Positions 1-41,593 of a stretch of 41,593 nt of DNA are shown piece by piece. The translations under genes and the position numbers were made by a program. A model generated the notes under the pieces. It made no database searches. It was not told where the DNA came from and worked only from the letters and a program-made list of their open reading frames with translations. The DNA comes from Planctomycetota bacterium (GTDB lineage: Bacteria > Planctomycetota > UBA1135), in assembly GCA_002705055.1 (NCBI GenBank), contig PAHY01000001.1, forward strand, positions 1 to 41,593, written 5' to 3'. How positions within the stretch are numbered: position 1 is the stretch's first letter; the number at the start of each line of letters is the position of its first letter.

Positions 1-17
1 ACCGTGAAAACGAGAAC

Positions 18-42
18 GACCCCTGCCCAGTCGGCAGGGGTC
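18..42 (-). terminator. Candidate terminator hairpin downstream of the methyltransferase gene
   Basis: A perfect 10-bp stem (GACCCCTGCC at 18-27 with GGCAGGGGTC at 33-42) closes a 5-base loop. Read on the minus strand it lies 85 bases past the methyltransferase stop and is followed by a modest T-rich stretch (GTTCTCGTTTTC). The stem is convincing. The T tract is weak, so termination is inferred. Confidence 0.45.
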
Positions 43-126
43 TGTGATCAGCGGTGGCAGCTGAAAGAGGTCCTGAGGTGGCGCTGGCCGCTGCAAATGA
101 CGCAGCCATGAGCCCACTCAAGGGGG

Positions 127-768
127 TCAGACTCTCGTCGCTGCGCTGAGGTGAACGAAGCCGCCCAAAAAGTGCCGCTGCTCGAAGTCGGGCAGCGCCG
201 CCAGCACCCGTGCGGTGGGCCGGCGGATCTCCGCGTGGCCCGCCCAGTTGGAGAACGGCACCAGCAGCGGGTTGGCAACTCGGCCCCATCCTCGCGGAAT
301 CGGCTGCGTGTCGACGATCGCATAGCGGCCGCCGGGCGCCAGCAGATCCCAGCTTCGGGCAAACACCTCCTCCCAGTCCGGGGCGACCGCCAGCCCGAAG
401 CTGCACAGGATCGCGTCGGGGCGGCGCGGTACGCGGGCGTACCAGCTCTCTTCATCGAGGCTGCGCGCGTCAAAGCGCATGAGCTCGACCGGGGCGGGGC
501 AGTTCCGCCGTCGCCGCTCGGCGCGCTGCAGCATGGCGGGGCTGAAGTCCAGGCCCACGACGCACCCGGCCGTGCCGACTGCGGCGGCCAGCCCGGGCAG
601 ATTGAGGCCGGTCCCGGTGCAGAGGTCGAGCACCGTTTCGCCGCCCTGGAGCCGGAGAGCTTCGCGGCCGGCCCGGCGCGCGCGGGCGTAGAGCGGTCGG
701 CAGCCGAGGTCGTAGAGGGGGGCCAGGCGCCGATACCAGCGCTGACTGGATGCGGCGCTGGGCTCCAA
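127..768 (-). CDS. Class I SAM-dependent methyltransferase (UbiE/COQ5-like)
   Basis: A 213-residue protein with a Rossmann-type methyltransferase core. The SAM-binding motif I is visible as VLDLCTGTG at about residues 46-54, followed by an acidic motif II (GLDFSP) and a post-motif stretch LLAPGGRYAIVDTQP. The N-terminal WYRRLAPLYD resembles the start of small-molecule methyltransferases of the UbiE type. Substrate unknown. The first codon is TTG, two bases after the stop of the upstream membrane protein, so translation is probably coupled. No clear Shine-Dalgarno sequence is seen and the start is uncertain. It is the third gene of a sigma factor / membrane protein / methyltransferase unit on the minus strand; whether it is a target of that sigma factor is unknown. 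Confidence 0.82.
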   Translation of the reverse strand: MEPSAASSQRWYRRLAPLYDLGCRPLYARARRAGREALRLQGGETVLDLCTGTGLNLPGLAAAVGTAGCVVGLDFSPAMLQRAERRRRNCPAPVELMRFDARSLDEESWYARVPRRPDAILCSFGLAVAPDWEEVFARSWDLLAPGGRYAIVDTQPIPRGWGRVANPLLVPFSNWAGHAEIRRPTARVLAALPDFEQRHFLGGFVHLSAATRV

Positions 769-770
769 GA

Positions 771-1223
771 TCAGCGGGTGAACGCGGTGCGCACCATGAG
801 CCGGGCGCGCGGCGACAGTGCCAGCCCGAGCCAGCAGCTGAAGCTGGCCAGGAAGGTTGCCAGCAGCAGGGGCGAGGACGCCCCGGTGAGCGCCAGGCGG
901 TCACCGACATCCTCGATCCAGTAGCCGAGCAGGATGTCGAAGCGGCGCAGCAGTCCGGCCTGCATGGCAGCCTGGGCCATGATCAGGCTGGCTGCGCTGA
1001 GGACGCAGACCGCGGCAAGCAGCACCGGGCGGCGCGGAGTGGGCAGCCACCGTCGGACCGCGGCATCGAGCTCGGGGCGGGTGGCGGTGCGGCGCTGCGA
1101 CTGCGCCCGCTGCTCGCGCTGGAAGCGGGCCAGCGCGCGCGCGGCGACGCGCTCGCTCATTTCACGATCGGCCACGGCGCGGTGCGCGCGTGGATCGGCA
1201 AGGAGGCGATCGAGTTCGTTCAT
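771..1223 (-). CDS. Small two-helix membrane protein, probable anti-sigma factor
   Basis: A 150-residue protein with an Arg/Ala-rich soluble N-terminus (about residues 1-62), then two hydrophobic segments at about 67-85 (VLLAAVCVLSAASLIMA) and 118-137 (SPLLLATFLASFSCWLGLAL). Its ATG overlaps the TGA of the upstream ECF sigma gene (ATGA), so the two are translationally coupled. The layout (sigma factor, then a small protein with a cytoplasmic N-terminus and membrane segments) is typical of a sigma/anti-sigma pair. I see no zinc-binding HxxxCxxC motif, so it is not a classical ZAS-domain anti-sigma factor. The role rests on context and topology only. Confidence 0.7.
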   Translation of the reverse strand: MNELDRLLADPRAHRAVADREMSERVAARALARFQREQRAQSQRRTATRPELDAAVRRWLPTPRRPVLLAAVCVLSAASLIMAQAAMQAGLLRRFDILLGYWIEDVGDRLALTGASSPLLLATFLASFSCWLGLALSPRARLMVRTAFTR

Positions 1224-1864
1224 GAGGTAGGGGGGAGGTGGTGCAAACGATGGCGCAGCCGATCGCGACCGCGCTTGAGCCAGGCTTTGACCGAGCCGGC
1301 GGGCGCGCCCATGACGGCCGCAATCTCGGCCACGGGCATGCCCTCGAGGTAGTGGTAGCCCAAGGCGAGGCGCTGGCGGGGAGGGAGTTCGTCGAGCAGA
1401 CGCTGGAGGTGGCGGCGCTGGTCGGCCGCGTCGACCGCACAGGCCTGCGGGGCGGCGGCGGGCTCACCGCTGGCCTCGAGGCCGACCTCACGCCGGTCGC
1501 GGCGCTTCAGCCGTTGCATGGCTCGGACCCCCTCGCGCCAGGTAATGGTGTACAGCCAGGTGGAGAGCCGGGCCTCGGCGCGGAAATCTGCCAGCCCGCG
1601 CAGCGCCCGCACCAGGACTTCCTGGCCGGCGTCCTCGGCCAGATCGGCCGGGAGCCGGAATCGGGCAAGCTGAGACAGCACGCGCGGGGACCAGTCGGCC
1701 ACGAATCGCGCCGCGGCCTCTTCCGTGAGCGGAAGATAGTCGCGGGCATGCCGCTCGGCTGGCTCGGGACGTGTCGCACCGCTCACCTCGGAAGGTGAGA
1801 CCCTCTTGGGGGCGATTCGGTTGCGGGCTGCAACCGAATCCGCATGATGCGGGTCTGAGCCCAT
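1220..1864 (-). CDS. ECF-type RNA polymerase sigma factor
   Basis: A 214-residue sigma-70 family protein with only regions 2 and 4. Region 2 runs from about residue 50 to 118 and includes the core-binding stretch DLAEDAGQEVLVRALRGL and the -10-recognition part FRAEARLSTWLYTITWREGV. Region 4 (about 150-205) carries the helix-turn-helix GMPVAEIAAVMGAPAGSVKAWLKRGRDRLR. It presumably redirects RNA polymerase in response to a signal passed by the overlapping membrane protein downstream. The first ~40 residues are not conserved-looking and lie over a 27-bp inverted repeat. A start at GTG 1786 is possible, but ATG 1864 is the only upstream standard start. Divergent from the membrane protein at 1889, with only 24 bases between. 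Confidence 0.9.
   Translation of the reverse strand: MGSDPHHADSVAARNRIAPKRVSPSEVSGATRPEPAERHARDYLPLTEEAAARFVADWSPRVLSQLARFRLPADLAEDAGQEVLVRALRGLADFRAEARLSTWLYTITWREGVRAMQRLKRRDRREVGLEASGEPAAAPQACAVDAADQRRHLQRLLDELPPRQRLALGYHYLEGMPVAEIAAVMGAPAGSVKAWLKRGRDRLRHRLHHLPPTS
1814..1840. repeat. 27-bp perfect inverted repeat near the sigma factor start
   Basis: GATTCGGTTG (1814-1823) and CAACCGAATC (1831-1840) are perfect reverse complements around a 7-base spacer. A second palindrome (CCGCAT, one base, ATGCGG at 1840-1852) abuts it. Both fall inside the extreme 5' end of the sigma ORF if it begins at 1864, just downstream of the divergent promoter region. Could be an operator or an mRNA hairpin limiting sigma translation. 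Confidence 0.6.
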
Positions 1865-1888
1865 GTCCTCAGCTTACGGCAAGAATCG

Positions 1889-2386
1889 ATGAACGTTGTC
1901 CCTGCACTCACCACTCTGCTCGCCGCCCCTCCCGTCAACGACCTGGACGAGATCCTGATTCCGATCGTCGCCATCGTCGGCGGACTGTCGATTCCGATCG
2001 TGGCGCTGACTCTGGCTTACCGCAAACAGCAGCTGCAGGCGCGGCTCATCGAGCGCGCCATCGAGCAGGGCCTCTCCGTCGAGGAGATCGACGAGCTGCT
2101 GGCACGTCAGGGTTTCACCGAAGGCAACAACTCCCGCGAGGCACGGCAGCGCCGCGAGGTTCCCTTCCGCCGCGGGCTGGTGCTGTTTGCCATCGGGGCC
2201 GCGTTCTTCCTGGCCGAGAACCCCCACTTTGTCGGCGCCCGTTCGGGCTGGACGGTGCTCGGCAACGAAGGCTTTCTGGGCTCTCCGGGGCAGTTCGCTT
2301 CCTACATTCTGATGGGAATCGGCCTCGCTTTCGTGGCCAGCGACCTGCTCGCGATCTTCTTCGGCGAGCGCAAGGAAGAGGCCTAG
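1889..2386 (+). CDS. Small membrane protein of unknown function
   Basis: A 165-residue protein with three predicted membrane segments: about residues 22-43 (ILIPIVAIVGGLSIPIVALTLAY), 95-110 (GLVLFAIGAAFFLAE) and 137-158 (SYILMGIGLAFVASDLLAIFF). Between helix 1 and 2 lies a charged amphipathic region with ERAIEQGLSVEEIDELL, which looks like a short cytoplasmic helical pair. It may belong to the DUF6249-type small membrane proteins, but I am not certain. It is divergent from the ECF sigma operon, so the two may share a control region of only 24 bases plus flanking coding sequence. No function can be assigned. Confidence 0.75.
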   Translation: MNVVPALTTLLAAPPVNDLDEILIPIVAIVGGLSIPIVALTLAYRKQQLQARLIERAIEQGLSVEEIDELLARQGFTEGNNSREARQRREVPFRRGLVLFAIGAAFFLAENPHFVGARSGWTVLGNEGFLGSPGQFASYILMGIGLAFVASDLLAIFFGERKEEA

Positions 2387-2388
2387 AG

Positions 2389-2473
2389 CCCCTCCAGGCG
2401 CGAATTCGGCGCGAATTTGCCGATTCAGGACAATTTCGCGTCACAGGCTTTCTGGAGAATTCGGGGGATTTTT
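2389..2473 (+). terminator. Possible branched terminator after the membrane protein gene
   Basis: CCCCTCCAG (2389-2397) can pair with CTGGAG plus GGGG (2452-2457, 2463-2466). Inside it GCGAATTTG and CAATTTCGC form a second stem with one mismatch. Five Ts follow at 2469-2473. The stem is discontinuous, so this is only a candidate end for the preceding transcript. Confidence 0.3.
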
Positions 2474-2505
2474 GCTGAGAGGCCGGGGCCCTTGTCGTAA
2501 TCAAA

Positions 2506-2664
2506 GGCGACACACGGGATGTGTCCTTGTTCTTTCTCCCGTACGCGTTTCGAGGATCCATGGCTTCGGCCTTGTCGAACCTCAGCGCAAGCGAGGGTAT
2601 CTGGGGGGATGCCCGTCGCAATCCTTGGGCGGCTGCTGTTGAGGGACGGCAGCCGCCTTTTTTT
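2506..2664 (+). ncRNA. Candidate structured small RNA ending in a strong terminator
   Basis: No convincing protein is encoded here. Instead there is a run of hairpins: GACACA/TGTGTC (2509-2525); TTCGA/TCGAA (2549-2579) enclosing a UUCG tetraloop stem GGC-TTCG-GCC at 2562-2571; CCTC-A-GC/GC-GAGG with a GCAA tetraloop (2580-2596); and the terminator at 2628-2657 followed by T7. UUCG and GNRA tetraloops next to each other are a hallmark of folded RNA. The distance from the previous gene (about 240 bases, with another possible terminator in between) suggests an independent transcript of about 160 nt. I could not match it to 6S, SRP, RNase P or tmRNA consensus. The 5' end is a guess from a weak promoter-like TTGCTG / TCGTAA pair at 2472 and 2495. 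Confidence 0.5.
2628..2664 (+). terminator. Strong intrinsic terminator
   Basis: GGCGGCTGC (2628-2636) pairs perfectly with GCAGCCGCC (2649-2657). The stem extends three more pairs inwards (one G-U) to a 6-base loop and is followed at once by seven Ts (2658-2664), then GTTT. It is the clearest rho-independent terminator in the window. The only plausible transcript it ends is the structured RNA candidate upstream, or read-through from the gene ending at 2386. Confidence 0.88.
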
Positions 2665-2665
2665 G

Positions 2666-2703
2666 TTTGCGCGTGCGTGCACGCAAGTACGCATGCGCGC
2701 AAA
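2666..2703. repeat. Imperfect inverted repeat directly after the terminator
   Basis: TTTGCGCGTGCGT (2666-2678) matches the reverse complement of ACGCATGCGCGCAAA (2689-2703) apart from a 2-base bulge, around a 10-base spacer. It lies in a non-coding stretch made of alternating purine/pyrimidine GC steps. No gene or known element explains it. The rest of this gap (2704-2922) shows no coding region that I trust. Confidence 0.5.
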
Positions 2704-2922
2704 AGAAGAAGGGAGAGTGAAGCTGCGCGATGTGTTCGCGATGTCATGCGGATTCTGCGCGATGTTCGCTAACGGAAAAGAACTTCGGCGTAGCACATCG
2801 ATTTTGAAGATGTTCCTCTAAACGGACATTTTTCATGGTTCGTATGAAAGGGCGTCTCGGCGAATCCAAGTAAGGAAGCGACGGGGCAAACCCCGGAAAC
2901 CCAAACGAAAGGAATCGAAACC

Positions 2923-3066
2923 ATGTTGTCCACCACCTTCCCTGGCATCTCTGCCAACACGCCTGAGATGCTTGTGCCTTTGGCACTCATCGCCGCGCCC
3001 TTCGCCATCGCGCTCTTGATTGGCTTGGGCACCAGCTTCCGCGACTGGCTGTTTCGTCGTGGTTAA
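2923..3066 (+). CDS. 47-residue single-helix membrane protein (small ORF)
   Basis: An ATG at 2923 is preceded 9 bases upstream by AAAGGA (2908-2913) and opens a 47-codon frame ending in TAA. The product has a short polar N-terminus with a Thr/Pro character, one clear hydrophobic helix at about residues 16-35 (LVPLALIAAPFAIALLIGLG), and a positively charged end (FRDWLFRRG), as expected for a small membrane protein with its C-terminus inside. Third positions are mostly G/C, as in the neighbouring genes. It lies alone, downstream of the terminated RNA and convergent with fadJ. It could be a small regulatory or stabilising membrane subunit. No family is recognised. Confidence 0.6.
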   Translation: MLSTTFPGISANTPEMLVPLALIAAPFAIALLIGLGTSFRDWLFRRG

Positions 3067-3093
3067 TCGGCCGCAGATGGCGGCCTTGGCAAA

Positions 3094-3126
3094 GGGGTCG
3101 TCATCGCGGTCGAAGCGGGCGACCCC
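3094..3126. terminator. Possible bidirectional hairpin between the small ORF and fadJ
   Basis: GGGGTCG (3094-3100) pairs with CGACCCC (3120-3126). Just upstream GGCCGC/GCGGCC (3069-3085) forms a second tight hairpin right after the small ORF stop. Neither is followed by a long T run on either strand, so they are candidates for ending the two convergent transcripts, not certain terminators. Confidence 0.35.
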
Positions 3127-3157
3127 CCCGCCACTTTCTTTGCTTCTCTGATTCCCC

Positions 3158-5347
3158 TTATTCGAAGAATCGCGCCCCCGTCCGGGCCATCTCCTGCAAA
3201 CGCGCTGCCGGCGTGAACTTCTCGCGCCCGCCCGGCCGCCCGGACACTTCAGGCGAATCGGCAATCGCCTCGAGTTTGCGCACCAGCAATTCGGCGCCGA
3301 CGTGATCGGCGTAATGCAGCAAGCCTCCGTGGAAGGGGGCGAAGCCCATGCCGAAGACCGTGGCCAGGTCCAGCTCGGCGGGGCCGGCGACGACCTGCTC
3401 TTCCAAGGCGCGCACGCCTTCGTTCAGCATCGAGAGCACAAGGCGATCGACGATCTGTTCGTCGCTCAGTCGATCGCCCTCGCGGCCTGACTGGAAGCTG
3501 GCCAGATCCGGAGCCAGCGTCTCGCGCTGCTTACTCTTGCCCTGCGGGTGGACGTAGAAGCCGCGGCCGGTCTTACGGCCGAGGCGATCCGGGCTGCGCA
3601 TGCCGTCCAGATCCTTGCTGGGTTCCATGCGCGCGCCATAGGCGGCATGCAGCGAAGCCGAAGCATGATCGGCGATATCCAGCCCCACTTCGTCCAGGAG
3701 GCGCAGCGGGCCCATCGGCATGCCGAAGTCCAGCATCAAATGGTCGATGCGGCGCGGCTGCACGCCGGCGGCGAACAGGCGCACTGCTTCGTCGAGATAG
3801 GGGCCGAGCAGACGATTGACCAGGAAGCCGGCTACGTCCCGAACCAGGACCGGGGTCTTGCCGAGGCGCACGGCCAGCGCGGCGGTCGACAGCGCGACCT
3901 CCTGCGAGGTCTGCTCGCCGAGCACGATCTCGACCAGCGGCATCTTCTTGACCGGGTTGAAGAAGTGCATGCCGACCACCCGCTCAGGGTGGGGGACGCC
4001 GGCGGCGATCTCGGTGACGGACAGCGAGGAGGTGTTGGTGGCCAGGATGCATTCCGGGCTCACCTGCTCCGCCAGCTGCTGGAACACCGACTGCTTCACC
4101 TCGAGCCGCTCGGCCACGGCCTCGATGATGAGGTCGGCGCGGCCGAAGCCGTTCATGGCGCGAGTGGTGTCGAGGCGATCGCCGGCGGCGAGCGCCTCGT
4201 GCTTCTGCAGGCGGCGACGCTTCAGGCGCTTGGCGATCTCCTTGCGGTGCTGATGCAGCGCGGTGTCGAGCGCGCCGGGCGCGAGGTCGAAGAGCCGCGT
4301 CGCCACGCCGCGATCGGCGAAGTTGCTGGCGATGCCCGCGCCCATCACGCCCGCGCCCAGGACTCCGGCCTGCTGAATCGCGCGCGGCGTGAAGTCGTCG
4401 GTCCTGCGGCCGAGCTTCTTGGCCTCTTCCGAGGCGTGGAAGATCGAGATCAGCGCTTTGCAGACCTTGCCCGGGCCCAGCTCGGCGATGGCGTCGGCTT
4501 CCTTCTTGGCCGCGGCCTCAAGGGAAGTGTTGAGCGCGCTCCCGAGCAGATCGATGGCCCGCAGCGGCGCCGGGTAGTTGCCGCGCGTCTTGGCCAGGAC
4601 CGTCTCGCGCGCCTTGCGCATGATCATGCCGACCGCGAGCGGGTTGCGGTCGATGGCCCAGGACTTCCAGCCGCGCTGCTTGCGCTGGATCGACTCCTCG
4701 CCCAAGGCGATCCGCTGGGCCACGGCGAGCAGCCGCTCGGGCTGCGTCATGCGGTCGATCATGCCCAGCTTCAGCGCCGAGCGGGCCGGGTACAGCCGGC
4801 CGCTGAGGATGGCCTGGGTTGCTGCCGGCATGCCGATGCGGCGCGGCAGGCGGTGCGTGCCGCCCCAGCCCGGGATGATGCCGAGCATGGTCTCGGGCAG
4901 GCCGATCTTGGTCTTCTTGTCGTCGGCGGCGACGATGAAGTCGCAGCTGAGCGAGAGCTCGAAGGCGCCACCCGGCACCGGCCCGCCGACGGCAGCCACG
5001 GTGCGCGGCCGCAGCGCGGCGATCCGCCGGAACAGGGCATGGACCTGCATGACGATCGCGTGCAGCTGGGTGCGGTCGGTGATCGACTCGATCGCATCGA
5101 CGTCGGCGCCCGCAGCAAACTTCAGTGGCTCGGCGCCGGCGAAGACGATGCCGCGCAGGCCGTGGGTGTTCTCCAGCTCGCTGACTGCGGCTTCGAGATC
5201 GCGGATCAGCGGCGCGTCCAGGACCGCCAGGCTGCGGTGCGGCGGGTCGAGCACGACCACGGCCAGGCCGGGCTCGGGGCGCTCGATGCGCACGCAGGCG
5301 CCGGGCTCGGGCGCGTTCTCAGGGAAGGGAAGACCGTGGGTTTCCAT
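3158..5347 (-). CDS. fadJ: Fatty-acid oxidation multifunctional protein, FadJ/FadB-type (enoyl-CoA hydratase / 3-hydroxyacyl-CoA dehydrogenase)
   Basis: A 729-residue protein, the usual length of bacterial beta-oxidation alpha subunits. Residues ~18-210 form the crotonase fold: oxyanion-hole region FAAGADV, and both catalytic glutamates in place (PGGAFELSLSCD, E130; GLPETMLGIIPG, E152). From ~326 the NAD-binding Rossmann part begins (GAGVMGAGIA), followed by the dehydrogenase signature HFFNPVKKMPLVE and a C-terminal helical domain that includes GRKTGRGFYVH. It hydrates enoyl-CoA and oxidises 3-hydroxyacyl-CoA in the cytoplasm. The usual NG before the first glutamate is GG here, a mild variation. 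It starts three bases after the fadI stop, so the two form one transcript in the same order as E. coli fadIJ. Confidence 0.95.
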   Translation of the reverse strand: METHGLPFPENAPEPGACVRIERPEPGLAVVVLDPPHRSLAVLDAPLIRDLEAAVSELENTHGLRGIVFAGAEPLKFAAGADVDAIESITDRTQLHAIVMQVHALFRRIAALRPRTVAAVGGPVPGGAFELSLSCDFIVAADDKKTKIGLPETMLGIIPGWGGTHRLPRRIGMPAATQAILSGRLYPARSALKLGMIDRMTQPERLLAVAQRIALGEESIQRKQRGWKSWAIDRNPLAVGMIMRKARETVLAKTRGNYPAPLRAIDLLGSALNTSLEAAAKKEADAIAELGPGKVCKALISIFHASEEAKKLGRRTDDFTPRAIQQAGVLGAGVMGAGIASNFADRGVATRLFDLAPGALDTALHQHRKEIAKRLKRRRLQKHEALAAGDRLDTTRAMNGFGRADLIIEAVAERLEVKQSVFQQLAEQVSPECILATNTSSLSVTEIAAGVPHPERVVGMHFFNPVKKMPLVEIVLGEQTSQEVALSTAALAVRLGKTPVLVRDVAGFLVNRLLGPYLDEAVRLFAAGVQPRRIDHLMLDFGMPMGPLRLLDEVGLDIADHASASLHAAYGARMEPSKDLDGMRSPDRLGRKTGRGFYVHPQGKSKQRETLAPDLASFQSGREGDRLSDEQIVDRLVLSMLNEGVRALEEQVVAGPAELDLATVFGMGFAPFHGGLLHYADHVGAELLVRKLEAIADSPEVSGRPGGREKFTPAARLQEMARTGARFFE

Positions 5348-5350
5348 GGC

Positions 5351-6673
5351 TCAGCCGATGCGTTCGAGGACCACGGCGCCACCTTGGCCGCCGCCGATGC
5401 AGAGAGTCGCGAGAGCCAGCTCGTGGTCGCCGGCTTCCAGTTCGTGCGCTGCGGTGAGCAGCAGGCGGGCGCCGGTCGCGCCGACCGGGTGCCCCAGCGC
5501 GATCGCGCCGCCGTGGACGTTGGTGCGATGCAGATCCAGCTCGCCGAGCGCGGCGCCCTGGCCCAGATGCTTGTCGGCCCAGGCGCGGCTCTCCAAGGCG
5601 CGTCCGCAGGCCAGCACCTGCGCGGCGAAGGCTTCATTGAGCTCGATCACACCCATGTCGGCGAGCGAGCAGCCGGCCGCCTTCAGCGCACCGGCGCTGG
5701 AGTAGACCGGGCCGAGACCCATGCGCTGCGGCTCGCAGCCGGACCAGGCAAAGGAGCGCACCCGCGCGAGCGGGGTCAGGCCCAGCTCCTTGGCGCGCTT
5801 CTTGGTCGTGACCAGCAGCGCGGCCGCGCCATCGGTGATGCCGCAGCTGTTGCCGACCGTGACGATGCCGTCCGGCTTCTCGAAGTAGGGCTTCAGCTTG
5901 CCCAGCCGTTCCATCGACTGATCGGCGCGGATGGAATCGTCGGCGTCGACCGAGCGGCTGCCCGGCTTGGCGCGCGGCGGCAGGTGCGGCAGGATCTCGC
6001 GGTCGAAGCGGCCGGACTTCTGGGCGTCCATGGCGCGCTCATGACTGCGCATGGCGTAGCCGTCGCACTCGTCGCGGGTCAGCCCCCAATCCTTGGCGAG
6101 GCGCTCGGCCGTCTTGCCCATGATCATGCCGGAGACCGGATCGGTCAGGCCTTCGACCAGCGCGATGCGCGGCTTCAGCATGGACGGGCGGAAGCGCAGC
6201 GCCGCCCCGATCTTCTGCATGGGGGAGCGCGCCTTCATCAGCCCTTCGAAGTAGCCGGTCAGGCGGTGGCCCATGATGAGCGGGTAGCCGCTCATGACCT
6301 CGACCCCGACGGCGAGGTAGGTGTCGCCGAAGCCAGCTTTGATGTTGGCGATCGCGGTGGTGACCGCCTCGATACCGCTGGCGCAGTTGCGCGCCACGGT
6401 GCGGGCGGGGACATGCTGCGGCACGCCGGCGCGCAGCCCGATCACGCGGCCGATGTTGGCCTGGTCATGCGGCGGCCCGACGCAGCCGGCGATGACCTCA
6501 TCGATCGCGGCCGGATCCAGGCCGGTGCGGGCGATCAGCTCGCGGGCGACGTGGGCCCCGAGGTTGCCGGCGTCCTCGTGCCGAAATGCGCCGCCCGCGC
6601 GCACCCAGGGGCTGCGCAAGCCAGCTGCCAGCACGATCTTCGGACCTTCTTCGAGCAGGTTCTGTGCAATCAT
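5351..6673 (-). CDS. fadI: Acetyl-CoA C-acyltransferase (thiolase), FadI-type
   Basis: A thiolase of 440 residues that releases acetyl-CoA in the last step of beta-oxidation. All catalytic parts are visible: nucleophilic Cys97 in ARNCASGIEA, the NEAFA loop, His395 in IALGHPVGATGAR and Cys425 in CIGGGQGG. The ATG at 6673 is preferred over the in-frame TTG just before it because GAGGAG lies 7 bases upstream of the ATG. It is the first gene of the fadI-fadJ operon. Its promoter region contains a tandem palindromic operator almost identical to one in front of tetR-fadE, so it is very likely under the same fatty-acid-responsive repressor. Confidence 0.95.
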   Translation of the reverse strand: MIAQNLLEEGPKIVLAAGLRSPWVRAGGAFRHEDAGNLGAHVARELIARTGLDPAAIDEVIAGCVGPPHDQANIGRVIGLRAGVPQHVPARTVARNCASGIEAVTTAIANIKAGFGDTYLAVGVEVMSGYPLIMGHRLTGYFEGLMKARSPMQKIGAALRFRPSMLKPRIALVEGLTDPVSGMIMGKTAERLAKDWGLTRDECDGYAMRSHERAMDAQKSGRFDREILPHLPPRAKPGSRSVDADDSIRADQSMERLGKLKPYFEKPDGIVTVGNSCGITDGAAALLVTTKKRAKELGLTPLARVRSFAWSGCEPQRMGLGPVYSSAGALKAAGCSLADMGVIELNEAFAAQVLACGRALESRAWADKHLGQGAALGELDLHRTNVHGGAIALGHPVGATGARLLLTAAHELEAGDHELALATLCIGGGQGGAVVLERIG

Positions 6674-6693
6674 CAACGCGCTCCTCAGCGGAA

Positions 6694-6722
6694 GTTAACA
6701 CTGTAAACTTAACACCGTCAAC
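6694..6722. promoter_or_regulatory. Probable TetR-family operator in the fadI promoter
   Basis: Two direct units of the form TTAACACYGTMAA lie 14 bases apart (6695 and 6709). Each is an imperfect palindrome, roughly TTAAC-N3-GTNAA. The block is repeated with two mismatches in 28 bases upstream of tetR (13568-13596). It lies 21-50 bases upstream of the fadI ATG and overlaps a TTGACG that could serve as the -35 element on the minus strand, a position expected for repression. Confidence 0.82.
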
Positions 6723-6808
6723 TTCAAGTCGAGGCCTTCTGTTCTTCCATCGGCCACGTTGGGCCCCATCCCACCCGAAACCGGGCGGAACGGGGCGATC
6801 GCTTGGCT

Positions 6809-9800
6809 CTACTCCGGCAGCGTCAACGTGCGCTCGACCCAGCGCTTGCTTGGGTCTGGCAGGACGCGGCCGAGCGACTGCCCATCGACGTAGATCGTCG
6901 GCCCGTCGGCAGGCATGGCGTCCAGGCTCACCCAACCGTGCTCGTCCGTCACCAACTCCCACATGTTGCTCGGTGCACCCGAAACCCGACTTGAAGTCTG
7001 CGCGCGCAGCGGCTGGTGAGTTGCCGGAGCCCCGCTGGCGTGGAGTAGGCGGAGGCGGATGCCATGGGGATCGCCCGTGAGCGCGACCACCTGCCGGGTT
7101 CCGGACGCGACCTCGAAGCCCGGCTCCAGGCGGATCGAGAACATCGCTTCTTTTTCCCTGACCGGAGGGATGTAGTCGACTTCGATAGGTCCCGGCGGGA
7201 TGCCCGGGGCCTCGAAGCGACCCAGCTCGTCGACCAGGAACGCACCGAAGGTGGTGCGGGTGGTGTACCACTGATCGAACTGGCCCCGAGGAGGCAGCGT
7301 CAAGCGCAGGTACACATGCCCGCCAGATACAGGCCCCGCGGGCGTGTGGATGGTCCCTTCGACGGTGGCAGGCTTGAGGTCGCTCAGATCCATCTCCAGC
7401 TCGACTGTCTTGCCACCGCGGAGGCTGACGGTGCCGAAGCTACCTGGCCAGAGGAGCGTGCCTCCGCTCGCACCGCTCCCATTTGCGTCCTTCACCCGAT
7501 TGCCCATCGCAAACTGCACGGCATAGTCGCCGGGGGGCAACTGGTTCGTCTCCGCAACGCCCGTGGAATCAAAGGGCACGGCCTCAATCCGACGGTCGGG
7601 ATCGGCGAGTGAGAACAGCGTGACCTGAGGGATCGGCCACTCGGTCGGCTCGGTGAGCGTGACGCGCAGCACCGCAGGGGGGTCAACCCGCACCGTGGAG
7701 ACCTGCCCGGTGACCGGCGTCCAAGGATCGACCCAGGTTTCGACGTGATTGCCCGTGATGCGCAGGAACATGGGAACGCTCGGGTCCCCCCAGACAGTGG
7801 CGGTGCCATCTGCGCTCGTGACCGCTTCGCTGAGAAGAAGAGGCTGCGTGAGACCGTTGACTTGCTGATCCGGGCGCAGCCGGGTGGGGCGAGGGCGGAA
7901 ATGGCTGGGCAGCGGATGAGAGGCGCCATCCAGCGTCAACACCTGGACATGGCTTCCAACAATCGGCACCCCAGCGGAGTCTTCGACGCGCAAGGTGTAC
8001 TCCGTGAGCGGCGGCAGTTTGACCTGAATGGGGTGGCCGACGGCTGGGAGTTGATCGACGCGCAGCCACTCGCCTGGGCCCACGCCGGGCTGGCTGGGAA
8101 TCACCGCGAGCCAGAACGGAGGTTGGGGGACCGACTCGATCGTCAGCGCGCCACCCTCGTGTGTCCCTCCGTGCTGCCAATCGGAGCTACTCCAGCTCTG
8201 TTGGTTGCCACTGCGAATGGCTTGCGTGAGGACCGCGAAGGACTCGACCGGAGCCCCCGTTGGTTCCTCGACGACGACGATGTCCAAGTTCGGGCGTCGG
8301 TCCAGGGTGATGACCAGATCATGAGTGTCCCACTCGATCCAGTCCTCGCCTTGCCAGGGTTCGGTGACGCCGCCGCGAGTATGCAGTTGGATGGGCCCGG
8401 CGTTCCCGACTCGCTCAATGCGGAAGCTGCCATCCTCGCGCGTCCAGGAAGACATCATGCGCCCGCTCCTGGAAACAGCGGCCTCGCCGATCAGGTAAGC
8501 ACCGCGAATGGGTTCCCCGGCCGCATCGACGACTTTGCCGCGAATTTCCTTCACCTTGTAGACCACGACCTCGAGAGGCCGGGGCAGACCCTGCTCGGAG
8601 ACTTCGAAGCGAGCCGGATCGCGGAGCGCATATCCCTTGCGTCTGCTTGAGAGTCGCAGCGGGTAGGTCCCCGGAGGAACCGGCACACTGAAAGTAAACT
8701 CACCATTTGAGTCGCTCTCCCCGCCCCGCGCGTCATTCGCTGCCATGTCTGTCGCAATGGGTAGCGGTAGATCACTCGCGAGCAGGTACAGACCCTCGAC
8801 GGGCTGGCCACCCTCGTCGACGACTCTCCCCTGAATAACGTGTCCCGGAGTGAGTCGGATTTCGCCGAGATCGGTTTTTGTACCCGCGAACAACTTGTCC
8901 GAGATCGAGGACCAGCGCGCAGTGCGCGGTGCGTAGCCCTCGGGTTCGATGCTGATCGAGAGCTGCATTCCCTTGTGCTCTTCGAACTCCAGCATGAATG
9001 CGCCGGAAGCATCGGTGTGCAGGTCATCGGGATGCATCCAGTCCGGATTGGGATACCGCGCCATGGCCTCGTCGTTCGAGGCGCGGAAATGCACCTTGAC
9101 CAGGGCATGGACCAGGGGCGCGCCCGTCTGATCATCGATGCAGCGCCCCAGGATGCGCACCAGCTGGTCGCTCTCGACCGTGGCAAGGTTGCCCCGCTCT
9201 TCACCACGAGCTTCCGCCGGCGCCCGATCACCTCCTCCGTCCGTCGTCGGCAACGCGACGTCGCCCTCCAGCTGCGCGGCCAGTGTTGCCGAGTTGCGTT
9301 CCTGATCCAGCGTGTCGGTCGGCTCTGGCCCATACAGCGCAGCACCGACCACGATGCTGGCGGCGACGAGGCCGGTGACAATGAGCAGGGGCTTGGCCAA
9401 CGACTCGGCAGGCGCAGGGTTGAAAGCCGGCGGTGCGGGCGCGAATGGCCCCGCGGCGGTCAGGCAAAGCGCGAAAGACTGATCCCCGTAGCGGGAGCTT
9501 AGTAGTTTGCGCAGGCGCTCACGTCCGCGCCGCAGGTGGCTCAGGACGGTCGACTTGGGAACCTTCAGTTGACTGGCGATCTGCTGGGTCGACAGTCCGT
9601 CGAAGTAGTGCAGAAGCAGCGCGTGGCGGTAGGGCTCTTCGAGATCGCGCAAACTGCGGACCAACGCTTCGTGTGCTTCGGTTCGCTCGAGCAGCTCCTC
9701 CGGCGTGGTGGACGAATCTCGAGTCTTCGCCCCTCGATCCGCCGCGCGTGCGACGCGTTGCCTCTGGCTTGTCTCACGGCGGTAGTGATCCGCAGAGCGC

Positions 9801-9994
9801 ATGCGTAGTGCGCCGGACAGCCAGCTCGCCAAGTTGCGGCGATGACGCGGCGGTTGCTCCAGAACGCGCAGCCATGTTTCCTGTACGACATCGTCACGGT
9901 CCCACTCGGCGGCGAGGCGTCCTGCGAGTTGCTGCAGCTGTGGCGCGTAATCAAGCAGCTCCTCAATAGGAATCGGTCTGTCAGAATTCGTCAT
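6809..9994 (-). CDS. Membrane-tethered ECF sigma factor fused to carboxypeptidase-regulatory-like repeats
   Basis: A 1,061-residue fusion. Residues ~15-165 are an ECF sigma factor: region 2 with WDRDDVVQETWLRVLEQ and region 4 with LSTQQIASQLKVPKSTVLSHLRRGRERLR. A Pro/Ala-rich linker leads to one membrane helix at ~202-221 (LLIVTGLVAASIVVGAALYG). The remaining ~840 residues are a series of beta-sandwich units with recurring patterns such as GRVVDEGGQPVEGLYL, GKVVDAAGEPIRGAYL and VEGTIHTPAGPVSGGHVYL, typical of CarboxypepD-regulatory-like domains. The sigma part would face the cytoplasm and the repeats the periplasm. Such fusions are known mainly from Planctomycetota; how the tethered factor reaches promoters is not established. 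Third-position GC looks lower than in fadIJ. Same strand as the unknown secreted protein, which ends 48 bases upstream. Confidence 0.88.
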   Translation of the reverse strand: MTNSDRPIPIEELLDYAPQLQQLAGRLAAEWDRDDVVQETWLRVLEQPPRHRRNLASWLSGALRMRSADHYRRETSQRQRVARAADRGAKTRDSSTTPEELLERTEAHEALVRSLRDLEEPYRHALLLHYFDGLSTQQIASQLKVPKSTVLSHLRRGRERLRKLLSSRYGDQSFALCLTAAGPFAPAPPAFNPAPAESLAKPLLIVTGLVAASIVVGAALYGPEPTDTLDQERNSATLAAQLEGDVALPTTDGGGDRAPAEARGEERGNLATVESDQLVRILGRCIDDQTGAPLVHALVKVHFRASNDEAMARYPNPDWMHPDDLHTDASGAFMLEFEEHKGMQLSISIEPEGYAPRTARWSSISDKLFAGTKTDLGEIRLTPGHVIQGRVVDEGGQPVEGLYLLASDLPLPIATDMAANDARGGESDSNGEFTFSVPVPPGTYPLRLSSRRKGYALRDPARFEVSEQGLPRPLEVVVYKVKEIRGKVVDAAGEPIRGAYLIGEAAVSRSGRMMSSWTREDGSFRIERVGNAGPIQLHTRGGVTEPWQGEDWIEWDTHDLVITLDRRPNLDIVVVEEPTGAPVESFAVLTQAIRSGNQQSWSSSDWQHGGTHEGGALTIESVPQPPFWLAVIPSQPGVGPGEWLRVDQLPAVGHPIQVKLPPLTEYTLRVEDSAGVPIVGSHVQVLTLDGASHPLPSHFRPRPTRLRPDQQVNGLTQPLLLSEAVTSADGTATVWGDPSVPMFLRITGNHVETWVDPWTPVTGQVSTVRVDPPAVLRVTLTEPTEWPIPQVTLFSLADPDRRIEAVPFDSTGVAETNQLPPGDYAVQFAMGNRVKDANGSGASGGTLLWPGSFGTVSLRGGKTVELEMDLSDLKPATVEGTIHTPAGPVSGGHVYLRLTLPPRGQFDQWYTTRTTFGAFLVDELGRFEAPGIPPGPIEVDYIPPVREKEAMFSIRLEPGFEVASGTRQVVALTGDPHGIRLRLLHASGAPATHQPLRAQTSSRVSGAPSNMWELVTDEHGWVSLDAMPADGPTIYVDGQSLGRVLPDPSKRWVERTLTLPE

Positions 9995-10042
9995 TCAAGG
10001 AGACAACCCGACGGAAACAGACTTGAACGCACAAAATTCCAA

Positions 10043-12841
10043 CTAGCGCCCCCAGTAGCGAAGCTGTTCCTTGATCGCGTCCGAGCCGTGCTCGCGGACG
10101 GTATCGAGCAGGCCCTCGATGCGGCCCTGGTCCACCTGGAGGCCCTGGCGCTCGAGGGCTCGGGCGAGCTGCAGCGCGAGGTCGGCGTCCACCGGGTCTT
10201 CGAGCAGGGCTGCCTCGAGCGGCTGGATCAGCTCGGTCATCGGCGCCACATCCTTCGCAAGACTCCAGGCCGCCTCGGCCCAGTTCAACAGATCGATGGG
10301 CTGGCCGTGCCCGGACTCCCAGGCAGTCCGCGCCGCGCGGTAGCGCAGATCGGGCTGGTTGGCGATCGCGAGCAGTCGATAGGCGTGCTCACGCAGGTGC
10401 GCATTGGCCGGCTCGCGGCCGAAGAGCTGGATCAGGTCATCGCTTCCTTCCAGCACCGCCGTCTGCACCAGGGCGTGGAGATCAGGAAGCTGCTCGGCGG
10501 CGTCGAGCATCGCTCGAGCACTGTTCCCGACCCAGAGAGTGCGGCCGTTCCGCATCTCTGCGATTTCGGTCGCGACTTTCCACCACTCCCCCTCATAGCT
10601 GGCGGCGCTGCGCAGGATCTCCTCGGGGTGCAGTCCGAGCACGTCCAGCCGGTCCAGCGGGATGCCGCTGCGATGCGCCGAGGCCGAGGGCGGTCCCGGC
10701 AGGTGCTCTCCTCCTTGATCGATCACGAAGCGCATGATCATGGCACTCAGCAGCCACTGGCTTGCCTCACTGAGTCCTTCGCGCGTGCAGTGCCGCACGA
10801 TCCAACGGTCCAGCTGCTTCGCATGGCGCGGGAGCGGCGTGCCGGTGCGGGCCTCGCAGGCCGCATCAGCCCGGGCCAGCGCGGCTTCCCACGCGGACCA
10901 CGGGGTCGCACTGCCTGGAAGAGGGCGAGCCTGCTCGGCGATGGCATCCAGGTCTTCGGCGCTCGCGGCACCGAAGCGCCGCTTCCATTCCTTCAGCTCT
11001 TCCATCGGCATGCGCAGCAGCGCGAACTGCGGCTCGCTGGGTTTGAAGGCGGGAGGCGTTTCGAAGGGGCTGACGAAGGTCACGACGCCATCCGCAGCCA
11101 GGTCGACGGGTTTGATGTCGAGATCGATGAGCAGCTCCAAGGCGCCGTCGGCGTGCAGGTAGTAGAGACCCTCCTCGCCGCCAAGAGGTGTGCCTTGAAC
11201 CAGCCAGCCGTGCGGGGCCGGCGCGTGCGACTGCACCCAATCCCATTCCCCGAGCTCGGTCAGATTGCCGCCGACCGCGTCGAAGCAGTGCATCTTCGTG
11301 CCCTGCCGCCCGACCTGGCTCGTGACGACCAGGATGAGATTGCAGTCGAGGTCCTCCTGCAGGGATCGGACGCTGCCGAAGGGAATGCGCGTCGAGTCGT
11401 TGTCCCTGCCGCGGTCGCGTACGACGAGCTCGGCATGGCCGGGCCCTCTCGACCACCAGTCGCCGGGGACGTAGCCGCGCGCGTGGTTGCGAGCGATGAC
11501 CACCGTTCCGACCGGGCCGGCCGCCAGCGCATCGGCTTCGATGCGCGTCAGCTTGGCGCCATCCTCGCGCAGCGTGCGCACTTCGTCGTCTTCGTTGAGG
11601 AAGAGCAGGACCCCGCGGACCACCGCCCCGTCATGGGACCAGCCGATCTTCGCTTCCTGCACTTGGGTCGTGCCGGAATCGGGGTAGAGCGTGTAGGCGA
11701 AGGGGCGCCCCAGGCCGGTGTAGTGATCGCCGACGCGATACACCGCATCGACGTACTCGGGCAGGTCGCCCAGCTTCTCGCAGGCTTCGAGAAAGGCCAG
11801 CTCGTCCTCATCCAAGGGATCGGGCGGCGGCGGGAGAGCGACCTGGGTATCGGGGAGTCCGGCAAACTGGACCGAGGCGAGCAATCGATCCACCATCCAG
11901 TTCAGGTCGCTGGGCTCGCCGGAAACGCGGAAGCTGGCAAGAGCCTGCGAGTCGGGGCCCGTTGGAATCACCGCGAGGTGCGCGTGCGCCTGAGAGAAGG
12001 TGCCGATCTTGTAGCGGCAAAGCACGCCTTCGCGCCCGTCGACCTCGAGCGGGACCCGCTCGAAGAAGCTGGTCGCGCCGTACTCCTCTTCCAGCTCGGC
12101 ACGTCCCGCCGCGATCGCCGCGCCGAGCGAACCGTACGAAGCGGCTTGGATGCGGCAGCGCACCCGCCGATCCATCGAGACCAACTCGAGGAGTTCGTCC
12201 GGCGCGACGTGCGCGGTATTCCACAGGCCGGGGGAGTAGTCCAGGCTCAGGCTCGCGGAGTCGCCCAGCTCGAGCTTGAGGGGGCGCGGGGCGACCTCCT
12301 GCGTCCAGGCATCGTCCGCATCCGGGAAGCGAAAACCCGCCATCACCTGTTCAAGCGCTTCTTTCCCCAGGCTGGCTTGCCGGCCTTCACTGACCGCCGC
12401 GACCGCGAAGCTGAGGCCGTACTCGCCGACGACGCCCATGCGTACGGTGATGTTCTCGCCATCCAACTCGCCCAGCCCCGTCACGACGCAGAGACTGCGG
12501 CGGTCCACGGGAAGGATGAACTCCTCGTCGGTTGGCTGAAGGCCACCGAAGGTCTGGAAGACTGTCAGCAGCGTGCGGGCCGCGTTGAAATCACCGCTCG
12601 CGGGAACAGCTTTGTCCTGAACCTGGAGGATCGCGATGGTCGTGCCCTTGAACTTCCCGCGGTGCTCGAGTTCGATCCGATCCGGCCGCGCTGCGCCGGA
12701 GCGGTACCAGCCATCCGCGAGCAGGATCTCTGCGCCCTGTTCGCCGACCGGAAAGGGGCCGGGATCCGGGCGATTGATCGTCCAGACCATCGCGACGAAG
12801 GCGACGATCAGGAGCAAAGCAAGTCGAGTGGGGGAGAGCAT
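10043..12841 (-). CDS. Large exported or membrane-anchored protein of unknown function
   Basis: A 932-residue protein from the chosen ATG, beginning with an N-terminal hydrophobic segment (RLALLLIVAFVAMVW) that acts as signal peptide or anchor. An in-frame ATG at 12874 would add 11 residues and has AGGA ten bases upstream, so the start is open. Residues ~30-175 and ~185-310 look like two related alpha/beta units ending in phrases such as AGFRFP and LASVQF, reminiscent of DUF1795/PsbP-like domains. A central beta-rich region follows (e.g. TLYPDSGTTQVQEAKIGWSH) that could be propeller-like. The last ~250 residues are helical, with TPR-like character. No enzyme motif is recognised. It precedes the sigma fusion gene on the same strand and is divergent from the flavin reductase. 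Confidence 0.72.
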   Translation of the reverse strand: MLSPTRLALLLIVAFVAMVWTINRPDPGPFPVGEQGAEILLADGWYRSGAARPDRIELEHRGKFKGTTIAILQVQDKAVPASGDFNAARTLLTVFQTFGGLQPTDEEFILPVDRRSLCVVTGLGELDGENITVRMGVVGEYGLSFAVAAVSEGRQASLGKEALEQVMAGFRFPDADDAWTQEVAPRPLKLELGDSASLSLDYSPGLWNTAHVAPDELLELVSMDRRVRCRIQAASYGSLGAAIAAGRAELEEEYGATSFFERVPLEVDGREGVLCRYKIGTFSQAHAHLAVIPTGPDSQALASFRVSGEPSDLNWMVDRLLASVQFAGLPDTQVALPPPPDPLDEDELAFLEACEKLGDLPEYVDAVYRVGDHYTGLGRPFAYTLYPDSGTTQVQEAKIGWSHDGAVVRGVLLFLNEDDEVRTLREDGAKLTRIEADALAAGPVGTVVIARNHARGYVPGDWWSRGPGHAELVVRDRGRDNDSTRIPFGSVRSLQEDLDCNLILVVTSQVGRQGTKMHCFDAVGGNLTELGEWDWVQSHAPAPHGWLVQGTPLGGEEGLYYLHADGALELLIDLDIKPVDLAADGVVTFVSPFETPPAFKPSEPQFALLRMPMEELKEWKRRFGAASAEDLDAIAEQARPLPGSATPWSAWEAALARADAACEARTGTPLPRHAKQLDRWIVRHCTREGLSEASQWLLSAMIMRFVIDQGGEHLPGPPSASAHRSGIPLDRLDVLGLHPEEILRSAASYEGEWWKVATEIAEMRNGRTLWVGNSARAMLDAAEQLPDLHALVQTAVLEGSDDLIQLFGREPANAHLREHAYRLLAIANQPDLRYRAARTAWESGHGQPIDLLNWAEAAWSLAKDVAPMTELIQPLEAALLEDPVDADLALQLARALERQGLQVDQGRIEGLLDTVREHGSDAIKEQLRYWGR

Positions 12842-12905
12842 GCAGCGGACTGGAAAGAAGTGGCTCCTTGGCATACTAGCCTGATCCTGTGAACCGCCTT
12901 TGCCG

Positions 12906-13520
12906 ATGACCGAGGTCCTGCTCCCCTCCGAGCTCTCGCCGAGCCGCAACTACTTCCTGCTGACCAGCCTGCTGGTGCCGCGGCCGATCGCCTGGGTGAG
13001 CACGCGCTCGGCGGCAGGGGTGGTCAACGTGGCGCCGTTCTCGTTCTATGGCGGCATCTCGGGCAATCCACCCATCCTCGGGCTGGGGATCGGGCGGCGC
13101 GCGGATGGTCGGCCCAAGGACACCGCGCGCAACGCGATCGAGACCGGCGAGTTCGTGGTGCACCTCGTCGAGGAGGACCAGGTCGAAGCGATGGTCGGCT
13201 GCTCCGCCGAGCTCGAGCCGGAGGTGTCCGAGGCGGAGGCGCTGGGCCTCGTGCTCGAAGACTCCCGCTTGGTCCAGCCGCCCTCGCTGGCCCGGGCGCG
13301 GGTCCGACTCGAGTGTCGGCTGCACCAGCACCAGGAGGTCGGAAACGGGCCGGTCGACTTCCTGATGGGGGAGGTCGTGGCCTTCGTGCTGGCCGAGGGC
13401 TTGCTCGATGAAGCCGGTCGGGTCGACGAAGAGCAGTTGCAGCCGGTCTCCCGGCTAGGGGGCGCCTGGTATGCCCCGGTGCGGGATCGTTTCCGTGCGC
13501 AACGCCCTACAAATAAGTGA
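12906..13520 (+). CDS. Flavin reductase-like FMN-binding split-barrel protein
   Basis: A 204-residue protein of the flavin reductase / FMN-binding split-barrel family. Characteristic are the N-terminal RNYFLLTSLLVPRPIAWVST, the flavin-contact stretch NVAPFSFYGGISGNPPILGLGI, and DTARNAIETGEFVVHLV. Members bind FMN and reduce it, or use it, with NAD(P)H. The partner here is unknown. ATG 12906 is preferred over an in-frame TTG two codons upstream. A short GC-rich hairpin with four Ts follows the stop, so the gene is probably transcribed alone, between the divergent secreted-protein gene and the separately controlled tetR-fadE operon. Confidence 0.88.
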   Translation: MTEVLLPSELSPSRNYFLLTSLLVPRPIAWVSTRSAAGVVNVAPFSFYGGISGNPPILGLGIGRRADGRPKDTARNAIETGEFVVHLVEEDQVEAMVGCSAELEPEVSEAEALGLVLEDSRLVQPPSLARARVRLECRLHQHQEVGNGPVDFLMGEVVAFVLAEGLLDEAGRVDEEQLQPVSRLGGAWYAPVRDRFRAQRPTNK

Positions 13521-13541
13521 GATAGGGAGAATCAGTCAGAT

Positions 13542-13561
13542 CCGGCTGGAGCCGGGCTTTT
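13542..13561 (+). terminator. Intrinsic terminator after the flavin reductase gene
   Basis: CCGGC (13542-13546), loop TGGA and GCCGG (13551-13555) form a short strong stem, followed by GC and TTTT (13558-13561). It separates the flavin reductase transcript from the tetR operator that begins seven bases later. Confidence 0.6.
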
Positions 13562-13567
13562 CTCTGA

Positions 13568-13596
13568 CTTAACAGTGTAAACTTAACGCCGTCAAC
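13568..13596. promoter_or_regulatory. Probable TetR-family operator in the tetR-fadE promoter
   Basis: The block shares 26 of 28 bases with the one in front of fadI. It has the same two palindromic half-units (TTAACAGTGTAA and TTAACGCCGTCAA) 14 bases apart, and lies 31-59 bases upstream of the tetR ATG. Presence at both the regulator and a pathway gene is the classic sign of a self-regulating local repressor. Confidence 0.82.
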
Positions 13597-13626
13597 CGAT
13601 AGAGAGAGACGAGCGGTCCCGCTCCG

Positions 13627-14241
13627 ATGTTCATGGCCCGCGCCAAGCCCAGCAAGGAACTCCGCGCCTCCATCCTCGATGAGGCGCGCCAGACCCTCGT
13701 CGCCGAGGGCTACCGGGCGCTTTCCATGCGCCGGATCGCGCGGGCGGTCGGCTGCACGGCCACCAGCATCTACCTCCACTTCCGCGACAAGGACGACCTG
13801 CTCCACGCGCTGATTCACGAGGGGCTGGAGCGCCTGCACGAGCAGCTGCTCGCCTCGGTGGACGGCATCGAGGATCCGCTGCGTCGCTGCCAGCGGCTCT
13901 GTCGCTCCTACCTCGAGTTCGCGCTCGAGAATCGCGAGTACTACGAGGTCATCTTCTCGCTTCACCCCGAACACATGAAGCGCTACCCGCAGGCGCTTTA
14001 CCGTCGGGCGCGCGAGAACCTGGAGTACTTCGCCGATGCCCTCGCCGCCGCCGCCGGCCGCGCCGGAGATCGGCGCGACGAGGACATCCTCCACGCCCAC
14101 GTGATCTGGGCGCAGCTGCACGGTGCAGTCAGCCTGCACCTCGACGAACGACTCGACTTCCGCATCGACGTGCTCGCCTTTCTCGACGCGGCGGTCGCCA
14201 ACGCGCTCTGCGCGGTTCCTCATCCGGACGAACAGGAATGA
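13627..14241 (+). CDS. TetR-family transcriptional repressor, probable fatty-acid degradation regulator
   Basis: A 204-residue TetR protein. The N-terminal DNA-binding domain (residues ~9-55) shows ILDEARQTLVAEGYRALSMR, the helix-turn-helix RRIARAVGCTATSIYLHF and the following RDKDDLLHALI. The remaining helical domain has no diagnostic motif but resembles TetR proteins with a WHG-type C-terminal domain (YLEFALENREYYEVIF). Its TGA overlaps the fadE ATG (ATGA), so repressor and acyl-CoA dehydrogenase are co-translated. The operator upstream recurs at fadI. An acyl-CoA ligand is therefore likely, by analogy with other TetR regulators of beta-oxidation, but it is inferred. A second ATG two codons in (13633) is equally possible as start. 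Confidence 0.9.
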   Translation: MFMARAKPSKELRASILDEARQTLVAEGYRALSMRRIARAVGCTATSIYLHFRDKDDLLHALIHEGLERLHEQLLASVDGIEDPLRRCQRLCRSYLEFALENREYYEVIFSLHPEHMKRYPQALYRRARENLEYFADALAAAAGRAGDRRDEDILHAHVIWAQLHGAVSLHLDERLDFRIDVLAFLDAAVANALCAVPHPDEQE

Positions 14242-16703
14242 CGACTTTCCTCCTTCTCCTCATCGCCACTCTGGCACTCGGCTTCTTCGGCGCGCCCGCT
14301 GTGGGCTGGGCCGGGGGCTACGCGCTGATCCTGATGTGGACCGGCGCCGGGACCACGGCCTGGGTGCTGTTCGGCGCCTTCGTGGTGCTGTTCCTCGCGC
14401 CGCCGGTGCGCCGCACCCTGCTGACCAAGCCGCTCATGGGCTTCCTCAAGAAGGCCGGCATCCTGCCCGCGATCTCGCGCACCGAACGCGAGGCCTTGGA
14501 AGCCGGCACCGTCTGGCTCGAAGGCGAGCTGTTCAGCGGCAAGCCCGAGCTACAGAAGCTGCTCGACGTCGAATCCCCGGAGCTGAATGAAAGCGAGCAG
14601 GCCTTCCTCGACGGTCCGGTCGAGGAGCTGTGCGCGATGACCGACGACTGGGAGGTCTTCCAGAAGCGCGATCTGTCGCCGCAGGTCTGGGCGAAGATGA
14701 AGGAGCTCGGCTTCTTCGGCATGATCATCCCCAAGAAGTACGGCGGCCTCGAACTGTCGGCCAACGCGGTGAGCGCGGTCATCGGCAAGATGTCATCGCG
14801 TTCGATTCCGCTGGGGATCACCGCGATGGTGCCGAACTCGCTCGGCCCCGCCGAACTCCTGGCGCACTACGGCACCGACGCGCAGAAGGACCACTACCTG
14901 CCCAAGCTCGCGACCGGCGAGATCATCCCTTGCTTCGCGCTGACGGAGCCGAACGCCGGCTCGGATGCCGGCGCGATGGAAGCGCGCGGCGTGGTGGTGC
15001 GCAATGATGCCGGTGAGCTGGTGCTGCGACTCAACTGGAAGAAGCGTTACATCACGCTGGCGGCCATCGCCGACGTGATCGGCCTAGCCTTCAAGCTGGA
15101 AGACCCGGACATGCTGCTGGGCGGCGATCCGCACCCCGGCATCACTTGCGCGCTGATTCCGGCGGATGCGCCGGGCATCGTGCGTGGCCGCCAGCACGAT
15201 CCGCTGAACGTCCCCTTCTTCAACAGCCCCTTCGAGGGTCACGATGTCGAGGTGCCGGTCAGCGCGATCATCGGCGGGCCCGAGCGCGCCGGCCAGGGAT
15301 GGCGCATGCTCATGGAACAGCTCGCCGCCGGCCGCGGCATCATGCTGCCGGCGCAGAGCGCGGCCGGCACGAAGGCGATGGCCCGGATCACCGGCGCCTA
15401 TGCCGCGGTCCGCAAGCAGTTCGGTCTGCCGATCGGCAAGTTCGAGGGCATCGCCGAGCCGATGGCCGACATCGGCGCGCGCGCTTATCTGCTCGAAGCG
15501 ACGCGCCGCATCACCGCGGGCGCGCTCGATGGCGGCGCCAAGCCGGCCGTCGTCTCGGCGATTGCGAAGTACAACTTCACCGAGAGCTTCCGCAAATCGA
15601 TCAACGACGCGATGGACATCGTCGGCGGCGCGGGGATCTCGCGCGGCCCGCGCAACCTGATCGCGCACCCTTACTTCGCCGCGCCGATCTCGATCACGGT
15701 GGAAGGCGCCAACATCCTCACGCGCACGCTGATGATCTTCGGCCAAGGGGCGATCCGTTGTCACCCCTATGCCTACCGCGAAATCAGTGCGCTCGAGAAG
15801 GGCGACCTGGTCGAGTTTGATGACGCCTTCTGGGGCCACATCGCGCACATCGTGCGCAACGGCTCGCGCGCGCTGCTGCTCACGCTTTCGCGCGGTCACT
15901 TCGCCAGTTGCCCGATCGAAGGTCCGGCGCGCCGCGACCTGCAGAAGCTGTCTTGGGCTTCGGCCAGCTTCGCGTTCTGGGCAGACGTCGCGATGGGTGT
16001 CTACGGCGGCAACCTGAAGCGCAAGGAAGTCCTGACCGGTCGCTTCAGCGATGTGCTGTCGTGGATGTACCTAGCTTCGGCGACGGTGCGCCGCTTCGAA
16101 GGCGAAGGCCGTCGCGCTGAAGACCTGCCCTTCTACCGCGCCGCGATGGACCTGTGCTGGCAGCAGATGCAGCGCGCTTTCGATGGTATCTATGCCAACC
16201 TCGACGTACCGGGTCTGAGTTGGGCAGTACGCGGGCCGGTGGCTTGGTGGTCGCGCTCGAACAGCCTGGGCAATGGGATCGCCGACGACACCACCGCGCG
16301 AGTTGCTGCAGCCATGCAGACCCCGGGCGAACAGCGCGAGCGCTTGTTCGACATGCTCTACCTTCCGCAGGAACAAGGCGAGGCGGTGTACCGTCTGGAA
16401 ACGGCCTTCCTCGCTTGCGTCGAAGCGGAAGCTGTCCTAGGGAAGATCAAGAAAGCCATGCGCAAACGCGACCTTCCCAAGATGCCCCTGCTCGAAGCGC
16501 TCGAGCCAGCTGCGCGCGCAGGCATCCTGACGATGGCCGAAGTCGAGCAGGTGCGTGCCGCCGAGAAGCTGCGCGCCGATGCGATCGCCGTCGATGGTTT
16601 CTCGCACCGCGATTACGAACGGACGGCTGCGGAAGGTGGCTGGGACGATGACTCGTCCTCACAAGGTGGCTCGATGCCGACTTCGTCGGTACCGGCTGCC
16701 TGA
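14238..16703 (+). CDS. fadE: Acyl-CoA dehydrogenase, FadE-type
   Basis: An 821-residue protein, close to the ~814 residues of E. coli FadE and far longer than ordinary acyl-CoA dehydrogenases. Two N-terminal membrane segments (about residues 3-22 and 33-54) precede a linker and the dehydrogenase core with YGGLELSANAVS, CFALTEPNAGSDAGAME, the FAD-binding helices, and the FadE hallmark VEGANILTRTLMIFGQGAIR. The C-terminal ~280 residues correspond to the FadE-specific DUF1974 region. It carries out the first, FAD-dependent step of beta-oxidation at the membrane and feeds FadI-FadJ encoded earlier in the window. Overlaps tetR by four bases. Confidence 0.95.
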   Translation: MTTFLLLLIATLALGFFGAPAVGWAGGYALILMWTGAGTTAWVLFGAFVVLFLAPPVRRTLLTKPLMGFLKKAGILPAISRTEREALEAGTVWLEGELFSGKPELQKLLDVESPELNESEQAFLDGPVEELCAMTDDWEVFQKRDLSPQVWAKMKELGFFGMIIPKKYGGLELSANAVSAVIGKMSSRSIPLGITAMVPNSLGPAELLAHYGTDAQKDHYLPKLATGEIIPCFALTEPNAGSDAGAMEARGVVVRNDAGELVLRLNWKKRYITLAAIADVIGLAFKLEDPDMLLGGDPHPGITCALIPADAPGIVRGRQHDPLNVPFFNSPFEGHDVEVPVSAIIGGPERAGQGWRMLMEQLAAGRGIMLPAQSAAGTKAMARITGAYAAVRKQFGLPIGKFEGIAEPMADIGARAYLLEATRRITAGALDGGAKPAVVSAIAKYNFTESFRKSINDAMDIVGGAGISRGPRNLIAHPYFAAPISITVEGANILTRTLMIFGQGAIRCHPYAYREISALEKGDLVEFDDAFWGHIAHIVRNGSRALLLTLSRGHFASCPIEGPARRDLQKLSWASASFAFWADVAMGVYGGNLKRKEVLTGRFSDVLSWMYLASATVRRFEGEGRRAEDLPFYRAAMDLCWQQMQRAFDGIYANLDVPGLSWAVRGPVAWWSRSNSLGNGIADDTTARVAAAMQTPGEQRERLFDMLYLPQEQGEAVYRLETAFLACVEAEAVLGKIKKAMRKRDLPKMPLLEALEPAARAGILTMAEVEQVRAAEKLRADAIAVDGFSHRDYERTAAEGGWDDDSSSQGGSMPTSSVPAA

Positions 16704-16735
16704 GGGTGGTAAGAAACACTTCCTTTTCGCTGGGT

Positions 16736-16768
16736 GGCGTCGGTCGACTTCGGTCGGCCGGCGCCTTT
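16736..16768. terminator. Candidate terminator between fadE and the convergent membrane protein gene
   Basis: GGCG (16736-16739) pairs with CGCC (16762-16765) and, inside, GGTCGA pairs with TCGGCC (one G-U) around a CTTCGG loop. Three Ts follow. The stem is interrupted by two small internal bulges. Position between two convergent genes fits a terminator. Confidence 0.42.
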
Positions 16769-16773
16769 GCGAT

Positions 16774-17250
16774 TCAGGCAAGGTCGCGCACGTAGGCCAG
16801 CCAGTCCGGCCAGTCGTGACCGAGCTTGCGCCAAAGGAAGTGCGCGATGCCGCCGATGCCGACCAGCGCAGCGGTCGTGAGCGCCGCCCAGAGCCAGGTG
16901 CGCAGCTGCGGCCGCAGTGCGTGCACCAGGTAGCCGCACAGGAAGGACATCGCGAAGCTCGCCAGCAGATCGACGACGCCGTCGGTCGGCACGAACATCG
17001 GCAGCGGCGCGATCGCCATCATGCCGACGCCGGCGAAGGGGACCAGCAGCCAGTTGGCGGGGCCGTCGAGCAGGCCCAACCAGCCCAGGATCTGACTGAG
17101 AAGCGCGAAGCTCAGCAGGCAGAGGCTGAAGACCGCAAGCCCGAGAAAGGGAGAAGCCCATGGCCGCAGGCGCCGCCAGGCCTCGCGGTCTTGGCGGGCG
17201 ATGCGCTCGCGCAGGATCGGCGAGCGGCGGTCTTTCGGGCGGATGCGCAT
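16774..17250 (-). CDS. Four-helix membrane protein of unknown function
   Basis: A 158-residue protein with a very basic N-terminus (MRIRPKDRRSPILRERIARQ) and about four membrane segments, including FLGLAVFSLCLLSFALLSQI, WLLVPFAGVGMMAIAPLPMF, LLASFAMSFLCGYLVHAL and WAALTTAALVGIGGIAHFLW. The start at 17250 shares its A with the TGA of the upstream gene (TGATG), so translation is coupled. Last of three small membrane proteins after the squalene/phytoene synthase. No family recognised. Confidence 0.75.
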   Translation of the reverse strand: MRIRPKDRRSPILRERIARQDREAWRRLRPWASPFLGLAVFSLCLLSFALLSQILGWLGLLDGPANWLLVPFAGVGMMAIAPLPMFVPTDGVVDLLASFAMSFLCGYLVHALRPQLRTWLWAALTTAALVGIGGIAHFLWRKLGHDWPDWLAYVRDLA

Positions 17251-17645
17251 CAGACGAAATACCCGCCGATTGTGAACCCAGCCCGGCGCAAGGTCCAATA
17301 GCAGAGAAGACTCAGCCCGAAGTAGACGACCATGCCCCGATTCACGCGCTGACCCAAGTGCCAGGTGCTCGGCCAAGCAGAGGTGATGGCGGGGGCGAAG
17401 ACAAGGATCAGGCGGGGTACCGCCGACCAAGTCGAGGTCCAAGTCCACGACTCGGGCGGTGCCCAAGGTTGAATCGCGATGCTGCCCGCGAGCTCCCACC
17501 AGGGGGAGCCCCTCTCTGGAAGGGCGAACACGATGAGGGCGGCGAAGGGCATCGCGCCATAGAGGAAGAGAAAGAAGCCGCCGAGAATCAAGCGATCGGA
17601 GCTGCCCCAGCGGGGAGCCTCGTCCTTGGCGCGCAGTTCACCCAT
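17250..17645 (-). CDS. Small membrane protein, probable duplicate of its upstream neighbour
   Basis: A 131-residue protein with about three membrane segments (LILGGFFLFLYGAMPFAALI near residue 17; a middle segment around LILVFAPAITSAW; and a last one, VVYFGLSLLCYWTLRRAGF). Aromatic loop WWELAGSIAIQPW and the end CYWTLRRAGFTIGGYF have counterparts in the upstream gene product (FWAYVEPFQFPFHSW; LLFYGLFRACGFVVYW), with the same order and spacing, suggesting an old tandem duplication. The ATG lies one base after the upstream stop and overlaps the next gene by one base. Function unknown. Confidence 0.72.
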   Translation of the reverse strand: MGELRAKDEAPRWGSSDRLILGGFFLFLYGAMPFAALIVFALPERGSPWWELAGSIAIQPWAPPESWTWTSTWSAVPRLILVFAPAITSAWPSTWHLGQRVNRGMVVYFGLSLLCYWTLRRAGFTIGGYFV

Positions 17646-17646
17646 G

Positions 17647-18087
17647 TCACATCGTGTCCCAGTACACGACGAAGCCGCAGGCGCGGAACAGGCCATAGAA
17701 GAGCAGGCAGAGCACCGCGTGCACGCCGAGCGTGCGGAAGAAGGGGAAGCGCTCCGCGCCGCGCACCCGCCACAACGCCCAAGTGGGCGGCAGGAACATC
17801 GCGATCAGCGCGAGGGGGATCTGGATGAGCAGCGCGAGGAAGGGGGTGCCGCCGGAGAGGTAGTCGTCCGCGTCGCGCCAACTGTGGAAAGGGAACTGGA
17901 AGGGTTCGACGTAGGCCCAGAAGGGAGCCTCTCCGAGTTCGCCAACGAAGAAGCTCGCGATGCTCAGCAGGAACTGCACGAAGGTCAAGCCGACGAGCAG
18001 GCCCGTCCAGGCCGCCATCGTTTGTCCCGGCATGCGCTGCGCGTGGCGGATCCGATCGGACAGCCGCTGACTACTCTTCACGACCAT
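17647..18087 (-). CDS. Small membrane protein, first of a probable tandem pair
   Basis: A 146-residue protein with about three membrane segments: around residues 28-47 (LLVGLTFVQFLLSIASFFVG), 80-100 (TPFLALLIQIPLALIAMFL) and 120-140 (LGVHAVLCLLFYGLFRACGF). The chosen ATG at 18087 overlaps the end of the squalene/phytoene synthase gene by 17 bases. A start at 18033 (MPGQT) would avoid the overlap and still keep all helices. Sequence pattern parallels the next gene. Co-transcription with the prenyl synthase is likely, so a role in isoprenoid or membrane-lipid handling is possible, but that is context only. Confidence 0.7.
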   Translation of the reverse strand: MVVKSSQRLSDRIRHAQRMPGQTMAAWTGLLVGLTFVQFLLSIASFFVGELGEAPFWAYVEPFQFPFHSWRDADDYLSGGTPFLALLIQIPLALIAMFLPPTWALWRVRGAERFPFFRTLGVHAVLCLLFYGLFRACGFVVYWDTM

Positions 18088-19189
18088 GATCGACGGCAGC
18101 GAGCAGATGCGCCTCGATCGCTTCGGCGCGGCGCAGGGTGCGCTTCTGCGACAGGAAGGCTGGGAAGGCAGACATCAGGGTGCGGAAGGAGGTGCGCGGG
18201 CCGGGCCAGTCGGGGCGGCCGAGGCGGCGGGCGCAGCTGCGGTAGTAGCGATCGCAGAACTCGAGCATGAGCATGGCGGAGGCGCGCGTCAGGCTGAGTC
18301 GGCGGTAGCGCGACTGGCGCAGCATTTCCGTGTACGCAGGAGCGCGCTCGAGTGCGAGGTCAAACATCCGGCTGCGGGCAGCGTGTACCGCCTCGCGCGC
18401 GGGGCGGTCGTCGTCCGTGTCGCCCAGCGGCTCGCGGGGCAGCGCGTGGCCCAGATAGGGCGCCAGGCCGGGGTCGTAGGCGATGCTGCGGGCGAGGTCC
18501 TTTTCCACGTCGCGGGTGACGTTGGCCAGCTGCACGAACTCGCCGACGCGCATGGCGTTGGCGCGCTCGGCCTCGCTCAGCTCGCGGCCCAGAATCAGGC
18601 GCTGCGCGAAGGCCACCGGGTTGCCGAGCACCGCGTGGCAGTAGTGCTCCAACTGTGCTTGGGATTGCAGGCAGCCGGATTGCGCCTCGAACACGCGGCG
18701 CGCCCAGATCATGCCGCCGGCCATGTCGCGCACGAGGTGCAGCACCGCCCAGCGGCTGGCTTCGGGCAGCGTGCGGTAGACGGCATCCACGCGATCGCAG
18801 CACTCGACCAGCAGCAAGTGGGCGCGGTCGCGATGATCGATCGGCTGCGCGCCCTCCAGCGGGGGTGCCGGGTCGAGCGGGCCCGGCTCGCGGCCAAACC
18901 GTCGCGCAAAAGCCAGCAGCAGGCGTCGGCCCTCGGCCTCATCGGGCGCGAGGTCCTCGTAGGTGTCGAGGATCCGGCAGTACAGATAGCCGACCGCCGC
19001 CGCGCGCGCCATGGGCGCCGGCAGCATCGCGATGCAGGCCGAAAAAGTCCGTGCAGCGTGGGGCAGGATGGCCCACAGGAAGCGTTCCGGCGCCCGCGTT
19101 TCGCGTAGCTTGTCGAGGTCGGGCTCGTCCCGGTCGACCCACAAGTCGCGCAGCAGCAGCCACGGCCGTCGCAGCGCGAAAGGCAGCAT
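18071..19189 (-). CDS. Squalene/phytoene synthase family protein
   Basis: A 372-residue head-to-head prenyl synthase. Both Asp-rich magnesium/diphosphate-binding motifs are present: DTYED (D75, D79) inside YLYCRILDTYED, and NVTRDVEKD (D227, D231). VRDMAGGMIWARR and YCHAVLGNPVAF flank them as in the family. It would join two prenyl diphosphates (farnesyl or geranylgeranyl) to squalene or phytoene, the entry to hopanoids, sterols or carotenoids. Which one cannot be told here, because no cyclase or desaturase lies next to it. A TAGAAT six bases before the ATG resembles a -10 element, which would make the transcript leaderless. Upstream gene of a four-gene unit with three membrane proteins. Confidence 0.92.
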   Translation of the reverse strand: MLPFALRRPWLLLRDLWVDRDEPDLDKLRETRAPERFLWAILPHAARTFSACIAMLPAPMARAAAVGYLYCRILDTYEDLAPDEAEGRRLLLAFARRFGREPGPLDPAPPLEGAQPIDHRDRAHLLLVECCDRVDAVYRTLPEASRWAVLHLVRDMAGGMIWARRVFEAQSGCLQSQAQLEHYCHAVLGNPVAFAQRLILGRELSEAERANAMRVGEFVQLANVTRDVEKDLARSIAYDPGLAPYLGHALPREPLGDTDDDRPAREAVHAARSRMFDLALERAPAYTEMLRQSRYRRLSLTRASAMLMLEFCDRYYRSCARRLGRPDWPGPRTSFRTLMSAFPAFLSQKRTLRRAEAIEAHLLAAVDHGREE

Positions 19190-19240
19190 GCGGCGATTCT
19201 AGCGCCGCTCGTCCCCGCCCATTCCGGCTCGCCATCTACC

Positions 19241-20263
19241 GTGCTCTCCGCGCACCCTTCGTTTCGCCCGCATCCGCTGCTGCGTTCCGCGCATCTGATG
19301 ACGATCTTCGGCTCGCAGCTGTCGCGCGGGCTGGGCGAGTTCGCCGCGGCGGCGGAGCAGGTCGAGGTGCCGGTCGACGCGCGCACTCGGATTCTGGCCG
19401 AGGTCAACTGGCAGGCCGATCGCGGCGCGCCGGTGCTGATCATCGTCCACGGGCTGGGCGGCGATGCGCGCCGCAGCTACGTGCTGGGGACCGCGGACAA
19501 GGCCTGGCGCTCCGGCTTCAGCGTGGTGCGGATGAACATGCGCAACAGCGCCGGCACCGAGGCCTGGACGCCGACCCTCTACAACGCCGGGCTGACCGAA
19601 GATCTGGAAGCGACGGTGCACTGGCTGGGTCGCACCGTGCCGGGTGTGCCGCTGGTCTACTGCGGCTATTCGCTTGGCGGTTCGGTGACCCTGAACACGC
19701 TGGCCAAGTGGGGAGAGCGCCTGCCCGAAGGCAGCGCCGGCACCGTGGTCGTTTCGGTACCGCTCGATCTGCACGCCGCCGACCTTGCGCTGCGCCGACC
19801 GGGGATCAATCGGCTGTATGTGAAGTACTTCCTGCGCAGCTTCCGCGCGATGTGGAAGGCCAAGCACGCCGCCTACCCCGAGCTCTATCCGGTCGACGGC
19901 CTCGCCACGGTGCGCAGCGTGCGCGACTTTGACGAACAGTGGACGGGCCCCAACTTCGGCTACTCCGGCGCCGACGAGTACTACAGCGCCGCGCAGGCGG
20001 TCGACAAGCTGGATCAAATCGCGCTGCCCGGGCTGGTGGTTCACGCCGAAGACGACCCCTTCGTGCCGCTCACCCAGCAGGCGCGGCTGGCGTTGGCCGA
20101 CCACCCGACGCTTGAGCTCCTGCTCTCCGACAAGGGCGGGCACGTCGGCTTTCTGGCCCGGCGGCCGCAGGCCGAGGCCGACGGCTGGCGCGACCTCGAC
20201 GGCCGGTGGGCCGAGAATCGGGTGGTGCAAGCGGCGACGCAGTTCCTCAGAATGGAGGGATGA
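19241..20263 (+). CDS. Alpha/beta hydrolase, YheT family
   Basis: A 340-residue alpha/beta hydrolase of the YheT type. The N-terminal HPLLRSAHLMTIF matches the PHLQTI-like region usual in this family. The oxyanion loop HGLGG, nucleophile elbow GYSLGGS (Ser144), acid in HAEDDPFVP (near D272) and His301 in KGGHVGF complete the triad. Family members are carboxylesterases of uncertain substrate. The start is GTG, 51 bases from the divergent squalene/phytoene synthase. Its TGA overlaps the ATG of the next gene (ATGA), and the intervening GGAGG provides that gene's ribosome site. Confidence 0.9.
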   Translation: MLSAHPSFRPHPLLRSAHLMTIFGSQLSRGLGEFAAAAEQVEVPVDARTRILAEVNWQADRGAPVLIIVHGLGGDARRSYVLGTADKAWRSGFSVVRMNMRNSAGTEAWTPTLYNAGLTEDLEATVHWLGRTVPGVPLVYCGYSLGGSVTLNTLAKWGERLPEGSAGTVVVSVPLDLHAADLALRRPGINRLYVKYFLRSFRAMWKAKHAAYPELYPVDGLATVRSVRDFDEQWTGPNFGYSGADEYYSAAQAVDKLDQIALPGLVVHAEDDPFVPLTQQARLALADHPTLELLLSDKGGHVGFLARRPQAEADGWRDLDGRWAENRVVQAATQFLRMEG

Positions 20264-21396
20264 TCTCGACGCTCCTGCTGGCGCTGGCCCCCGCGGTCGC
20301 GCAGGATCCGATCGGCGCGCTGCTCGACGAGTTCGTCGCGGCTGGGCGCGCCCCGGGTATTTCAGTGGCTATCGCCAGCGCCGACGGCAGCCTGACGGCC
20401 TGGACCCGCGGCCACGAAGACCGCGAAGGCGAGCGTCCGCTGCATCCCCATCATCAGCTCATGTCGGGCAGCGTCGGCAAGACCTACTTCGCGGCGCTGG
20501 CGATGCAGCTGATCGACGAAGGCCGGATCGCGGCCGACGACAAGCTGGCGAAGTTCCTGGGCGAGCGCGACTGGTACGCGCGGCTGCCCAACGCCGAAAC
20601 GATCACTTTGGCTTCGCTGATGCGCCACACCAGCGGCATGGTCGATCCGATCGCGATGCCGCAGACCTGGCAGAAACTGGAGGCCGCGCCGACCGCGCCG
20701 TGGGCGGAAGCCGATTGGGTCGAGCTGCTGCTCGATCAGGATCCGCTCTTCCCGGTCGGCGAGAGCTGGGCCTACACCGACGCCAACTATCTGCTGCTGG
20801 GCCTCGCGCTCGAAGAGGTGCTGGAAGAGAGCGTCTACCGCGCGGTGTGGGAGCGCTTCCTGCAGCCGCTGCAGCTGCACGAGACGCGCGCCAATACCTC
20901 GCCGGATCTACCCGGACTCGCCCAAGGCTGGCGAACCTGGGGCCTGCAGCCGGGCGCCGAGGCCAAGCCGGCGATCGTCAACGGCCGCTTCTACATCAAC
21001 CCGCAGATGGAATGGTGTGGCGGTGGCTATCGCAGCACGACTTCCGATCTCGCGCGCTGGGGGGCGGCCCTGTTCGGCGGCCGGGCGATCTCCGCCCAGG
21101 CGCGGCAGCGCATGCTCGAGGCCGCGGTCGACGCCCAGCTCTTCCCCGGGGATCGTTATGGCTACGGCGTCATCGTCTCGCAGACTCCGCAAGGCCCGGC
21201 GCACGGCCACAGCGGCTTCTTCCCCGGCTATCTCACCGAGATGATGTGGTTCCCCAAGCTGGGTGTGTGCATCGCGGTGCAGTTCAACACCGATCAGATG
21301 GCACGGGCCGGGCACCCGCGGCAGATCGTGATGCAGGTCGCGGCGATTCTCGCCGAGGACCAGGCTGACGACGCGGCGCAGGAAGGCGGCGACTAG
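20260..21396 (+). CDS. Exported serine hydrolase, class C beta-lactamase-like
   Basis: A 378-residue protein with a short signal peptide (MISTLLLALAPAVAQ). It has the SxxK motif SVGK (S71, K74), the tyrosine motif YTDANY (Y172; YSN/YSD in relatives) and a C-terminal HSG triad (HGHSGFFPG). These define the beta-lactamase class C / penicillin-binding-protein-like superfamily, which includes esterases and D-amino-acid peptidases; actual beta-lactamase activity is not implied. ATG at 20260 is chosen because GGAGG lies just upstream and it overlaps the YheT stop. The stop overlaps the stop of the convergent glutamate-synthase-like gene through a shared CTAG. Confidence 0.9.
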   Translation: MISTLLLALAPAVAQDPIGALLDEFVAAGRAPGISVAIASADGSLTAWTRGHEDREGERPLHPHHQLMSGSVGKTYFAALAMQLIDEGRIAADDKLAKFLGERDWYARLPNAETITLASLMRHTSGMVDPIAMPQTWQKLEAAPTAPWAEADWVELLLDQDPLFPVGESWAYTDANYLLLGLALEEVLEESVYRAVWERFLQPLQLHETRANTSPDLPGLAQGWRTWGLQPGAEAKPAIVNGRFYINPQMEWCGGGYRSTTSDLARWGAALFGGRAISAQARQRMLEAAVDAQLFPGDRYGYGVIVSQTPQGPAHGHSGFFPGYLTEMMWFPKLGVCIAVQFNTDQMARAGHPRQIVMQVAAILAEDQADDAAQEGGD

Positions 21397-23006
21397 ACGC
21401 CCGCCAGCGGGACCGCCTGCGGCTTGAAGCTGTCCGGCGAGGCGGCCTGCCACCAGGCCTGCCATTCGGCCGGCGCGGCTTCAGGGTCGCGGACCAGCAG
21501 GCCGTCATCGAGGCGCGGGTAGAGCTGGCCGAGGTGCGCGACCTCGTCTTCCTCCACGCGATGGTGCACGTGCTCGGGCTCGATCTCGCGCGGGCTCTGC
21601 AGACCACAGGCCGCGAGCAGCTCAAGGAAGGCGTGGATCGTATTGTGATGAAAGCGCTGCACGCGCAGCGTCTTGTCATCGACATCGAGGCCCTGCACCC
21701 GGGCCGGATCCTGAGTGGCGATGCCCACCGGGCAGTGATTGGTGTTGCAGCGCACGGCCTGAATGCAGCCGAGCGCCATCATCATGCCGCGCGCCGAGTT
21801 GACGACATCGGCGCCGAGCGCGCGGGTGCGGAACAGATCGAAGCCGGTGATGATCTTGCCGGCAGCCACGACTCGGATTTTGTCGCGCAGGCCCACCCCG
21901 CGCAGCGCGTTGTCGACGAAGCTCAGGCCCTCGCGCAGCGGCACGCCGGCGCGGTTGGACAGTTCAAGCGGCGCCGCGCCGGTGCCGCCTTCGGCGCCAT
22001 CGACAGTGATGAAGTCGGGCAGCTCGTCGGCTTCGAGCATCGCCTTGCAGATCGCCAGAAACTCTTCGCGGCGACCGATGCACAGCTTGAAGCCGACCGG
22101 CTTGCCGCCGGACTCGCGGCGCAGCGTGGCGCAGAAGTCGATCAGGCCGCGCGGTGAATCGAAGGCCTTGTGATAAGGGGGCGACAGCACGTCCTTGCCC
22201 AGCGGGACGCCGCGGATCTCGGCGATCTCGGGCGTGACCTTGGCGGCCGGCAGGATGCCGCCGTGCCCCGGCTTGGCGCCCTGCGAGAGCTTTAGCTCGA
22301 TCATTTTGACCTCGGGGCGCTGCGCGTTCGTGCGATAGCGCTCGACGTCGAAGCCGCCGTCGGCAGCGCGCGCGCCGAAGTAGCCCGTGCCCAGCTGCCA
22401 GACCAGATCGCCGCCCTGCAGGTGGTAGGGCGAGATGCCGCCTTCGCCGGTGTTGTGCCAGCAACCGGCCGCCTTGGCGCCGCGATTCAGCGCCATGACC
22501 GCGTGGGTTGACAGCGAACCGAAGCTCATCGCCGAGATGTTCAGATGCGAGGCGAAGTACGGCTGGTCGCAGTGCTCGCCGCCGAAGCGAACCCGCTCTT
22601 CCTCCTCGGCCGGGGTGATCGCCGCGATCGAGTGGGGGATCCACTCATAGCCCGCCCGGTCGACGTCGCGCTGGGTTCCAAAGGGCAGGGTGTCGGTGAC
22701 GTTCTTGGCCCGCTGGTAGACCAGCGAGCGCTGCTCGCGGTTGAAGGGCCGGCCGTCGATGTTGTTCTCGACGAAATACTGCTGGATCTCCGGCCGGATG
22801 CTCTCGAACAGATAACGGCCGTGGGCGATCACCGGGTAGATCCGGCGCAGGCTGCTGCGGCGCTGGGTGATGTCCCACAGACCCAGGAGGATGATCGGGC
22901 CTACGGGAATAAACAATAACCAGGACTTGTCCCAGAAGATCTGATTCAGCAGCAGGATCGTCAACGGCGCCAGAACGGCGAACAGGAGAAAGGCGCGTCG
23001 GACCAC
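21393..23006 (-). CDS. FMN-binding glutamate synthase-like protein (GltB central/FMN domain family)
   Basis: A 537-residue protein with two N-terminal membrane segments (about residues 3-20 and 29-46), then the glutamate synthase FMN barrel: NTGEGGISPYHLQGGDLVWQ, ELKLSQGAKPGHGG, VDGAEGGTGAAPLELSN and the 3Fe-4S cysteine cluster in CIQAVRCNTNHCPVG. It lacks the glutaminase domain of true GltB. Proteins of this stand-alone membrane-anchored type are widespread but their substrate is unproven. The start is GTG; AGGA lies seven bases upstream. Convergent with the serine hydrolase with overlapping stops, so there is no room for a terminator between them. Confidence 0.92.
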   Translation of the reverse strand: MVRRAFLLFAVLAPLTILLLNQIFWDKSWLLFIPVGPIILLGLWDITQRRSSLRRIYPVIAHGRYLFESIRPEIQQYFVENNIDGRPFNREQRSLVYQRAKNVTDTLPFGTQRDVDRAGYEWIPHSIAAITPAEEEERVRFGGEHCDQPYFASHLNISAMSFGSLSTHAVMALNRGAKAAGCWHNTGEGGISPYHLQGGDLVWQLGTGYFGARAADGGFDVERYRTNAQRPEVKMIELKLSQGAKPGHGGILPAAKVTPEIAEIRGVPLGKDVLSPPYHKAFDSPRGLIDFCATLRRESGGKPVGFKLCIGRREEFLAICKAMLEADELPDFITVDGAEGGTGAAPLELSNRAGVPLREGLSFVDNALRGVGLRDKIRVVAAGKIITGFDLFRTRALGADVVNSARGMMMALGCIQAVRCNTNHCPVGIATQDPARVQGLDVDDKTLRVQRFHHNTIHAFLELLAACGLQSPREIEPEHVHHRVEEDEVAHLGQLYPRLDDGLLVRDPEAAPAEWQAWWQAASPDSFKPQAVPLAGV

Positions 23007-23091
23007 GTAGCCATCCTAGACCCGGGCACTAGCCTGGAACCAGGGCTGATTTTTGGCGACCCTCCCCAGCTTGGCCCCGTCCCCCTACAAG

Positions 23092-26000
23092 ATGCGCCCG
23101 GAACCCCGTCCCGCCTCGGTCGAGGAAGTCCTCGCCCATTCCGATTGGGTGCGCCGCCTGGCGCTTGGTCTGGTCGGGAATGAAGCGGGCGCGGACGACC
23201 TCACCCAGGAGGCGCTGCTGCGGGCCATCGAGCGGCCGCCCGCCCATGGCAGCTCGCTGAAGGCCTGGCTGGCCCGGGTGGTGCGCAATCTGGCGATCGA
23301 TCACGGCCGCAAGCGCCAGCGGCGTCAGGCCCGCGAGTGGAAGGTGGTCGAAGGCCAGGCGGGGCCCACCGCCGGCACCGAGGTCGAGGTCCCGCAGCCG
23401 GTCGACATCCACGCCCGGCTCGAGATGCAGGAGCAGCTGGCCCAGGCTGTGCGCGAGCTGCCCGAGCCGTACCGCACCACGACGGTGATGTACTACTTCG
23501 ACCAGCTCGGCACCGAAGAGATCGCCGCGCGGCTGGGGGTGCAGTCATCGACCGTGCGCAACCAGCTGAGCCGCGCGCGCGCCCGCCTGCGCGAGCGCCT
23601 CGAGCGCCGCTTCGGCGGCGACTGGAAGGCGCTGTGCATCGCTGCTTTCCTGCGCCCGTCCTCGGTGCCGGTCCCGCCGCCGCCGCCGCCGGGAATCTCG
23701 GCCGGCCTGGCCGGTCCGCTGGCCGCCGCCCTGCTTCTGGCGGTCGCCTACATGGTCACCGGCAAGCTGGCGCCGCCGCCGCTCGAAGCGAGCGCGCTGC
23801 CCACCGAGCTGACCGAACAGGAAGTCATCGTCGTCGAGCAGGGCGACCCGACTCGCCGCGCCGTCGAAGCGCAGCGCGAGCCGGCCGCGGTCCTGCGCAA
23901 CGGTCTGCTGCTGCAGGACCAGAACGGCGAGCCGATCCGTCAGGCCACGGTGCGCGCCTACGGCGAACGCTGGCAAGGTTCAAACCTGCGCAGCGTCGGG
24001 CCGGAGCGCAATCAGTTTGACCGCTATCCGCTGCTGGAAGAAGCGGTCGCCGACGAGCAGGGCTTCGTCGCGCTGGACGTGATGGAGCACGGCAACGCCA
24101 AGAGCGAGCCGCAGCTCGCCTGCGTCATCGAAGCGCCGGGCTACGTCAAGCGCGTGATCCGTTTTGAGCCGAGCCTCGCCGGCAGCGTGCAGGCGAAGCG
24201 CGTCAGCCTGATGCCGGCTTCCTTCGCCCACGTCCAGGTGGTCGACCCGGCCGGCTGGCCGATCGAAGGGGCGACGGTTTCGCTGCGCTCGCGCAACAAC
24301 GTGTCGCGGCCGGGCGATTTTGATCGCGTGGCCGAGCTGACCGATGCCGGTGGCTTCGTGCGCCTGGCTTCGGCGCCGCAGGACGCCGATCAGATTCAGA
24401 TCACCTGCCCGGGCTACATCCGCACCCGTTCGCTGTTCGAGGTCTCGACCGAAGGCGTGCCGGAGCGGGCTGAGGTCTTCATCCTCGAGCGGGGGGGCGA
24501 GGCATCCGTCTCGGTCTATGCCTGGGACGGCGTGCCGTACTCCGGCGCCGAGGTTTACCTGAAGCAGGACGAAGAGAATCTGCACCGTCGCCTCTGGACC
24601 TGGTCGCACAACTTCGTCGGTCGCACCGGCGACGACGGCTACCTGGCCTTCGGCGGCATCGATGAAGCGCGTCGCTGCCAGCTGGTGGTCCGCATCGACG
24701 GGGTCGAGGTCGAGACCGAAGAGATCCTGCCGGGCGCGCACGTCAGCGTCAGCCTGCCGCCGCTCGCCAAGCTGCGTGGCAAGGTGGTGCAAAGCAACGG
24801 CAAGCCGGCGGCGCACGCGCTGGTCGGTGCCTACAACCTAGAAGGCGACGACAAGAGCGCTGTTTCGCATGCCTGGTGTGATCCGAGCGGCTCCTTCGAG
24901 CTGTCAGTCGAGGTGGGCCTGCACGGCATCGGCTACTGGCACAAGGCCGGTTCGCTGGTCGACGCCGAGCCGCGCTCCCTCGAGGCCGGCGAAGTGGACC
25001 TGGGCGAGATTCAGCTGCCGCCGGGTCGCCCGATCCTGGTCGAGGTGCTTGAGCGCGACGGCGCGGCGGTGCGCGGCGAAGTCGAGCTGCTGATGCGCAA
25101 GCCGCTTGAGGTGGCCTCGATGGTCGATCCGATCGAGCCGAGCGAGTGGCGCGAGTTCCTGTCGATGGGCGCGAAGACGGTGCTGCCCTTCCGCCTGCCG
25201 AACGGCCGCTTCCTGATCTCGCACCTTCCGGCCGGGGCGCATGAGTACTCGGTCGTCTCGTCCGAGCACCAGCCGAAGACGATCCAGCTGGACGGCGAGA
25301 AGTCGCCGGACCTGGTGGCCGTGCGGCTGGACCGCGCCGTGCCGGTGCGCTTCCGCCTGGTCGATCAGCTGGGCGAGTCCGTGCCCGGTCTGGCCGTGAC
25401 GCTGTCCCGCGCCGACTACGACTGGTCGTGGGCCGAGCGCACGCCGCCGGTGCGCCAGCCTTTCGGTCCGTCCCACGCCAAGACGGATGTCGAGGGCGTG
25501 GTCGAGTTCGGCCGGATCGCGCCGGGTGAGTGGATCCTCGCGCGCAGCGGTGAGGCCGAGTTGGGCCTGGAGATCGCGCGCCTGACGATCCCGGAAGAGG
25601 GCATCGATCGGGAGTTGATGGTCGAGGATCCGATCGGCATCCGCGTCGCCATGGCCGACGGCGAAGCCGCGCCCGAAGGCACGCGGATCGCGCTGCACAC
25701 CGCGGGCCGCATGGCCGGCTCGCAGGGCATCGCCGCCAACCGTCCGTGGAAGAATCCGAGCGCGCCCTTCGAAGTCAGCGCGCCGGCCGGCAAGCAGACG
25801 GTCGACGTCAACCTGCCGGGCAGTCTGCCGCGCACGACCGAGGTCACCGTCGCCGCCGGCGGCTCGACCGAGGTCGAAGTCGAGGCCGAAGGCGCCGATC
25901 TGGTCGGCGAGTTCCCGCGGGCCGCCGAGCGCGGCAAGGTCCTGCTGGTCCCGGATCTGCCGGCCAAGCTGCCGGGCCGCGACGCCGTGATCGCCGCGCT

Positions 26001-26565
26001 GCGCGATGGCATCCATCACGAGCTGGGCGGCTATCTGCCGCTGCCGGATGGCGGGCGCGGTCTGCCCTTCGCGCTGACGCGCGTCGCCGCCGACGGTCGC
26101 TTCGTCTTCCGCCACATTCCAGATGGTCGCTACCGCATCTACGGCACCGCGCCGGGGCTGCAGCTCTCGCAGCCGGTGGTGGTCGTGGTCGAAGATGGCG
26201 AGCCGCGCCTAGCGCGCGGCAGCGGCCGCCCCGCGCTGCAGGCGCGCCCGGACGCGGAGCTCGCGGTCGAGGTCCAGGGCCTGGTCAAGGTGCTGGCGCG
26301 CTCGCCGAAGATCGTCGTCCGCCTCAGTGTGCTGCGGCTCGAGCCGCATCCGGAGAGCAGCTTCAACGAGCTGCGCGTCCTGCGCCTGCGCCCCGAGCGC
26401 AACGGCCCCGAGTTCCAGCTCGAGAAGGAGCCGGCCGGTCGCTACGCGATGCGTCTGCACGTCGAGACCAACAGCGGCGACCCGATCGCCGAAGCGGACT
26501 GGGTGATTCAGACTCGCGAAGGCGAACGTCTGCGTCGCACTTTGGACGTCCCGGAATTCGACTAG
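23092..26565 (+). CDS. Second membrane-tethered ECF sigma factor fused to carboxypeptidase-regulatory-like repeats
   Basis: A 1,157-residue paralogue, in design, of the fusion at 6809-9994. Region 2 of the sigma factor contains NEAGADDLTQEALLRAIERP (~30-49) and WLARVVRNLAIDHGRKRQRR. Region 4 (~120-172) contains LGTEEIAARLGVQSSTVRNQ. A proline run at ~194-200 leads to one membrane helix at ~203-223. The ~930-residue outer part repeats beta-sandwich units with phrases such as VDPAGWPIEGATVSL, GKVVQSNGKPAAHALVGAY and PDGRYRIYGTAPGLQLS. The ATG at 23092 is preferred over an in-frame TTG 13 codons upstream. Third positions are strongly G/C, unlike the first fusion. Signal sensed unknown. Confidence 0.88.
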   Translation: MRPEPRPASVEEVLAHSDWVRRLALGLVGNEAGADDLTQEALLRAIERPPAHGSSLKAWLARVVRNLAIDHGRKRQRRQAREWKVVEGQAGPTAGTEVEVPQPVDIHARLEMQEQLAQAVRELPEPYRTTTVMYYFDQLGTEEIAARLGVQSSTVRNQLSRARARLRERLERRFGGDWKALCIAAFLRPSSVPVPPPPPPGISAGLAGPLAAALLLAVAYMVTGKLAPPPLEASALPTELTEQEVIVVEQGDPTRRAVEAQREPAAVLRNGLLLQDQNGEPIRQATVRAYGERWQGSNLRSVGPERNQFDRYPLLEEAVADEQGFVALDVMEHGNAKSEPQLACVIEAPGYVKRVIRFEPSLAGSVQAKRVSLMPASFAHVQVVDPAGWPIEGATVSLRSRNNVSRPGDFDRVAELTDAGGFVRLASAPQDADQIQITCPGYIRTRSLFEVSTEGVPERAEVFILERGGEASVSVYAWDGVPYSGAEVYLKQDEENLHRRLWTWSHNFVGRTGDDGYLAFGGIDEARRCQLVVRIDGVEVETEEILPGAHVSVSLPPLAKLRGKVVQSNGKPAAHALVGAYNLEGDDKSAVSHAWCDPSGSFELSVEVGLHGIGYWHKAGSLVDAEPRSLEAGEVDLGEIQLPPGRPILVEVLERDGAAVRGEVELLMRKPLEVASMVDPIEPSEWREFLSMGAKTVLPFRLPNGRFLISHLPAGAHEYSVVSSEHQPKTIQLDGEKSPDLVAVRLDRAVPVRFRLVDQLGESVPGLAVTLSRADYDWSWAERTPPVRQPFGPSHAKTDVEGVVEFGRIAPGEWILARSGEAELGLEIARLTIPEEGIDRELMVEDPIGIRVAMADGEAAPEGTRIALHTAGRMAGSQGIAANRPWKNPSAPFEVSAPAGKQTVDVNLPGSLPRTTEVTVAAGGSTEVEVEAEGADLVGEFPRAAERGKVLLVPDLPAKLPGRDAVIAALRDGIHHELGGYLPLPDGGRGLPFALTRVAADGRFVFRHIPDGRYRIYGTAPGLQLSQPVVVVVEDGEPRLARGSGRPALQARPDAELAVEVQGLVKVLARSPKIVVRLSVLRLEPHPESSFNELRVLRLRPERNGPEFQLEKEPAGRYAMRLHVETNSGDPIAEADWVIQTREGERLRRTLDVPEFD

Positions 26566-26682
26566 GATCAAGTCGAGACGGAGCACTCTCATTCCGAGAA
26601 TGGCTTGATTTGACGCGGAATTCTTCGTGTCGGGCGACTTGAGCGGAAGCCGTTTCTGCCGATAAGGAGTTGGCGGGTCGAG

Positions 26683-26760
26683 CAGTCAGTGGGGCTGACT
26701 GGACGGTCCCGTCCTGTCATGTCGATCTCTCCAATCTCTTCCTGTCATTTCTTCTGTCAT
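26683..26760 (+). promoter_or_regulatory. Palindromes and CTGTCAT repeats upstream of the diguanylate cyclase
   Basis: CAGTCAG (26683-26689) and CTGACTG (26695-26701) form a perfect inverted repeat around TGGGG, directly followed by GGACG/CGTCC (26701-26714). CTGTCAT then occurs three times (26714, 26742, 26754) before the ATG at 26774. The arrangement could be a terminator for the sigma fusion gene, or operator sites for the next gene. No T tract follows the hairpins. Confidence 0.4.
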
Positions 26761-26773
26761 CGAGGGCTGGTGG

Positions 26774-27838
26774 ATGGACGCTGACCGTCTCTCTGATCTG
26801 GCCATCCGGCTCGAGCGCGCCGAGCGCCGGGCGAAGAACCTGCAGCGCCTGCTCGAACTGGGGCAGGCCCTGACCACCAGCGCTACCACCACCGAGTGGT
26901 CGCGGCGTGTGGCCGGCGAGGTCCTGCAGGTCGCGCGCTGCCGCTGGGCGGCGTACTGCGTGGCCGGTCGCGAAGTCGACCGGATTCTGGTGCACCGTCA
27001 GGGTGCCGAGGAGCCGCAAGTCACCATTCGCCCCGCGGGCTACCTGCGCCGGGCGGCCGGAGACAGCTGGCTGGGCAAGCTGCCCTGCCGGCTGGATGGC
27101 GCGCGCTTTGGCCTGGCGGCCGAGCAGTGCTGGTACCTGCCGGTCCGGGTCCACGACCGGGTCCGGGGGGGCGTGCTGCTGCCGCACTCCTGCCTCGGCA
27201 AGCAGCCCGACCACGAGCTGGTCGAGCTGCTCGAAATGCTCGCGCATCAGGTGTCTTCGGCCGCCGAGCTGGCCGAGCTGCATGGCGACGTGGTGCGCGC
27301 GGCGACCTTCGACCGGATGACCGGCGCGCTCAACCGCGGCGCCTGGATCGAGCGGGTCGAGCGCCGCATGAAGGTCATCGAGGAATTCGGCGGCGGCGCA
27401 GCGGTGGTGCTGTTCGATCTCGATCACTTCAAGGAGGTCAACGATCGCCTCGGGCACGCGGCGGGGGATGACTTCCTGGTCGCGGTGGCGCAGGCCGCGC
27501 GCAGCGTGCTGCGCGGCGAAGATCTGTTCGGGCGCTTCGGCGGCGACGAGTTCGTGGTCTGGTTTGAGAACCTCAGCACCGTCACGCTGGCCGCGGTCAT
27601 CGAGCGCCTGATGATTCGGGTCTCGGCGGTGGCGACGCGGCTGCAGAAGCAGCTCGACGATTCCGACTTCCATCTGGGCATGAGCGTCGGTGTCGCGATC
27701 GCGGATCCGAAGAAGCACACCCGCAGCGTCGATGCGCTGCTCGAGTCGGCGGATGCTGCCCTCTACGAGGCCAAAGCGGGCGGTCGCGGCACCTGGCGGG
27801 TCGCGCCGGGCGGCAATGGCCAGGCGCGGGCGGGTTAG
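26774..27838 (+). CDS. Diguanylate cyclase with N-terminal GAF-like sensor domain
   Basis: A 354-residue protein. A short coiled-coil (residues ~5-32) leads into a GAF-like domain (~35-165), then a GGDEF domain (~175-345). The catalytic GGDEF is intact at 256-260 (RFGGDEFVVW), the metal and substrate region FDLDHFKEVNDRLGHAAGD is complete, and an inhibitory-site RxxD (RGED, 247-250) lies five residues before GGDEF, so product feedback is expected. It should make cyclic di-GMP in the cytoplasm. No membrane helix is present; the GAF ligand is unknown. Confidence 0.92.
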   Translation: MDADRLSDLAIRLERAERRAKNLQRLLELGQALTTSATTTEWSRRVAGEVLQVARCRWAAYCVAGREVDRILVHRQGAEEPQVTIRPAGYLRRAAGDSWLGKLPCRLDGARFGLAAEQCWYLPVRVHDRVRGGVLLPHSCLGKQPDHELVELLEMLAHQVSSAAELAELHGDVVRAATFDRMTGALNRGAWIERVERRMKVIEEFGGGAAVVLFDLDHFKEVNDRLGHAAGDDFLVAVAQAARSVLRGEDLFGRFGGDEFVVWFENLSTVTLAAVIERLMIRVSAVATRLQKQLDDSDFHLGMSVGVAIADPKKHTRSVDALLESADAALYEAKAGGRGTWRVAPGGNGQARAG

Positions 27839-27912
27839 GGCGCGGGCCACAGCGGGAGCGCGCGAGGGACACGGCGCAGGGACTGGCGCGCGCCTAGCAT
27901 GGGCGACTGGCC

Positions 27913-29100
27913 ATGACCCCGTGCCGCGTCACCCTTGTCCTCGCGTCCTGCCTCCTGGCTTCCTGTGCATCCGTGTTGAGCGAAGAGCGTCCCAGTTTTC
28001 TTGCCGAGGCCGGCTGGCTTGAAGAACAGGCCGAAGGCCGATTGGTGCTTTCGGGCACGGGCGGTTTTGTCTACTCGCCCACCCTGCAGGGGCGGGTCAT
28101 GACCTCGACGGTGGACCTCTCCGAGCCGGGCCTGGGTTTCGTCAACCCCGAGGCCATCGCGGTGCGCGACGAGCCGGCGGCCTTCCACAACCATGGCGGG
28201 GTGGAGCGATTCTGGATCGGGCCGGAGGGCAGCAAGTTCAGCCTCTACTTCGAGCCGGGCGTGCCCTTCGAAGTCGAGCTGTGGCGCGTGCCAAAGGACC
28301 TTGACGTCGGGCCGATGGACGAGGTCAGCTCGGGGGTGATGCAGCGTGACATGGTCATGCGCAACCGCATGGGCACCGAGTTTCAGATGGCGGTCGAGCG
28401 GCGCATCGACGCGCCCTCGCAAGCGGAGGTCGAGGCGGTGATCGGGCAGCTCCCGCCGGGCACGTTGTGGACCGCCTTCCGGTCCACCAACCTAGTCACC
28501 AACACTGGCGAGAACAGCTGGGGTCGCGAAGGCGGCATGCCGTGTATCTGGCTGGCCGGGATGTTCCTGCCGGGCGAGCGCGCCTGGTCGATCCTGCCGT
28601 TCCGCACCGATCGCACCGATCCGGACGGCGGCCCGCCGGTGCGTGGCGAGTACTTCGGCGAGCTCGACGAGAAGCGGCTGCGGATCGCCGACGACTTCGC
28701 GATCTTCCGCACCGACGGCAAGTACCGCAGCAAGATCGGCATCCTGCGCAACCGCGCCCGCAACGTCATGGGGGCCTACGACCCGAAGACCAAGGTGCTG
28801 ACCGTGGTGCAGTTCGGGCCGATCGATGAGAACGCCGACTACGTCGACGAGCGCTGGGTGACCGAAGGCGATCCCTTCTACGGCGACGTGATCAACTCCT
28901 ATAACCACAGCGGGCCCGAGCCCTTCTTTGAGCTCGAGTCCAGCTCGCCGGCCCTGGCGCTGGCGCCCGGCGAGTCGCACGCGCACGAGTCGACCACGAT
29001 GCAGTTCCGCTTCGCCGACGAGGCGCAGCTCGCCGCCGCGGTACGCACCGCGCTCGGCCTGGACTGGGCCGAGGTTAAGAAGCTGGCGAAGTGGGACTAG
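27913..29100 (+). CDS. Lipoprotein, probable DUF6786 family
   Basis: A 395-residue protein with a lipoprotein signal (VLASCLLASCAS; lipobox cysteine at about position 18). The rest is beta-rich, with phrases such as FHNHGGVERFWIGPEGSKF, TGENSWGREGGMPCIWLAGM and VINSYNHSGPEPFFELES. I associate these with DUF6786 proteins, carbohydrate-associated proteins common in Planctomycetota and Bacteroidota, but the assignment is from memory of the pattern. The mutarotase-like fold would fit a periplasmic sugar-binding or sugar-modifying role. It is convergent with the glycosidase gene and their 3' ends overlap by 26 bases. Confidence 0.78.
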   Translation: MTPCRVTLVLASCLLASCASVLSEERPSFLAEAGWLEEQAEGRLVLSGTGGFVYSPTLQGRVMTSTVDLSEPGLGFVNPEAIAVRDEPAAFHNHGGVERFWIGPEGSKFSLYFEPGVPFEVELWRVPKDLDVGPMDEVSSGVMQRDMVMRNRMGTEFQMAVERRIDAPSQAEVEAVIGQLPPGTLWTAFRSTNLVTNTGENSWGREGGMPCIWLAGMFLPGERAWSILPFRTDRTDPDGGPPVRGEYFGELDEKRLRIADDFAIFRTDGKYRSKIGILRNRARNVMGAYDPKTKVLTVVQFGPIDENADYVDERWVTEGDPFYGDVINSYNHSGPEPFFELESSSPALALAPGESHAHESTTMQFRFADEAQLAAAVRTALGLDWAEVKKLAKWD

Positions 29101-30724
29101 GGTGCGGCCCGCCGTGCGGCACGGCTACCCCGGCCGCGGCCGTCCACGAGAATTGCGAGACCGCCGGGCGATTGCCGCGCCCGGGCTGGCCGTCGAGCGG
29201 CGAGTAGCACTCGTAGAGGGTCTCGCGCTGGGCCAGGTGATCGCGGATGCGGTCGCGCTCCTTGCGGCCTTCCTCGCCCAGGATCTGAATCGCATAGGCC
29301 GTGTGGTCGGCCCAGACGCCGCCGCTCCAGTACCCGTCCGGAGTAAAGGAGGGCTCGCTGGCGGCCAGCGTCGGGAAGGGCATCGCGGTGCCGAAATGGT
29401 TCGGCGACTTCAGCAGCTTGCGGACCTGGGCGGCCTGGTGCTCGTCGGCGGCGCCGGCCCAGACGGGTAGCCAGCAGGCCGCGCTGCGGATGCCGGTGGA
29501 GCTGCCGTCCGAGGCGCGCACATCGCAGAAGCAGCCCTTGGCTTCGTTCCACAGCCCGCGGCGCATCGCGGCGCCGAGTTCCTCGGCCTGCGTCGACCAG
29601 GCGGTCGCTTCGTCGTCGAGCCCGAGTCGCTGAGCGAGCGCGGCCAGCGCGCGCAGCTCGTTGAAGCAGTAGGCGTTGTAATCCGGCTGCCAGAGGTCGA
29701 GCAGCAGCCAGGAGCCGTGGGGGATGAGCCCGATGCTTTGGAAGCGCGCGCACTCATCCCAGCCGGTGTCCCAGGTGGCGGTGAGGTGGTCGGTGCCGCC
29801 GGCGCGAAACAGGACCTCGCCGGGGGCGCGCCGCGCCGCGTTGAACCAGCGCATCTGCTGGGCGCACTTCGGGTAGAGCTCGCGCGCGACGTCGTCGTTG
29901 TCGGTGCGGCGGACCAGAAACTCGAGCGCCCAGGCGGCGAGCGGCGGCTTGGTGTTGCGCCAGTTGTCCTGCTGGGCGTCCGGGAAGACGGTGTCGGGCA
30001 CCATGCCGTCGCTCTGCTGGCGATGGAACTGCGCGCGCAGCTGCTCGGCGGCGAGCTCGGGCGCGAAGTGGGCCAGGGCGTAGGCGTGCTTCCAGGAATC
30101 CCAGGCCCAGTAACCGGGGTAGGAGAAGGGCGAGGGGATCACCCCGCTGTGCGGGATGGTCTCGACCGGCCCGCGCAGGTTCCACAGCAGCGTCGTGACC
30201 GAGCGCGCCAGCAGCATCTGCGAGGTGGGGTTGTCCGGCCGATCCATGCCCTCGAAGGCGGCGGTGAAGTAGCCGTCCCAGCGGGCGCGGTTCCGATCGA
30301 AGACCTCGGCCGGCGGGGCAGTGAGCTCGTTCTGGCCGTCGCCGACCAGGATCTGCCAGGCGTTGGCTTCGCCGAAGACCGCGTGGGGCAGCAGGCCATC
30401 GACCTGGGGCCGGTTCATGCCGTCCAGCTCGATCAGCAGGGTGTGAGCATCGACGAAACCCAGCCGGCCGCAGCGGCCGTCGAGCAGCTGGAACTCCTGG
30501 CGATCCGCGAAGGAGCGCGCCGACTTCAGCGGGCTGCCGACGTCGAGCGAGTAGATCTTTCCGTCGGCGATGTTGCGGATCTCAAGCAGCTGGCTGAGGC
30601 CCCAGACCACCCCGAACCACGAGCCGTGGTCACTGAACAGGCCCGTCGCGCGACCGGTCGAGTCGCGCAGAGGAAGGACGTCGCGAAAACGCTCGACGCC
30701 GAATGCGGGGGTCGTGGCGGACAT
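29075..30724 (-). CDS. Trehalase-like / MGH1-type glycoside hydrolase (GH37/GH63-like)
   Basis: A 549-residue (alpha/alpha)6-barrel glycosidase. Typical signatures are YPGYWAWDSWKHAYALAHF (general acid Asp region), TKPPLAAWALEF, FRAGGTDHLTATWDTGWDE, and FTPDGYWSGGVWADHTAYAI near the C-terminus, as in mannosylglycerate hydrolase / GH63 proteins. No signal peptide is evident, so it probably acts inside the cell on a small alpha-glucoside or glycoconjugate. Downstream of the GH172-like gene on the same strand with a 108-base gap. The last residues are Pro/Ser-rich and overlap the convergent lipoprotein gene. Confidence 0.85.
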   Translation of the reverse strand: MSATTPAFGVERFRDVLPLRDSTGRATGLFSDHGSWFGVVWGLSQLLEIRNIADGKIYSLDVGSPLKSARSFADRQEFQLLDGRCGRLGFVDAHTLLIELDGMNRPQVDGLLPHAVFGEANAWQILVGDGQNELTAPPAEVFDRNRARWDGYFTAAFEGMDRPDNPTSQMLLARSVTTLLWNLRGPVETIPHSGVIPSPFSYPGYWAWDSWKHAYALAHFAPELAAEQLRAQFHRQQSDGMVPDTVFPDAQQDNWRNTKPPLAAWALEFLVRRTDNDDVARELYPKCAQQMRWFNAARRAPGEVLFRAGGTDHLTATWDTGWDECARFQSIGLIPHGSWLLLDLWQPDYNAYCFNELRALAALAQRLGLDDEATAWSTQAEELGAAMRRGLWNEAKGCFCDVRASDGSSTGIRSAACWLPVWAGAADEHQAAQVRKLLKSPNHFGTAMPFPTLAASEPSFTPDGYWSGGVWADHTAYAIQILGEEGRKERDRIRDHLAQRETLYECYSPLDGQPGRGNRPAVSQFSWTAAAGVAVPHGGPHPSPTSPAS

Positions 30725-30832
30725 CGTTGGAGTTGTCCGGGGGCCCGTGAAGGATAACCCGCCAGGACACGCTTGGTGCGGGGAGTCGCGCGAAGCTGAG
30801 GCGTTTTTCCTGTCAGGCCTCGATCCTGTCGA

Positions 30833-31927
30833 CTACTTCTCGACGCAGACCAGCCCGGGGGCGTGGTCGGCGGGGTAAGGGATGCGGTCCTCGACGGCGA
30901 TCCGCGGCATGTTCGCGGTGCCGGGATGCTCCAGGTAGAAGTAGGCGACCGAGCTCCAGTCGTCGCTGCGACGGTTGGCGTGGCCGTGCTCGATCGAGAA
31001 GCGGAGGTGCTCGTTGAACATCACCGGATCCTCGATGTGGAAGCGGTACATCGACAGCCGGCCGCAGTAGTTGATGCCGCCGGGCATGGTCAGGCCGGCG
31101 TAGGGGCCGCAGAACTTCTGGCGCGGGCCCCAGGCGGTGAGGAAGTAGTCCTCGGTGCCGGTGCCGTGCAGCGTCGGCCGCTCGTCGCCGTCGATCCAGA
31201 ACATGTCGTCGCCCTCGCCGTACCAGTTGTTCTGGTCGGTCACGCGCAGGTTGTGGATCGACACCACGCAGCCGACGAAGTGGCCGCGGCCGTGGACGTC
31301 GAGCACCAGGTAGTTGCCCTCGCCGTCGAGGTTCTTGCCCTCCATCTGGTAGTCCCAGTTGGTGATGCCCGCGTCGTCGATGCCTTCGGTCGGGTTTTCG
31401 CGGTGGAAGATGGCGTGGAAGTAGCCCTGGTCCGGCGGGATCGCGTCGTGCTCCTCGTAGTCGACGTAGTAGAAGAAGTGGCTGATCGGCGTGTCCGATT
31501 CGTTCAGCACCTCGACCCGCGCGGCGCGCCGAAAGGGCATCGGGAAGAAGCAGTTCATGCCCTTGCCGTCCTGCGGCATCATGCTCACCGGCAGGCTGGC
31601 GAAGTTGACGGTGTCGCCGAAGCCGCAGCCGAAGAAATCGCCCAGCGGCACGTCGACGCTGGGCTGCTCGGCGCCGTCCCACCAGATCCGCAGCGAGGTG
31701 GTGCGCAAGATGTCCGGGTTGTCGCCCAGCGCGGTGATCCAGAAGTGGCGGATGACGCCGGCGCCCTGGATGTCGGCCAGCACGTGGCTGGCGCCCGGCG
31801 CGATCTCGACCGAATCAGTGTTGCCGCCGGTGCGGTCGTAGGAGGATTCCCGCCGCCGGCGGCAGTTGCGAAGCTGGGAGAGGTTCTCGAGGGCCACGCG
31901 GTCAATCTGCCAGTCCGCGCGGCGCAA
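30833..31927 (-). CDS. DUF2961 protein, GH172-type glycosidase
   Basis: A 364-residue DUF2961 protein. Recognisable are SYDRTGGNTDS near the start, GAGVIRHFWITALGDN, DVPLGDFFGCGFG and GDERPTLHGTGTEDYF. DUF2961 is now glycoside hydrolase family 172, with characterised alpha-D-fructofuranosidase/difructose-dianhydride and D-arabinofuranosidase members; the glutamates around GEGDD and GTGTEDYF are candidates for the active site. No signal peptide is visible. The start is TTG eight bases after the norR stop, with AGGAA upstream, so it may be co-transcribed with norR. The exact start is uncertain because conserved sequence begins only near residue 25. Confidence 0.85.
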   Translation of the reverse strand: MRRADWQIDRVALENLSQLRNCRRRRESSYDRTGGNTDSVEIAPGASHVLADIQGAGVIRHFWITALGDNPDILRTTSLRIWWDGAEQPSVDVPLGDFFGCGFGDTVNFASLPVSMMPQDGKGMNCFFPMPFRRAARVEVLNESDTPISHFFYYVDYEEHDAIPPDQGYFHAIFHRENPTEGIDDAGITNWDYQMEGKNLDGEGNYLVLDVHGRGHFVGCVVSIHNLRVTDQNNWYGEGDDMFWIDGDERPTLHGTGTEDYFLTAWGPRQKFCGPYAGLTMPGGINYCGRLSMYRFHIEDPVMFNEHLRFSIEHGHANRRSDDWSSVAYFYLEHPGTANMPRIAVEDRIPYPADHAPGLVCVEK

Positions 31928-31935
31928 GACAACGG

Positions 31936-33549
31936 TCAGTTCCTCGTCGAAGCACGGCGAGTACTCATTCCGAGTCGCTTGGCCAGGTGGTGCAGATTGC
32001 TGCGATGGAGGCCGAGCTCTTCGGCTGCACGTGCCCAGACTCCGTCGGCGCGTTCAAGTGCCTGCTGGATCATGCGGCGCTGGAAGTCTTCCACTGCGGG
32101 GCGCAACGGCCCGGTCGGTTGCGCGGCGTTGGCCTCGGTCACCTGGCAGTTGGCTGACTGAGAGAGCTTCCTCCCTGCGTCCTCAGCGCGGCCTCGTGGG
32201 AAGTCGGCACCGAGGTCACGCAGGCGCAGAATGACAGTATCGCCGTGCCCGGCCTGCGTGCACGCGAGCAATGTGGCGCGTGACAGAACGTTGTGAAGTT
32301 CACGCACATTGCCTGGCCAGGGGTAGTCGGCCAACGCCGCGAGCGCTTCCTCCGAGATACGAATCGGGCCCGAACCAAACTGGCGCCGCAGGTCGTCGCA
32401 GAACGCGCCCGCCAGCAGTGCGACGTCTTCTGCGTGCTCGCGCAGCGCGGGCGCATGCAGCCGGCAGACATCGAGGCGATGCAGGAGGTCGGCACGGAAC
32501 CGACCTGCAGCGACTTCCGCGTGCAGGTCGCGGTTGGTGGCGGCGATCACACGCACGTCGACGTGGGTTGGCCGATCACTGCCGATGCGCTGGATCTCAC
32601 CGAATTGCAGAGTGCGCAGTAGTTTTGCCTGGATCTCCAGCGGGAGCTCTCCGATTTCATCCAGGAACAGGCAGGAGCCGTCCGCCACCTGAAACTTGCC
32701 GAGCCGCTTCGACTTCGCATCGGTGAAGGCGCCGGGTTCGTGACCGAAGAGTTCCGATTCAGCGACCGACGCCGGCAGAGCAGCGCAGTTCAGGTAGACC
32801 AGCGGACGTTCCGCACGCCGTGAGGCGGCGTGCAACATGCGGGCGATGACCTCCTTGCCGGATCCCGTCTCGCCGGTGATCAGCACCGGAAGATCGCTGG
32901 GCCCGATTAGGTCGACCTCGCTGCGGATCGCCTCAATCGCCTCGCTGCGACCGATCAGGTAGCTGCCGCGGCGCGTGTCGGCATCGCGCGCGAGGTCCGC
33001 GGCGAGCGCCCCCTGCATCCTGGCGTCCAGTTCGAGTCGGTGCAGCAGGTCGGCGTTATGCAATGCGGCTGCGGCAAGCGTGGCGAGCGCTGCGAGTAGG
33101 TCTGGGTCGACGTCGTCAAAGGCCTCTGCTGCCTCTGCATCGAGGGTGAGGGCGCCATAGAGCTGGCCATGCACGCGCAGGCTGCAGCCCATGCAGGCAT
33201 GCACCGTGTGCCCTTCGATGGGGAAGTCCGCCAACATGTCGTCGAAGGGGTCGGGCAGCGGCGAATCCGGCGAGAATCGAACCGGCGCGGCAGACTCGCA
33301 GATCTGAGCGAGCCGAGGGTGTTCGGCGAGAGGGAATCGGCGGCCAAGAACTTCGGGGGCAAGTCCATGCTGGGCGATGGGGATGAGCTCAGATTGGCCG
33401 CGCATCCGCAGCAGGCTGACGCCATCGGCCGGAAGGACACGCCGGATGGCGGCCACGATGCGGTTTCCGCGATCTTCGGCGTCGAGCGCGGTGGCAAGCT
33501 CCTGCGCGACCTCAAGAAGCAGGGGGACAGATGTTGTGGATTTGACCAC
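31936..33549 (-). CDS. norR: NorR: nitric-oxide-sensing sigma-54-dependent activator
   Basis: A 537-residue enhancer-binding protein. The GAF domain (~10-165) keeps the residues known to hold the NO-binding iron in E. coli NorR: GRRF (Arg), the two Asp of LPDPFD (100, 103), Cys119 in VHACMG and Asp137 in LTLDA. The AAA+ domain has Walker A GETGSGKE (226-233), Walker B LFLDEIGEL and arginine-finger region FRADLLHRLDV. The sigma-54-contacting loop reads GAFTDA (273-278), not GAFTGA. The C-terminus has an Fis-type HTH (AAEELGLHRSNLHHLAKRLG). GTG 33549 is chosen because conservation with NorR starts there and upstream codons lose the GC-rich third-position pattern. It should activate the divergent ric-nor-nir operon. 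Confidence 0.93.
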   Translation of the reverse strand: MVKSTTSVPLLLEVAQELATALDAEDRGNRIVAAIRRVLPADGVSLLRMRGQSELIPIAQHGLAPEVLGRRFPLAEHPRLAQICESAAPVRFSPDSPLPDPFDDMLADFPIEGHTVHACMGCSLRVHGQLYGALTLDAEAAEAFDDVDPDLLAALATLAAAALHNADLLHRLELDARMQGALAADLARDADTRRGSYLIGRSEAIEAIRSEVDLIGPSDLPVLITGETGSGKEVIARMLHAASRRAERPLVYLNCAALPASVAESELFGHEPGAFTDAKSKRLGKFQVADGSCLFLDEIGELPLEIQAKLLRTLQFGEIQRIGSDRPTHVDVRVIAATNRDLHAEVAAGRFRADLLHRLDVCRLHAPALREHAEDVALLAGAFCDDLRRQFGSGPIRISEEALAALADYPWPGNVRELHNVLSRATLLACTQAGHGDTVILRLRDLGADFPRGRAEDAGRKLSQSANCQVTEANAAQPTGPLRPAVEDFQRRMIQQALERADGVWARAAEELGLHRSNLHHLAKRLGMSTRRASTRN

Positions 33550-33573
33550 GTTGTCGATTCGATAACCCGGGGC

Positions 33574-33586
33574 GTTGTCAAAACAA
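33574..33586. promoter_or_regulatory. Candidate NorR-binding box
   Basis: GT-N7-AC at 33574-33584, containing the inverted repeat TTGT-N4-ACAA (33575-33586). It fits the GT-N7-AC core described for NorR enhancer sites and lies about 70 bases upstream of the predicted sigma-54 start. Only one such box is clear; E. coli uses three. Confidence 0.4.
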
Positions 33587-33594
33587 GAACAAAT

Positions 33595-33621
33595 CCCCCT
33601 CATCCTCCGGATTTGAGGGGG
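33595..33621. repeat. Near-perfect inverted repeat between norR and the sigma-54 promoter
   Basis: CCCCCTC (33595-33601) pairs with GAGGGGG (33615-33621), and inside it ATCC pairs with GGAT around TCC, giving 11 pairs with a TT bulge. It ends 6 bases before the -24 element, between the enhancer region and the promoter. Confidence 0.55.
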
Positions 33622-33627
33622 TTCAGC

Positions 33628-33643
33628 TGGCACGCGCCTTGCA
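33628..33643 (+). promoter_or_regulatory. Sigma-54 (RpoN) promoter of the ric-nor-nir operon
   Basis: TGGCACGCGCCTTGCA has the invariant GG (-25/-24) and GC (-13/-12) at the required spacing and matches the TGGCACG-N4-TTGCA consensus exactly. Counting from the GC, transcription should begin near 33654, only about two bases before the ric ATG at 33656. Divergent NorR is the obvious activator. Confidence 0.9.
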
Positions 33644-33655
33644 TTTCAGCAGGCG

Positions 33656-34381
33656 ATGACCACGCCACGCTCTGACACAGCTCCTTCCCTACCGGAAGCG
33701 CACGAGCGCCTCGGGCACATCGTTGTCCGGCTTCCTGCTCTGCTTCCGGTCCTCCATCGCCATCAGCTTGACTATTGCTGCGGCGGCAATATTCCCCTTG
33801 CCGAGGCCTGCACAAAGCAAGGTCTCGACTTGGAAGCGCTCCTCGCGGAGTTCGAGGTAAGCCTCGCCGGCTCGGCGGCTCCGACCGAGGTGTGGGCAGA
33901 TCGGCCCCTCGCTGAACTGACTCGACACATCGTCGCGCGCTTCCACGAAGCCCACCGCGCGCAGCTCCCCGTTCTGCTTGAGATGGCGGAGAAGGTGGAG
34001 CGCGTCCATGCCGACAAGCCGTCTGCCCCGCACGGTCTGGCCGAGTTCCTTGCCGGCTGGATTCCGGAGCTGGCGCAGCACATGGAAAAGGAAGAGGCGG
34101 TGCTCTTCCCCATGATCGAGCGAGGGCATGGCAAGCAGGCTGGTCCACCGATCCAGACCATGGAGCGCGAGCACGCTGACCATGGAGAGAACCTGCAAAG
34201 GCTGCGTGGCATTGCCCACGACTTTGTGCCTCCTGCCGAAGCCTGCACAACCTGGCGCGCGCTCTATGCCGGACTGGAGAGTTTCGAGCGGGAAATCATG
34301 GAGCACGTGCATCTGGAGAACCACGTGCTGTTCCCAATGGCTCTGAAGGGTGCGCCTGCTCAGGCGCCGGAGGAAGTCTGA
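33656..34381 (+). CDS. ric: Iron-sulfur cluster repair di-iron protein (RIC; ScdA/YtfE/DnrN)
   Basis: A 241-residue protein of the RIC family. The N-terminal ScdA/DUF542 domain shows LDYCCGGNIPLAEAC (double Cys, ~39-53). The hemerythrin-like domain (~85-235) supplies the di-iron ligands in LTRHIVARFHEAHR, AQHMEKEEAVLFP, MEREHADHGEN and EHVHLENHVLFP. It helps restore iron-sulfur clusters damaged by NO and is commonly found with denitrification genes (dnrN). First gene after the sigma-54 promoter, almost leaderless. Its TGA overlaps the norC ATG by one base (TGATG). Confidence 0.93.
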   Translation: MTTPRSDTAPSLPEAHERLGHIVVRLPALLPVLHRHQLDYCCGGNIPLAEACTKQGLDLEALLAEFEVSLAGSAAPTEVWADRPLAELTRHIVARFHEAHRAQLPVLLEMAEKVERVHADKPSAPHGLAEFLAGWIPELAQHMEKEEAVLFPMIERGHGKQAGPPIQTMEREHADHGENLQRLRGIAHDFVPPAEACTTWRALYAGLESFEREIMEHVHLENHVLFPMALKGAPAQAPEEV

Positions 34382-35109
34382 TGCTCTCAAAGTCTGGTGC
34401 GAAGGCCTTCTTCCTTGGAGGCACTTTCCTGTGTGCGACAGCATTCGTGCTTCTCACGCTCGACACTCTGGCGCAGTTTCCAGAGCGCTCAAACGAGGAG
34501 AACCTGACCGAAGAGGTCATTGCCGGCTGGAAGATCTGGGAGCGCAGCAACTGCATGGGCTGCCACACACTGATGGGGGAAGGTGCCTACTACGCGCCTG
34601 AACTGACGCGTGTGATCGAGCGCCGCGGAACCCCTTGGATCCGTGAGTTCCTGAAGGACCCGCAGAAGTTCTTCCCGGGTCGTCGCAAGATGATCAAGTA
34701 CGACTTCTTTGACCCGGCGGTGGATCCGGAGGCCGACGAGAATCTCGATCACATCCTGGCCTTCTTCGCTTGGATTCAGGAAGTCGATACCAACGGCTTC
34801 CCGCCGAAGCCGGACATCGTGACGCAACAGGCTGCCGCGCCCATGCCCGGGGCCGCAAGTGCTGTCGATGCATGGGCGGGTGCGCCCGACTACTTCAAGG
34901 CAGTGTGCACCGGTTGCCATGCCGTCGCTGGACAGGGCGGCAACGTGGGCCCTGCCCTGGATGGGGTCGCGACACGCTACGAGCGCGACTACCTCGTCAA
35001 CTGGATCGCTGATCCCCAGGCGGTCAAGCCTGGCACCACCATGCCGGCGCTGGGCCTGGATCCCGAGACGCTCGAGCAGATCGTCTCTTATCTCGAGACT
35101 CTCAAGTAA
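34381..35109 (+). CDS. norC: Nitric oxide reductase cytochrome c subunit NorC with an extra cytochrome c domain
   Basis: A 242-residue membrane-anchored cytochrome. One N-terminal helix (~9-28) precedes a normal NorC domain: haem motif CMGCH (58-62), Met ligand in RRKM (M104), and the ending FFAWIQEVDTNGFPPKP typical of NorC (about 150 residues). A Pro/Ala-rich linker then leads to a second cytochrome c domain with CTGCH (176-180) and a likely Met ligand in TTMPAL (M221). Canonical NorC has one haem c, so this is a fusion. The added domain probably receives electrons from a periplasmic donor and passes them through NorC to NorB. Confidence 0.93.
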   Translation: MLSKSGAKAFFLGGTFLCATAFVLLTLDTLAQFPERSNEENLTEEVIAGWKIWERSNCMGCHTLMGEGAYYAPELTRVIERRGTPWIREFLKDPQKFFPGRRKMIKYDFFDPAVDPEADENLDHILAFFAWIQEVDTNGFPPKPDIVTQQAAAPMPGAASAVDAWAGAPDYFKAVCTGCHAVAGQGGNVGPALDGVATRYERDYLVNWIADPQAVKPGTTMPALGLDPETLEQIVSYLETLK

Positions 35110-35121
35110 GGAGACAGCGAA

Positions 35122-36453
35122 ATGAAGTTCAAATCACAAAGCATCTCCTGGGCGTTCTTCGCAGCTGCACTCGGGCTGTTTGCCCTGCAGCTGGTCTACG
35201 GCTTCATCATGGGATTCGCGCGGGTCGGCATGGACGGCCTGCACGAGTGGATCCCCTTCAACGTCGCCCGAGCAGTCCACACCAACCTGCTGGTGGTGTG
35301 GCTGATCACCGGCTTCATGGGTGCGGCTTACTGGATCATTCCGGACGAGGCCGACCGCGAACTGTGGTCACCCAAGCTGGCCTGGATTCAGTTCTGGAGC
35401 CTGATGGCGGTCGGCGTGACCGCGGTCATCGGCTACCACTTCCAGTGGTGGGAGGGGCGCAAGTTCCTCGAGATCCCGCGCGCGTTGGACTGGCTGGTCG
35501 TCGCCAACGTGCTGACTTTCCTGTTCAACATCCTGATGACGATCTGGAAAGGCCGGCACATGACGACGACAGCATCGGTGCTGTTTTTCGGTCTGCTGAC
35601 CGCGGCGCTGCTCTACCTTCCGGGCATGATCACCTTCGAAAGTGCGGTGCTCGACAGCTACTTCCGCTGGTGGGTGGTACACCTCTGGGTGGAAGGCGTC
35701 TGGGAACTGATCCTGGGTGCGGTGCTCTCCTATCTGCTGATCAAGATGACCGGCATCGACCGCGAGATCATCGAAAAGTGGCTGTACGTGATCGTCGGTC
35801 TGACCTTCCTGTCGGGCATCCTCGGTACCGGTCACCACTACTACTACACCGGGGCGCCGCGGTATTGGTTGATCGTCGGCGGCGTCTTCTCGGCGCTCGA
35901 GCCGCTGGCCTTCCTCGGCATGGCGATCTACGCGATCGCGATGGCGCGCAAAGGCGGACGTGACCACCCGAACAAGGTGGCGATGCGCTGGACGCTGGGT
36001 TGCGCCGTGATGAGTTTTATCGGCGCCGGCTTCCTCGGCTTCGCCCATACCCTGCCGCAGGTCAACATGTGGACGCACGGCACGCTGGTCACGGCGATGC
36101 ATGGTCACATGGCCTTCTGGGGTGCCTACGCCATGATGGTGCTCGCGATTATCGCTTACGCGATGCCGCAGATGACCGGGCGTGTGCGCTACAGGGGTTG
36201 GGTCGCCGAGACCTCCTTCTGGACGACGAACATTGGCATGGCTGGCATGACGGGCGCCTTCGCTGTGATGGGAATCGCCCAGGTTTACCTCGAGCGCAAG
36301 TCCGGCATGGACTTCCTCGACGTACAGGAGGCGATCGAGGTCCACTCGTGGGGCCTGATCCTTGCGGCCAGCCTGTTTGCGGTGGGGGCATTGCTGTTCA
36401 TCCGCAACTTCCTTTCCTATGGCCGCCCGAACACGGAGGAGCTCGCGGCATGA
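35122..36453 (+). CDS. norB: Nitric oxide reductase catalytic subunit NorB (cNor)
   Basis: A 443-residue haem-copper-oxidase-superfamily protein with about twelve membrane helices. All cNor ligands are present: His53 and His329 (haem b), His327 (haem b3), and the non-haem FeB set His187, His238, His239 plus Glu191 in HLWVEGVWE. Glu195 and Glu260 correspond to the conserved extra glutamates of cNor. It lacks the long N-terminal extension of qNor, consistent with NorC next door. It reduces 2 NO to N2O in the cytoplasmic membrane. A good ribosome site (AAGGAG) lies 9 bases before the ATG. Confidence 0.96.
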   Translation: MKFKSQSISWAFFAAALGLFALQLVYGFIMGFARVGMDGLHEWIPFNVARAVHTNLLVVWLITGFMGAAYWIIPDEADRELWSPKLAWIQFWSLMAVGVTAVIGYHFQWWEGRKFLEIPRALDWLVVANVLTFLFNILMTIWKGRHMTTTASVLFFGLLTAALLYLPGMITFESAVLDSYFRWWVVHLWVEGVWELILGAVLSYLLIKMTGIDREIIEKWLYVIVGLTFLSGILGTGHHYYYTGAPRYWLIVGGVFSALEPLAFLGMAIYAIAMARKGGRDHPNKVAMRWTLGCAVMSFIGAGFLGFAHTLPQVNMWTHGTLVTAMHGHMAFWGAYAMMVLAIIAYAMPQMTGRVRYRGWVAETSFWTTNIGMAGMTGAFAVMGIAQVYLERKSGMDFLDVQEAIEVHSWGLILAASLFAVGALLFIRNFLSYGRPNTEELAA

Positions 36454-37259
36454 GCGGCAAGCTCTTGCACCTCGCGGAGTCATCGCGCATGCAGCCCTAC
36501 TACCGGGAGACGGCTGACGAGTGCACGCTGTTTGAGCGCAGCGCCGAGCTTGGGCTTCCTCTGCTGCTCAAGGGTCCGACCGGCTGTGGAAAGTCCCGCT
36601 TCGTCGAGGCGATGGCGGCGCGTCTGGAACGTGAACTGATCACGGTGCCTTGCCATGACGACACCGGAGCCGCCGACCTGCTGGGTCGGTGGCTGATCCG
36701 GGGCGGCGATACGGTCTGGCAAGACGGCCCGGCCGCGCGCGCAGTGCGTCGGGGAGCCATTCTTTACCTCGACGAGGTTGCCGAAGCTCGGCCGGATGTG
36801 CTCGTCCTTCTACACCCGCTGACGGATCACCGGCGCAGCCTCCATCTGGATGGCACCGGCGAGGTTCTGGAGGCCCCGGAAGGCTTCCTGCTCGTGGCGA
36901 GCTACAATCCCGGTTACCAGAGCGGATGGAAGGAACTGAAGCCGTCGACGCGGCAACGCTTCGTCGGGTTGAGTTTTGACTACCCCGACGCCCCGATCGA
37001 AGCGGAGATCCTGGTCGGCGAGACCGAGGTGGACGCTTCCGTCGCGAAGCAACTGGCCGGCCTCGGCCAGCGGCTGCGCAAGCTCGACGATCTTGGGCTA
37101 GCCGAACCGGCGTCGACCCGATTACTGGTCGATGCCGCACTCCTCATACGCTCCGGCATGCATCCGCGCGCCGCGTGTCGAGCCGCCGTGCTCGAACCGC
37201 TGACCGATGACCCGGAAGTCCTTCACGCCATGGCGGAAGTCGTGGCGCTCTGCTTCTGA
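36450..37259 (+). CDS. norQ: NorQ, MoxR-type AAA+ ATPase for NO reductase maturation
   Basis: A 269-residue AAA+ protein of the CbbQ/NirQ/NorQ group. Walker A GPTGCGKS (42-49), Walker B ILYLDE (104-109), the sensor-like SYNPGY and the loop NorQ uses for its partner ([10 protein letters not shown]) are all visible. With NorD (vWA protein) it is needed to insert the non-haem iron into NorB. The ATG overlaps the norB TGA (ATGA). Its normal partner norD is not next to it but four genes downstream. Confidence 0.94.
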
Positions 37260-37297
37260 GCTGCTCCCGTTCAGGTTGCACTCTCTCCCTTCGAAAC

Positions 37298-38809
37298 ATG
37301 AAACAAGTCATTCCTGTGGTTGCTGCGGTCCTCGCAGTGACTCCCCTCTACTTCCTTCCCGACCGCACGCCGGCGAGTCCAAGCGAAAGCGCGGATCTCG
37401 TCGAGGGTGCTCAGCCCGAGGTCATCTTTCCAGCCGGTCAGCCCGTGGGCCCAGATGCCTGGGGTGAGCTGATCGGTGAGGAGCAGGCCGTCCTCACCTC
37501 GCCGCCGTTCGTTCCACCGTCTATCACGCGCAGTCATCCGACCAAGCTGATTGTCGACATGGAGGTGACTGAGTTCACTTCCGAGATCGCTGACGGAACC
37601 GAGTACACCTTCTGGACCTTCGGCGGGACAGTGCCGGGCAGCTTCATCCGCACGCGGGTGGGAGACGTGGTCGAGTTCCGACTGCATAACCACCCGAGCA
37701 GCAAGATGCCGCACAACATCGACCTGCACGCGGTCACGGGCCCAGGGGGTGGTGCAGCCTCGTCCTTCACGGCACCTGGTCACACCTCGCAGTTCTCCTT
37801 CCAGGTCACCAACCCGGGTCTCTACGTCTACCACTGCGCCACCGCGCCAGTCGGTATGCACATCGCGAATGGCATGTACGGTCTGATCCTGGTCGAGCCC
37901 GCGAAGGGGATGCCCCCGGTGGACAAGGAGTACTACGTGATGCAAGGTGACTTCTACACCGAAGGATCCTACGGCGAGCCTGGCTTGCAGCAGTTCAGCA
38001 TGGAGAAGGCGCTGCAGGAAATCCCGGACTACGTGCTGTTCAATGGGCGCGTGGGTTCCATGGTGGGCGACAATGCGATCACGGCAGAAGTTGGCGACCG
38101 CGTGCGCCTTTACGTCGGAAACGGTGGCCCCAATCTGGTCAGCTCCTTTCACGTGATCGGCGAGATCTTTGACCGCGTCGCGGTCGAGGGGGGCAGTTCC
38201 ATGAATGAGAACGTGCAGACGACTCTGGTGCCCGCGGGTGGCTCGGCGATCTGCGAGTTTGACGTTGAAGTTCCGGGCACCTTCATTCTGGTCGACCACA
38301 GCATCTTCCGCACCTTCAACAAGGGTGCTTTGGGAATGCTGAAGGTCGAGGGTCCGGAGGACCTGATGGTCTATTCGGGCAAGCAGGATGACCGGATCTA
38401 CCAGCCGGAAGGTGGCGCGATTCAGGAGATGCCCGGAGCCGAGGTGGCCGTTGCCCCCGCGCAGCGCAGCCTGCAGGAGCGCATGGAGCTCGGCGCCAAT
38501 GTGTACGCTCAGAACTGTCTTGCCTGCCACCAGGCCAACGGTGCGGGCATTCCAGGGGCATTCCCGCCGCTTGCCAAGTCGGATTATCTGATGGCAGACG
38601 AAGCGCGTGCGATTCGCACTGTGACCGAAGGTCTGACTGGCAAGATTACGGTCAATGGTGTCGACTATGACGGCATCATGCCGAAGCCGAACTTGACCGA
38701 CGATCAGATCGCCAACGTGTTGACCTACGTGCGTAATACGTGGGGCAACGAGGGTGGCATCACGACTCTCGAATCCGTTCGCGCTGCGAAGGGCGGTTCC
38801 GGCCACTAG
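37298..38809 (+). CDS. nirK: Copper nitrite reductase NirK with C-terminal cytochrome c domain
   Basis: A 503-residue periplasmic enzyme reducing nitrite to NO. A signal peptide ([15 protein letters not shown]) precedes two cupredoxin domains. Type 1 copper ligands are His139, Cys180, His188 and Met193, in a compact loop ([16 protein letters not shown]) as in AniA-type NirK. Type 2 ligands are His144, His179 and His334, with catalytic Asp142 and His285. A C-terminal domain (~395-485) adds a haem c (CLACH, 407-411; Met461), giving a built-in electron entry. It lies 38 bases after norQ with no clear promoter between, so it probably belongs to the sigma-54 operon. The gap lacks a convincing Shine-Dalgarno sequence. 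Confidence 0.96.
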
Positions 38810-38833
38810 ATGCTTGCAGAAGGGAATCGGTCG

Positions 38834-39694
38834 ATGCGATTGCTGATCACTTTGCTCCTGGGACAGTTCCTGCTGACGGGCGGCTCTTGCGAGCGCCCCG
38901 AGGCCGAAGGGGTGGAGCGTCCCGCGGTCGTGTCGGCCGAGACTCCCTCGTTGCAGATCGACTGGCAGCCTACGCCCTTGGTCGATGTTCCCGCCGGAAG
39001 TTATCGGCCGCTCTATCCGGGGCGCGACGAGCCCGAACAGCGCGCGATTGATGCCTTCGCGGTGGAGAAGTCGCCGGTCACCAATCGGCAGTACCTTGCC
39101 TTCGTCGCCGCACAGCCGAAGTGGCGGCGGTCCCAGGTACGCAGCCTGTTTGCCGACGCGAATTACCTGGCGCATTGGCCTGAGGATCTGCAGTTCCCAG
39201 AGGGTCAGGGGGATGCTCCGGTCACGCAGATCTCTTGGTTTGCCGCGCGCGCCTATGCCGCTTGGGCGGGGCGTCGACTGCCGACGCTCGCCGAGTGGGA
39301 GTACCTCGCGGCGGCCAGCGATACTGCGGCCTTCGGCCGCGACGAGCCAGGCTATAACCAAGTCATTCTGAATTGGTATGCGCGACCGACTCCAGCGCGG
39401 CTTCCGGACGTCGGCGGTGGCAAGCCCAACTTCTACGGCGTGCACGATCTGCACGGCCTCGTTTGGGAGTGGGTCGATGACTACAACAGTTCGCTGGTGT
39501 CCGGCGAGTCGCGTGGTGATGCAGGGCTTGAGCGCAATCTGTTTTGCGGTTCAGGTTCGATCGGCGCGGCAGACCCGGCCGACTACGCAGCCTTCATGCG
39601 CTTTGCCTTCCGCAGCAGTCTCGAAGGCGACTACACCGTGCGCAATCTCGGCTTCCGATGCGCGGCGGATCTTGACTCGGAGCAGAAACCATGA
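38834..39694 (+). CDS. nirV: NirV: formylglycine-generating-enzyme-like (SUMF1-fold) protein
   Basis: A 286-residue exported protein of the SUMF1/FGE fold: VPAGSYRPLYPG, EKSPVTNRQYLAFV, VTQISWFAARAYAAWAGRRL, LPTLAEWEYLAAAS, YGVHDLHGLVWEWVDDYN and NLGFRCAAD. Homologues directly after nirK are called NirV; their role is unknown. The Cys pair of true formylglycine-generating enzymes is not evident, so sulfatase activation is unlikely. The N-terminus is a signal peptide, with a poor lipobox (GGSC). ATG 38834 is preferred over 38810 because AAGGGA lies 8 bases upstream. Overlaps sco by four bases. Confidence 0.87.
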   Translation: MRLLITLLLGQFLLTGGSCERPEAEGVERPAVVSAETPSLQIDWQPTPLVDVPAGSYRPLYPGRDEPEQRAIDAFAVEKSPVTNRQYLAFVAAQPKWRRSQVRSLFADANYLAHWPEDLQFPEGQGDAPVTQISWFAARAYAAWAGRRLPTLAEWEYLAAASDTAAFGRDEPGYNQVILNWYARPTPARLPDVGGGKPNFYGVHDLHGLVWEWVDDYNSSLVSGESRGDAGLERNLFCGSGSIGAADPADYAAFMRFAFRSSLEGDYTVRNLGFRCAADLDSEQKP

Positions 39695-40320
39695 TGCGAA
39701 TCCTCCTAACCATTCTCTTCTTCCTGTTCGCCTGCTCACAAGAGGGCGCGGAGCACGTCGGTGGTGTCGCGGAGGAGGACTGCTGCGAACCGCTCAAAGG
39801 GGGAGTCGATCCGGCTGCGCTCTCAGATGAATCGCTCTTCCTTCTCGACCATGCCTTCGAAGACCAGCATGCCGAGTCGCGTCGGCTGGTGGATCTGGCT
39901 GGTAAGCCCGTGGTGCTTGCGATGATCTTTACACACTGCGAGTACGCATGTCCGGCGATTCTTCAGGACCTGCACAAGCTAGAAGAGGCCATGAGCGAAG
40001 CCGAGAGGGATGCAACACAGTGGGTGCTGGTCAGCTTCGACGTCGAGCGAGATGTGCCGGAAGTGCTCGCCGCGTATGCCGAACGTGAGGAACTCGATCC
40101 TGCGCGCTGGACCCTGCTGCACGGCGATGAGGGCGCGGTCCGTGAGCTCGCTGCGCTGTTGGGTGTGCGCTACAAGCCCATGCCGGCGGGAGGGTTCTCG
40201 CATTCGAACCGAATCAGCCTGCTGAACGCGAAGGGCGAGCTGGCTGCCCACATCGATGGCCTCAACGTCAACGTCGCGCCGCTGGTCGAAGCGCGTCGCC
40301 GCATGGACGTGCAGGGCTGA
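39691..40320 (+). CDS. SCO1/SenC-type copper chaperone lipoprotein
   Basis: A 209-residue thioredoxin-fold protein. The lipobox LFACS puts the lipidated Cys at position 15. The copper-binding CxxxC (HCEYACP, C83 and C87) and the distant His171 (FSHSNRIS) are in place. An additional CCEP at ~31-34 lies in the flexible N-terminal part. SCO proteins deliver copper or reduce thiols during assembly of copper enzymes, so in this operon NirK is the obvious client. ATG overlaps the nirV TGA and the TGA overlaps the norD ATG. Confidence 0.92.
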   Translation: MMRILLTILFFLFACSQEGAEHVGGVAEEDCCEPLKGGVDPAALSDESLFLLDHAFEDQHAESRRLVDLAGKPVVLAMIFTHCEYACPAILQDLHKLEEAMSEAERDATQWVLVSFDVERDVPEVLAAYAEREELDPARWTLLHGDEGAVRELAALLGVRYKPMPAGGFSHSNRISLLNAKGELAAHIDGLNVNVAPLVEARRRMDVQG

Positions 40321-41593
40321 TGGTCGACTTCGACTTTCCCGAGCGACTGTTCGGTCGTCTCTGGCGCAAGGTGCGCCCCAAGGCAGAGGACCGGCAGGCG
40401 GATCGGGATTGGTTCCAAGCGCGGGCTGCGCGCAGCGAGGCGCTGGCTTCGATGTGGGCTTGCCGGCGGGTCGTGGTGCGCGAGGCCGAGCGCTATGGGG
40501 GTGTGCGCGGTGATGTGCTGCTGATGCCCCGGCTGGAGAATGTGCCGGGCGAGTCGAAGGCGGCACGCGAACAGTTCTGGCAGACGCGGCTGGTGCTTGC
40601 GGCGGAGATGACACGGGCGAGGCCTGCTGACGGGGAAGACAAGCTCTCCTCGGTTCCCGAAGCTTGGCGCGAGGCTGTGCGGCATCTGTTGAGAGCCCGG
40701 GAGGCGGAGGATCGGCTGCGGACGGAGTCTTCCGAATGGGAGCGGCGCGCGCTCGTGGCGCGGCGCGAGTGGGCTGGTCCCGCGGTCGAGGATCGTTCGG
40801 CGGGCGCAGCTGAGGAGGCCTGGCGTGATCTGGCTCTGGCGTTCTTCGTCGGTGCAATGGACTCGCCCGAGCTGCTTGCGCGCGCGGCGGCGCTTCCGCC
40901 TTGCCCCATCTACTTCGTGGATCCGGGCCTGCCGCTTTGGGGCGGGGCGTTGAAGCCCAGTGAGGCGCGCGCTGCCGATCGCGCAGCGCTTGAGTTGCCC
41001 GCGCAGGAGTCGGGAGCGGAAGCGGGGGTCGAGGAAGGCGCCAGTGAACTGCCGGCTCGGCCACGCGACTTCCTGCGCCGTACCACGCTTGAGGATGACC
41101 CAGACAAGGACGTCATGCCCGAGCATGTCTTCGAGAAGATCGAGACCTTGGAAGAACACGTCGGCGGGCGGCGTCGGACGGACGGCGAAGACGAGCTGGA
41201 CGACCACGCCGACGCGCTCGACGAGCTGGACCTGCGCGATCTCGTGCGCGGCGGGCCCGAGGTCGAGAGTGTCTACCAGCTCGAGATGGAGGCTTGGGAT
41301 GGCGTGCCTGAGGTCGGGGATCTGCTGCCGGGCGAGACCGGTGTGTCTTATGACGAATGGGATGGTGTACGTGCGCGCTATCGGCGTGATTGGGTGACGG
41401 TCTACCCGACGCCGGCGCCGCAGCCGGTTCCGGGTTGGGCGCAGCCAGTGCGTAGCGAACAGCGCGCGACTTTGCGCCGCTTGACGCGCCTGGTCGACCA
41501 GCGCCGCGAGCGTCGTGAGTTTCAGCGCCGTGTGCTTGAGGGGGCCGAACTGGACCTGGAGGAGTACGTCGTCGAACAGGGCGCCGTCCGCGC
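40320..41593 (+). CDS. norD: NorD, nitric oxide reductase activation protein (partial, runs off the window)
   Basis: An open frame begins at ATG 40320 (its A is the last base of the sco TGA) and continues without a stop to the window end: 424 complete codons. The visible part is charged, with a long acidic middle (DPDKDVMPEHVFEKIETLEE, DELDDHADALDELDLRDL). It ends in the NorD-type stretch SYDEWDGVRARYRRDWVTVYP, followed by a basic helix. The C-terminal von Willebrand A domain expected of NorD lies beyond the window. NorD works with NorQ to load the active-site iron of NorB. The assignment rests on the YxEWD...Y..DW pattern and the operon. Confidence 0.85.
   Translation, partial: MVDFDFPERLFGRLWRKVRPKAEDRQADRDWFQARAARSEALASMWACRRVVVREAERYGGVRGDVLLMPRLENVPGESKAAREQFWQTRLVLAAEMTRARPADGEDKLSSVPEAWREAVRHLLRAREAEDRLRTESSEWERRALVARREWAGPAVEDRSAGAAEEAWRDLALAFFVGAMDSPELLARAAALPPCPIYFVDPGLPLWGGALKPSEARAADRAALELPAQESGAEAGVEEGASELPARPRDFLRRTTLEDDPDKDVMPEHVFEKIETLEEHVGGRRRTDGEDELDDHADALDELDLRDLVRGGPEVESVYQLEMEAWDGVPEVGDLLPGETGVSYDEWDGVRARYRRDWVTVYPTPAPQPVPGWAQPVRSEQRATLRRLTRLVDQRRERREFQRRVLEGAELDLEEYVVEQGAVR

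What the first reader, a model, noticed from the sequence alone, without database searches (positions are those of the whole stretch)
6694..13596. One operator sequence in front of both fadI and tetR-fadE: a local beta-oxidation regulon
A 28-bp block with two direct, imperfectly palindromic units (TTAACACYGTMAA, 14-bp period) occurs at 6694-6722 upstream of fadI and, with two mismatches, at 13568-13596 upstream of tetR. In both cases it lies in the promoter of a beta-oxidation transcript. The two places are 7 kb apart and otherwise unrelated, so the match is unlikely to be chance. The simplest reading is that the TetR protein represses its own fadE operon and the remote fadIJ operon, released by an acyl-CoA.
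Basis: partly seen in the sequence, partly recalled or inferred. Interest (0 to 1): 0.72.

Follow-up and report, generated by a model that had tools for sequence, protein, structure and literature searches.

The report
TetR tandem operators split by insertion
In a bacterium whose named relatives are Planctomycetota, nearly the same 29-base double DNA site stands before two sets of fat-burning genes 7 kb apart, and related genomes, where the two sets lie back to back beside the gene of a TetR-type protein, suggest that this protein likely binds both sites and is predicted to keep both gene sets off until a fatty-acid signal arrives.

Summary
A tandem site (15-bp unit STTNACRSYGTNAAS twice, sharing one base) lies at 6694-6722 before fadI-fadJ and 13568-13596 before tetR-fadE, and nowhere else in the held genome with up to 3 mismatches. 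That the TetR controls both is strongly supported, but "otherwise unrelated" is wrong. In 23 of 23 same-family relatives with the tetR ortholog, fadI and tetR-fadE are divergent around the site (directly adjacent in 22); the window is that control region pulled apart by 6.8 kb. The site follows the TetR: an exact unit lies upstream of 24 of 24 family tetR genes and 30 of 39 Rhodothermia/Balneola-type ones, but in 0 of 17 genomes with fadE and no tetR ortholog. Recognition-helix residue 46 is Thr in 36 of 36 site-bearing and 8 of 14 site-less sequences. Over 392 phylum genomes all 12 exact tandem sites lie at this locus. Binding, repression and the acyl-CoA signal are inferred. The mechanism is an ordinary kind (TetR-type divergent repression); the regulator clade looks undescribed and the locus is a readable case of regulon fission.

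The parts
6694..6722 (.). Tandem operator A (two 15-bp units that share one base), 20 bp before the fadI ATG
   Evidence: a tandem site stands next to fadI in the two-operator relatives L055, L056, L057, L065
13568..13596 (.). Tandem operator B, 30 bp before the tetR ATG
   Evidence: a tandem site upstream of tetR in 22 of 23 family relatives
13627..14241 (+). tetR: TetR-family regulator, 204 aa, TetR_N + TetR_C_33; likely the protein that reads both operators
   Evidence: Pfam; model, mean pLDDT 92.7; site follows this gene
14238..16703 (+). fadE: acyl-CoA dehydrogenase of the FadE type, overlapping the end of tetR by 4 bases (one transcript likely)
   Evidence: only ACDH_C match in the held genome
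5351..6673 (-). fadI: acetyl-CoA acyltransferase (thiolase), likely first gene of a fadI-fadJ transcript
3158..5347 (-). fadJ: 3-hydroxyacyl-CoA dehydrogenase / enoyl-CoA hydratase, 3 bp after fadI
6809..9994 (-). Gene between the operators: ECF-type sigma factor fused to a long tail with carboxypeptidase-regulatory-like repeats; not taken as part of the regulon
   Evidence: no room for it in the fadI-tetR gap of 23 family relatives (60-301 bp, 906 bp in L055)
10043..12841 (-). Gene between the operators: 932-aa protein without Pfam match at E 1e-5
   Evidence: gap sizes in relatives
12900..13520 (+). Gene between the operators: flavin-reductase-like protein; in G011 (L055) a homolog lies between the two operators
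13541..13566 (+). Terminator-like hairpin after the flavin-reductase gene, just before operator B
   Evidence: 1 found, 0.3 expected in shuffles

Best explanation
The two sites are operators most likely bound by the TetR-family protein encoded at 13627-14241, probably one dimer per 15-bp unit, which is predicted to repress its own tetR-fadE transcript and the fadI-fadJ transcript and would be released by a fatty-acid signal, likely an acyl-CoA. In same-family relatives the two gene sets are divergent and share one control region with one or two copies of the same site. The window most likely descends from a two-operator form in which genes were inserted between the two copies, so that each half kept its own operator (regulon fission). 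Shown by sequence: the sites, their spacing, gene order in relatives, the coupling of site to tetR, and the link with residue 46. Inferred: binding itself, two dimers, repression, acyl-CoA as inducer, and the order of events.
For: Site follows the regulator: exact unit within 300 bp upstream of tetR in 24 of 24 family loci (window included), 4 of 7 loci of a second planctomycete group, 30 of 39 Rhodothermia/Balneola-type loci, 6 of 27 distant ones; reversed pattern in 0 of all 97; shuffled means 0.065, 0.01, 0.305, 0.2. The central bases were left free in the pattern yet come out R in 42 of 43 and Y in 43 of 43 family units. In the 61-genome set, 28 genomes have fadE plus the tetR ortholog (E up to 1e-40) and 27 of 28 carry a unit at tetR; 17 have fadE without it and 0 of 17 carry a unit in 3 kb upstream of fadE (Fisher 1.6e-11, not corrected for kinship). 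G026 has fadE head-to-head with fadIJ, no tetR there and no unit. Residue 46 is Thr in 36 of 36 unit-bearing and 8 of 14 unit-less sequences of alignment A2, the strongest of 62 columns tested (p 1.9e-4). Tandem sites (up to 2 mismatches) in 23 of 24 family loci, 28 sites, one fixed 14-bp period (the period is part of the pattern searched). fadI and tetR-fadE divergent in 23 of 23 family relatives, directly adjacent in 22. Two-operator forms G008, G017, G004 and, with a flavR homolog between the operators, G011; window and G011 are sisters, G008 next (supports 100 and 100). Phylum scan: 12 exact tandem sites in 10 of 392 genomes, all at this locus, control 0. Fold neighbours include acyl-CoA binders FasR, AibR and Bacillus FadR.
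Against: No binding, expression or ligand data were found for this protein. 9 of 39 Rhodothermia/Balneola-type loci have no exact unit (3 have one with 1 mismatch, 6 none), and 8 of 14 unit-less sequences in A2 keep Thr46. One family locus, L066 (G015), has a single unit only. No sigma-70-like promoter was recognised at either site, so overlap with promoters is assumed. The same unit stands before RND efflux operons headed by 30-35% identical TetRs (4 of the 6 distant unit-bearing loci), so the site alone does not say 'fatty acid'. The flavR genes of window and G011 are only 54% identical and their tree is unresolved (supports 20-38), so one shared flavR insertion is not shown. The fold is general for TetR proteins and does not name a ligand. 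The fadE-without-tetR comparison looked upstream of fadE only, not of fadI, except in G026, and used 3 kb against 300 bp at tetR; several of those 17 genomes have weaker TetR matches elsewhere.
Confidence: 0.85

Rival explanations
1. The TetR binds only its own operator B; operator A is a fossil of the ancestral region that now has little effect on fadI.
For: fadI now lies 7 kb from tetR, and the age of the insertion is unknown, so operator A could persist for lack of time.
Against: Operator A fits the family tandem pattern with 0 mismatches while the TetR itself is only 68-71% identical to its nearest relatives found (G011, G008).
Confidence: 0.07
2. A different regulator of beta-oxidation reads the site, and tetR is merely one of its targets.
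For: TetR genes can be targets of other regulators; no binding data here.
Against: The unit is missing upstream of fadE when the tetR ortholog is missing (0 of 17) and present before RND-pump operons headed by a related TetR (4 loci); its presence goes with residue 46 of this TetR's recognition helix.
Confidence: 0.04
3. The TetR is an activator, or a repressor whose signal is not an acyl-CoA (for example a free fatty acid, as reported for TfmR).
For: Some TetR proteins activate (NCBIfam calls FasR an activator); [quoted passage not shown]
Against: In 14 of 23 family relatives the gap between fadI and tetR is 110 bp or less and the 29-bp site lies inside it, a quarter to a half of the gap; divergent TetR genes under 200 bp from their neighbour repressed it in all five streptomycete cases tested (PMC3511530, passages).
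Confidence: 0.2
4. The match is chance or a structural repeat.
For: None found.
Against: 5 matches against 0.19 expected in the window; reversed-pattern controls 0 in 61 and in 392 genomes; the unit recurs upstream of tetR in two unrelated groups of bacteria.
Confidence: 0.01

Closest known systems
TetR-tetA divergent control region
   Same: Divergent target, TetR-family dimer, two 15-bp palindromic operators between the two genes (PMC3511530, passages); close to the layout of the two-operator relatives.
   Different: Here each operator is itself a tandem of two 15-bp units; targets are beta-oxidation genes; in the window the two operators are 6.8 kb apart.
Thermus thermophilus FadR (TTHA0101)
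   Same: TetR-family regulator of fatty-acid degradation genes; its 15-bp consensus TTRNACYNRGTNYAA shares the AC-N3-GT core (PMC5597230, passages).
   Different: Outer half-sites and centre differ (R..Y here, Y..R there); several target promoters in Thermus, one locus here.
Bacillus FadR (YsiA)
   Same: TetR fold neighbour (3whb, 3whc); [quoted passage not shown]
   Different: NCBIfam FadR model scores 36.9 against a cut-off of 200.
TfmR (Xanthomonas citri) and PsrA (Pseudomonas)
   Same: TetR-family repressors of fadE-type genes; TfmR is divergent to its target operon (PMC6637906, PMC10304680; passages).
   Different: PsrA site is G/CAAAC(N2-4)GTTTG/C; the PsrA model scores 25.4 against 300. 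The TfmR site was not seen.
Sulfolobus FadR(Sa)
   Same: Local regulon of lipase and beta-oxidation genes, release by acyl-CoA, one or two dimers per operator (PMC6449355, passages).
   Different: Archaeal; 16-bp dyad motif; 30-kb cluster.
DarR dimer-of-dimers binding
   Same: Two TetR-type dimers on overlapping palindromes (PMC10636190, passages).
   Different: Binding mode here is only predicted, with units 14 bp apart.

Membership tests
TetR family of regulators | N-terminal TetR_N HTH and all-helical C-terminal domain | tested here: met
   TetR_N 53.9 bits (cut-off 24), TetR_C_33 56 bits (cut-off 26.8); all-helical model
TetR family of regulators | Palindromic site next to its own gene | tested here: met
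TetR family of regulators | DNA binding and release by a ligand | not testable with these tools
   needs an experiment
Bacillus-type FadR (NCBIfam NF053878) | curated score cut-off 200 | tested here: not met
   36.9 bits
PsrA (NCBIfam NF053516) | curated score cut-off 300 | tested here: not met
   25.4 bits
PsrA | operator G/CAAAC(N2-4)GTTTG/C | tested here: not met
   neither window site holds AAAC(N2-4)GTTT on either strand (by eye on the sequence; motif from PMC10304680)
FasR (NCBIfam NF053731) | curated score cut-off 330 | tested here: not met
   41.1 bits
Thermus FadR | operator TTRNACYNRGTNYAA | tested here: not met
   first unit of operator A keeps AC-N3-GT but misses the R, Y, R and Y positions (by eye; motif from PMC5597230)
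Thermus FadR | orthology to TTHA0101 | tested here: inconclusive
   no row naming it among the 60 shown of 143 or 60 of 133, nor among the 50 rows; no direct comparison made
Repressor of beta-oxidation (works like FadR-type TetRs) | operators in front of fad transcripts | tested here: met
   held genome 85% complete

The most novel reading that the evidence does not exclude
A clade of TetR repressors with one operator code (STTAAC-RSY-GTTAAS, read through Thr46) spans Planctomycetota and Rhodothermia/Balneola-type bacteria and reaches back to RND-pump repressors, so the operator is older than its fatty-acid cargo; in the planctomycetes the operator became a tandem, was copied once more to give each divergent promoter its own, and this copy let the regulon be pulled 7 kb apart without losing control: operator duplication first, gene insertion later, with living intermediates.
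Probability: 0.5. Interest if true: 0.65.

Novelty: new member of a known kind. Interest (0 to 1): 0.48.

Why it matters
Eight searches of the held open-access papers listed no title on a regulator of beta-oxidation in Planctomycetota, and twelve exact 13-bp units, the window's own four among them, occur in 0 papers; papers outside that library were not seen. The operator, its 15-bp code and a candidate specificity residue make binding directly testable. The locus also suggests how a regulator can come to have a 'remote' target: not by a new site arising far away but by an old divergent region being split after the operator was duplicated. The rule that predicts TetR targets from the divergent neighbour (PMC3511530, passages) would miss fadIJ here, because the gene next to tetR is now a co-directional flavin-reductase-like one.

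Tried and rejected
Chance or repeat artefact: rejected by shuffles and reversed-pattern controls. Genome-wide regulon with further tandem sites: none found with up to 3 mismatches; the 12 other loose single units equal the reversed control in number. Promoter overlap: no sigma-70-type promoter recognised, so not claimed. Naming the protein FadR, PsrA or FasR: NCBIfam cut-offs not met. Ligand from fold: neighbours include FasR with C20-CoA, AibR with isovaleryl-CoA and Bacillus FadR with stearoyl-CoA, but also DarR, Rv1816, KstR2 and AcrR, so the fold does not decide. Literature match of the motif: 0 papers for twelve exact 13-mers. One shared flavR insertion in window and G011: flavR tree unresolved. 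Plasmid carriage: 140 records with a match, all under 60% identity, the 10 rows listed at 31.6-36.0%. The query 'big968' was cut out of frame and gave no information; absence of that gene between fadI and tetR in relatives rests on gap sizes, which are measured between protein-match ends, not start codons. Choice of loci: of the 80 loci, 9 were left out as copies of family loci already counted, and L111 and L123 because the tetR match starts 5 and 35 bases from the locus end; L128, L134 and L138 were counted with the second planctomycete group by gene order and similarity, not by a taxonomy call; L133 (41% identity) was counted with the distant group, otherwise 27-37%. The residue-46 test used the 50 sequences of alignment A2, not all 97 loci.
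Full report
CHECK OF THE OBSERVATION. Over 28 tandem sites in 23 of 24 same-family loci the left flank is G or C in 28 of 28, the middle base in 28 of 28 and the right flank in 26 of 28, so the unit is best written as a 15-mer, S-TTNAC-RSY-GTNAA-S, and the block as two 15-mers that share one base (29 bp). In the held genome (3.85 Mb in 64 contigs, 85% complete) no third copy exists with up to 3 mismatches and the reversed control gives none.

SURROUNDINGS. On the minus strand fadI (5351-6673) and fadJ (3158-5347) are 3 bp apart; on the plus strand tetR (13627-14241) and fadE (14238-16703) overlap by four bases. Between the operators lie a sigma factor fused to a tail with carboxypeptidase-regulatory-like repeats, a 932-aa protein without Pfam match, and a flavin-reductase-like gene followed by a terminator-like hairpin just before operator B.

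RELATIVES. A close tetR ortholog (E up to 1e-40) was found in 23 of 25 other genomes of the same family (G013 has only a 37% match and G019 none), so the family set is 24 loci with the window. Contigs of some of these genomes recur, with the same lengths, under Planctomycetota titles in the named collection (the 70,701-bp contig of G008 is JAJFFB010000101.1). In all 23 relatives fadI and tetR are divergent and fadE follows tetR; fadJ follows fadI in 20, and in the other three (L071, L079, L080) the contig ends inside fadI. The gap between the fadI and tetR matches is 60-301 bp in 22 and 906 bp in G011, where a flavin-reductase gene lies in it. 22 of 23 relatives have a tandem site with up to 2 mismatches; L066 has a single unit. 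18 have one tandem site; G008, G017 and G004 have two, one near each gene, and G011 has two with the flavin-reductase gene between them. A tree of FadI+TetR+FadE from 28 loci joins window and G011 (support 100), then G008 (100). The simplest history is: two operators first (G008 state), then flavR (G011 state), then the sigma fusion and the 932-aa gene (window only). The flavR tree does not resolve whether the two flavR insertions are one event: window and G011 copies are 54% identical, while a G004 copy elsewhere in that genome is 62% identical to the window's.

WHO READS THE SITE. Four tests point to this TetR. (1) Co-occurrence: exact unit within 300 bp upstream of tetR in 24 of 24 family loci, 4 of 7 of a second planctomycete group, 30 of 39 Rhodothermia/Balneola-type loci, 6 of 27 distant TetRs; the reversed pattern in 0 of 97. 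In the Rhodothermia/Balneola-type genomes gene order differs: tetR directly before fadE, or tetR, an ORF of about 640 aa (AMP-binding in the two scanned, L106 and L110) and then fadJ-, fadI- and fadE-like genes. There the site is a single unit in most loci (31 units in 30 loci), yet it stays with tetR. (2) Absence: in the 61-genome set 45 have fadE; 28 of these have the tetR ortholog and 27 of 28 carry a unit at tetR (the exception, G036, has a GATAA-type variant); the other 17 carry none in 3 kb upstream of fadE, including G026, where fadE and fadIJ are head to head without tetR. (3) Other cargo: of the 6 distant unit-bearing loci, L158, L159, L171 and L173 have a related TetR (30-35% identity) that heads an RND pump operon; the other two, L154 and L157, have no such pump among the neighbours looked at. 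(4) Residue 46, in the third helix of the model (45-49; the recognition helix by general knowledge of the family), is Thr in 36 of 36 unit-bearing sequences and in 8 of 14 without the unit, the strongest of 62 columns. In L078, L134 and L138, where it is Ala, Ala and Pro, the operator region reads GATAA instead of GTTAA. L134 and L138 are sisters in the tree (L078 was not in it), so this may be one event, and L101 shows a half GATAA site with Thr46. Kinship is not corrected for in tests 2 and 4.

SPECIFICITY OF THE REGULON. In 392 genomes drawn from the phylum (13 of them from the window's family) the exact tandem pattern occurs at 12 places in 10 genomes, all of them at the fad/tetR locus and all in the window's family; the reversed control gives none. 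The single unit does occur before other genes (RND pumps) in distant bacteria, together with related TetRs.

MECHANISM. Likely each 15-bp unit takes one TetR dimer, so a tandem takes two, 14 bp apart; dimer-of-dimers binding is known for DarR and, for one operator, Sulfolobus FadR (PMC10636190 and PMC6449355, passages). The site lies 20 and 30 bp from the start codons and in compact relatives takes up a quarter to a half of the gap between divergent genes, which fits repression by blocking the promoters; no consensus promoter was recognised. Divergent TetR genes closer than 200 bp to their neighbour repressed it in the five streptomycete cases tested (PMC3511530, passages). Release by an acyl-CoA is inferred from what the genes do and from relatives; the model (pLDDT 92.7) resembles FasR, AibR and Bacillus FadR among many other TetR proteins, which does not settle the ligand.

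KNOWN OR NEW. TetR-type control of beta-oxidation is a known kind of system (Bacillus and Thermus FadR, PsrA, TfmR, Sulfolobus FadR; passages). This protein meets none of the curated NCBIfam models for FadR, PsrA or FasR and its operator differs from the two published motifs compared here (PsrA, Thermus FadR). I file it as a new member of a known kind, with an unusual evolutionary history: a divergent regulon split in two while each half kept an operator.

Noticed in passing
window 6809-9994 (-): ECF-type sigma factor (regions 2 and 4) fused to about 900 residues with carboxypeptidase-regulatory-like repeats.
   Followed up: no
window 10043-12841 (-): 932-aa protein without Pfam match at E 1e-5.
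   Followed up: no
window 12900-13520 (+); L055 13891-14478: Flavin-reductase-like gene that sits between the two operators in G011 and next to operator B in the window; homologs lie elsewhere in G004, G013, G014, G015 and G026 (27 genomes).
   Followed up: partly
L158, L159, L171, L173 upstream of tetR: The same 13-bp unit before TetR genes that head RND efflux operons; L171 has three units in a row.
   Followed up: partly
L078, L134, L138 fadI-tetR gaps: Operator variant with GATAA half-sites together with Ala or Pro at TetR residue 46.
   Followed up: partly
L189 (G026): fadE and fadI-fadJ head to head without a tetR gene and without the site: a natural control.
   Followed up: partly
L110, L113, L118, L122 upstream of tetR: A small clade (support 82) that keeps the TetR with Thr46 but has no recognisable unit upstream.
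   Followed up: partly
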